DNA from: Planctomycetota bacterium
GTDB taxonomy: Bacteria; Planctomycetota; Planctomycetia; Gemmatales; Gemmataceae
NCBI GenBank assembly: GCA_016873095.1
Contig: VGYC01000045.1
Coordinates: 1 to 43,181 of the forward strand
Direction: 5' to 3'
DNA: 43,181 bases
Part shown: positions 1-43,181 of the stretch, piece by piece
How positions within the stretch are numbered: the stretch's first letter is position 1
Layout: each line of letters opens with the position of its first letter
Translations under genes and position numbers: made by a program
Notes under the pieces: generated by a model
What the model saw: the letters and a program-made list of their open reading frames with translations, nothing else
Databases searched by the model: none
Told to the model about the DNA's origin: nothing

Positions 1-195
1 TATCACCGCCATGCGGTAAAACGGGCCTGCTTCGGCAGACCCATCATAGGCTCGACCGGAGCCTTTTATATTGACCTGCATCGGGGCACGCCTCGTCGGT
101 CTGAGGCGAAGCCTCGCTTAGTTTGTTGTCGGCTTTCTCCGTAAATCAGGGAGAGGTTCTCCAGGCTCAGCAGCTTCCGTATCCGCGAGAGGTTG

Positions 196-1488
196 ATGAC
201 GGATCTACTCCAGGACCCTGCCACCTCCAGCGACGCGGCCGTGCGCGCCAGTCATGCCGTCTTGACCCGGCTGATGGCCGGTTACGGTCCGCGCGACTTC
301 GGTGTCCGCTTCTGGGATGTTGGCGAATGGCCGGCCGAGCGCGAGGCGCGTTTCGTTCTTGTCTTGAACCATCCCGGCACTCTGCGGGCAATGTTGCTGC
401 CACCCAATCGCCTCACCATCGGCGAGGCCTACATCTTCGGCGACTTCGATATCGAGGGTGATTTCGACGCGTTTTTCGCCGTCATGACGCACTGGGGCAG
501 CCGGCCCCGCGGATTGCTGGAAAAGGCCGGCATCTTCTGGCAACTCCGCAAGATGCCGGCCGCCGCCCGCGCCCGTGCCGACCGGGCCGCCCGGCTGTCA
601 GGGGCCACGCATTCACCCGACCGCGACAAGCAGGCCATCCAGTACCACTACGACGTTTCCAACGATTTCTACGCCCTGTGGCTGGACGCCAGAAGGGTCT
701 ATTCCTGCGCCTACTTCAAGCGCCCTGATGAGGACATCGATACGGCCCAGCGGAACAAGCTCGACCACATCTGCCGCAAGCTCCGCCTCGAACCTGGCTT
801 GAAACTGCTCGACATCGGTTGCGGCTGGGGCGGGCTGATCGTGCATGCGGCCAAGGAGCATGGCGCCACGGCAGTCGGCATCACGCTCAGTCAGGCGCAG
901 AAGGAATATGTCGAGGAGTTGATTGGCCGTGAGGGACTGGCGGGCCGCTGCCGCGTCGAGCTATGCGATTACCGACACCTGGCGGAGCGCGACTTCGATC
1001 GTCTGGTCAGCGTCGGCATGGCCGAGCACGTCGGGGCCAAGCTGCTGCCGACCTACTTTCGCGCAGCGTGGGAGCGGCTCAAGCCGGGCGGGCTCATGAT
1101 GAATCACGCCATCGGTTACGCCGCTGATTTCCGCAATCCTCCCGGGCCCAACTTTGCCCAACACTACGTCTTTCCCGATGGCGAGCTGGTGGCGCTCAAC
1201 GAGACGCTACGCGCTGCCGAGACGACCGGCTTCGAGGTCCGCGACGTGGAGAGCTTGCGCGAGCACTACGACCTCACCGTCCGCCACTGGCGGCGGCGGC
1301 TGCACGAGCGCGCTGAGGAAGCTAAAAGGATCACCTCGGAAGTGACCTTCCGCATCTTCGACTACTACCTGGCCGGCGCCGCCATGGTCCTGCACACCGC
1401 CAAGCTGTCGATTTACCAGACACTGTTGCTCAAGCCGACGGGTGCGCCCTCCGGCCTGCCGCTGACGCGCGAGAATCTGTATCGCTGA
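196..1488 (+). CDS. cfa: cyclopropane-fatty-acyl-phospholipid synthase family protein
   Basis: SAM-dependent enzyme expected to add a methylene bridge to unsaturated acyl chains of membrane phospholipids. The 430-residue protein has the family signature YHYDVSNDFYALWLD near residue 150, the SAM-binding loop LDIGCGWGG near 205-213, and VSVGMAEHVG near 271-280, followed by the usual C-terminal half with the YVFPDGEL segment. The length is a little above that of E. coli Cfa (about 380). The ATG at 196 is preferred over the TTG directly before it because GAGAGG lies just upstream. It is convergent with the kinase gene that follows, with only 24 bases between them. The family also includes other fatty-acid C-methyltransferases, so the exact product is inferred. 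Confidence 0.9.
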   Translation: MTDLLQDPATSSDAAVRASHAVLTRLMAGYGPRDFGVRFWDVGEWPAEREARFVLVLNHPGTLRAMLLPPNRLTIGEAYIFGDFDIEGDFDAFFAVMTHWGSRPRGLLEKAGIFWQLRKMPAAARARADRAARLSGATHSPDRDKQAIQYHYDVSNDFYALWLDARRVYSCAYFKRPDEDIDTAQRNKLDHICRKLRLEPGLKLLDIGCGWGGLIVHAAKEHGATAVGITLSQAQKEYVEELIGREGLAGRCRVELCDYRHLAERDFDRLVSVGMAEHVGAKLLPTYFRAAWERLKPGGLMMNHAIGYAADFRNPPGPNFAQHYVFPDGELVALNETLRAAETTGFEVRDVESLREHYDLTVRHWRRRLHERAEEAKRITSEVTFRIFDYYLAGAAMVLHTAKLSIYQTLLLKPTGAPSGLPLTRENLYR

Positions 1489-1512
1489 CAGACAACGTGA
1501 ACGAGATGCGGA

Positions 1513-3114
1513 TCACTTGCCGCGCGCCTTCTTGATCTCCGCCAGGACCTCCCGCGCCGCCGGGTCGCCGTGGTAGAGGGTTTCGATGGCGGCCCAGATC
1601 TTCTCGGCCTGGTCGCGCTTGCCGGTGTCGCGCAGGGATGCGGCACGATCGAGCGCCGCACGCGCGCCCTGCATGCGCTCTTTCGCCTGGATTGTCTGCT
1701 CCAGGGCTTGCAGCGCTTCCTCGGACTTGCGCACCCATTCCTTGTCGGCCTCCGAGTCCTTGAAGACGACGACAACGCTCTCATAAACGGTGCGGGCAGC
1801 TTGCAGTTGCCCCTCCTCGCGCAGGCGCTCCGCCTGGCGATAAAAGCGTTGCGCTTCGCTCAACGCAACATCGCCGTCTCGGGCCGCGTCACGCTTGGCG
1901 CGAAAGCGGGCGACTTCTTCCTGGTACGGATGCTCGGGAAAGCGCTCCTCCAGAGGCTGCAAGTAGTCGCGCCAGGCGCGCTCCCAGTCGGCCGGCCGGC
2001 TGGAGGCCATCAGCCGTGAGCCGTTATCGAAGAGCGACTCGGCCCCCGGCGGCCAGAAGGCCCAGACGATGGTGCCAACGCACAGGATCAGCAACACCGC
2101 CAGCACCCAGCCCTTGTTGAGCAGGTTGCCAAGCATCCCGTGCTGATTCTGCCGGGCCAGTTCTTCGCGCACCAGCCGGCTCATGAGCGTTCCGGGACCG
2201 GGCAGATCGTCGTCGAGCTCGATGGCGCGGCGGTTCTCCGCCACCGTCGCCGCGTTCGGCACGCCCTCCTCCGTCGGATGGCTCTTGCGCTCGAGCTTGT
2301 TGCGGATGCGCTCCAGTTGCTTGCCGAGCACAAGGCAATCCGGCGGTCGCTTGGCCGGGTCCTTCTCCAGTAGCTGGCAGACCACGTCGTCGATGTCGTG
2401 CGGCAGTTCCGGAAGGATCCGCCGCGGCCGGTCGAACTGCTTGTATTGATGCTTGTGCAGCAAGTCCAGCAGCGTCGCGCCCTCGAACGGCGTCTTGCCG
2501 ACAAGCAGCGTGTACAGCACCACGCCGAGCGAGTACAGATCGCTGCGCTTGGTGGCTGGCTTGCCGGCGGCTTGCTCCGGCGAAAGATACTCGGCGGTGC
2601 CGACGATGCCGCCCGTGGCCGTCAGGTGCGATTGCGCAAAGACCTTGGCGATGCCGAAATCCGTGAGCTTGACCGTACCGTTCGCCTTGCGCAACAGGTT
2701 GGGCGGCTTGATGTCCCGGTGGATGATGCCGTGGTCGTGCACATGCCGCAGCGCCAGGCAAACCTGGATGGCAGCGTCCAGCACGTCGCGCCAGGGGATC
2801 CTCTTCTGGGCGTGCAAGACCTCCTCGAGACTCTGGCCTTCCACGTACTCCATGGCATAGAAGTACATGTCGTTCTCGTAGCCGGCCTCGTAGAACTGCA
2901 CGATGTTGGGATGGCTGAGCTGGCTGAGCGTCTCGATCTCGCGCTTGAAGCGTTGCAGGAAGCCGATTTCCTGTGCCAGCTCACCGGCCAGGATCTTGAT
3001 CGCCGCCTGCCGCCCGCCAATCTCTTCCTGGGCGAGGAACACCCGCCCCACGCCGCCGCGGCCGAGTTCCTTGAAAATCACCCACTTGCCGAGCCGGTCG
3101 CCGAGCATTGACAT
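1513..3114 (-). CDS. membrane-anchored serine/threonine protein kinase
   Basis: Hanks-type kinase of about 533 residues, probably a signalling receptor. The cytoplasmic kinase domain (about residues 11-275) shows the glycine loop GRGGVGRV (18-25), the ATP-binding Lys in AAIK (K40), catalytic HRDIKPPN (HRD at 132-134), DFG (152-154) and the activation-loop end SPEQA (178-182). One hydrophobic helix (about 330-350, WVLAVLLILCVGTIVWAF) is followed by a charged, helical region of about 180 residues, probably outside the cytoplasm and TPR- or coiled-coil-like. An in-frame GTG at 3186 would add 24 residues, but the kinase fold starts directly after the ATGs at 3114 and 3108. Neither has a strong Shine-Dalgarno sequence. 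The substrate is unknown. Confidence 0.9.
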   Translation of the reverse strand: MSMLGDRLGKWVIFKELGRGGVGRVFLAQEEIGGRQAAIKILAGELAQEIGFLQRFKREIETLSQLSHPNIVQFYEAGYENDMYFYAMEYVEGQSLEEVLHAQKRIPWRDVLDAAIQVCLALRHVHDHGIIHRDIKPPNLLRKANGTVKLTDFGIAKVFAQSHLTATGGIVGTAEYLSPEQAAGKPATKRSDLYSLGVVLYTLLVGKTPFEGATLLDLLHKHQYKQFDRPRRILPELPHDIDDVVCQLLEKDPAKRPPDCLVLGKQLERIRNKLERKSHPTEEGVPNAATVAENRRAIELDDDLPGPGTLMSRLVREELARQNQHGMLGNLLNKGWVLAVLLILCVGTIVWAFWPPGAESLFDNGSRLMASSRPADWERAWRDYLQPLEERFPEHPYQEEVARFRAKRDAARDGDVALSEAQRFYRQAERLREEGQLQAARTVYESVVVVFKDSEADKEWVRKSEEALQALEQTIQAKERMQGARAALDRAASLRDTGKRDQAEKIWAAIETLYHGDPAAREVLAEIKKARGK

Positions 3115-3304
3115 CAAACCACGGATGGGACAGCTACCAAGACCTGACAGGAAGCCTTCCTTGATTCTATCCGGCAGCTCCGCCACCGAGATGAAAGTTC
3201 GTCGAATTCTGGGTCACGCAGTCGAGACTTTGCCTGAAGGATCTCGTGAGCTCACGCGCGAAACCGCCGAGCGAACTCATTCACGCTTGCGGACTTCAAT
3301 CAGC

Positions 3305-4474
3305 TCACGCCTTCAGCATCTCGTCGTGTCGCATGCCGCTGGGCGGCAGGTCGCCCTTGCGGACGAAGGCCAGGGCGGCCTTGGCCCCGGCGTGTTGCTC
3401 GGCGTCATTGTCTTCCCATTCGATGCTGACGGCGCCGTCGTAACCGACGCGGTTCAGCTCGATCATGATTTCCTCGATGCTGTTGGCGTCGCGGAGGCTG
3501 CCGGCGGTGACGAAGTTCCAGCCGTTGAGCGGATGTCCCATGGGCCGATGGCCGCCCAGCAAGCCGGCGCGGGTGTGCTCGCGGATCACCTGCACGCCCT
3601 TGATGTGGGCGCAGTGGATGTGCTTGCCGAACTCGCGGATGAACTGCACGACGGAAACGCCCTGCCATTCCATGTGCGAGCCGTCGAGGTTGAAGCCGAC
3701 GACGCCCTCGTAGCCGGCCTTGCACATGAAGTTGATGTAATCGCTTGCCGACTCGATGTCGCCCATGGCCCGCTCGCTGGGATGGCACTCGAGGTCGAAG
3801 GTCACGCCGTACTTCTTGCAGGCGTCCCACATCGGCCCGAAGCGCTCGACCAGCAACTCCAGGCTCACCTGCCGCACGTCCGGGATGTCGTGGCCTTCCA
3901 GCTTGGTGGGCAACGGCGGAAACAGGAAGAAATGGCTCCAGCAATGGGCCGGCGAGCCGACGAAGCCGGACAGCGCGATCTTGCGATTCTCGAGCTTGCC
4001 GAGATAGTGCCCAAGGCGAGCGCAGGCGATCAGGTCCTTGAGCGATTGCTCGTGGATGAGCTTGCCGACCTCATCGGGGACGTAGTAAGGATTGGTCCGC
4101 GGCGGCTTGTTGCCCTTGTCGCGCCAGGCCTTGTAGGCGGCCCGGGCCTCGCCGCGCGTGAACTGCAATGTCTTGGCGCTCGGCTCATCTCCAAGCGCCT
4201 GCCCTTGCAAATGCGTGGCGATGGTGAAGATCTCGAGGCCATGCTTCTTGGCGAGATCGGCGCGCTCCTTGGCGTACGCTTCCGCGCCGGCGTCGGTCAT
4301 GCACTTGTCGAGGTCGAGTTCCCAGCTTGCTTCCTCCCAGCCGTCAAAGCCGGTCTCCTGGATGAACTTGAGCCACTGATCCATGGGCACGTTGCCGAAC
4401 TGCCCGCGAACCAGGCCGATCTGGTGATACGACCCCTTGCCGAACCGATGCGTCGCCGTCTGCTTGAATCCCAT
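3305..4474 (-). CDS. sugar phosphate isomerase/epimerase family protein (TIM barrel)
   Basis: A 389-residue protein with the look of the xylose-isomerase-like TIM-barrel superfamily. It contains the metal-ligand style segments DLECHPSER and SIEWEDNDAE, plus GFNLDGSHMEW and HCAHIKG between them, spaced as expected for the E-D-H-E metal site. The N-terminus contains a possible substrate segment (GFDGWEEASWELDLDKC). There is no signal peptide, so it probably acts in the cytoplasm on a sugar or inositol derivative. These proteins are abundant in planctomycetes and most have no assigned substrate. It is transcribed away from the S55 peptidase gene across a 286-base divergent intergenic region (4475-4760). 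Confidence 0.82.
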   Translation of the reverse strand: MGFKQTATHRFGKGSYHQIGLVRGQFGNVPMDQWLKFIQETGFDGWEEASWELDLDKCMTDAGAEAYAKERADLAKKHGLEIFTIATHLQGQALGDEPSAKTLQFTRGEARAAYKAWRDKGNKPPRTNPYYVPDEVGKLIHEQSLKDLIACARLGHYLGKLENRKIALSGFVGSPAHCWSHFFLFPPLPTKLEGHDIPDVRQVSLELLVERFGPMWDACKKYGVTFDLECHPSERAMGDIESASDYINFMCKAGYEGVVGFNLDGSHMEWQGVSVVQFIREFGKHIHCAHIKGVQVIREHTRAGLLGGHRPMGHPLNGWNFVTAGSLRDANSIEEIMIELNRVGYDGAVSIEWEDNDAEQHAGAKAALAFVRKGDLPPSGMRHDEMLKA

Positions 4475-4750
4475 GGTGTGGCCTCAGCGTTGAAGGTTAA
4501 GAAGATGGATTGCACCGCTGACTATATCGCTGCGCATGGGAAGTGCAAGATTCGCGCAGGAGCAATTCAAATCAGTTCTTTCTCCCCGCGAGGATGCCGA
4601 CCGGGGTGACCGACACAGGCGACAAGCATGGTCATATGAAAAGTCCACTTGAGAGCTGTTGTGGAGAGATTCCAAGTGCTGAGCCGACGACATGCAACCC
4701 GCGTTGTTCCAATCACTTGCCGCTGATATACTTCCATATCGCTCCCTTTC

Positions 4751-4755
4751 GGAGG
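4751..4755 (+). promoter_or_regulatory. ribosome-binding site that fixes the S55 peptidase start
   Basis: A perfect GGAGG five bases before the ATG at 4761. It decides this start over an in-frame ATG at 4692, and the chosen start is followed directly by a good signal peptide. Confidence 0.8.
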
Positions 4756-4760
4756 CTCGA

Positions 4761-6620
4761 ATGTCACACGCGTTCCGCGTCCAGGCGTTTCTCGGCTCCA
4801 TCGGCGTCGCGCTTCTCTTCCTTTCGCAATCCCAGGCCGATCCCAAGCAAGCTTACTGGCAGGTGGACGACGTCCGCCCCGGCATGAAGGGGCAAGGGCG
4901 CACCGTGATGAAGGGGACCAAGATCGAGTCGTTCGACGCCGAGGTCATCGGCGTCCTGAAGAATACCAGTCCCGGCCGCGACATGATCCTGTGCCGGCTG
5001 GCAGGGCTGAACCTCGAGAAGACCGGCATCATCGCCGGCATGAGCGGCAGCCCGATCTACATCAACGGCAAGCTACTGGGTGCGGTCGCCTTCGCCTGGC
5101 CGTTCGGCACCGAGCCAATCGCCGGCGTGACGCCGTTCGCGCAGATGCACGAGTACGTCGCCTCCTACGAACGCCGCGACATGGCGGAGCGGCGGAGTCC
5201 CAAGCGGATCGGGCTGGCGACGCCCATTCGCATCGACGGCAAGGACTTCGACACGGTCACGGTGTCCGATCATCACGACCCGCAAGCGACGGCGGCCGAC
5301 GGCTTGTGGATGGTCCCGATCCGCACGCCGCTCGCTGCCAGCGGCATGTCAACGGGCAGCCTGAAGCTGCTCGGCAATCTCCTCAAGGACGCCGGCATGG
5401 TGCCGATGCAGGCCGGCGGCGCCGCGGCAGGCGTCATCGACAAGCACAAGGATGTGCCGCTGCTGCCCGGTTCGGCTTTGACGGTCGCCATGATCCAGGG
5501 CGATTTCGATGTATCGGGCATCGGCACGGTCACGCACGTGGAGGGCAAGCGCGTCTACGGCTGGGGGCATCCGTTCTTCGGCGCCGGGGCCTGCGACTTT
5601 CCGCTGATGACCGGTTACGTGCACACGATCATCGGCCGCCGCAGCATCAGCTTCAAGATGGGCTCGCCCATCCGCAACGTCGGCGTCATCAACGCCGACG
5701 TCAGCACCTGCATCGCCGGCTGGCTCGGCCGCGCGCCCGACCTGCTGCCGCTGCGGACGACGGTGACGCGGCTGCCGGAGAGCAAGCCCAAGACGTTCAA
5801 CGTCCGCATCGTCCGGCAACGCAACATGGTCGCCTCGCTCGTCTTCACCGCCCTGTCGAATTCCGTGGACATGGAAGGCGACCTGCCGGAAGAACTCACG
5901 GCTCACGTCAAGGCCCGCATCGAGCTTGATGGTCTGCCGGAACTACGCATCGATGATCTCTTTGCCGGCATCGGCATCTCCGGCAACCGGGCGCCGCAGG
6001 CTCTGTACAGCTCGCTCTCGAATATCATCAATCTCTTGAACATGAATCCCTACAAGCCGATCCGCATCAAGAACATCGAATGCTCGACGGAGATCCAGTC
6101 CGGCCGTCGAACGGCCGACAGCGAAGCGGTCGAGCTGGAACACGACACGTATGCGCCCGGCGAGACCTTGCAAGCCGTCGTCTACCTGCGACCGTACAAG
6201 GGGATTCGCCAGCGTGTGCCGCTGGCGCTGCCGCTGCCCGCTGACCTGGCGGAGGGGAACTACACGGCCACGATCGGCGATGACCTGAGCAACGCTCGCC
6301 AGGAGCTGCGCGACGATCCCAACCTGAGCAATCCGCACGACCTCGGACATCTGCTACGCGCGCTGAAGGTGCAGACCGGCGTCAAGCGGACGCATCTCGT
6401 GCTGCGCGTGCCGCTGTTCGGCACAGGCGTGGCGCTTGCTGGGCAGTCGTTGCCGGACCTGCCGCCGGGCATCGTGCAGGTGCTCGGCTCGGGCCGCAAA
6501 TCCGGCGCGCAGCCGACGAACAGCGCCCTCGTTGCCCGCCGGCCGACCGACTGGGTAATCCAGGGCTCCGAGTCGATCCGCTTCCAAGTCCAGAAGACCC
6601 GCCGCTTTCAAAATCGTTGA
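4761..6620 (+). CDS. SpoIVB peptidase S55 domain protein, exported
   Basis: Exported protein of 619 residues. A signal peptide (residues 1-26, hydrophobic core FLGSIGVALLFLS, cleavage probably after SQA) is followed by the S55-type core: GMKGQGRTVMKGTKIESF, GMSGSPIYINGKLLGA with the presumed nucleophile Ser97, and YGWGHPFFGAG with His270. The remaining C-terminal half is beta-rich and unassigned, perhaps for binding. The family includes the SpoIVB serine peptidase of sporulating Firmicutes, but planctomycetes do not sporulate, so the role is unknown. It forms a likely operon with the propeller gene 15 bases downstream. The Ser-before-His order differs from SpoIVB, so peptidase activity is an inference. 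Confidence 0.83.
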   Translation: MSHAFRVQAFLGSIGVALLFLSQSQADPKQAYWQVDDVRPGMKGQGRTVMKGTKIESFDAEVIGVLKNTSPGRDMILCRLAGLNLEKTGIIAGMSGSPIYINGKLLGAVAFAWPFGTEPIAGVTPFAQMHEYVASYERRDMAERRSPKRIGLATPIRIDGKDFDTVTVSDHHDPQATAADGLWMVPIRTPLAASGMSTGSLKLLGNLLKDAGMVPMQAGGAAAGVIDKHKDVPLLPGSALTVAMIQGDFDVSGIGTVTHVEGKRVYGWGHPFFGAGACDFPLMTGYVHTIIGRRSISFKMGSPIRNVGVINADVSTCIAGWLGRAPDLLPLRTTVTRLPESKPKTFNVRIVRQRNMVASLVFTALSNSVDMEGDLPEELTAHVKARIELDGLPELRIDDLFAGIGISGNRAPQALYSSLSNIINLLNMNPYKPIRIKNIECSTEIQSGRRTADSEAVELEHDTYAPGETLQAVVYLRPYKGIRQRVPLALPLPADLAEGNYTATIGDDLSNARQELRDDPNLSNPHDLGHLLRALKVQTGVKRTHLVLRVPLFGTGVALAGQSLPDLPPGIVQVLGSGRKSGAQPTNSALVARRPTDWVIQGSESIRFQVQKTRRFQNR

Positions 6621-6635
6621 CCACGCGAGGATCTC

Positions 6636-8948
6636 ATGGGCCGAAATTCAGTTCGCGCCGGTGGCACGTCTACGATCTTCGGGCAACAGAGTTCGACCGA
6701 AAGACCAATGCCGGTCCACCGAGATGTGCCATCTCGCGTCGCGCGAGCGGAGCGTTTGCTCCCCTCTCCCTGCGGGAGAGGGGCGAGATTCGCTGTCGGC
6801 TGCTTGTTGTGCGCGCTGGCCATCGTCTCATCGGCCGCTCCAAGCAAGGCCGCCAAGGTCAAGGTCTGGCATCACGCCAGTGCCGGGCATTACGACAAGG
6901 CGCAGTTCAAGCAAACGGTGATCAGCAGCGAGGGGTCGCTGCGGCTGGCGAACAAGCTGCGGCTGTTCGCGTCGCTGCCGGCGGCGCACATCTGGGCTGC
7001 CGCCGAGGACAAGGCCGGCAACCTGTGGATCGCCACCGGCGACGAGGGCAAGCTCTTCAAGCTGACCGCCGACGGCAAGATCACCCTCGCCTACACCAGC
7101 AACGATGGTCAGATCCTGTCGCTGGCCATCGCCCCGGATGGCACAGTCTACGCCGGCTCGGGTCCTGGCGGGCAGATCATCGCCGTGCCGCCGCAAGGCG
7201 CGGCGCGGATCGTCGCCGACAAGCTCGGCAGTTACGTCTGGGCGCTGGTCTACGACCCGACCGCGAAGACGCTGCTCGCCGGCACGGGACCGAAAGGACA
7301 GATCTTCCAGGTGACGCCGGAGGGCAAGACCAGCGTCTTTTATTCGACCCGGCAGGACCACATCCTGTCGCTGGCCCGGGGCGCGGACAACATGCTCTAC
7401 GCCGGCACCGACAAGGGGGGACTCGTCTATCGCATCGATCCGGCCGGCAAGGGCTTTGTTCTCTATGACGCTCACCAGGGTGAAATCCACGCGCTGCTGG
7501 CGTCGCCGGACGGTCTCTACGCGGGTACAAGTGCCCCGGTGCAACGTGGTTCGAGGGGCTTCAACTCCGCCGGTTCCGGCAACCCCGCCGTGTCGCTTGA
7601 GAAACCGCCCTTCGCCATCGATGTGCCGAAGAAGACACAGACGCAGAAGAAAAAGACGAAGGCCGCCATCGATTCCGCGGACGGTTCGACGGGCGGCCGC
7701 GGCTTCGCCAAGGGAGACGGCGCCTCGCCCGGCTCATCGCCAGGCGCCGGCGACAACTCGATCTACCGCATCGCTGCCGACGGCACGGTCCGCGAGATCT
7801 TCCGCGACAAGGTCATGGCCCTCAGTTTGCTTGCCCGCAAAGACAAGCTGCTCGCAGGCACCGGCATGCGCGGCCAGCTCTTCGAGATCGACGAGGCTAC
7901 CAAGGAGCGCACCGAGCTGGCCCGCCTGGAACACGGCCAGGTCAGCTGCCTGCTGGCCCGCAACGATGGCTCGATCCTCGTCGCCGGCAGCGATCCGGGC
8001 AAGCTCTACGTCCTGGAAGACGGCTTCGCCGCCAGGGGGGCGATTCTCTCCGACGTCCTGGATACGAAGATCACCAGCAATTGGGGCGCGGCGACTTGGA
8101 AGGCGAGCACGCCGGAAGGAACGTCTGTTTCAGTCGCCTTCCGCGCCGGCAACATCGCCGACCCCGACGCCACCTGGAGCGACTGGTCCGCCGAGTTGAT
8201 GGATCCTGCCGACGCGAAGATCACGCTGCCGGCTGCCCGTTACCTGCAGTTCCGCGTGACGCTGGCCAGCACAGACGCGAAATCGACGCCGGAAGTCCGC
8301 GGCGTCACGGTGCGCTACAAGAACACCAACCTGCCGCCAGAGATCACGAGCCTGGATTTGCCCGACCTGGCCGCTTCCAACCTCGACAATTCACGCAAGA
8401 TCAAGGTGCGCTGGACGGCCATCGACCCCAACGAGGACGAACTCTTCTATCGTGTCTACATCCGCAAGGAAGGCTGGAAGGACTGGCTGAACATCGAGGA
8501 TGAGCACGACAAGAAGGACTACGAGTGGGACACGACGACATTTCCCGCCGGCTTCTACCAGGTGAAGGTGACGGCCAGCGACCGCCGCGACAACGCACCG
8601 GAGGAAGCGCTGACGGCCACGCGCATCAGCCGGCCCATCGCCGTCGCCCACACGCCGCCGACGGTGACGCTCAAGACGGCGGGCATGGACGGCGACCAGG
8701 TCATCATCGAGGCTGCGGCCAGCGACCCGCTCGTCCGCCTCACCGAGGCCAGCTTCAGCATCGACGGCAAGAAGTCGAGCAGCATCTTCCCACGCGACGG
8801 ACTCTTCGACGGCAAGACAGAGACGTTCCGCTTCAAGACCGGGCCGCTCTCACAGGGAACCCACGTGCTGATCCTCCGCGTCCGCAACGCCGCCGGATTG
8901 GTCGGTTCCGGCGATGTGGTGTTTGTGGTGCGGGCCAAGCCAAATTGA
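6636..8948 (+). CDS. exported beta-propeller protein with fibronectin-like C-terminus
   Basis: A 770-residue protein. Blades with a repeated pattern (GNLWIATGDEGKLFKLTADG, DGTVYAGSGPGGQIIAVPP, NMLYAGTDKGGLVYRIDP) run from about residue 85 to 300 and resume at about 370-480, interrupted by a Lys-rich linker near 330-345 (KKTQTQKKKTKAA). A fibronectin-type III-like segment follows at about 565-665. A hydrophobic export segment lies at 52-68, unusually far from the start because a palindromic repeat is translated just before it. The ATG at 6636 has GCGAGG five bases upstream. It is probably co-transcribed with the S55 peptidase gene. Propellers of this kind bind ligands or proteins at the cell surface or in the periplasm; no enzyme motif is seen. 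Confidence 0.8.
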   Translation: MGRNSVRAGGTSTIFGQQSSTERPMPVHRDVPSRVARAERLLPSPCGRGARFAVGCLLCALAIVSSAAPSKAAKVKVWHHASAGHYDKAQFKQTVISSEGSLRLANKLRLFASLPAAHIWAAAEDKAGNLWIATGDEGKLFKLTADGKITLAYTSNDGQILSLAIAPDGTVYAGSGPGGQIIAVPPQGAARIVADKLGSYVWALVYDPTAKTLLAGTGPKGQIFQVTPEGKTSVFYSTRQDHILSLARGADNMLYAGTDKGGLVYRIDPAGKGFVLYDAHQGEIHALLASPDGLYAGTSAPVQRGSRGFNSAGSGNPAVSLEKPPFAIDVPKKTQTQKKKTKAAIDSADGSTGGRGFAKGDGASPGSSPGAGDNSIYRIAADGTVREIFRDKVMALSLLARKDKLLAGTGMRGQLFEIDEATKERTELARLEHGQVSCLLARNDGSILVAGSDPGKLYVLEDGFAARGAILSDVLDTKITSNWGAATWKASTPEGTSVSVAFRAGNIADPDATWSDWSAELMDPADAKITLPAARYLQFRVTLASTDAKSTPEVRGVTVRYKNTNLPPEITSLDLPDLAASNLDNSRKIKVRWTAIDPNEDELFYRVYIRKEGWKDWLNIEDEHDKKDYEWDTTTFPAGFYQVKVTASDRRDNAPEEALTATRISRPIAVAHTPPTVTLKTAGMDGDQVIIEAAASDPLVRLTEASFSIDGKKSSSIFPRDGLFDGKTETFRFKTGPLSQGTHVLILRVRNAAGLVGSGDVVFVVRAKPN
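6761..6783. repeat. REP-like palindrome inside the propeller coding sequence
   Basis: A perfect 10-base-pair hairpin, cccctctccc / gggagagggg, with a 3-base loop. The same motif begins again near 42965, where only the left half is present. It is in frame and encodes residues 41-50 of the propeller protein (LLPSPCGRGA), just before the export segment. Confidence 0.75.
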
Positions 8949-9060
8949 CGAACGTCACTGGCGAGCCGGGAAGCTTGCAATCGCCGTCGTGCTTTCGTTA
9001 AATGAAGCGCAGCCTCCCCCCGCGCCTGCCGGACCCGCATCGCCGTCCCGGAGTCGACCG

Positions 9061-11835
9061 ATGATGAGACTGAATCGAGTGCGGTTTACCCGCGCTTCGT
9101 TGCTGGCCGTGCTGATCTGGTGCGCGGCGTCGCCATTTGCGGCGCAGACGCCATCGGCGAAGAACATGCACGCGGTCGTCGCCGGCTTCGAACGCTTGCA
9201 CGCTGCGAAGGCAGATGAGGTCGGCGGCCGGCTGCTGCTCAACGAATTGAATTGCCTTTCCTGCCATCGGCCGCAAGATGACAAGCCGGTGCTGGCTCCG
9301 CGGCAAGCGCCGATCCTCGACGGCGTCGCCAGCCGTGTCAGGCCGAGCTTCCTGCGCAGCTTCCTGAGCGATCCGCAGACGGCGAAGCCGGGGACAACAA
9401 TGCCGCACCTGTTCGCCGGCTTGCCGGAAAAGGACAGGTCGCAGAAGGTCGAGCAGCTCGTGCATTTCCTGGCCTCGACGGGGGCGCTGCGACACGAGCG
9501 GCCGGAGCGAAAGCTCTTTCAGCAGGGGCGGGAGCTGTATCACCGCGTGGGCTGCGTCGCCTGTCATGGCACGCGCGACGCCGACGGCAAGCAGGACAGG
9601 ACGCTGCCGACTTCCGTCGCGCTCGGCGATCTCACGAAGAAGTACACGATCCCGTCGCTGGTCTCGTTCCTGGAGAATCCGCACCAGACGCGGCCGTCCG
9701 GCCGCATGCCCGGCTTGCTGAAGTCGAAGGAAGCGCGCGAGGTGGCGCACTTCCTGCTGCAGGGCATTCCCTTCACGCCCCTGCCGGCCAACATGAAGTA
9801 TGCCTACTACGAAGGAAGCTGGAACCGCCTGCCGGATTTCAGCAAGCTAATTCCCATCACCAGGGGCGAGATCGGCGGCTTCGACATCTCGGTGGCGCGC
9901 CGCAGCAACGATTATGCCCTCACCTTCGCGGGCTTTGTCCGCATCCCGCGCGACGGCAACTATCGCTTCCACCTCAGCAGCGACGACGGCAGCTTTCTCG
10001 TCATCGACGGCAAGAAGGTCGTGGATAACGACGGCATTCATCCTCCCACCACCCGGGCGGCCGGTGCCACACTCAAGAAGGGGACGTATCCGTTGCTGGC
10101 GGCGATGTTCAACGCCGGCGGCGGCGCCGAACTCAACATCGAAATCGAGGGCCCTGCGCTTGGCCGGCAGGCACTGGCGCCTTTCGTCTACCTGACTCCG
10201 GAAGGCAATCCTCCGGCAAAGCAGCCGTCGGTGACGCTGGACGACGATCTGCGCGTCGATCCGGCGCTGGCGGCTCAGGGGCGCGAGCTGTTCGTCAGCG
10301 TCGGCTGCGCGAGCTGCCATCAGCTCGCCGGGGAGCAAAAGGCCAATCGCCACGTGGCGATGCCGCTGGCGAAGCTCAAGCCGGCTGGCGGCTGCCTGGA
10401 CGGGTCGCCGAAGGCCGGGCTGCCTGCGTATGCGCTCAGCGCCGGACAGCGAGCCGCGCTGGCGAAGGCCATCGCAAGCCGGCAACCCGACGAGCGAAAG
10501 GAGACTCTGATCGCGCGCACGCTTACGGCCTTCAACTGCTGCGCCTGCCATGAGCGCGACAAGATTGGCGGCATGGAGGAGGCGTGGAACGCGCATTTCA
10601 CGACCACGCAGAAGGAGATGGGGGACGAAGGGCGCATCCCGCCGACGTTGACCGGCGTCGGCGCCAAGATGACTCCGGCATACCTCAGGAAGATCATGGC
10701 GGAAGGCTCGACCGACCGGCCCTACATGCACACGCGCATGCCGCGCTTCGGCGAGGCCAACGTAGGCCATCTCGTCAAGGCGTTTGCCGATACGGACGTC
10801 GGCGAACGTATTGCCAGGCCCGAGTTCAAAGTGAGCGCGAGCAAGGTGAAGGCGGCGGGACGACACATGGTCGGCGGACTGGCCTTTGGCTGCGTCAAGT
10901 GCCACACCTTTGCCGGCCACAAGGCCGAGGGCGTCCAGGGCATCGACATGACGCTGCTCACCCAGCGCTTGCAGCGCGACTGGTTCCATCGCTACCTGCT
11001 CGACCCGCAGAAGATCCGCCCGGGCACGCGCATGCCCGCCGCCTGGCCCATGGGACAAAGCACGCTGTCCGACATTCTCGACGGCAACGCCGCCCAGCAG
11101 ATCGAGGCCATCTGGGTCTACCTTGCCGACGGCGCCAAGGCCAACCTGCCCATCGGCACTAGCCAGCACTTCATTCCGCTGACGCCGGACAAGGAAGCCA
11201 TCATCTATCGCAACTTCATTCAGGGGGCCGGCCCGCGGGCCATCGCGGTGGGCTATCCGGAAAAGGCCCATCTGGCCTTCGATGCCAGCGACCTGCGGCT
11301 GGCGATGATCTGGCAAGGCGCCTTCATCGACGCCGCCCGCCACTGGACGGACCGCGGCGTCGGCAACCAGCCGCCACTGGGCGACAACGTCGTGCATTTG
11401 CCCAAGGGGGTCGCCTTCGCGATTCTCAAGGGAGAGAAGGACGCCTGGCCCAACAAGGGCGCCCGCGACCTGGGCTATAAGTTTCTCGGCTACCGGCTGA
11501 CCGCGGATCAACGGCCGACGTTTCGTTACGCGCTCGATGGCGTGATCGTCGAGGACTCTCCGGACGCCGTCGCCGGCAAGATGAACCCGGGTATCCGCCG
11601 GCAGCTGCAGCTGACCGCCGCCGGGCCGGTGAAAGACCTGTACTTCCGGGCGGTCGTGGCGAACAAGATCGCGCCGGCCGCCGACGGCTGGTTCGTCATC
11701 AACGGCGAGTGGCGCATGCGCCTCACCGGCGGCGCGACTGCCATCATCCGTGACGCCGGCGGACAGAAGGAATTGCTGGTACCGCTGCGCTTTGAGAAGG
11801 GCCGTGCCGAGATCGTGCAGGAATTCGCGTGGTGA
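9061..11835 (+). CDS. pentahaem c-type cytochrome with PA14 domain
   Basis: Exported 924-residue protein with a signal peptide at residues 1-26 or so (SLLAVLIWCAASPFAAQ). Five haem c motifs are visible: CLSCH (65), CVACH (165), CASCH (416), CCACH (493) and CVKCH (611). Between the second and third lies a PA14-type beta domain (about 246-367, including YRFHLSSDDGSFLVIDG), a fold usually associated with carbohydrate binding. The C-terminal part from about 740 is beta-rich and unassigned. The double ATG at 9061/9064 has GGAG about seven bases upstream, and an upstream extension of the frame lacks signal features. Such mosaic cytochromes are typical of planctomycetes; the electron partner is unknown, perhaps linked to the following oxidoreductase. 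Confidence 0.87.
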   Translation: MMRLNRVRFTRASLLAVLIWCAASPFAAQTPSAKNMHAVVAGFERLHAAKADEVGGRLLLNELNCLSCHRPQDDKPVLAPRQAPILDGVASRVRPSFLRSFLSDPQTAKPGTTMPHLFAGLPEKDRSQKVEQLVHFLASTGALRHERPERKLFQQGRELYHRVGCVACHGTRDADGKQDRTLPTSVALGDLTKKYTIPSLVSFLENPHQTRPSGRMPGLLKSKEAREVAHFLLQGIPFTPLPANMKYAYYEGSWNRLPDFSKLIPITRGEIGGFDISVARRSNDYALTFAGFVRIPRDGNYRFHLSSDDGSFLVIDGKKVVDNDGIHPPTTRAAGATLKKGTYPLLAAMFNAGGGAELNIEIEGPALGRQALAPFVYLTPEGNPPAKQPSVTLDDDLRVDPALAAQGRELFVSVGCASCHQLAGEQKANRHVAMPLAKLKPAGGCLDGSPKAGLPAYALSAGQRAALAKAIASRQPDERKETLIARTLTAFNCCACHERDKIGGMEEAWNAHFTTTQKEMGDEGRIPPTLTGVGAKMTPAYLRKIMAEGSTDRPYMHTRMPRFGEANVGHLVKAFADTDVGERIARPEFKVSASKVKAAGRHMVGGLAFGCVKCHTFAGHKAEGVQGIDMTLLTQRLQRDWFHRYLLDPQKIRPGTRMPAAWPMGQSTLSDILDGNAAQQIEAIWVYLADGAKANLPIGTSQHFIPLTPDKEAIIYRNFIQGAGPRAIAVGYPEKAHLAFDASDLRLAMIWQGAFIDAARHWTDRGVGNQPPLGDNVVHLPKGVAFAILKGEKDAWPNKGARDLGYKFLGYRLTADQRPTFRYALDGVIVEDSPDAVAGKMNPGIRRQLQLTAAGPVKDLYFRAVVANKIAPAADGWFVINGEWRMRLTGGATAIIRDAGGQKELLVPLRFEKGRAEIVQEFAW

Positions 11836-11837
11836 AT

Positions 11838-11888
11838 CGTTGGGCAAGCGGCTCGCTTGCCCAACGCGGACAGGCGAACCGCCTGTCC
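11838..11888. repeat. tandem double hairpin between cytochrome and oxidoreductase genes
   Basis: Two perfect short-loop hairpins lie back to back. The first has a 13-base-pair stem (11838-11850 with 11854-11866, loop gct). The second has a 9-base-pair stem (11868-11876 with 11880-11888, loop aac). No T-run follows, so it is not a standard terminator. The second hairpin resembles a degraded copy near 17103-17123. It is probably a dispersed intergenic palindrome that could stabilise the upstream mRNA end. Confidence 0.8.
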
Positions 11889-11903
11889 CACGGTGCTGCC
11901 ATC

Positions 11904-12692
11904 ATGCCCGTCTTGCTCATCGTTGGTGGTGGACTGTTCGGTTCGCAAGCGGCGGCCTACGCGCGCAGCAGGGGAATCGAGGCACGCGTTTTCGATGCGT
12001 CGCTGGAAGGGGCCGCCTCGCCCGCCGCCGCCGGACTCTTCAAGGAAGCCTGGGCAGGCAAGCGCCTGGCCGAGCATTACCGCCGCGCCATTCCAGTCCT
12101 TGACCGATTGTACGGCATCCGTGGCGTCACGTTGAAGAATGACGACGGCGAGGACGAGTCCTTTCAGTGCGTTCCGCCATCCGCGATTCTCGAGAAGAAA
12201 CCAGTCCTCGCGAAAGTGACGGCCGTCGGCGATGGCTGGCTGGAAACTGAAAGCCAGCGTCACGAAGGCTGGGTCTATATCGCCGCGGGCATCTGGTGCC
12301 AGCAATTCCTGCCGGAGCTGGCTATCAGCGGCAAGGCAGGCGCGGCCTTCGCGTTCCCGGGCGAACAGCCGGGCACGATCCACGCAATCGCACCGGGCCG
12401 CCAGGCGATCGCCTTCGTTCGCGATCCGGGTTTCACTCACTTCAGCGACGGCACGGCGGAACGTGACTATGCCCAGGAGCACGAGCAGGCGACCTTGAGC
12501 CGGGCAGCGGCGCTGGGCTTGACAGACACGCCGGTCATGCGATTCTGGGGCTATCGCCCGTACACGCCCGGCGGGCCGGTGTTTCGAAGAATCGGCGAGC
12601 GCACCTGGCTCGCGACGGGCGGCCGGAAGATGGGAACAATCGTGGGCGCATCGTTTGCCTGTCGCCTGGTGGAGAATGAGCTCCGCGCGTGA
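11904..12692 (+). CDS. FAD-dependent oxidoreductase (DAO-like)
   Basis: A 262-residue cytoplasmic flavoprotein candidate. The N-terminus MPVLLIVGGGLFGSQ carries the Rossmann dinucleotide-binding GGGLFG (8-13). The C-terminal segment FWGYRPYTPGGPVF followed by WLATGGRKMGTIVGAS resembles the FAD-closing region of D-amino-acid-oxidase-type enzymes. It is shorter than most of that family (about 350-400), so part of the substrate domain is reduced. The ATG at 11904 is chosen because the Rossmann fold starts there; a longer frame from 11829 would translate the double hairpin. It follows the pentahaem cytochrome on the same strand by 68 bases and may be co-transcribed. The substrate cannot be told. 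Confidence 0.7.
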   Translation: MPVLLIVGGGLFGSQAAAYARSRGIEARVFDASLEGAASPAAAGLFKEAWAGKRLAEHYRRAIPVLDRLYGIRGVTLKNDDGEDESFQCVPPSAILEKKPVLAKVTAVGDGWLETESQRHEGWVYIAAGIWCQQFLPELAISGKAGAAFAFPGEQPGTIHAIAPGRQAIAFVRDPGFTHFSDGTAERDYAQEHEQATLSRAAALGLTDTPVMRFWGYRPYTPGGPVFRRIGERTWLATGGRKMGTIVGASFACRLVENELRA

Positions 12693-12703
12693 CACCGGGC
12701 ATT

Positions 12704-13159
12704 TCAGCGAGAGAAGATCGCCTGCACCTGACGCGCCCGGTAGTCGAAAATGGCGTTCAGGTCGCGGCGGACGAAAAGGCCATGGACGACTGTGCCCAGC
12801 CAGCCCAGCGGCAAGGCATAACGCACGCAGTCGCGCATGCGCGTGCCGCCTCGCTCCTGCTCGAACTCGTGCGTATGTTCCCAGAGTGCGTACGGCCCAC
12901 GCTTCTGCACATCGACGAAACGAAACGGCGGCCGCCATTCGTTGATCTCGGTCACCCAGCGAATCGGCACCCAGTGCAAGCTCAGGCGATAGTGAATCAG
13001 CGTGCCGGCCTGCATGTCGTCGACCGGCGGCGGCAGAATGCGAAACCGCAGCCACGGCGGCGTGATCTTCTCCAGATTGGCGGCAGCGCCGAAGAAAGCG
13101 AACACCTGCTCGATGGGAGCCGGCAGCCATTGCTCGCGCTGGAGGAGATGGATCTTCAT
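12704..13159 (-). CDS. SRPBCC family protein
   Basis: A 151-residue protein of the START/Bet v1-like (SRPBCC) fold. The pattern MKIHLLQREQWLPAPIEQVF, then FFGAAANLEKITPPWLRF, then TEINEWRPPFRFVDVQKRGP and WEHTHEF is characteristic of the small ligand-binding or cell-division-inhibitor-like SRPBCC proteins found beside many oxidoreductases. A much longer open frame continues upstream through the aminotransferase gene, but it is a shadow: homology-like sequence begins at the ATG at 13159, which has GGAA seven bases upstream. It is convergent with the FAD oxidoreductase (11 bases apart) and divergent from the aminotransferase. The ligand is unknown. Confidence 0.8.
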   Translation of the reverse strand: MKIHLLQREQWLPAPIEQVFAFFGAAANLEKITPPWLRFRILPPPVDDMQAGTLIHYRLSLHWVPIRWVTEINEWRPPFRFVDVQKRGPYALWEHTHEFEQERGGTRMRDCVRYALPLGWLGTVVHGLFVRRDLNAIFDYRARQVQAIFSR

Positions 13160-13177
13160 GGTTTCCGGTTGTCGAGG

Positions 13178-13213
13178 ATTCGTGTTCGCAGGACGCCGCG
13201 CGAGCACGAAACG
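13178..13213. repeat. possible degenerate copy of the CGAAACGTA palindrome
   Basis: Imperfect inverted repeat ttcgtgttcgc (13179-13189) / gcgagcacgaa (13200-13210, 10 of 11 match), followed by acgta. The right half resembles the arms at 16496-16511 and 31475-31490. It lies in the 93-base divergent region between the SRPBCC and aminotransferase genes. Confidence 0.4.
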
Positions 13214-13252
13214 TAGTCCGCGGTTGATGTGATTTTCATAACATGATTCCTC

Positions 13253-14524
13253 ATGAGCAACAGCACCTTGACTCTCAGCCAGTTCGCACGCGGGCTCTCC
13301 AGTGAAACGGCCTTCGATGTCCTGGCCGTGGCCCGACGGCTCAAGGGGCACGGCAAGGACGTGATCGAACTGCAGATCGGCGATAGTCCCTTCGCCAGCA
13401 CGCGGCACGCACTCAAGTCCGGCATCGAAGCCATCGAGATGAACCAGACGCACTACTGCCCGTCGGCAGGATTGCCGACGTTTCGCGAGGCCGTGGCGGC
13501 CAACTACCGCAAGGAATACGCCATCGATATCACCCCGGACCACGTCGTCGTCGGTCCCGGCGCCAAGGTCTTCGAGCAGTTCTTCTGCGAGGCATTTCTC
13601 GATCCGGGCGACGCCGTGCTGGTCTTCAGCCCGCACTTCCCCACCTACGGCCCGAATATCGAACGCCGCGGCGCCAAGACAGTCTACTCCACGCTGCGGC
13701 AGGAGAACCAGTTCCGACCAGACCTGAACGAGGTCGAGGACTTCGTCAAGAAGACGCCGCGCGCCAAGGCGATTTTCCTCAACTCGCCTCACAACCCGAC
13801 CGGCGGCGTGGCCACTGCGGACGACCTGCGCGGCCTGGCCGACCTCGTTCGCGGCAAGAACATTGCCGTCTTCAGCGACGAGCCGTATTGCCACATGGTC
13901 TGGTCCGGGCGACATCATCCGCTGCTCGCACAGCCAGGCATGATGGAGCAGGCCATCGCCTGCTACACCTTCAGCAAGTCGTACAGCATGAGCGGCTGGC
14001 GGCTGGGCTATGCGATCAGTCATCCGCGAATCATCGAGTCGGTTTCGAAGATGATCAACACCTCGCTGTCATGCGTGCCGCCCATCGTGCAATGGGCGGG
14101 ACAGGCGGCCCTGGAGCGCGACGCCGCCGAGCGCGACGAAGTCATGCAGCGCTTCCGCAAGAAGGTGGAACTGCTCGTCGAGGACCTGCGCCGCCTGGAC
14201 GGCGTCAAGGTTCTCATGCCCGCCGGCACGTTTTATGTCTTCCCCAGCGTGGCCGAGATCTGTCAACGCCTCGGCATCCAGTCGCACGGGCTGGCCATGT
14301 ACTTGCTTGAAGGCGCCGACGACAAGAAAGGCGTCGCTTGCCTCGGCGGCGAATGCTTCGGGCCCGCCGGCCAGGGCTTTCTCCGCTTCAGTTGCGCCGA
14401 GCCGGACGAACGCCTCAAGGAGGCAGTGCAGTTCCTCGCCGGCGCGGTCACGCGCAGCGATCGGGTGCAAAAGTACCTGGACGGGAACCCGAAATACCGT
14501 CTAGCCACGCCGAAACGCGGCTAG
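13253..14524 (+). CDS. class I/II pyridoxal-phosphate aminotransferase
   Basis: A 423-residue fold-type I aminotransferase, cytoplasmic. The PLP lysine is K242 in TFSKSYSMSGWRLGY. Asp209 in FSDEPYC pairs with the pyridine nitrogen, and Asn181 in NSPHNPTGG contacts the cofactor. The N-terminal HYCPSAGLPTFREAVA is the usual substrate-channel region. Length fits aspartate/aromatic aminotransferase-like enzymes, but the amino acid used cannot be decided from motifs. The start ATG lacks a clear Shine-Dalgarno sequence. It shares a short divergent promoter region with the SRPBCC gene; no biosynthetic operon surrounds it. Confidence 0.9.
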   Translation: MSNSTLTLSQFARGLSSETAFDVLAVARRLKGHGKDVIELQIGDSPFASTRHALKSGIEAIEMNQTHYCPSAGLPTFREAVAANYRKEYAIDITPDHVVVGPGAKVFEQFFCEAFLDPGDAVLVFSPHFPTYGPNIERRGAKTVYSTLRQENQFRPDLNEVEDFVKKTPRAKAIFLNSPHNPTGGVATADDLRGLADLVRGKNIAVFSDEPYCHMVWSGRHHPLLAQPGMMEQAIACYTFSKSYSMSGWRLGYAISHPRIIESVSKMINTSLSCVPPIVQWAGQAALERDAAERDEVMQRFRKKVELLVEDLRRLDGVKVLMPAGTFYVFPSVAEICQRLGIQSHGLAMYLLEGADDKKGVACLGGECFGPAGQGFLRFSCAEPDERLKEAVQFLAGAVTRSDRVQKYLDGNPKYRLATPKRG

Positions 14525-14613
14525 GGGCGCAACACAGTGAGGGCGAGCAGCGACACAGGGAGTGCGAGGCTCCCGCCGAGCCGTGAAGCGACAAGAACCA
14601 GGCGGGATCCAGG

Positions 14614-16443
14614 TCACAAGCTTTTCAAGTACGCGATCAAGTCGATCATTTCCGCCGGCGTCAGCTCATGGGCGGCGCCGTGGCGGCGTTGCGGGTTGTA
14701 CTTGCCGAAGACTTCTTCCAGCGTTTCCGCCTGGCCGTGGTGCAGGTAGGGAGCAGTACGGGCGACGCCGCGCAGCGACGGCGTGTCGAAGATCGCTTTC
14801 ACGTCCCCCGCGACGCGGGTGCCGACATCGTGGCCGACGGCGTCGTCGAACACCGGCGGCTGATGGCATTGCACGCACTTGCCCTTGCCCTCGAAAACGA
14901 TCTTGCCGCGCGGCGCAGCTTGCCTGTCCTTGTCGTTCATGGGCAACGGCCTTGGCGGCTCCAGCGTCTTCAGGTAGGCGACGATGTCGGCAACCTCGGT
15001 GCCCTGCGGCTCGTGGCGGTGCAGGGTCCGCAGCGTGCCGGCCACGCGATCGGTGAGCGACTTGCTGCTTCCGTGCCAGCCGTACGGGGCCGCGTCCTTC
15101 ACTCCCAGCAGTGAGCGGGTGTTGAGGAAGTTGCCGACGCCGTCGCGCGGCAGGTCCCAGTTGAGCCCGTCGCTGCCGCCGTTCGGATGACAGCTCGCGC
15201 AGGTGAACTGCCCTTGAAATGTCATATTGCCGGAGTTGAACAGGATCTCGCCGCGCCGCGCCGCATCCGGCTGCGATCCGCCCAGCTGAATGTGGCGTAT
15301 GATTTTCAGCTTCTGGGCGTCGATGACGGTCAGCGAATCGGCGAGATGATTGCTGGCGACGAGGAGCGTGCCGTTGGCGGAGAGAGCGAGACGGCGCGGG
15401 CTGGCCTGGGTGTCGATCCTGGTACGGACCAGCGTCCGCGTCGCTGACAGGTTCGCCTGGTCCCGCCCAGGTTCGTAGTCCTTGCGCAAGGCGGCTTCCG
15501 CCAGGTAACTTCGCTGCTTTGGACGGTGCATGTGCAGGATGAGGACATCATCGGCTCCCGCGCAGGCGACAGCGGCGCGAAGGTCAGAGCCCGGCAGGAT
15601 TGCCAGATCGCTCGGGTCCGCATGCCCTTGCCGCGGATCATCAAGATAGCTCGTCGCACGATCACCCTTGGCCCCGCCTATCTGGAGGGAGATTGCATTG
15701 GTGAAAATCCAGGCCTGGGCGACCTGCGTGGCGGGGACCTTGGCGCGCGGTTCCTGATGCACCAGCATGCCGGTGATGTCCGATCGCGGCCAGGTATCTT
15801 GAAACGCGCCCGGATTCGACGCCTCCTTCCAGGATTCCGTCTGTACGATCCGCGGCGGAAAGTCCGCCGTCACTGTCGTGACTCGGGCGCTGCCTGCGAG
15901 CCTCGAGAGTACATCGATGGTCCGATCCGGAACGTTGCGATGAAGGGAGACGTAGACCGGCCAACCCGGCATGGGCAAGAATACGCTTTCCTGCGTGGCA
16001 ACATTGAAGGCAGCAAGGGCCTTCTCATCATGGCACGCCACAAATACACGCCCACCGTCCGGGGTCACCGCCACGCCGCGCGGCGACTGGCCCGTCTTCC
16101 AGCGGCCGGTCACGGTTTGCTTGTCAACATCGATGCGCACCAGCGTGTCGTCCTGCTCGCAGGTGACGAACAGCGATTTGCCGGCGAGGGCGACATCGTG
16201 CGGCTTCTTACCGACGGGAATCTCATTCAAGACCTTGCCGGCGCGCAGGTCCACGACGGCGAGCGTGCCGGCTGTGTGCAGCGCGACGTAGGCCCGCTTG
16301 CCCTCGCCATCGACGGCGATGCCGAGCGGGCTCTTGTAGCTGGGCCGAGCCTGGGGCTCGGCAGGCGCGTCGCCGCGCGAGGGGGGATTGCTTGTGGTCA
16401 AGGGCAGCAGCAGGAACACGGCCGGGAGAAGTCGTGACGCCAT
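14614..16443 (-). CDS. YVTN-type beta-propeller fused to di-haem cytochrome c peroxidase-like domain
   Basis: Exported protein of 609 residues. After a signal peptide (MASRLLPAVFLLLPLTTS), YVTN-like propeller blades fill about residues 35-400 (for example GIAVDGEGKRAYVALHTAGT and GVAVTPDGGRVFVACHD). Two haem c sites follow: CASCH (415-419) and CVQCH (523-527). The segment DTPSLRGVARTAPYLHHGQA after the second site is typical of the MauG/CcpA di-haem peroxidase family. The ATG at 16443 has GGAG upstream; the frame could extend to 16482, but that would read into the palindrome at 16460-16511. It probably acts in the periplasm as a peroxidase or electron-transfer protein; activity is not proven by the motifs. 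Confidence 0.87.
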   Translation of the reverse strand: MASRLLPAVFLLLPLTTSNPPSRGDAPAEPQARPSYKSPLGIAVDGEGKRAYVALHTAGTLAVVDLRAGKVLNEIPVGKKPHDVALAGKSLFVTCEQDDTLVRIDVDKQTVTGRWKTGQSPRGVAVTPDGGRVFVACHDEKALAAFNVATQESVFLPMPGWPVYVSLHRNVPDRTIDVLSRLAGSARVTTVTADFPPRIVQTESWKEASNPGAFQDTWPRSDITGMLVHQEPRAKVPATQVAQAWIFTNAISLQIGGAKGDRATSYLDDPRQGHADPSDLAILPGSDLRAAVACAGADDVLILHMHRPKQRSYLAEAALRKDYEPGRDQANLSATRTLVRTRIDTQASPRRLALSANGTLLVASNHLADSLTVIDAQKLKIIRHIQLGGSQPDAARRGEILFNSGNMTFQGQFTCASCHPNGGSDGLNWDLPRDGVGNFLNTRSLLGVKDAAPYGWHGSSKSLTDRVAGTLRTLHRHEPQGTEVADIVAYLKTLEPPRPLPMNDKDRQAAPRGKIVFEGKGKCVQCHQPPVFDDAVGHDVGTRVAGDVKAIFDTPSLRGVARTAPYLHHGQAETLEEVFGKYNPQRRHGAAHELTPAEMIDLIAYLKSL

Positions 16444-16459
16444 GTGAGATACTCCAGTC

Positions 16460-16511
16460 TTGTTTACGTTTCGCGTGCGCATGGCGTCATGCGAGCGCGA
16501 AACGTAAACAA
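16460..16511. repeat. long palindrome with CGCGAAACGTAAACAA arms
   Basis: Arms 16460-16475 and 16496-16511 are perfect 16-base inverted repeats. An inner 6-base-pair stem (cgcatg / catgcg) closes on a 4-base loop, so the whole 52 bases can fold into one hairpin with only a small internal mismatch. A second copy with the same right arm is at 31424-31490. It lies between the peroxidase-like gene start and the terminator of the small cytochrome gene. Confidence 0.85.
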
Positions 16512-16518
16512 CCGGGAC

Positions 16519-16551
16519 AAAAAAACCCGCCGGCTGTACGGCCGGCGGGTT
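16519..16551 (-). terminator. rho-independent terminator of the small cytochrome gene
   Basis: On the minus strand a perfect 11-base-pair stem (aacccgccggc / gccggcgggtt, 6-base loop) is followed by seven T residues. It lies 30 bases after the stop codon of the cytochrome c'-like gene and is a textbook intrinsic terminator. Confidence 0.9.
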
Positions 16552-16581
16552 CGGATGAGCAACAGCCGGGGCGCGGAACGG

Positions 16582-16941
16582 CTACTTGAATTCCTTGTGG
16601 CAGCCGCCGCAGTTGACGAGTTTCTTGAGCGCCTTGCCCTTGGCAGCGTCCTTGACCGCGGCCTTGGCGGCCTTGGCCAGCGCGCCGGTCACCTTTTTCC
16701 AGTCGGACAGCTCGCCCTTGGGCGGCTTGTTCTGGCTCAGGGCGGTGTACAGTTCCGACAGCTCCTTGCGCTCGTCCTCGTCGGCGGTGCCGGCGGCGAC
16801 TTTCTTCCACAGTCCCGTCTTGTGGGCCTTGTCCATGACTTCCTTGATGTCGTACTTGGGCTTCTTGTCGCCGGCGCCGGATGCGCCCAGGCAGAAGACC
16901 ATGCCCACGACGGCGATCAACCCCCCTGCGAGAAACTTCAT
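16582..16941 (-). CDS. small exported cytochrome c'-like protein
   Basis: A 119-residue protein with a signal peptide (MKFLAGGLIAVVGMVFCLGA) and a Lys- and Ala-rich helical body ending in CGGCH (111-115) four residues before the C-terminus. A single CxxCH at the very C-terminus of a helical protein of this size fits class II cytochromes (c'), which form four-helix bundles and bind gases or carry electrons. The ATG at 16941 has a perfect GGAGG. It is monocistronic: a strong terminator follows and the next gene downstream starts 139 bases after the stop. The match rests on size, composition and haem position only. Confidence 0.75.
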   Translation of the reverse strand: MKFLAGGLIAVVGMVFCLGASGAGDKKPKYDIKEVMDKAHKTGLWKKVAAGTADEDERKELSELYTALSQNKPPKGELSDWKKVTGALAKAAKAAVKDAAKGKALKKLVNCGGCHKEFK

Positions 16942-17094
16942 AGATGCCTCCGCGAAAACGTGAAAACTCTCCACCCTGGAGAAACCCCTTCCCCGAAGAA
17001 AGGGAACACTCTTTGTATGTCGCCGATTCCACGAAAACAAGCAAAAATTTGACGTTTGTCGGTCGTCGCCTGGTTCCGGCCCCATCTCACGTCG

Positions 17095-17127
17095 CCGTGG
17101 CAGACAGGCCGTCCCCGCCTGTTCCCT
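17095..17127. repeat. degenerate GACAGGC/GCCTGT palindrome
   Basis: acaggc (17104-17109) pairs with gcctgt (17117-17122). The surroundings resemble the second hairpin at 11868-11888 in inverted orientation. It lies upstream of the cation exchanger gene. Confidence 0.4.
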
Positions 17128-17139
17128 ACACTAAAACAC

Positions 17140-18246
17140 ATGATTGCCGCCAAGCTGTCACGGTTTCTTATTGACGAGCCGCTCTATCTACTTCTCGCCG
17201 CCGTTCCTGCGGCCGTCATCCTCGAGTTGCTCCATGCGAGCGGGCTGTGGGTTTTCATCGTGTCGGCGCTGGCGATCATACCGCTGGCGGGCTTGATGGG
17301 GCGGGCGACGGAGAGCCTGGCGGCGTCGATGGGCCCCGGCGTCGGTGGTTTGCTCAACGCCACCTTCGGCAACGCTGCCGAGCTGATCATCGCACTGCTG
17401 GCCTTGTGGAAGGGCGAGACCGAGCTGGTCAAGGCAAGCATCACCGGCTCGATCATCGGCAACATCCTGCTCGTGCTGGGACTGGCCATCCTGGTCGGCG
17501 GGCTGCGCTATCCGCGCCAGACGTTCAATGTCACCGCCGCCAGCATGGGCGCCACCTTGCTCGCCCTGGCCACCATCGGCCTGATCGTGCCCACCCTGTA
17601 TTTTTATGCCAGCTACGCCTCACTCCCCGACGAGCTGGAACGGCTCAACATCGAGCACCTGAGCGAGGAGATTGCGGGCGTGCTCGCACTCATGTACGTG
17701 CTGAGCCTGATCTTCACGTTGAAGACGCATCGCCACCTGTTCGGGCCGGGCGATCCGCACGTGGCCGCTGAACCGGAGTGGAGCCGGGCCAGGGCATTCC
17801 TGGTGCTGCTGGCGGCGACGGCCGGCGTGGCCCTCATGAGCGAGATCCTGGTTGGCTCGGTACGGCCGGCGGCCGAGGCGCTCGGCATGAACCGCGTGTT
17901 CATCGGCGTCATCGTGGTGGCGATCATCGGCAACGCGGCGGAGCATTCCACGGCCGTGCTGGTCGCACGCAAGAATCAAATGGATCTGGCGGTGCACATC
18001 GCCGTCGGCAGCAGCATTCAGGTGGCGCTGTTCGTCGCGCCGGTCCTGGTCCTGGCCGGCTTCCTCATGGGCAACCACATCGACCTGCACTTCTCGTTGA
18101 TGGAAGTAGTTGCCGTTGCCATCGCCGTCGCTGTCGTTTCCCTGGTCAGCCAGGACGGCGAGACCCACTGGCTGGAGGGAGCCCTGCTGCTGGCGGTCTA
18201 CTTCATCCTCGCGCTGGCGTTCTATCATCTGCCGGTGGAGAGGTGA
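17140..18246 (+). CDS. calcium/proton exchanger (CaCA superfamily)
   Basis: Inner-membrane antiporter of 368 residues with about 11 hydrophobic segments. It carries the two alpha-repeat signatures of the CAX family: [20 protein letters not shown] with Glu81, and [15 protein letters not shown] with Glu268, each followed by a GSSIQ/GSIIGN-type helix. These acidic residues bind the exported cation. The length matches bacterial CAX/ChaA proteins. The ATG at 17140 opens the first membrane segment (a frame from 17056 only adds a leader without features). It is convergent with the zinc-ribbon membrane protein gene (21 bases apart). It probably exports Ca2+ in exchange for protons. Confidence 0.92.
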
Positions 18247-18267
18247 CGAACAGATGCGGACTGGCGG

Positions 18268-19461
18268 TCATGGCCCATCTTCGATGAGCACCTGCGCTTT
18301 TTGCCTGTTGGCGATTTCCACCGAGGTTGTCCCGCCATCCTCGGCCCGCAATGAAGCCTTGCCTTCGATGTGACGCTCGATTTCCGAGCGAGCGATTCTT
18401 GCCTTGGCGGGGTCAAACCAGATGGTCCCGGAAACGTGGCCCTGGAGTTTCGCGGCGGAAACGGCCGACTCGGCGCCTTGATCGGCCTGGAAGACGAGAT
18501 CGGCTTTCACCTCGATGCGGACCAGCCGCCCGTCGCGCCCCGCAAACGTGTAGCGATGCTCGCCGACCAGCCGGCCACCGAGCATGGGCGGAAGCCGTTT
18601 CGACCGCGACCACGACTCGCCGGGCTTCAGCGTGCGCTCGGGTAGCGCGGCAAGCACACCCTCGGCAAGGTGCTTCTGGGCATCGGCATTCAGACATGGC
18701 TCGAAGACCGGCAACAACTCTGGGGCGGCTTCTTCGATGCCGTCCAGCAACTCTTCGGCGTCGTCCACGCGCCCTATCTGCCCGTCTGGCCGGATTTCGA
18801 ATCCCACGCGCGCCGAACGTAGTACACCTGCGATCGCGGTGCCGCGATCTTCTCCGGCGGAATCGAAATCCAGCGATTGGAAACCGTTCTTCATGTGCAA
18901 CTGAGCATGGTCGATTCTCTGCTGGAGATACCGATAGGAGAGCGGTCGCGGCAGCGGCGTCCATGTGGATCGAAACTGGCTGCGATAGCTCACGTCGCTC
19001 ACCTGTCCGCCTGTCTTGATGCGCTGTTGCGTCTGGCACTTCCACTCCTGGCGAAACGGGCGATCGAGCTGCCAGCCCAGGTAGACCGCTTCGGCCGGAT
19101 CGATCACGTCCGCAGTGGCCCCCGCCTGCGCCGCCGGCGGCGCCAACACCGCCACGTCCGGCTCATCCGGCGTCGGCGATTGCCCTGGATGCGAATGCAC
19201 AGGAAGGAAACGGTATACGATCGTCCCGGCCATCAGCAACACGCCCAGCGTGAGCACTGCAAACGCGGTGCGACGAGGTCGATCTGGTCGCTGGCATGGT
19301 AGCGGCGCCGGCGCGGCCACCAGCGGCGTTTTGGCGTTGGCGAGAATGCCGATGCGCGGTACGGGGTTCACCATGCCGCAACGCGGGCAGCTGGCTGCCG
19401 AGCTTGCGCGTGGCGCGACTGCCAGCAGCTGACCACAAGGACACGCGATCCGGGCCCCCAT
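18268..19461 (-). CDS. zinc-ribbon, single-pass membrane protein of unknown function
   Basis: A 397-residue protein. The N-terminus has a short zinc-ribbon-like set of cysteines (Cys7, Cys9, Cys25, Cys28: CPCG...CPRCG), then a proline-rich stretch and one membrane helix (about 65-88, AFAVLTLGVLLMAGTIVYRF). The remaining 300 residues are probably extracytoplasmic and beta-rich (for example GWQLDRPFRQEWKCQTQQR and LKPGESWSRSKRLPPMLGG). The overall pattern recalls DUF6263-like planctomycete proteins, but I cannot confirm this. The Q/S-rich exported protein gene lies 64 bases upstream on the same strand and may share a transcript. No catalytic motif is seen. Confidence 0.72.
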   Translation of the reverse strand: MGARIACPCGQLLAVAPRASSAASCPRCGMVNPVPRIGILANAKTPLVAAPAPLPCQRPDRPRRTAFAVLTLGVLLMAGTIVYRFLPVHSHPGQSPTPDEPDVAVLAPPAAQAGATADVIDPAEAVYLGWQLDRPFRQEWKCQTQQRIKTGGQVSDVSYRSQFRSTWTPLPRPLSYRYLQQRIDHAQLHMKNGFQSLDFDSAGEDRGTAIAGVLRSARVGFEIRPDGQIGRVDDAEELLDGIEEAAPELLPVFEPCLNADAQKHLAEGVLAALPERTLKPGESWSRSKRLPPMLGGRLVGEHRYTFAGRDGRLVRIEVKADLVFQADQGAESAVSAAKLQGHVSGTIWFDPAKARIARSEIERHIEGKASLRAEDGGTTSVEIANRQKAQVLIEDGP

Positions 19462-19525
19462 GCAAAATGCTCCAGGCGTATCTCGAGCGGGAGAGGCGAT
19501 CCGTTCTTGCTCACGTCACGCACAT

Positions 19526-20560
19526 TCAGGGCGGGGTCGAAAGAGAGATTGACAGGTTGAGCACGAGGGAAATCCTGAGGCCGTTTCCGGGCGAGCCGGT
19601 CATGCCCAAGCCGCAGGTCCTGTCCTGCGACGAGCCCTGCGAGCATGTCGAGTTCAAGCCGGTTTGCGTTGCCTGGCTCATGCCACGGGAATAGCGGCGT
19701 CCCCGCGTGTCGCTGCCGGTGGTGGTGGATTGGTTGCCGGCCGTGTCCTGACTTGACGAATCGCCAATCATCGTGGTCTGGCCCAGTCCGCTCATCAGAC
19801 CCGAGTTCGTCATGCCGTTGGCAAGTGAGGTCGTGGCGTTCTGGCCGGCGCGGCGCGATGCGGACTTACCGTTGCGCGACCGTCCGGTCTGCGAAGAATC
19901 GCCCAGCATGAAGGAAGATGGCAGCGACCCCATGCTTGCGATGGCGCCGGTACCGGATCGGCGCCCCGAGCCGGTGCCTTTCAGTCCCGCCGCAGCCTTT
20001 GCCGATGTTACGCGCGACAGTGCCGCGGTCTGCGGATTTGTGGCTCCACGCCGGGTCGGCGTCGACGTCAGTCTTGTCAGCGTGGGAGTTGCCGTTTGCC
20101 GGGCCTTGCCGCTGCTGGAGTTCATGCCCAGCCCTTGCATGCCGGCAATGCGGCTGGCGCTGCGCGATAGCTGGGCTAGTGCAGCGGGACTGGTCAGTGA
20201 CTGGCCGGATGGCATGCGCCAGCCAGTCGAGCCGCGCGAGGCAACCCCGGAGTTTCGCGAGAAAAACGCCGCTGGCGAGCCAAGCGCTGGCCGGGCGGCA
20301 TGGCTGGCGCGCTGGCCGGCGCTGGCGGTCGAGCGCCCTTGTCCACGATTGCGCTGGGATTGCCTGGTCAGCCAAAGTTGCTGCATTTGCTGCGTACGCC
20401 GCTGTCCAGTCAGTTGCTGGGCGGCGACCTGATGCTGTCGCATTTGCCTCTGCATGGCGGCCGCGTGCGCCGCTCGCTTCATCGCTGGAGTCGCTGACTC
20501 CGCCCTGGGCAGCAACCAGGCCCCGATCACCACCGCCGCGCACACCATCCCTCGCATCAT
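19526..20560 (-). CDS. exported low-complexity Ser/Thr/Gln/Gly-rich protein
   Basis: A 344-residue protein with a signal peptide (MMRGMVCAAVVIGAWLLP, cleavage near AES-A). An N-terminal Gln/Arg-rich helical stretch (about 30-75, QRQMRQHQVAAQQL) is followed by a long Ser/Thr/Gly-rich disordered part with SSFMLGDSSQTGRS and similar blocks. No known domain is visible. The composition suggests a flexible surface or matrix component. Two adjacent ATGs (20560, 20557) have GAGG eight bases upstream. It is divergent from the cytochrome-WD40 gene across 259 bases (20561-20819) in which I see no clear site. The reading frame is supported mainly by the signal peptide, so this is a moderate call. Confidence 0.65.
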   Translation of the reverse strand: MMRGMVCAAVVIGAWLLPRAESATPAMKRAAHAAAMQRQMRQHQVAAQQLTGQRRTQQMQQLWLTRQSQRNRGQGRSTASAGQRASHAARPALGSPAAFFSRNSGVASRGSTGWRMPSGQSLTSPAALAQLSRSASRIAGMQGLGMNSSSGKARQTATPTLTRLTSTPTRRGATNPQTAALSRVTSAKAAAGLKGTGSGRRSGTGAIASMGSLPSSFMLGDSSQTGRSRNGKSASRRAGQNATTSLANGMTNSGLMSGLGQTTMIGDSSSQDTAGNQSTTTGSDTRGRRYSRGMSQATQTGLNSTCSQGSSQDRTCGLGMTGSPGNGLRISLVLNLSISLSTPP

Positions 20561-20819
20561 GGCTTCATCCTCGATAGAACCAGATCGCGTCTGTTCTTCT
20601 TGTGCGTGTCGCGGGAAAACCTGTCACAGAATCCACTGGCTCGCAGGCGCAGCCAAAGCAACTATCCGATCGGCGTGAAAAAATCCTTGCAACGGCCCAT
20701 CTATTCTGGCAAGATCAGTAGTATTAACGATTCGCTGCCTGCCTTCAGGCTGAGGAGCGTCTGCTTCCCGGCAATCATGACTCGAATCGCCTCCTGTACC
20801 CATCCATTGGGGTGAAAAC

Positions 20820-22265
20820 ATGACCGTGCTACGACGGTGGCTGAGTTCGTTTGCCCTGCTGATTTGCGGCGGAACCCTGTGGACGGTGAGCGGCGCCCAG
20901 GATCCGGCGAGAAAAGACGGGAAGGACGGGAAGGATCCCGAGACTGTCAGTTACTACAAGAACGTGCGGCCGATCTTTCAGCAGCACTGCCAGGGCTGCC
21001 ATCAACCGGCCAAGGCGCAGGGCGGCTACATCATGACCAGCCACGCGGACCTCCTCAAGAAGGGCGATCACGATGAGCCCGGCGTCGTGCCGGGACAGGC
21101 GGACAGGAGCATGCTCGTCAAGCAGATCACGCCGCACGGGGGCAAGCCGGCGGCCATGCCGCGCGGCAAGCCGCCACTGCTCGACCGCGAGGTGGCCCTG
21201 ATCAAGAAATGGATTGCCCAGGGCGCCAAAGACGATACGCCGGCTTCCGCACGCGGCACGCTCATCGACATGGAGCATCCGCCCGTCTACAAGCGGCCCC
21301 CGGTCATCACCTCGCTGACTTACAGCCCGGACGGAACTCTGCTCGCGGTGGCTGGCTATCATGAGATCTTGTTGCACAAGACGGAAGGGGGCCTGGTCGC
21401 GCGCCTGGTCGGCATCTCCGAGCGCATCCAGTCGCTGGCCTTCTCGCCGGACGGCAAGCTGCTGGCGGCCTCCGGCGGCAATCCCGGCCGCTTCGGTGAG
21501 GTGCAGATCTGGGATGTCGCCCGCAAGAAGCTCAAGCTTTCTGTGCCCGTCACCTTTGACACCGTTTACGGCGTGAGCTGGTCGCACGACGGCAAGAAGC
21601 TCGCCTTCGGCTGTGCCGACAACACGCTCCGGGCCATCGATCCGGAGACCGGCAAGCAGATCCTCTTCCAGGGGGCCCACGGCGACTGGGTCCTCGACAC
21701 GGTCTTCTCGAAGGATTCATCGCATCTCGTCTCGGTGAGCCGGGACATGTCGATGAAGCTGACCGAGGTGGCGACGCAGCGCATGGTGGACAACATCACC
21801 AGCATCACCCCCGGCGCGCTCAAGGGCGGACTCATGACGGTGGACCGGCACCCGACCAGGGATGATCTGCTGATCGGCGGAGCCGACGGCATTCCCAAGA
21901 TTTACCAGATGTATCGCACCAAGGCCCGGCAGATCGGCGATGACTTCAACCTGATCCGCAAGTTTCCAGAGCTGCCTGGGCGCGTCTACGTGACTCGCTA
22001 TAACAAGAATGGTAGCCGTATCATCGTCGGCACCAGCAACAATGGCAAAGGCCAGGTAACCATCTTTCCGTCGGAAGGGGGCAAGGCCCTGTCAACTTTC
22101 CAGGGCATCCAGGGGGCCGTCTATGCGGCGGCGTTTCATCCCGGCGGCGCGCTGGCCGCCTCGGCAGGTTTCGACGGCGTTGTCCGCATCAACGACGTCA
22201 ACTCAGGAAAACTCATCCGCGAGTTCGTGCCGTGCCCGTTGAGTACGGACGTGACCAGCAAGTAG
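20820..22265 (+). CDS. planctomycete-type cytochrome c domain fused to WD40 repeats
   Basis: Exported 481-residue protein. A signal peptide (MTVLRRWLSSFALLICGG, cleavage near SGA-Q) precedes the planctomycete cytochrome domain with CQGCH at 57-61, in the context VRPIFQQHCQGCHQPAKAQG. WD40-type repeats follow from about 155 to the end (TSLTYSPDGTLLAVAGYHEI, SLAFSPDGKLLAASGG, GVSWSHDGKKLAFGCADNTL). The ATG has GGGGTG upstream. It stands directly before the DUF1549/DUF1553 gene, the standard partner of this family, and both are probably transcribed together. Function is unknown; an exported electron-carrier or scaffold role is inferred. Confidence 0.88.
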   Translation: MTVLRRWLSSFALLICGGTLWTVSGAQDPARKDGKDGKDPETVSYYKNVRPIFQQHCQGCHQPAKAQGGYIMTSHADLLKKGDHDEPGVVPGQADRSMLVKQITPHGGKPAAMPRGKPPLLDREVALIKKWIAQGAKDDTPASARGTLIDMEHPPVYKRPPVITSLTYSPDGTLLAVAGYHEILLHKTEGGLVARLVGISERIQSLAFSPDGKLLAASGGNPGRFGEVQIWDVARKKLKLSVPVTFDTVYGVSWSHDGKKLAFGCADNTLRAIDPETGKQILFQGAHGDWVLDTVFSKDSSHLVSVSRDMSMKLTEVATQRMVDNITSITPGALKGGLMTVDRHPTRDDLLIGGADGIPKIYQMYRTKARQIGDDFNLIRKFPELPGRVYVTRYNKNGSRIIVGTSNNGKGQVTIFPSEGGKALSTFQGIQGAVYAAAFHPGGALAASAGFDGVVRINDVNSGKLIREFVPCPLSTDVTSK

Positions 22266-22373
22266 AGCGTCGTGCAGCAGTCTTGCAGCCCCGGCGGGCG
22301 TGCCAACGTTTCTCGTGTTCGAGCGTCCCCGTTGGGGACCAAGCGCGGCGAAAGTCCTTGCAGGAAGCGAACC

Positions 22374-25300
22374 ATGCAAATCTCACATAAGGCCAAGCTT
22401 CTAATCGCGACCCTGGCACTGGCCGGCATCGGAGTGGTCGCGAATCTCCCCGGCGCCTCGCAGGAGCCGGCGAGTGAACGCGAGCCTGCGGAAATCCTGC
22501 CCGCCGGCGCCAGGATCGTCAAGCTTCAAGCATTGCCGCAGACCATCGACTTGAAGTCGCCGTTCGAGTACCGGCAGATTCTCGTCACGGGGACGCTGGC
22601 AACAGGCGAGGCCGTTGATCTCACCCGGCTGGCCAAGGTCCAAGCACCGGCCTCTCTGGTGAATGTCTCGCCGACCGGCATCGTGCGCCCGACCGCCGAC
22701 GGCAAGGGCGAGCTCAAGATCACATACGCCGGTTCTTCCGTCGCCATTCCAATCATGGTCGCTGGCCAGAAAAGCAAGGTCGCGGTCGATTTCATCCGCG
22801 ACGTGAACCCGGTGCTCTCGAAGGTCGGTTGCAATTCCGGGACTTGCCACGGCTCGGCCCAGGGCAAGAATGGCTTCCAGCTCTCCCTGCGCGGTTACGA
22901 TGCGCTGGCCGACCATCGCGCGCTGACAGACGACCTGGAAGCGCGCCGATTCAATCGCGCGGCTCCCGAGCGCAGCCTGATGCTGCTCAAACCGGCAGGG
23001 GGCAGCCCGCACGTCGGCGGCGTCCTCTTTCAGCCAGGCGAGCCTTACTACGAGATCATCCGCTCGTGGATCGCCGACGGCGTCAAGCTCGACCTGGCAA
23101 GCCCGCGCGTGGCGCGCATCGAGATGGTTCCACCGAGCCCGGAACTGGCATTGCCCGGCATGAAGCAGCAGATGGCCATTCAGGCCATCTACTCCAACGG
23201 CGCCGTGCGCGACGTCACGCTGGAGGCGTTTCTCGAGATCAGCAACACCGAAGTTGCCAAGGTTGACAAGAACGGCCTGGTTACAGCGATCCGCCGCGGC
23301 GAGACGGCCATCCTGGCCCGTTACGAGGGAGCTTATGTCTCCGCGCCGCTGCTGATCATGGGCGACCGCTCCGGCGTCGTCTGGAAGGACCCGCCGCAAA
23401 ACAATTACATCGACGGCCTGGTCTACGAAAAGCTGAAGAAGATCAAGGTGCTGCCCAGTGACCTGTGCACGGACACCGAGTTTCTCCGCCGGCTGCACAT
23501 CGACCTCACCGGACTGCCGCCCGATACGGACCAGGTGCGCGCCTTCCTCGCCGATACTAGGCCGCGCAAGGTCAAGCGCGACGCCCTCGTGGACAAGCTG
23601 GTCGGCAACCCCGACTATGTCGAGCACTGGACAAACAAGTGGGCCGACCTGCTGCAAGTGAATCGCAACTTCCTGGGCGACATTGGCGCCGTGGCTCTGC
23701 GCAAGTGGATCAAGGACGCCGTCGCCGGCAACATGCCTTACGACAAGTTCTGCTACTCGATTTTGACAGCATCCGGCTCGAACGTGGCGAACCCGCCGGC
23801 CTCGTACTTCAAGATTCTCCGCGATCCCGAAACGGCCATGGAGAACACCACGCATCTGTTCCTGGGCGTGCGCTTCAACTGCAACAAGTGCCACGATCAT
23901 CCGTTCGAGCGCTGGACGCAGAACCAGTACTATCACATGGCGTCGTTCTTCGCCCAGGTGGGGCGGACGCCGGACCCGAACTACAAGGGGATGAAGATCC
24001 CCGGGACGGATGTGCGGCCGGCGCTGCCGACGGTCGAGATCATCAGCGACCTGAAGACCGGCGACGTCGTCAACCCGCGCCAGGCCAAGCCCGCCGCGGC
24101 GCAGTTTCCCTATGCCTTCGCCGACATGCCGCCGACCAACCTGGCCCGCCGCGAGCAGATGGCCCGCTGGATCACGTCGAAAGAGAACCCGTACTTTGCC
24201 CGCAGCTATGCGAACCGCGTGTGGAGCTACCTGCTGGGCGTCGGCCTCATCGAGCCGATCGACGACCTCCGCGCCAGCAACCCGCCCACCAATCCGCAGT
24301 TGCTGGACAGGTTGACCGACGAGTTCGTCAAGAGCGGCTTCAACGTCTACGAGCTGGTGAAGACCATCTGCAAGTCGCGGACTTATCAGCACTCGATCGC
24401 GACCAACAAGTGGAACAAGGACGACGAAACCAACTATGCGCACGCCATCGCAAGGCGTTTGCCCGCCGAGGTGCTGTACGACGCCATCCACCGGGCCACC
24501 GGCTCGGTGACGCGCTTGCCGGGATTGCCGCCGGGTGCGCGGGCCGCTCAGCTGATCGATTCCAACGTGCAGGTGCCGGGCTCGTTCCTCGACCTGTTCG
24601 GCCGCCCGCCGCGTGAAAGCGCCTGCGAGTGTGAACGCACCAACGCGGCCATGATGCTCGGCCCGGTGCTCAACCTCGTCAACGGCCCGGTGATGGGCGA
24701 CGCCATCAAGGACCCGACGAACCGCGTTGCCAAACTGCTCGCCACCGAGAAGAACGACGCCAAGGTCGTGGACGAGCTTTACCTGGCCACCCTGTGCCGG
24801 CTGCCCACCGACAAGGAACGCGCCATCGGCATCGAGGCCATGCAGGGTCTCGACGAGGAATATGCCAGGCTGGTCGCCGCCCGCAAGAAGGTTGAAGACG
24901 AACTGGCCGCGTACGAGAAGCAGGTCGCTGTCCGCCAGGCGCAGTGGGAGACCGACATGCAGAAGCGCGTGGAATGGCACGTGCTCGAGCCGGTTGCCTT
25001 CACGTCGGCGGGGGGCGCGATCCTCAAGAAGCTGCCGGACAGCTCGTTGCTGGCCACCGGCAAGAACCCGTCGCCGGAGACGTACACCATCACCGCCAAC
25101 ACGCCGCTGCGCGGCATCACCGGCATCCGCCTCGAGGTGCTGTCCGATCCGAGCTTGCCGGCCAAGGGTCCCGGCCGGGCGCCGAACGGCAACATGGTCC
25201 TCAACGAGTTCAAGGTCGCCGCCGGCAAGCAGAAAGACGCCGCCCCGCCCAAACCCCTCGTGCTGCAGCGTCCTCAGGCCGACTTCAGCCAGGCCACGTT

Positions 25301-25748
25301 CGAGGTGGCCAAGGCCATCGACAACAATCCCGGCACGGGCTGGGCCATCGCCCCGCAGATGGGCCGCGATCATGTCGCCGTCTTCGAACTCAAGGACAAG
25401 ATCGACATCGAGGGGGGCGCGGCGCTCACGTTCACCTTGCAGCAGCTGTTCCCGGGCAAGGACCACAACATCGGCCGGCTCCGGCTGTCGGTCACCACCA
25501 TGCCGCCGCCGGTTCTGTTGCAGGCCGTGCCGGAAAACATTGCACAGATCCTGCGCATCCCGGCCGGCAAGCGCGACCAGAACCAGAAGAACGTGCTCAC
25601 CGGCTTCTACCAGTCGTCGGACGCCAACCTGGCTCGCCTCCGCCGCGAACTGGGGGAGCACAGCGTCCCGGTCAATGCCCGCGCCCTGGGCGCGCAGGAC
25701 CTGGTCTGGGCCTTGATGAATACGCCGGAGTTTCTGTTCAATCACTAG
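22374..25748 (+). CDS. DUF1549/DUF1553 protein with N-terminal Ig-like and cytochrome-like domains
   Basis: Exported 1124-residue protein of the large planctomycete DUF1549/DUF1553 family. After the signal peptide (LLIATLALAGIGVVANLPGA) come a BIG2-like Ig segment, a cytochrome-like domain with the spaced CNSGTCH (Cys153...Cys158-His159, CX4CH rather than CXXCH), a second Ig-like segment (about 245-330), DUF1549 (about 345-560, with CNKCHDHPFERW near 503) and DUF1553 from about 590. A Lys/Glu coiled coil near 825-870 is followed by a beta-rich insert before the usual C-terminal end (ALMNTPEFLFNH). The ATG at 22374 has AGGAAG upstream; the longer frame from 22272 has no support. The usual DUF1501 partner is absent: a kinase follows. 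Confidence 0.9.
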   Translation: MQISHKAKLLIATLALAGIGVVANLPGASQEPASEREPAEILPAGARIVKLQALPQTIDLKSPFEYRQILVTGTLATGEAVDLTRLAKVQAPASLVNVSPTGIVRPTADGKGELKITYAGSSVAIPIMVAGQKSKVAVDFIRDVNPVLSKVGCNSGTCHGSAQGKNGFQLSLRGYDALADHRALTDDLEARRFNRAAPERSLMLLKPAGGSPHVGGVLFQPGEPYYEIIRSWIADGVKLDLASPRVARIEMVPPSPELALPGMKQQMAIQAIYSNGAVRDVTLEAFLEISNTEVAKVDKNGLVTAIRRGETAILARYEGAYVSAPLLIMGDRSGVVWKDPPQNNYIDGLVYEKLKKIKVLPSDLCTDTEFLRRLHIDLTGLPPDTDQVRAFLADTRPRKVKRDALVDKLVGNPDYVEHWTNKWADLLQVNRNFLGDIGAVALRKWIKDAVAGNMPYDKFCYSILTASGSNVANPPASYFKILRDPETAMENTTHLFLGVRFNCNKCHDHPFERWTQNQYYHMASFFAQVGRTPDPNYKGMKIPGTDVRPALPTVEIISDLKTGDVVNPRQAKPAAAQFPYAFADMPPTNLARREQMARWITSKENPYFARSYANRVWSYLLGVGLIEPIDDLRASNPPTNPQLLDRLTDEFVKSGFNVYELVKTICKSRTYQHSIATNKWNKDDETNYAHAIARRLPAEVLYDAIHRATGSVTRLPGLPPGARAAQLIDSNVQVPGSFLDLFGRPPRESACECERTNAAMMLGPVLNLVNGPVMGDAIKDPTNRVAKLLATEKNDAKVVDELYLATLCRLPTDKERAIGIEAMQGLDEEYARLVAARKKVEDELAAYEKQVAVRQAQWETDMQKRVEWHVLEPVAFTSAGGAILKKLPDSSLLATGKNPSPETYTITANTPLRGITGIRLEVLSDPSLPAKGPGRAPNGNMVLNEFKVAAGKQKDAAPPKPLVLQRPQADFSQATFEVAKAIDNNPGTGWAIAPQMGRDHVAVFELKDKIDIEGGAALTFTLQQLFPGKDHNIGRLRLSVTTMPPPVLLQAVPENIAQILRIPAGKRDQNQKNVLTGFYQSSDANLARLRRELGEHSVPVNARALGAQDLVWALMNTPEFLFNH

Positions 25749-25855
25749 CGCGTCAGGGCGGACGCGGCGACGCGCGCCAAGCACATGCTCAGCCCTCGAG
25801 GCACTCAAGCGGTTGCAATTCATTCTGGTCGCGGCTACATTCATGCTTAGATGCC

Positions 25856-27430
25856 ATGAGCGACCCAACATGCGCTTTTGATGATTCACATCTGGAGCCG
25901 ACGATCGAGACCGGCCCGGGCGCGGAATCCGCAGCCCGGATGCCCGCGCCGAGCCGCGATGGACAGGCCGCTCACGCCGCGGCCGGGCAGTTTGGCGATT
26001 ACGATCTCCTTCAGGAAGTCGCCCGAGGCGGCATGGGAATCGTCTATCGGGCCAGGCAGCTCAGCCTGGATCGCGTCGTGGCCTTGAAAATGATCATCGC
26101 CGGCCGGCTGGCCAGCGAGGAGGACCTGCAGCGCTTCCGCACGGAGGCCGAGGCAGCCGCCCGCTTGCAGCATCCCAACATCGTCAAGGTCTACGAGGTC
26201 GGCGAGGCGGACGGCCAGCACTTCTTCAGCATGGAGTTCATCGACGGGCAAAGCCTGTCGCAGAAGGTACACGCCCAGGGGCCGCTGCCGGGTCGGGAGG
26301 CGGCCCGGCAGTTACGGCTGATTGCCCGGGCCGTGCATCATGCTCATCGCCACGGTGTCTTGCACCGCGACCTGAAGCCCGCCAACATCCTCATCGACGC
26401 GGAGGATGAGCCGCACGTCACCGACTTCGGCCTGGCCAAGCGCATCGGCGGCGACTCGGATCGCACTCGCACCGGCGTGATCCTCGGCACGCCCAGCTAC
26501 ATGGCTCCCGAGCAAGCCGCGGGAAGCGTCCGTGACCTCGGCCCGCCCTGCGACATCTATGGACTGGGGGCCATCCTCTACGAGTTGCTCACCGGCCGGC
26601 CGCCGTTTCGCTCGGAATCGTCGCTGGAAACAGTCCGTCAGGTGCTGGATCACGACCCGGTGCCGCCGCGCCTGCTGAACCCCAATGTCGACGCGGTGCT
26701 CGAGACCATCTGCCTGAAGTGCCTGGAGAAGGACCCCGGCCGCCGTTACGCAACCGCCGAGGGCGTGGCCGAAGACCTGCAGCGCTATCTCAACGATGAG
26801 CCCATCAGCGCCCGCAGCTTCAACGTCTTCGATCGCCTGACGCAGATGCTCGACCGCAGCCGCAATGACGTGGCGTTCCACGCCTGGAGCACGATGGTGC
26901 TGATCATCGCCGGCATCATCTTCGTGTCGCACGTCGCCGTCTATGCCCTGACGTGGCTGGAACATCCACACGAGCAGATCGTGCTGGCCCGGCTGGCGCA
27001 GTTCGTGTTCATCGCCATCGTTTTCTGGCGCAATCGGGGCGACCGGCTCTTGCCCACCAGCGCCGCCGAGCGCGAGCTGTGGACCATCTGGATCGGCTAC
27101 ATATTCGCGTACGGCGTGACCTCGCTGGTTATCCGCACGCTGATTCACCTGGGCATCATCACCGGCGGAGCAGGCCAGCCACCACACTGGGAAGAGCTGG
27201 TGCTGTATCCGTTCTCGTCGGTGGCTTCCGGCCTGGCCTTCTTCATCATGGGCTGCAACTACTGGGGCCGGCTTTACGCCGTGGGCATTGCCTTCTTCGT
27301 GCTGGCCATCCTGATTCCCTATCATCTGGAATGGGCGCCGCTGGCATTCGGCACGCTCTGGTCCGGAGCCCTGGTGGCACTGGGTTTCCGGCTGGAAAAG
27401 CTGAGCCGCGAGGCAAAGCGAACGACCTAG
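25856..27430 (+). CDS. serine/threonine protein kinase with polytopic membrane C-terminus
   Basis: A 524-residue Hanks-type kinase. The domain (about 45-320) has the ATP loop ARGGMGIVYRA (Gly57-Gly60), Lys78 in VALKMI, HRDLKPAN (from about 170), DFGLAK (from about 189) and the activation-loop end APEQAAG. The C-terminal 190 residues contain about six hydrophobic segments (from about 340, e.g. TMVLIIAGIIFVSHVAVYAL and LAFFIMGCNYWGRLYAVGIA), so the protein is a membrane-embedded kinase without a long sensor domain. The ATG at 25856 is used because the kinase domain needs it; a longer overlapping frame through the DUF1553 gene is a shadow. It lies 107 bases after that gene. Confidence 0.9.
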   Translation: MSDPTCAFDDSHLEPTIETGPGAESAARMPAPSRDGQAAHAAAGQFGDYDLLQEVARGGMGIVYRARQLSLDRVVALKMIIAGRLASEEDLQRFRTEAEAAARLQHPNIVKVYEVGEADGQHFFSMEFIDGQSLSQKVHAQGPLPGREAARQLRLIARAVHHAHRHGVLHRDLKPANILIDAEDEPHVTDFGLAKRIGGDSDRTRTGVILGTPSYMAPEQAAGSVRDLGPPCDIYGLGAILYELLTGRPPFRSESSLETVRQVLDHDPVPPRLLNPNVDAVLETICLKCLEKDPGRRYATAEGVAEDLQRYLNDEPISARSFNVFDRLTQMLDRSRNDVAFHAWSTMVLIIAGIIFVSHVAVYALTWLEHPHEQIVLARLAQFVFIAIVFWRNRGDRLLPTSAAERELWTIWIGYIFAYGVTSLVIRTLIHLGIITGGAGQPPHWEELVLYPFSSVASGLAFFIMGCNYWGRLYAVGIAFFVLAILIPYHLEWAPLAFGTLWSGALVALGFRLEKLSREAKRTT

Positions 27431-27505
27431 CCGCAAGTGCCAGCTTGACGGCTCGAAGCCGCGTGCCGCCCAGCGGACAGCTTGCCGCGACCGACGAGGA
27501 ACACC

Positions 27506-27937
27506 ATGGCCGACTTGACACGTGTCAGCATCTCCCTGGAATCCACATTGCTGTCGGAGTTCGACAAGCACATCGCGGGCAAGGGTTACGACACGCGCAG
27601 CGAGGCGATCCGCGACCTGATTCGCGAACTGCTGGTGCGCGACACGTCCCGCAAGGCCGAGGGCGACCAAGTGGCCGTAGTCACGCTGGTATATGACCAC
27701 CATGCCCGCGAACTGGCCGCCCGGCTCATCGACAAGCAGCACCACCATCACGAACTCGTGATTTCCAGCATGCATGTGCATCTTGGGGAACGGCACTGTC
27801 TGGAAGTGTCAATCTTGCGCGGCGCCGGCAAGGAAGTCACGCATCTCGGCAACGCGTTGATCGCCACCAAGGGCGTGCTGCACGGCGAGATCACCTTTAC
27901 CAGCGGCGAGAAAGGACTCAACAAGTGGCGGTCTTGA
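27506..27937 (+). CDS. nikR: nickel-responsive transcriptional regulator NikR
   Basis: A 143-residue ribbon-helix-helix/ACT-type repressor of nickel uptake. The N-terminal RHH DNA-binding domain (TRVSISLESTLLSEFDKHIA, then YDTRSEAIRDLIRELL) is followed by the nickel-binding ACT domain. The high-affinity site is complete: the QHHHHEL cluster and His90, His92 and Cys98 in MHVHLGERHC, with the same spacing as H87, H89 and C95 of E. coli NikR. The ATG at 27506 has GAGGA upstream. No nickel transporter or hydrogenase/urease gene is next to it in this window, so its targets lie elsewhere. A heptanucleotide array starts six bases after the stop codon. Confidence 0.93.
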   Translation: MADLTRVSISLESTLLSEFDKHIAGKGYDTRSEAIRDLIRELLVRDTSRKAEGDQVAVVTLVYDHHARELAARLIDKQHHHHELVISSMHVHLGERHCLEVSILRGAGKEVTHLGNALIATKGVLHGEITFTSGEKGLNKWRS

Positions 27938-27942
27938 GAGTG

Positions 27943-28061
27943 TTCAGTTTTCAGTGTTCAGTTTTCAGTGTTCACGCTGCTGCAACGCAATCCTGGGACA
28001 CTACTCGAAAAGCCATTCAGGCGCTCATTGCTGAACACTGAACACTGGAAACCGAACACTG
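27943..28061. repeat. heptanucleotide array, inverted pair (nikR / hydrolase 3' ends)
   Basis: The left arm 27943-27974 is four exact heptamers, TTCAGTT TTCAGTG twice, plus TTCA. The right arm 28029-28061 has related heptamers in reverse orientation (TGAACAC units after TTGCTGAA). The pair faces inward between convergent nikR and the hydrolase gene. The right arm is inside the last codons of the hydrolase and encodes its final residues. Confidence 0.85.
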
Positions 28062-29027
28062 TTCGACCCAGTCGAGCACGCGCCAGTCGATCCAGAAATG
28101 ATCCGGGTCGCACGGTTGCGCCTTGCCGATGAAGCCAAGATGGCCGCCGCGCTCGGTGACGAGGAGCCGAGTGGTCGGCGACAGCTGCGGTTGCAGGAAC
28201 GAGCGAATAGGCACGATGGGATCGTCTTCGGAAGCGACAATGAGCGTCGGCACACGAATGGCCGACAGGTGGGGCGCCGCACTGCACACTTCGTAGTAGC
28301 TCTTGAGCGAGCCGAACCGCCAGACGCGCGTGTAGAAGAATTCATTGAACGCATCGAGAGAATCCAGGCGGGGCAGCAGGCGATGGCCTTCGGCATAACC
28401 GGGCAAGCCCTGTGCAAGCTTGATGGCGAATTTCATGAAATAACGGTGGTAGAAGCCGTTGCCTGGGCGCTGAATGGCGGCCGCGGCGGCAGCCAGATCG
28501 ATGGCCGGGTTCACGGCCATCACGCCGCTCACGTTTCGCGGCAACAAGTCATGCGACTCGCCGGCCAGCTTGAGGACAATGTTGCCTCCCAACGAATAGC
28601 CGACCACACAGGTGCTCGAACCGGGACAAAGCCGGCCCACATATTGAAGGGCCCGCGCCAGGTCGCTGGACGAACCTGCGTGATAAAGCCGCCTGGCCAG
28701 GCCCCGGCCGGCGCCGCAGCCGCGCTGATCCATGCGAAACACACGCACGCCTTGTTCCTTCAAGCGCGCCGCACCTCGTTCCATGTAACGGCTGCGATAC
28801 GATCCGCAGATGCCGTGCAGCAACAGTGCCGTCGGTCCGCCCGTCCGCCAGCCCTCCGGGCAATCGTCGTGCAGCACCAGTCGATCGCCGTCCGGCAGCG
28901 CCACGCGATGCCGGTGTGCTGCGCAGGCCGGTTTGGGCCCCGGCATCCAGAATCCGGCCAGCGTCTGGGCATGGCAGCCGCGCAGCCAGGGTAATGGTCG
29001 AAACGATGGTAGGCAGACTGTTTTCAT
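28017..29027 (-). CDS. alpha/beta hydrolase, YheT-like (COG0429)
   Basis: A 336-residue hydrolase. The N-terminus (PLPWLRGCHAQTLAG) and LHGICGSYRSRYM are typical of the YheT/ABHD1-3 family. Catalytic residues are Ser145 in GYSLGGN, Asp in SEDDP (268-269) and His296 in GGHLGF. No signal peptide is obvious, so it is probably cytoplasmic or peripheral. The natural substrate is unknown; related proteins act on esters or phospholipids. The ATG at 29027 is chosen because the family N-terminus begins there; a frame from 29165 adds only unsupported residues. The last five or so residues (VQCSA region) are encoded by the heptanucleotide repeat, so the original C-terminus may have been shorter. Confidence 0.87.
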   Translation of the reverse strand: MKTVCLPSFRPLPWLRGCHAQTLAGFWMPGPKPACAAHRHRVALPDGDRLVLHDDCPEGWRTGGPTALLLHGICGSYRSRYMERGAARLKEQGVRVFRMDQRGCGAGRGLARRLYHAGSSSDLARALQYVGRLCPGSSTCVVGYSLGGNIVLKLAGESHDLLPRNVSGVMAVNPAIDLAAAAAAIQRPGNGFYHRYFMKFAIKLAQGLPGYAEGHRLLPRLDSLDAFNEFFYTRVWRFGSLKSYYEVCSAAPHLSAIRVPTLIVASEDDPIVPIRSFLQPQLSPTTRLLVTERGGHLGFIGKAQPCDPDHFWIDWRVLDWVEQCSVSSVQCSAMSA

Positions 29028-29614
29028 GATGCTACCGGAGTCCAGATGCCAACGATGCTCGGCAAATAAAGCAAGGGGCATGCCGGGAAGCGGGATCGGA
29101 TTCGTTGCGTTGCCACCCCCTCCCTCCGCGTCGATGTCAGTCCCATGAGCACAACTCAAATGCAATCAACACATTGCGATCATGACCCGGTCCAGAATTC
29201 GTTGCCGGACCTGGCGTCTCGATGGGGGTATGAATCCGCTAGAGGTCCATTGACATTGCGTATCAAATCGGCCGATTGACTTATCGATGTGATGGCATGC
29301 GCCGGTCAGGCAGTGTCGGTTTGTTGCTGGAACCTGGCGCATGGGAGACCGGGCAGATTGGGGGGCCGACGACGGGCCCGTGGCCGGCTGCCAGCGAGTA
29401 GCGAGGTGCACGACACTCATTGCCCATCTTGTCAGAGCTTGCCATTCGCGCCTCGAGTTGGCGGCGCAATCGGATTTACTGTCACGCGCGGCAAGCCTGA
29501 GCCTCCTGCAAGGCTGGGTCCCCAGAGAAAGCTGCTAAAGCTGGGGTGGGTGAGAAGCCGACTAAAAGGAACGAGTACGGCGAACCAAGCCTTCAGGCTG
29601 TTTCCTGAAGGTGG

Positions 29615-29636
29615 GTTTACTGTGTACACGGTGAAC
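29615..29636. promoter_or_regulatory. 22-base near-palindrome upstream of the cysteine-rich gene
   Basis: GTTTACTGTGTACACGGTGA followed by AC: nine of eleven base pairs match and the two others are G-T pairs. It is centred about 95 bases before the GTG start. It could be an operator for a dimeric regulator or the stem of an RNA leader. Function is inferred from symmetry only. Confidence 0.45.
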
Positions 29637-29708
29637 AAAGGCGCAGGCTAGCTGGAAAGAGTGGTCCGCCACTTCGCCACCGGTCCTGGGCCCAAGTCAA
29701 ACCCAAAC

Positions 29709-29714
29709 GGAGGA
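29709..29714 (+). promoter_or_regulatory. ribosome-binding site that selects a GTG start
   Basis: A perfect GGAGGA six bases before GTG 29721. It decides for this start over the ATG-less extension and puts the signal peptide at the very N-terminus. Confidence 0.8.
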
Positions 29715-29720
29715 ATCCTC

Positions 29721-30518
29721 GTGAATGCTGCGTTTCTTTTGGTAACGACGGCCTGGCTGGCTGGTGATGCTCCCGCGGCAGCGCCAGTGGCCGCGCCGGC
29801 GAGCTCGTGTTGCAGCTCCTCGTGTTGCACGAGCTGCTGCTACGAGCCATGCTGCTGCGAATGCCGCTGCAAGAAGCAACGCCGTTGCCGCCGCAGCCGT
29901 TGCTGCAACGACTGCTGCCAGACCTGCTGCCAGCCTTGCTGCCAGCCGTGCTGCAAGGTCAGCTGCTGCCAGCCGTGCTGCAAGGTCAGCTGCTGCCAGC
30001 CGTGCTGCCAGACCTGCTGCCAGCCGACTTGCTGCAACAACTGCTGCAACGACTGCTGCTGCAAGAAGCAACGCCGTTGCCGTCGTCATCGTTGCGATGA
30101 CTGCTGCCACTGCTGCCAGCCCTGCTGCCAGCAGACTTGCTGCCAGCCGTGCTGCAAGGTGACCTGCTGCCAGCCGACCTGCTGCAACACCTGCTGCCAG
30201 CCGTGCTGCAAGGTGACCTGCTGCCAGCCGACTTGCTGCAACACCTGCTGCAACGACTGCTGCTGCAAGAAGCAACGCCGTTGCCGTCGTCATCGTTGCG
30301 ATGACTGCTGCTGCTACGTGCCGTGCTGCGACACGGGCTGCGCCACGGTCGCTCCGAAGGGCGAGAGCATTGCTCCGCCGAAGAAGATGCCCACCGAGCC
30401 GCCCCGTGAAGTTCGCATCAACACCCCGGCCGCCAGCCCCACCACCCCCGCCCTGGAAGTGGCCCCGGCTGCCGTCCCCGGTTTCGATGCCGACAATCGC
30501 AACAGCAACCCCTTCTAA
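29721..30518 (+). CDS. exported ultra-cysteine-rich repeat protein
   Basis: A 265-residue protein with a signal peptide (MNAAFLLVTTAWLAGDAPAA when counted from the base after GTG; cleavage near APAAA). The mature part is built from CC pairs separated by two or three residues: CCQPCCK, CCQPTCCN and CCNDCCCKK, with the basic block CKKQRRCRR three times. By hand count it has 76 cysteines, about 29% of the protein. A Pro/Ala-rich tail (about 215-265) ends in NRNSNPF. The pattern resembles keratin-associated proteins, not metallothioneins, which are short and not exported. Planctomycete walls are known to be protein-rich and cystine-rich, so a disulfide-linked envelope component is a reasonable inference. 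It is monocistronic, with a strong terminator. Confidence 0.85.
   Translation: MNAAFLLVTTAWLAGDAPAAAPVAAPASSCCSSSCCTSCCYEPCCCECRCKKQRRCRRSRCCNDCCQTCCQPCCQPCCKVSCCQPCCKVSCCQPCCQTCCQPTCCNNCCNDCCCKKQRRCRRHRCDDCCHCCQPCCQQTCCQPCCKVTCCQPTCCNTCCQPCCKVTCCQPTCCNTCCNDCCCKKQRRCRRHRCDDCCCYVPCCDTGCATVAPKGESIAPPKKMPTEPPREVRINTPAASPTTPALEVAPAAVPGFDADNRNSNPF
30041..30311 (+). repeat. internal tandem duplication in the cysteine-rich gene
   Basis: A 67-base segment (30041-30107) recurs without change at 30245-30311, an offset of 204 bases or 68 codons. Inside this unit a 54-base block (30138-30191) is repeated directly (30192-30245) with one difference. The gene therefore grew by in-frame duplication and may vary in length between strains. 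Confidence 0.85.
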
Positions 30519-30569
30519 TTACGGTGCCATCGCCCCAGGCGTGAGCCTGGCGTAACCACCGAAGCCCAA

Positions 30570-30608
30570 CCGGCCCGCGAAACCCCAGTTTCGCGGGCCG
30601 GTCTTTTT
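30570..30608 (+). terminator. rho-independent terminator of the cysteine-rich gene
   Basis: A perfect 14-base-pair stem (ccggcccgcgaaac / gtttcgcgggccgg, loop ccca) followed by tcttttt. It lies 52 bases after the stop codon. A small ccaggc / gcctgg hairpin (30535-30550) precedes it. Confidence 0.92.
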
Positions 30609-30691
30609 CAGTTTTCAGTGTTCAGTTTTCAGTGTTCAGAACAGGAATGCACGGCTTGCTGAAAACTGAAAACTGAAAACTGAAAACTAAC
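30607..30691. repeat. heptanucleotide array, inverted pair (cysteine-rich / lipoyl enzyme 3' ends)
   Basis: The left arm 30607-30639 is TTCAGTT TTCAGTG twice plus TTCAG, the same unit as at 27943. The right arm 30656-30691 starts with ttgctgaa and continues as four ctgaaaa heptamers. The arms can pair over about 28 bases. It begins in the T-run of the terminator and ends on the stop codon of the convergent gene. Confidence 0.87.
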
Positions 30692-31412
30692 TACGCCTGT
30701 CATTCCATGCCGGATTCTCGTACCGTTCGCACATGAGCCGGTCGCGACTGCCGGACTCCTCGCTCGTCCAGGCGCCGATGCTGACCTTCCAGCCGGTAAC
30801 TTGCTCGAACTCTCTTGCGATCTTCGCTTGCAAGACGTCCTCGGAAACCGCACGGTCGCCGTGCTCACGGATGCCCCGCAAATGGGGAACATGCGGGCTC
30901 GCCTGCAGCAGCACCGCGCCATGCTGCAGCAGTCCTTGCCGTTGCTTGCGCTGGGCGCTACCGACCACCTTGTGTCCGGCAACTGTCAAGTCGCCGCATG
31001 ACCAGCGGCGAAAGCACAAAGCCTCCGCCGCCGGAGGCGGCGCACACTGTCCTTCCTGGCGAACGTCGATGCCCACGCTACGCAACGCAGTCGCGATGAT
31101 CTGGTGCATACGCACGAGCCACGAGTCCCGGCCTTGCAGCCATTGGCCCGGCAAGGCGAGAGCATAGGTCAGCTCATGGTGATGAACGAGCATGCCGCCG
31201 CCCGTGGGCCGGCGCACGAATGGTAGACCGCGTAGCGTTGTGTGGCGACACGATGTGGCCTGGAAGTAGCCGAGGCTCACCGTCGCTTCTCGCCAGCCGT
31301 AGAAGCGTAGCGACGCCATGCCGCGCGCCGCGGACGTGAGCATGACCTCGTCGCCGGCCATGTTAACCGGGCCGGAAGCAACTGCATGCGGCAACAGTCG
31401 AACGCTGCTCAT
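30687..31412 (-). CDS. lipoate-protein ligase A / octanoyltransferase (LipM-like) family protein
   Basis: A 241-residue BPL/LPL-fold enzyme of protein lipoylation, cytoplasmic. It has the catalytic-domain motifs LGYFQ (47-51), RRPTGGGMLVHHHELTYAL (from 67) and GHKVVGSAQRKQRQGLLQHG with Lys148. Cys133 in LCFRR stands 15 residues before this lysine, as I recall for the acyl-accepting cysteine of LipM octanoyltransferases, so transfer of octanoate from acyl-carrier protein is more likely than ATP-dependent lipoate ligation. The ATG at 31412 is chosen because the extension to 31490 is translated from a palindromic repeat. It follows gcvPB on the same strand by about 90 bases; GcvH, the usual lipoylated partner, is not in this window. 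Confidence 0.82.
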   Translation of the reverse strand: MSSVRLLPHAVASGPVNMAGDEVMLTSAARGMASLRFYGWREATVSLGYFQATSCRHTTLRGLPFVRRPTGGGMLVHHHELTYALALPGQWLQGRDSWLVRMHQIIATALRSVGIDVRQEGQCAPPPAAEALCFRRWSCGDLTVAGHKVVGSAQRKQRQGLLQHGAVLLQASPHVPHLRGIREHGDRAVSEDVLQAKIAREFEQVTGWKVSIGAWTSEESGSRDRLMCERYENPAWNDRRS

Positions 31413-31423
31413 GATCACACGGC

Positions 31424-31490
31424 TTGCTTGCGTTTCGCGCTCGCATGGTCGCTTGGCGCTTGGTGCGTTGCGAACGCGAAACGTAAACAA
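31424..31490. repeat. second copy of the CGCGAAACGTAAACAA palindrome
   Basis: The right arm 31475-31490 is identical to the arm at 16496-16511. The left arm 31424-31439 matches it at 14 of 16 positions (the others can form G-T pairs). The interior (35 bases) is longer than in the first copy and only partly symmetrical. It lies between gcvPB and the lipoyl enzyme gene. Confidence 0.8.
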
Positions 31491-31502
31491 AGGGCCGACT
31501 TG

Positions 31503-32957
31503 CTAGCCCTTCGGGCCCTTCCAGCGCAGCACCGGCTCCTTGGCTGCTTTCACGTCATCCGGGCGGCTGATGCCCAGCGTGTGCGGCGCGTTGTGCAGGA
31601 AGTCAGCTTCCTCGCCCACGATCCCCTGCAACGCCCGAGCAAACGCGTCCAGGGTCTCCTTGCTCTCAGTCTCCGTCGGCTCCACCATGATCGCCTCCGG
31701 GACGACCAGCGGGAAATACACCGTCGGCGCGTGATAGCCGAAGTCGAGGAGCCGCTTGCCGATGTCCATGGCGCTGATCTTGCGCGTGCGTTTCAGGGTC
31801 CGGGCACTGGCCACGAACTCGTGCATGCAGCGGTCGCCGTGGGGAACCTCGCAGATGTTCTTGACGAGCGCCAGCAGGTAGTTGGCATTGAGGACGGCGA
31901 TCTCGGACACCTCGCGCAGGCCGCGGGCGCCCAGCGTGCGGATGTAGCAGTAGCCGCGCAGCAGGATGCCGACGTTGCCGAAGAAGCTGCGCACCCGGCC
32001 GATGGTCTTGGGCCGGTCGTAGTCCAGCCGATAGCTGTTGCCGTCATGCGTCACCACCGGCGCGGGCAGAAACGGCGCCAGGAACGAACGCACGGCGATC
32101 GGCCCCGAGCCAGGTCCGCCGGCGCCGTGCGGACCGGTGAAGGTCTTGTGCACGTTGTAGTGCATCATGTCGGCGCCGAAATCGCCAGGCCGGGTGATGC
32201 CCAGGATGGCGTTCATGTTGGCGCCGTCCAGGTACACCAGCCCACCCTTGTCGTGCAGCATGCGCGTGATGTCGGTGATCTGCGCGTCGAAGAGGCCGAG
32301 CGTGTTCGGGTTGGTGATCATGAACACGGCCGTGCGCTCGTCGAGCTTGGCCTTGAGGTCGTCGAGATCGACGAAGCCACGGGCGTTGCTCTTGACGGTG
32401 ACGGCGTCGAAGCCGGCGATGGCGGCACTGGCCGGGTTGGTCCCGTGCGCGCTATCGGGGATGAGCACGCGCGTGCGCTTCTCGCCCTTGTCGCGGAAGG
32501 AGGCGGCCGCCACCAGCAGTGCGGTCAGTTCACCCTGGGCGCCGGCCGCCGGCTGCAGCGACACGGCATCCAGCCCGGCAATCTCCGCGAGGATCGTCTG
32601 CATCTCGAAGAGCATGCGCAGCATGCCCTGGCAGGAGGCGTCGCTCTGCAAGGGATGCAGGTTGGCCATGCCGCCCAGCGCCGCCATCCGTTCGTGCCGC
32701 TTGGGATTGTACTTCATCGTGCACGAACCCAGCGGATAGAAGTTGGTGTCGATCGACATGTTCCGCGCGGACAGATTGACGAAATGACGGATCAGGTCGA
32801 TCTCGCCTACCTCCGGCAACGGCGGCGGCGCGTCCGCCACCGCTCCGGCCGGCAGCAGCTTGTCCTTCACCGGCACGTCACTCTCCGGCAGAAGGTGACA
32901 GCGCCGTTCCGGCTGGCTCAGCTCGAACAACAGGTCGGTTGATTGGTTGCTTGGCAT
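31503..32957 (-). CDS. gcvPB: glycine dehydrogenase (aminomethyl-transferring) subunit 2
   Basis: The PLP-binding subunit of two-subunit glycine decarboxylase (P-protein), 484 residues, part of the glycine cleavage system in the cytoplasm. The PLP lysine is Lys271 in NVHKTFTGPHGAGGPG, and the N-terminus TDLLFELSQPERRCHLLP is that of GcvPB. The gcvPA, gcvT and gcvH genes would be expected upstream but are not in the window. The ATG at 32957 is preferred to the one at 32969: the latter is created by a heptanucleotide repeat unit (GAATG...), whereas the former has GGAAA upstream. The lipoyl-transfer enzyme gene lies directly downstream, which fits the need to lipoylate GcvH. Confidence 0.92.
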   Translation of the reverse strand: MPSNQSTDLLFELSQPERRCHLLPESDVPVKDKLLPAGAVADAPPPLPEVGEIDLIRHFVNLSARNMSIDTNFYPLGSCTMKYNPKRHERMAALGGMANLHPLQSDASCQGMLRMLFEMQTILAEIAGLDAVSLQPAAGAQGELTALLVAAASFRDKGEKRTRVLIPDSAHGTNPASAAIAGFDAVTVKSNARGFVDLDDLKAKLDERTAVFMITNPNTLGLFDAQITDITRMLHDKGGLVYLDGANMNAILGITRPGDFGADMMHYNVHKTFTGPHGAGGPGSGPIAVRSFLAPFLPAPVVTHDGNSYRLDYDRPKTIGRVRSFFGNVGILLRGYCYIRTLGARGLREVSEIAVLNANYLLALVKNICEVPHGDRCMHEFVASARTLKRTRKISAMDIGKRLLDFGYHAPTVYFPLVVPEAIMVEPTETESKETLDAFARALQGIVGEEADFLHNAPHTLGISRPDDVKAAKEPVLRWKGPKG

Positions 32958-32971
32958 CAAGATTTCCATTC

Positions 32972-33060
32972 TTCGTTTTTCATTCTTCGTTTTTCATTTT
33001 TCATTTCAGGCCGCAATGAAGAAATGAAGAATTGAAAACGAAGAATGAAGAATGAAAAAT
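32972..33060. repeat. heptanucleotide array of TTC(A/G)TT(C/T) type, inverted pair
   Basis: The left arm 32972-33006 is five heptamers, TTCGTTT TTCATTC TTCGTTT TTCATTT TTCATTT. The right arm (about 33014-33060) holds the same units on the other strand. They can form a long hairpin over an 8-base loop. It lies directly upstream of gcvPB, and its first unit overlaps an in-frame ATG of that gene. Confidence 0.83.
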
Positions 33061-33074
33061 CACAAACGACCACA

Positions 33075-33121
33075 GCAGTTTTCAAGGTCTTGCTGAAAAC
33101 TGAACACTGAAAACTGAACAC
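33075..33121. repeat. heptanucleotide array after the methyltransferase gene
   Basis: The right arm 33090-33121 again starts ttgctgaa and continues as tgaacac / tgaaaac units up to the stop codon of the methyltransferase gene. The left side is reduced to one unit, gttttca (33078-33084). Confidence 0.75.
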
Positions 33122-33709
33122 TTATTGCGGACGTACCTTTTCCAGCGGAGTTTCCCACAAGAAGATGCGGTGCTCGCAGCCGCCGTTTGGGCTAAAGGTG
33201 ATCTCGCGCTTGGGTCGGACGCCCTCCATGTTGAAATCGTGCGACACGATGCGGCAACCCGGTTTCAGCTTGTCGAGCTGCGGGATCAGCTTCACATTGA
33301 GCGCTGGCAAGAGATAGAGCGTGATGACGTCAGCCTTGCTCAGGTCCAGCTCAAAGACGTCGGCGTGCTTGATGGTCACCAGGTGCTTGACCTTGCCGTT
33401 GGCCACGGTCTCCAGCGATTCCTTGACGCGGACCGGATTGATGTCGAAGCCCCAGGCGCGGACGCCGTACTTCTTGGCCGCCGCCACGGGGATCCGGCCA
33501 TCGCCGCAACCGAGGTCATAGACGATCTCCCCCGGCCGAACGTCGGCCATCTCCAGCATCTTGTTGACCACCTCGTATGGGGTAGGCACGAAGATGACAT
33601 CCGGCTCGCGATTGGGGACCTTGTCCTGGGCCGTCGTCAACGGCTGCAATGCGATGAAGGAGACGATGATGGCCGTCAAGCACGGCCGCGTCAGTCGGTT
33701 AGTGCACAT
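33122..33709 (-). CDS. exported class I SAM-dependent methyltransferase-like protein
   Basis: A 195-residue protein with a hydrophobic N-terminus (RPCLTAIIVSFIALQPLTTA, cleavage near AQ-D) followed by a Rossmann methyltransferase core: VPTPYEVVNKMLEMADVRPG, SAM loop YDLGCGDGRIP (Asp65-Gly71), GFDINPVRV and DVITLYLLP. This pattern is the family often seen in planctomycetes. Either the N-terminus anchors it in the membrane or the protein is exported, which is odd for a SAM-dependent enzyme. Its ATG overlaps the last 11 bases of the permease gene, with GGAGT upstream, so translation is probably coupled. A longer frame from 33808 is not supported. The target molecule is unknown. Confidence 0.82.
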   Translation of the reverse strand: MCTNRLTRPCLTAIIVSFIALQPLTTAQDKVPNREPDVIFVPTPYEVVNKMLEMADVRPGEIVYDLGCGDGRIPVAAAKKYGVRAWGFDINPVRVKESLETVANGKVKHLVTIKHADVFELDLSKADVITLYLLPALNVKLIPQLDKLKPGCRIVSHDFNMEGVRPKREITFSPNGGCEHRIFLWETPLEKVRPQ

Positions 33710-35150
33710 TGCGGTACTCCGTGGTTGGTGACTCCTGGACCGTCGAACGCGACATGAAGTACAGCGGCAGGCCCAGCAGCAGCGGCACCCAGCCGATGAA
33801 GGAAACATACTTCGCGTAGATCATGGCAGAATACATGCCATAGATCGAGGTCGCGCAGAAGATCATGGGCAGCAGAGGATACCAGGGCGCGCGCAGCTGA
33901 AATGGCCGGTGGATCCCTTGATCCTTGGCCCGCAACGCGAAGACCGACAGGCCGGTGAGCAAGAAGAACAGCCAGAACACCGGGGCCGTGCCGGCAAACA
34001 ACGTGTCAAAGCCGCCGAAGTACGTGGCCCATGGAATCTTCGGCAGCCCGATGCTGGTGGCGACCGTGTCGATCACATCCCGTCCTTCCTGCAACCCGAC
34101 CAGGAAGATCATGGCCAGCGTGATGAGCATGTGCATCAGCAGCGACCAGATGGGCGCGTGAAAGCGCGGATGCCAGCGGCCCAGCAAGGAAAACACGCTG
34201 TGCTCCGAGCCCAGCGACGAATAGACACGCGAACCGGTGAAGATGAGCCCGTTCATTGCGCCCAGGGCCGAAACCATGACCAGGACGGAAATCGCCTTGG
34301 CGCCGGAGGCTCCCACGGCCGCCTCCATCGCCTTGGAAGCGATGGTCGGATGCAACTGTCTGGCCTCCGCGAAGCCGAGGATCAGGATGTACGCCGCATT
34401 GACCGCCAGATAGATGATGGTGATGCCGATCGTGCTGAGAATGAGCGCGCGGGCGATCTGCCGGCTGTCACGCATGTCGGCGGCGACAAAGGCTGCGTCG
34501 TTCCAGCCGCCGTAAGCGTAAAGCACCAGGATGACCGCTACCCCAAGGCTCTTGTCGGCGGGCAGCGTGTAGCCGCCCGTCCAGCCGCTCGTGCTGCCGT
34601 ACAGTAGACCCACGACCACGATGGCCGCAAAACCGAACATCTTGACAATCACCAGGACATTCTGCACCACCTTGCCGAAGACCACGCCAAAGAAGTTCAT
34701 GACCGACAGCACGACGACCGCCACGATGCCGGACAGGGCGGCGAAGTGCGCCCGGTCGGCTTCCTCGACATTGACGAGGCCCGCCAGGTAGTCGCCGAAG
34801 ATGAAGGCCATCATGCCGGTGCTGCCCGTCAGGATGACGACGAGCTGAGCCCAGCCGAACAGGAAGCCGACCGGCTTGCCGAAGGCCCGCGTGAGATACA
34901 CATAGTCGCCGCCGGAACGCGGATAGGTCGTCGCCAGTTCCGCGTAGCACAGCGCTCCCACGAGCGCCAGCACGCCGCAGCCGAACCAGACCGCCATCGC
35001 GACCCAGGTGCCCGAGACGTTCTCGAAGATCAGGTTGGGCGTCTTGAAGATGCTCGAGCCGGTGACGATGCCGACGATGATGCACACCGCGTCCCACATG
35101 CCCAGCTTCTCGTGCGCTGGCGCGGCCGATACCTTGCTCTGTTCATTCAT
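33699..35150 (-). CDS. APC family amino acid permease
   Basis: Inner-membrane transporter of 483 residues with about 12 hydrophobic segments. The first helix carries the APC signature AVCIIVGIVTGSSIFKTPN, and helix 3 shows the motif LVGALCYAELATTYPRSGGD. It is likely to import an amino acid or polyamine; substrate specificity cannot be read. The ATG at 35150 is used; a GTG nine bases upstream is the alternative, and GGGAG stands between 3 and 12 bases away depending on the choice. The following methyltransferase gene overlaps its 3' end, which suggests a shared transcript. It is divergent from the CocE hydrolase gene across about 180 bases. Confidence 0.9.
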   Translation of the reverse strand: MNEQSKVSAAPAHEKLGMWDAVCIIVGIVTGSSIFKTPNLIFENVSGTWVAMAVWFGCGVLALVGALCYAELATTYPRSGGDYVYLTRAFGKPVGFLFGWAQLVVILTGSTGMMAFIFGDYLAGLVNVEEADRAHFAALSGIVAVVVLSVMNFFGVVFGKVVQNVLVIVKMFGFAAIVVVGLLYGSTSGWTGGYTLPADKSLGVAVILVLYAYGGWNDAAFVAADMRDSRQIARALILSTIGITIIYLAVNAAYILILGFAEARQLHPTIASKAMEAAVGASGAKAISVLVMVSALGAMNGLIFTGSRVYSSLGSEHSVFSLLGRWHPRFHAPIWSLLMHMLITLAMIFLVGLQEGRDVIDTVATSIGLPKIPWATYFGGFDTLFAGTAPVFWLFFLLTGLSVFALRAKDQGIHRPFQLRAPWYPLLPMIFCATSIYGMYSAMIYAKYVSFIGWVPLLLGLPLYFMSRSTVQESPTTEYRNVH

Positions 35151-35329
35151 GAGGGACACGATCTCCCGTTGGCGGATGGTGCGGACGTTGCTTTTCTACG
35201 GGAGCGAGGCCACGATGGTCAGGTCACGGCCGAAAGCCGCCGCACTTCTACTGCGTTTTTCGCCTCTCCGCAACGCGTGTTCGGTCAATTCCCTACAACG
35301 CCACAGGCAGTTGTTTACGGAGAATCACC

Positions 35330-37264
35330 ATGCCAGCCGCCAGCGCCGCCAGCGCCGCCAGCGTCAACGTCGCCAGCGATGTCCTCGTGCCGATGCGCGA
35401 CGCCGTGCGCCTGGCCGCGACCCTGTTCCGGCCTGCGACTGGCACGCGCTGGCCCTGCCTGGTCAACTACATGCCTTATCACAAGGACGGCCGGGGCGGG
35501 TTGTGGTATGAGTCGATCCATCGGCACTTCGCCGAGCGCGGCTTCGCGACGCTGGTCATCGACTTTCGCGGGCTGGGTTGCTCGGAGGGCGTCAACAATG
35601 TCCCGTTCGACGCGCAGGAAGGGCTCGACGGGCATGACGCCGTGGAGTGGGCCGCCGCCCAGCCGTGGTGCGACGGCAACGTCGGCATGTGGGGCACCTC
35701 CTACGGCGGCATCACGGCGCTGAAGGCCGCCGCGCAACGGCCGCCGCACTTGAAAGCCATCGTCCCCATCCACGCCACCACCGACAACTATCTCGATTTC
35801 CTGCTGCTGGGCGGCTGCCGCAACGGCTTCTGGCCGAACGGCGACTGGGGCCCGCGCATGATCGGCTACAACTTCACGCCCCCCTTGGCGCCCGATCCCG
35901 ATGGCCGGCTCGCCAGGCTCTGGGCCGAACGCCTCGACAGGTCGCAACCCTGGTGCCTGGAATGGTACGACAGCGTCAACGAAGCGGAGCGCTGGGCCGG
36001 ACGCGCGATTCCCGTCGAGAAGATCGCCGCGGCGACGCTGGCCGTGTGCGGCTGGAAGGATTTCTATGTCGAGGGGACACTGGAGTATTTCGCACGCATG
36101 TCGTGCGCGAAGAAGCTGCTCATGGGCCCGTGGAAGCATGTCTTCCCCAATCAGTCACCCGTCGATCCGGTGAACTTGCTCGAGATGATGGTCGGCTGGT
36201 GGGACCGCTGGCTGCGCGGCACAAACAACGGCGTTGAAACCGGGCCGTCGATGACGCTGTTCGTGCAAGGCAGCGGCGTCTGGCGGCACGAACAGGCCTG
36301 GCCGCCACGCCGCAACCAGGCGTGTGTCCTCTATCTTCTCCCTGGCTGTCTTCAGCAGGACCCGGGCACGGGCCGGCAGGAGCTTCGCTATCGCTACGAT
36401 CCGACGGTCGGTCTCGACTCCATCGGCTTCGACCCGTGGACCAGCGCTGTCGTCGACCAGGGCGATCACAACGGCGACGATGCCCGATCGTTATGCTTCA
36501 CGACGGAAGCGTTGACGGACGACTGGGAGCTGACCGGCCAAGGGCACGTGACGCTGCCGGTGCGCCCCTCGATCGCCGGCCTGAACTTCGTCGCCAAGCT
36601 GTGCGACGTGCATCCCGACGGCCGTTCGCGGCTGGTGACCATGGGCTGGAGTCCGGATGCCGGTACGGCTGTTGACGTGGTGCGCGAGGTCAAGATCGCG
36701 CTTCGTGCCACGTCGCACCATTTCGCAGCGGGGCATCGCATTCGGCTTGTCATCGCCCTGGCGGATTTTCCAAGGCTGTGGCCGACGCCCACGGCGGCGG
36801 AAGTCACCGTGCTGCTGTCGGCCGCTGCGAGATTGTCGCTGCCACGCACGCCGCCGCAAGTGCCCGCCCTGCCGGCTAAGTTTCCAGCGGCCGGGCCGAA
36901 CCTGAAGTCGCCGTTCGAACTGGAATCGAGCCAGCGCTGGCAAGTGTCGCGCGAGCTAACGGCGCAAGCGGCAGCGCTGGAGAGCCACAGCCGCAGCCGT
37001 TACCAGCTCCGCGACGGCGGCGTCATCACCTATGACCACGAGTACCGTGCCCATGTGTCGGCGCAGGACCCCGCCGGCACGGCCATCACCATCCGCTCCG
37101 ATGTCGAGGTTGCACAACCCGCTCGGCAGGCCGCGGGCGCGACCGTTCGCGTCCACTCTGTCAGCACCTTCACGCCCTCAGCCGTGGCAATCGCTGTCGA
37201 GATCGAGCAGGACGGCAAGAAGATCTTTCACAAAACCTGGCAGAAGCGGTGGAACGAATCCTGA
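35330..37264 (+). CDS. CocE/NonD family hydrolase (peptidase S15-like)
   Basis: A 644-residue alpha/beta hydrolase of the Xaa-Pro dipeptidyl-peptidase/cocaine-esterase family. Residues 15-300 form the catalytic domain with Ser124 in GTSYGG, Asp244 in GWKD and His270 in GPWKH. The C-terminal part has the jelly-roll typical of this family (GQGHVTLPVRPSIAGLNFVA, HRIRLVIALADFPRLWPTP). No signal peptide is seen, so it is probably cytoplasmic. The ATG at 35330 has GGAG upstream. It probably hydrolyses an ester, amide or peptide bond; the substrate is unknown. Confidence 0.9.
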   Translation: MPAASAASAASVNVASDVLVPMRDAVRLAATLFRPATGTRWPCLVNYMPYHKDGRGGLWYESIHRHFAERGFATLVIDFRGLGCSEGVNNVPFDAQEGLDGHDAVEWAAAQPWCDGNVGMWGTSYGGITALKAAAQRPPHLKAIVPIHATTDNYLDFLLLGGCRNGFWPNGDWGPRMIGYNFTPPLAPDPDGRLARLWAERLDRSQPWCLEWYDSVNEAERWAGRAIPVEKIAAATLAVCGWKDFYVEGTLEYFARMSCAKKLLMGPWKHVFPNQSPVDPVNLLEMMVGWWDRWLRGTNNGVETGPSMTLFVQGSGVWRHEQAWPPRRNQACVLYLLPGCLQQDPGTGRQELRYRYDPTVGLDSIGFDPWTSAVVDQGDHNGDDARSLCFTTEALTDDWELTGQGHVTLPVRPSIAGLNFVAKLCDVHPDGRSRLVTMGWSPDAGTAVDVVREVKIALRATSHHFAAGHRIRLVIALADFPRLWPTPTAAEVTVLLSAAARLSLPRTPPQVPALPAKFPAAGPNLKSPFELESSQRWQVSRELTAQAAALESHSRSRYQLRDGGVITYDHEYRAHVSAQDPAGTAITIRSDVEVAQPARQAAGATVRVHSVSTFTPSAVAIAVEIEQDGKKIFHKTWQKRWNES

Positions 37265-37358
37265 CTGGCAGGTGGGAATCGTTGACATGCTTGATCGAAT
37301 CGGTCAGCATATAGACAGGAAATGACTTAGTATCTCAACAATGCGCGTGGAGGACAAC

Positions 37359-37595
37359 ATGGATCCGCGAACATACACAGTCAATCGCGCGTGTATTCCG
37401 ATGAGTGAGCTGGCAAAGTACCGAGGACAATGGGTAGCGTTCAGCCTCGATGGTCGCCGTATCATCGCGGGGAACGATGATCTGGCTGTGCTGGACCGGC
37501 TGATCGTCGCGGCGGGAGAAAAGCCAGAGCATGTCGCTCTTGAAAGAATCGAATTCGAGCAAGAAGGCTGCCTCGGTGGAGCGGAGTTGCTTTGA
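37359..37595 (+). CDS. small DUF5678-like protein
   Basis: A 78-residue protein with the pattern LAKYRGQWVAFSLDGRRIIA, then DLAVLDRLIVAAGE, which recalls the DUF5678 family (short proteins of unknown function, common in planctomycetes and cyanobacteria). The ATG at 37359 is chosen over 37341 because GGAGG stands five bases before it. Its stop codon overlaps the ATG of the next gene by one base, so the two are almost certainly co-translated. Base composition is less GC-rich than in the neighbours. The likely role is as a partner of the downstream protein. Confidence 0.72.
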   Translation: MDPRTYTVNRACIPMSELAKYRGQWVAFSLDGRRIIAGNDDLAVLDRLIVAAGEKPEHVALERIEFEQEGCLGGAELL

Positions 37596-38056
37596 TGATC
37601 CAGTTTCCATATCAGCATGAGCCGCTCGCCGGTCCGCCGCCTCCGTCACTCTCGCCGCAGTTGGTTCGCTGGCGGCCGCTGATTCCGGTAACCATTATCG
37701 TCAACTCCAGCCAAAGGTTTTTCCCGCGGGCTCTGCTCGATCCAGGGGCGGACGATACGGTTTTTCCGCTGTCACTCGCAGTTTCCATGGGTGTGGCCTT
37801 GCGCGGCTCGTCAACGCACAGTCTGCGCTGGCGTGGCCAAAGCCATCCGTTGCGCTTCGGCGACGTCGAACTGGAGCTCTGCGATGGTCAGGCGGCCTGG
37901 CGCTGGTCGGCAATCATTGGCTTTTCCTCGGCCCCGATCCGGTATCCCATCCTTGGCTATTGCGGTTGCCTGCGACACTTCGATGCTCGCTTTCGCGGTG
38001 AGGATCGCATAATTGAACTGGAGACAACTCCCTCGTATCCCGGTACAAGAGGCTAA
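37595..38056 (+). CDS. retropepsin-like aspartyl protease domain protein
   Basis: A 153-residue protein with the segment RALLDPGADDTVFPLSLAV (residues 46-64), which looks like the active-site loop of single-domain aspartic proteases (retropepsin fold, usually D-T/S-G-A). Here the Thr/Ser is a Pro (Asp49-Pro50-Gly51), so activity is uncertain. The following strands and the ELETTPSYPG end are consistent with a small beta protein. It overlaps the DUF5678-like gene by one base (TGATG). A TTG at 37592 would add one residue. No membrane segment is visible. The pairing suggests a two-gene module of unknown role. Confidence 0.7.
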   Translation: MIQFPYQHEPLAGPPPPSLSPQLVRWRPLIPVTIIVNSSQRFFPRALLDPGADDTVFPLSLAVSMGVALRGSSTHSLRWRGQSHPLRFGDVELELCDGQAAWRWSAIIGFSSAPIRYPILGYCGCLRHFDARFRGEDRIIELETTPSYPGTRG

Positions 38057-38131
38057 GATGTCCCGAACGGAACCCAACTGTTGCCGTTGGACAAAGTAAA
38101 CTCAAACCTCAAATCAAGCGAGCGACATGCA

Positions 38132-39874
38132 ATGCGCCAGCTCACGCTCCTTCTCTTTGTGACGCTTGCTTTGCCGATCGACATCGGGGCCGATGACGAT
38201 GCACCCATCGACCTGATTCTGCACAACGCCAGGATTGTCACCGTCGATGCCAGGTTCAGCATTGCCAGGGCTCTGGCCATCCGTGGCGAGCGCATCGCCG
38301 TTGTGGGCGACGACAAGGCCATCCTGGCCCTGAAAGGGGCGAAGACACGCGTCGTCGATCTCGCCGGCCGCATGGTGCTGCCCGGCCTGTACGACAGCCA
38401 TGTCCATCCCACGTCGGCCGCCACCAGCGAACTGACCGAGCCGATTCCGGTGCTGCGCTCGCTCGCCGATGTCTTCACGCACATCGAGGAGAAGACGCGC
38501 GTACTGCCCGAAGGCAAGTGGATCGTTCTGCGTTTCGCGTTTCCGACGCGCCTGCAGGAGGGACGATTTCCGACGCGCGCGGAGCTGGACAGGGTGGCGC
38601 CCAAGCATCCGGTCCTCTACAACGCCGGTCCCGCCAGTATCGTCAACAGCATGGGCCTCAAGGTTTCCGGCATCGGCCGCGACACGCCCAATCCCGCGAA
38701 CGGCGTCGTCGTCCGTGACCCGAAAACCGGCGAGGCAACGGGGATGCTCCGCAACGCTTCCGGGCTGCTGAAGGGTCTGCCCGGCGGCGGCGCCGCCGGC
38801 TTCGATGCACGCCGCGACGCCGTCAAGAAGCTGTTCGCACGCTACAACGCCCACGGCATCACCAGCGTCGCCGATCGCAACGGCAGCCGCGACGGCCTCG
38901 ATCTTTATCAATCGCTGCTAGATCGCCAGGAACTGACCGTGCGCCTCAACGTTTCCCGCGGCGTCAGTCCCTATGGCAGCCGCGAGGAGATTGCCCGCCG
39001 GCTCGATGCCTTGCCCGGCAAGGACAGGAAAGGCGGGCCCACGGGGACCGGCGGCGTCTGGATTCGCATCGGCCCGATCAAGTTCTTCCTCGACGGCGGC
39101 ATGCTCAACGGCACCGCGTACATGCGCACACCCTGGCCGAAGGGGCCGACCTACCAGATCATCGAGGACGATTACCGCGGCCTCCTGTTCGTCGAGCCGG
39201 ACCAGGTCAAGATGGTCGTCGAAGAGGCGGTCCGGCGCGGCTGGCAGGTCACGGCACACACCGCCGGCGAGGCCGCCATGGATGTGCTCCTCGACGCTTA
39301 CGACTTCGTCGATCGGCAAAAGCCCATCAAGGATCTGCGCCTGTGCATCACCCACGCCAACTTCCCGTCGCAGCGCAACCTGGAACGCTGTCGGCGGCTG
39401 GGCGTCTGCGCGGATGTCCAGCCCGCCTGGCTGTGGAAGGATGGCGACACGCTCAACCGCGTTCTGGACGACAAGCGCATGCGCTGGTTTCAGCCTTTCA
39501 AGAGCTGGCTGCAATACACGACCGTCGGCGGCGGCAGCGACCACATGATCAAGCTCGACCCCCTGGAGGCGACCAATCCCTGGGACCCGTGGCTGGGCAT
39601 GTACGTGGCCGTTAGCCGCAAGACCGAGGGCGGCCGCGTCCATCGCCGCGATGAAAGGCTGACGCGCGAGCAGGCCCTGCGGCTCTACACCATCAACAAC
39701 GCCTATCTCAACCGCGAGGAGCAGGACAAGGGCACGCTCGAACCAGGCAAGCTGGCCGACTTCATCGTCATCGACCGCGACTACTTGCGCTGTCCCGAAG
39801 ACGACATTCGCCAGGTTCGCGTGCTGTCCACCTATGTCGGCGGAAAGAAGGTGTACGGGATAAAAATCAAGTAA
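38132..39874 (+). CDS. exported amidohydrolase (YtcJ-like, amidohydrolase 3)
   Basis: A 580-residue TIM-barrel amidohydrolase. A signal peptide (MRQLTLLLFVTLALPIDIGA) precedes the beta-sandwich start (LILHNARIVTVDARFSIARA), the metal-binding HxH in YDSHVHP (His90, His92), the later TAHTAGEAAMD and THANFPS segments and the C-terminal GTLEPGKLADFIVID. The mean length of the family is about 550. The ATG at 38132 is chosen because the signal peptide begins there; no strong Shine-Dalgarno sequence is visible. It probably hydrolyses an amide or ester in the periplasm; specificity is unknown. It is convergent with aspS. Confidence 0.88.
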   Translation: MRQLTLLLFVTLALPIDIGADDDAPIDLILHNARIVTVDARFSIARALAIRGERIAVVGDDKAILALKGAKTRVVDLAGRMVLPGLYDSHVHPTSAATSELTEPIPVLRSLADVFTHIEEKTRVLPEGKWIVLRFAFPTRLQEGRFPTRAELDRVAPKHPVLYNAGPASIVNSMGLKVSGIGRDTPNPANGVVVRDPKTGEATGMLRNASGLLKGLPGGGAAGFDARRDAVKKLFARYNAHGITSVADRNGSRDGLDLYQSLLDRQELTVRLNVSRGVSPYGSREEIARRLDALPGKDRKGGPTGTGGVWIRIGPIKFFLDGGMLNGTAYMRTPWPKGPTYQIIEDDYRGLLFVEPDQVKMVVEEAVRRGWQVTAHTAGEAAMDVLLDAYDFVDRQKPIKDLRLCITHANFPSQRNLERCRRLGVCADVQPAWLWKDGDTLNRVLDDKRMRWFQPFKSWLQYTTVGGGSDHMIKLDPLEATNPWDPWLGMYVAVSRKTEGGRVHRRDERLTREQALRLYTINNAYLNREEQDKGTLEPGKLADFIVIDRDYLRCPEDDIRQVRVLSTYVGGKKVYGIKIK

Positions 39875-39909
39875 GAGGCTGTCCGACAAGAGGTCAGATT
39901 CCGAGACGA

Positions 39910-39938
39910 CTCGTTTCCGGGCACTGCCTGGGAACGAG
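39910..39938. repeat. palindrome between convergent amidohydrolase and aspS genes
   Basis: ctcgtttcc (39910-39918) pairs with gggaacgag (39930-39938), continuing inward to a 12-base-pair stem with two G-T pairs and a 5-base loop. This motif is a common dispersed repeat in planctomycete genomes as I recall. No T-run is present, so it is not a standard terminator. Confidence 0.7.
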
Positions 39939-39940
39939 GA

Positions 39941-41710
39941 TCACAACCCCAGTTCCTTCAGCTGCTTCGCATCCACCGCCCCCGGCGCCCCGGTCATCAG
40001 GTCGCGCGCCTTCTGGTTCTTCGGGAAGGCGATGACGTCGCGGATGTTGCCGGTGCGGGCCAGCATCATGGCCCAGCGGTCGATGCCCAGGGCGATGCCG
40101 CCGTGCGGCGGAGCGCCGAACTTGAGCGCGTCGAGCAAGAAGCCGAAGCGTTCCTGGGCCTGCTCGCGGCTCATGCCCAGGACGCTGAACAGGCGCTGCT
40201 GCACATCCGGGTTGTGGATACGGATGCTGCCGCCGCCGCACTCGTAGCCGTTGATGACGAGGTCATACGCCTTGGCCCGCACCGAGCCGGGGTCGCTTTC
40301 CAGCTTCGCCAGGTCCTCGTCCATCGGCGCCGTGAACGGATGATGGTTCGCCGCCCAGCGATTCTCCTCCTCGTCCCGGATGAACGAGGGGAAATCGATG
40401 ACCCAGGCGACCTTGTAGTCGAGCTTTTCCGGATCGATGAGCTTGAGGACGTTGGCCAGGTGAGCACGCAGGTTGCCCAGCGCCTGGCAGACGGTGTCCT
40501 CCTTGTCGGCGACGATGAGCAGCAAGTCGCCGGCCTTGGCGCTCAGGCGCTCGCGAAGCGCCTGCTGCACCGGCGCGGGCAGGAACTTCTCGATGGGCGA
40601 GGTGAACTTGTCGGCTTCGACCTTGATCCAGGCGAGCCCCTTGGCGTTGTAACGCTTGACGACTTCGCCCAGCTCGTCGAGACCCTTGCGCGAGAACTTG
40701 TCGGCGGCGGCGACGACGTTCAACCCACGCACCTTCCCCCCGGACTCCAGCGTGCCGCGGAATACCTGGAACTCGGTCTGCGCCGCCAGGTCGCTCAGCT
40801 CGGCGATCTCGAGGCCATAACGCAGGTCAGGCTTGTCATTGCCGTAGCGCAGCATGGCGTCAGCATAGCGCAGCCGCGGCAACGGCAGCGGGATGCTCAC
40901 GCCCAGGCATTGCTGGAACACGGCCGAGGTCAGCCCCTCGATCACGGCGAACACGTCGTCCATCTCGACGAACGACATCTCCATGTCAAGCTGCGTGAAC
41001 TCCGGCTGGCGGTCCGCGCGCAGGTCCTCGTCGCGCAGGCATCTGGCAATCTGAAAGTACTTGTCGTAGCCGGCCACCATGAGGAGCTGCTTGTAAAGCT
41101 GCGGCGACTGCGGCAGAGCGAACCAGCTCTTGGGAAACACCCGGCTGGGCACGAGATAATCGCGCGCCCCCTCCGGCGTGCTGCGGCCTAGAAGCGGCGT
41201 CTCGACCTCGAGAAAACCCTGCTGGTCGAGATGATCGCGGATGACCTTGCACAGCCGATGACGCATCATCAGCGTGCGCTGCAAGCTCGGCCGGCGCAGG
41301 TCCAGGTAGCGATACTGCAGGCGCAGGTCCTCGTTAGCCAGTTCCTGGGCGGCGAACTCCGTCACCTCGAACGGCGGTGTCGGGCAGCGGTTCAGGATCG
41401 TCAGCTCATGGGCCTTGACCTCGACAGCCCCGGTGGCGAGGTCCTTGTTCTCCTTGCCTTCGAGCCGCCGGCTGACCTGGCCACGGATCGAGACGACGAA
41501 CTCGCTGCGCAGCTCCTGTGCCGCCTTCAAGAGTTCCACACGCTCCGACTCAAAGACGACCTGCGTGACGCCGTAGCGGTCGCGCAGGTCGATGAAGACG
41601 AGCCCGCCCTGGTTGCGATACGTGTTCACCCAGCCGTTGAGCACGACCGCCTGACCGGCATGCTCCGCGCGCAGTTCGCCACAGGTATGAGTCCGCTGCC
41701 AGCTTGCCAT
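39941..41710 (-). CDS. aspS: aspartate--tRNA ligase
   Basis: A 589-residue class II aminoacyl-tRNA synthetase, the same size as E. coli AspRS (590). The N-terminal OB-fold anticodon domain (QAVVLNGWVNTYRNQGGLVF), motif 2 (FRDEDLRADRQPEFTQLDME), the bacterial GAD insertion (about 290-420) and motif 3 (GGIALGIDRWAMMLARTGNI) are all present. The ATG has AGGGA eight bases upstream. The gene is single, with the ankyrin gene divergent from it. Whether the enzyme also charges tRNA-Asn (non-discriminating form) cannot be told without its partner genes. Confidence 0.97.
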   Translation of the reverse strand: MASWQRTHTCGELRAEHAGQAVVLNGWVNTYRNQGGLVFIDLRDRYGVTQVVFESERVELLKAAQELRSEFVVSIRGQVSRRLEGKENKDLATGAVEVKAHELTILNRCPTPPFEVTEFAAQELANEDLRLQYRYLDLRRPSLQRTLMMRHRLCKVIRDHLDQQGFLEVETPLLGRSTPEGARDYLVPSRVFPKSWFALPQSPQLYKQLLMVAGYDKYFQIARCLRDEDLRADRQPEFTQLDMEMSFVEMDDVFAVIEGLTSAVFQQCLGVSIPLPLPRLRYADAMLRYGNDKPDLRYGLEIAELSDLAAQTEFQVFRGTLESGGKVRGLNVVAAADKFSRKGLDELGEVVKRYNAKGLAWIKVEADKFTSPIEKFLPAPVQQALRERLSAKAGDLLLIVADKEDTVCQALGNLRAHLANVLKLIDPEKLDYKVAWVIDFPSFIRDEEENRWAANHHPFTAPMDEDLAKLESDPGSVRAKAYDLVINGYECGGGSIRIHNPDVQQRLFSVLGMSREQAQERFGFLLDALKFGAPPHGGIALGIDRWAMMLARTGNIRDVIAFPKNQKARDLMTGAPGAVDAKQLKELGL

Positions 41711-41796
41711 GCATCTGTCCCTTGCAAATCAGGAGTCGGGAGTCTCGCAGGTTATAGTTATAGGGACAGATGGCCGAAACCCAGGTTCGGCGGCAG

Positions 41797-41824
41797 GCGA
41801 GCCGGGAGCGTGAGCGACCGGAGG
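41797..41824. repeat. dispersed GAGCCGGGAGCGTGAGCGACCGG element
   Basis: gagccgggagcgtgagcgac with flanking gcgagcc and ggagg resembles a short GC-rich element I recall as widespread between planctomycete genes. Its end also supplies GGAGGAGGGG, which serves as the ribosome-binding site of the ankyrin gene. Confidence 0.5.
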
Positions 41825-41838
41825 AGGGGCGATCATTC

Positions 41839-42270
41839 ATGGCTGATCGAGATCTCACCGACTCACTCATCGACGCGGCGAGCAATATCAACCTCGCGCG
41901 TGTCCGAGAGTTGCTTGCCCGTGGGGCCGATCCTAACGCGGAGGGTAATTGGTGCCGAACAGCGCTTCCGCTCGCGGTTCGGAACGCACATAAGAACGAG
42001 AGCATCGCAATCTTGATCGTCGAGGCGCTGTTGGCGTCCGGGGCAGACATCAACGCGTCACCGGGCGATTGCCTCAGTCCGGTTCGATATGCTGCCATTC
42101 ATGGCTACATGGATCTCCTTCGTTTTTTGATTTCGAAAGGCGCCGATCCCAATGATCGGGATCCGAATGGGCAAACTCTCATCACACTGCTTGAGACAAC
42201 TCCGGACCTCAAACGCCGTTGCCGTCGTATCGTCAAGATTCTTGAAAAGGCTGGTGGCGTAAGAAGTTAA
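41839..42270 (+). CDS. ankyrin repeat protein
   Basis: A 143-residue protein with about three ankyrin repeats: DAASNINLARVRELLARGAD, then VEALLASGADINASPGDCLS and AAIHGYMDLLRFLISKGADP. These mediate protein-protein contacts. No signal peptide or membrane segment is seen. The ATG at 41839 is chosen because the repeat fold begins there and GGAGG lies upstream; a frame from 41770 would translate the dispersed element. Its base composition is lower in GC than that of the neighbours, so it may have been acquired. No partner is evident. Start is moderately certain. Confidence 0.8.
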   Translation: MADRDLTDSLIDAASNINLARVRELLARGADPNAEGNWCRTALPLAVRNAHKNESIAILIVEALLASGADINASPGDCLSPVRYAAIHGYMDLLRFLISKGADPNDRDPNGQTLITLLETTPDLKRRCRRIVKILEKAGGVRS

Positions 42271-42287
42271 GGCCCGCCGAGTCACGC

Positions 42288-42878
42288 TCACCCCTCGGGG
42301 TTATCCAGCAACTCTTGCAACCGACTACCCAACTCCGCCGGCAGCCGGCTGACCCATGAGCCATCCACCAGGCCAACGGCGATGAAATCGCGGATGTGCG
42401 TGCGGTCCTTGTCACGAAACGAAGTGAGCTTCATGCGCACGAGCGCATCCAGGTTCAGCACCATGCACGTTGGTGTCGGCTTGGACTCATCGACATCCGG
42501 CGCCGGCGTGGCATACTCCTTGCGAACCTTCTCGCCGGCGAAGACGATGTGGACAGCGTCGCGGGCCTTCGCATTCGGGCCGTCCAGGAACATGTCGATG
42601 CCGGACGAATGGCGATAGACGAAGCCGGCCGGGGCCATTGCTGCCTTGGCCCGTTCGAGATCGGCGCGGCGGAGGAGAATGTCCACATCCTGCGTGTTGC
42701 GGACGGCCGCCTCATCCACCTCGCTCACCCAGGCGGCGACGGCATTGCCGCCGGCCACCGCGTAAGGGATGCCCGCTTGTTCGAGGGCGCGGCAAGCGCG
42801 GCGCAGGCGGTCGCGGACCTTCTCCACGGCGGTCACCATCCTCTCCCAGGCCTGCGCGCTGACGACGTGGCTGTTCAT
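42288..42878 (-). CDS. nucleotidyltransferase-fold protein
   Basis: A 196-residue protein. The segment YAVAGGNAVAAWVSEVDEAA with Gly43-Gly44, then RNTQDVDILLRR with Asp64 and Asp66, matches the pol-beta-type nucleotidyltransferase signature (GG...DxD) of MNT/AbiEii-like families. A second half (VLNLDALVRMKLTSFRDKDR THIRD region) agrees with the family. No toxin or antitoxin partner is adjacent, since the convergent ankyrin gene does not look like one. It is likely to transfer nucleotides to an unknown target; a toxin-antitoxin role is only a possibility. Confidence 0.75.
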   Translation of the reverse strand: MNSHVVSAQAWERMVTAVEKVRDRLRRACRALEQAGIPYAVAGGNAVAAWVSEVDEAAVRNTQDVDILLRRADLERAKAAMAPAGFVYRHSSGIDMFLDGPNAKARDAVHIVFAGEKVRKEYATPAPDVDESKPTPTCMVLNLDALVRMKLTSFRDKDRTHIRDFIAVGLVDGSWVSRLPAELGSRLQELLDNPEG

Positions 42879-42964
42879 CGCTGCTCACGATAACGGGCGG
42901 CGGCGCGGCACGCAAGAGGGGAACGGCGAGATGATGACAGGCACAGCCGCAGAAGAAGCATTCT

Positions 42965-43008
42965 GCTCCCCTCTCCCTCCCGGCTGAATATTACGCACAA
43001 ATGTTCAG
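42965..43008. repeat. half of a REP palindrome next to a small hairpin
   Basis: gctcccctctccctcc (42965-42980) is the left half of the palindrome seen whole at 6761-6783; the right half is missing. A 9-base-pair hairpin follows at once: ctgaatatt (42984-42992) with aatgttcag (43000-43008). The repeat may have been cut by the insertion sequence that starts to the right. Confidence 0.5.
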
Positions 43009-43148
43009 TCGAGCGATGACGTGGTGCGAGAGAGCGTCCGCAGCATAGTTTTATGGATCTTCCGAGCCGAGCGTCTTGTTGTCCTTGAAAACGTGGACAT
43101 GCTTTGCACCCTTGAAGTTAGCAAAACACAGGCTTCGAGGGGAAAGAC

Positions 43149-43181
43149 ATGTCCACCAGCTTACTGTATCAGGCGTTGGGC
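43149..43181 (+). CDS. ISL3-type transposase, 5' end only
   Basis: ATG at 43149 after GAGGGGAAAGAC gives MSTSLLYQALG up to the window edge. This start closely resembles that of the ISL3-family transposases I know from planctomycetes. Only 11 codons are visible, so the family is tentative. The left terminal repeat of the element should lie between about 42985 and 43130. Confidence 0.55.
   Translation, partial: MSTSLLYQALG

Follow-up and report, generated by a model that had tools for sequence, protein, structure and literature searches.

The gene at positions 29721–30518 of the DNA analysed here, a stretch of 43,181 nucleotides (the window), encodes, as judged from sequence comparisons, the most Cys-rich protein found in a hitherto unannotated family of the Gemmataceae. 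Our best explanation, which we hold with a probability of roughly 0.6, is that its product is a structural protein, exported and largely unfolded, that is joined by disulfides into the Cys-rich YTV-protein wall of the Gemmataceae envelope. The question addressed is what holds the envelope of the Gemmata group together where most peptidoglycan genes are not found. Such is the situation reported for the Gemmataceae species T. immobilis (PMC8567305); peptidoglycan has been demonstrated in planctomycetes (PMC4432640). The premise of the initial annotation of this DNA, that planctomycete walls are protein-based, hence gives a partial picture.

The features of the gene and its surroundings are as follows.

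29721–30518, plus strand: complete coding sequence from the GTG start to the TAA stop; 265 residues, 76 of them Cys; based on translation, homologues and purifying selection in relatives
29709–29713, plus strand: Shine-Dalgarno sequence GGAGG, 7 nt 5' of the GTG; a similar site precedes 56 of 57 family members
29721–29768, plus strand: uncharged hydrophobic leader, VNAAFLLVTTAWLAGD, which in alignments is better conserved than any other part of the family; almost every member lacks Lys and Arg in its first 16 residues
29769–29807, plus strand: Pro/Ala linker, from the translation; conserved in kind among relatives
29808–30341, plus strand: Cys region, residues 30–207, holding the 76 Cys, with CC pairs every few residues
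29868–29903, plus strand: basic block 1, CKKQRRCRRSRC, which in the alignment sits where relatives have an amphipathic helix and does not score as that helix
30060–30095, plus strand: basic block 2, CKKQRRCRRHRC, from the sequence
30264–30299, plus strand: basic block 3, CKKQRRCRRHRC, from the sequence
30342–30515, plus strand: Cys-free Pro/Lys/Ala tail with a PPKKMP motif and an NPF end; the tail is family-wide, and 47 of 54 complete members end in Phe or Tyr ('NPF' or 'SPY')
30569–30602, plus strand: intrinsic terminator, a 15-bp stem followed by CTTTTT; the only strong terminator
30687–31490, minus strand: convergent lplA (lipoate-protein ligase), named from reading its sequence; a neighbour in five other loci, used as a positional marker only

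The coordinates, GTG start, length and Cys count (~29%) given in the initial annotation were exact, as were the three basic blocks (CKKQRRCRRSRC once, CKKQRRCRRHRC twice). Its ribosome-binding site, terminator and Pro/Ala tail were confirmed; what stands out in the tail is the NPF conserved at the C-terminus. Cys makes up 28.7% of the whole protein and 42.7% of residues 30–207; among the 75 Cys-Cys spacings, 36 are adjacent, in keeping with the richness in CC pairs noted earlier, and 18 are CxxC. Among all open frames of the window with 60 or more codons, the runner-up in Cys content reaches 14% (10 Cys in 69 codons). The Cys region, which has a net charge of about +16, is encoded by repetitive, TGCTGC-based DNA with tandem repeats of 54, 39 and 27 bp. 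Just past the terminator, at 30605–30690, lie heptad repeats of TTTTCAG/TGTTCAG with a CTGAAAA counterpart, and the end of a hydrolase-like frame at 28017–29165 also runs into TGTTCAG-like repeats. Searches of Pfam (down to E ≤ 1), NCBIfam and PDB sequences with the window protein gave no match. AlphaFold modelled it as disordered (pLDDT 46) and a relative, L094, with a pLDDT of 42; in both models the Cys region was without a usable fold.

The leader had been called a signal peptide. It is short, hydrophobic and free of Lys and Arg, and on these grounds we describe it as signal-like and not classical. The window protein is probably exported, a point that we infer from its sequence because the usual basic n-region is missing from the leader; the high conservation of the leader could also mean an uncleaved anchor.

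With tblastn, 22 of the 95 Gemmataceae genomes, counting that of the window, yielded relatives, and the matches mostly start at residue 1. A family profile built from 19 sequences was then run on the 95 Gemmataceae and 391 other Planctomycetota genomes: it matched 73 of the former, in 33 of 39 genera and usually as a single copy, and none of the 391 others. The 22 Gemmataceae genomes without a match to the profile include some that are incomplete. Homologues in Gemmata-group genomes, for which the initial annotation had proposed a search, thus exist; its CCxxCC pattern did not prove to be the hallmark of the family, since most relatives contain 6–15% Cys together with amphipathic helices, the window protein being the extreme. 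The literature searched does not name this Gemmataceae family, which may already stand in the supplements of wall proteomes as a nameless hypothetical protein.

Members share a GTG start with a Shine-Dalgarno sequence, a VNAAFLL-type leader, Cys-rich repeats, a PPKxMP tail and a C-terminal Phe or Tyr, and the window protein has all of these traits. The consensus of the first 16 residues in 57 members, VNAAFLLxTxAWLAGAD, is almost without Lys or Arg. GTG is the start codon in 54 of the 57 retrieved members, with TTG (as in L084) or ATG in the other three; this preference is possibly a conserved brake on translation. Seven pairs of relatives gave dN/dS values of 0.13–0.50, that is, the relatives are under purifying selection. 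In two Gemmata-group genomes of otherwise good assembly (L038 in G027 and L108 in G009) the family gene carries a frameshift, through either decay or sequencing error. Orthologues have between 11 and 76 Cys, without a conserved spacing, and the net charge of most relatives is only about +1 to +10. Relatives mostly carry two to five repeats in which Cys clusters surround an amphipathic helix that is short and basic (consensus SLLDKLRARFxRDCC). The nearest relative (L004/L094), with 57% identity over the matched part, has such helices as well as runs of CCKPV repeats; in the window protein, our reading of the alignment is that CKKQRRCRRHRC blocks replaced the helices, and these basic blocks do not pass a test for the helix-Cys module.

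The position of the family gene is conserved, an indication of orthology. Among 20 loci compared, in which recJ, lplA and gcvPB were named by reading their sequences and not by a database match, a divergent recJ adjoins the upstream side in 11, and convergent lplA and gcvPB adjoin the downstream side in six, the window included. Both sides occur together in three loci (L133, L134 and L137); the window locus keeps only the lplA/gcvPB side. In L133 (G050) the family gene is present twice between recJ and lplA. Flanked by its terminator and by opposing genes (recJ divergent, lplA convergent), the family gene is isolated, and its neighbours therefore point to no functional partner. L094 (6001–7080) carries an extra C-terminal domain beyond the NPF motif, for which a Foldseek search with the model returned only weak OB-like matches (best E 0.2), suggesting with low confidence an OB-like barrel. 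Just upstream of the family gene, at 4862–5638, L093 has a Cys-rich lipoprotein-like protein that seemingly contains the extra domain of L094; nothing similar to it was found in the window's genome, and for that reason we infer no partner from it.

The evidence for a role in the envelope comes from the YTV proteins, which are the top-scoring proteins of wall preparations from a Gemmataceae species, T. immobilis, and whose genes are reported across the Planctomycetales as a whole (PMC8567305). The window's genome encodes YTV-domain proteins separately, on contigs other than that of the window (C50 and C319). That the window protein is itself a YTV wall protein (PF07639) was rejected, as it has no YTV domain above the Pfam cut-off. 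One of the YTV proteins of this genome (L149, on G000:C319) has about 153 Cys in a 725-codon frame (about 21%), 48 CC pairs and uninterrupted runs of Cys (CCCC, for example); in this it far exceeds the rest of the sampled YTV proteins. Both partners reach their highest Cys fraction among those sampled in the window's genome, 28.7% for the family protein and 22.6% for the YTV protein.

For each genome one or two YTV paralogues were chosen by heuristic criteria, and the largest Cys fraction among them entered the comparison. Across 36 Gemmataceae genomes the Cys fractions of family and YTV proteins were correlated (Spearman 0.70, P = 2e-6), and the correlation held with phylogenetically independent contrasts computed from an rpoB tree of 34 genomes (r = 0.60, P = 1.7e-4) and when the window's genome was left out of the contrasts (r = 0.42, P = 0.014). 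The control, the Cys content of rpoB itself, showed no such link (r = 0.14, P = 0.42); as it is a single cytoplasmic protein, the co-variation may reflect a tendency shared by exported proteins at large. The sign of the contrasts agreed 19 to 4 for CC pairs and, weakly, 18 to 14 for Cys fraction, from which it follows that a few large contrasts carry the Cys-fraction correlation. Since its Cys content varies in parallel with that of known disulfide-rich wall proteins, the family protein probably helps to cross-link the envelope; envelope or wall cross-linking, in line with the disulfide-linked envelope or surface protein of the initial annotation, hence gains independent support from a comparison corrected for phylogeny. 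A family-specific, usually single-copy protein whose Cys evolves alongside that of known wall proteins is also a concrete candidate for knockout.

Some YTV proteins resemble the family in their tails. The module test used a softer helix-Cys HMM and more shuffles in place of an over-specific first HMM, with Cys positions preserved in the shuffles, and it detected the module in 9 of 30 YTV C-terminal tails (P ≤ 0.01); the YTV tail of the window's own genome failed it (P = 0.19). The module that the family and some YTV tails seem to have in common may reflect descent or convergence. As to oxidation, the window's genome has two DsbB-like matches, and no match there to VKOR or Thioredoxin_4.

In the mechanism that we propose, the hydrophobic leader would carry the protein out of the cytoplasm, and once in the oxidising envelope, the Cys clusters of the protein would pair within and between chains and with the Cys-rich parts of YTV proteins. 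The basic blocks, found where relatives have amphipathic helices, may hold the protein to an acidic surface or membrane, while the Pro-rich tail could act as a spacer whose C-terminal Phe provides a contact or sorting point.

Four other explanations were weighed. A periplasmic scaffold on the inner or outer membrane, anchored by an uncleaved leader, with helices lying on the membrane and Cys clusters tying neighbours together, would shape the envelope and not build the wall. Such a role would suit a leader without a basic n-region whose conservation greatly exceeds what cleavage as a signal peptide would require, the repeated amphipathic helices of relatives and the conserved C-terminal aromatic residue; we nevertheless consider it unlikely, given that Arg/Lys-Cys blocks replace the helices in the window protein. 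It is likewise improbable that the protein is a large, metallothionein-like metal binder of the envelope, sequestering thiophilic metals such as copper or zinc. Its 76 Cys in CC and CxxC spacing could hold many metal ions, and the lack of a stable fold in the AlphaFold model would be expected of an apo form, but the variable number and spacing of Cys among orthologues, the strongly basic Cys region and the absence of recognisable metal genes among the conserved neighbours argue otherwise, as does a Cys content that follows that of a structural wall protein.

The chemistry of the CKKQRRCRRHRC blocks, which resembles that of protamines, and the net charge of about +15 would fit a protein whose Arg and Cys blocks bind DNA and whose disulfides compact it. 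We regard this as highly improbable, because the conserved hydrophobic leader points to export, most relatives have a net charge of no more than about +1 to +10 and Cys co-varies with that of exported wall proteins. Finally, repetitive DNA based on TGCTGC, in which other frames are also partly open, might produce a non-functional open frame by chance in GC-rich trinucleotide repeats. The initial annotation had named a frame broken by stops in relatives as grounds for doubt; in all 52 intact members the coding frame is open, and it alone, the other two forward frames being open in none and one. Together with the 73 genomes that keep the start, leader and C-terminus, the dN/dS values and the conserved position, this makes the gene more than a chance reading of TGCTGC, and the chance frame, the least probable of the explanations, was rejected.

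Returning to the disulfide-joined wall protein that we prefer, it can be compared with several known systems, among them the YTV proteins (PF07639). Both are Cys-rich, planctomycete-restricted and exported (by inference for the family), some YTV tails have Cys-flanked helices like those of the family, and Cys content co-varies. Unlike the YTV proteins, which are about 600–900 residues long and occur across the Planctomycetales (PMC8567305), family members have about 150–360 residues and, among the genomes searched, occur only in the Gemmataceae; moreover, the window protein has no YTV repeat and differs in leader and C-terminus. The chlamydial proteins OmcA, a small Cys-rich outer membrane protein, and OmcB, a large Cys-rich periplasmic protein, offer a precedent for envelope rigidity provided by Cys-rich proteins (PMC11741522); the Pfam search with the window protein gave nothing that would lead to them. 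Metallothioneins share the very high Cys content and the scarcity of aromatic residues; as the initial annotation had judged, the window protein is not a typical one, being much larger and strongly basic, having a leader and a long tail that is rich in Pro and free of Cys, and matching no curated metallothionein model in Pfam or NCBIfam.

Keratin-associated proteins are hair proteins of animals, intracellular and without a leader. The family resembles them and the high-sulfur B2 proteins (PF13885) in pentapeptide-like repeats (CCQPxC/CCKPVC) and in Cys fraction, and L094 scored 33.2 bits against Keratin_B2_2, for which the Pfam cut-off is 27, a kind of match that is weakened by the composition correction of HMMER; the window protein itself has no Keratin_B2_2 match in Pfam. 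Common descent was rejected, as the family is bacterial, has its own leader and tail and occurs only in the Gemmataceae. On this sequence evidence the likeness is one of convergence and not kinship, which bears out the earlier suggestion of a comparable but independent design. More tentatively, and with somewhat less than even odds, the Gemmataceae envelope may have a second disulfide system in the form of this family, a family-specific cross-linker co-evolving in Cys content with the YTV proteins; if so, the Cys content of both partners would tune the stiffness of the wall, and the family would represent a bacterial convergence on the design of keratin-associated proteins, with their counterpart in the lineage of the window.
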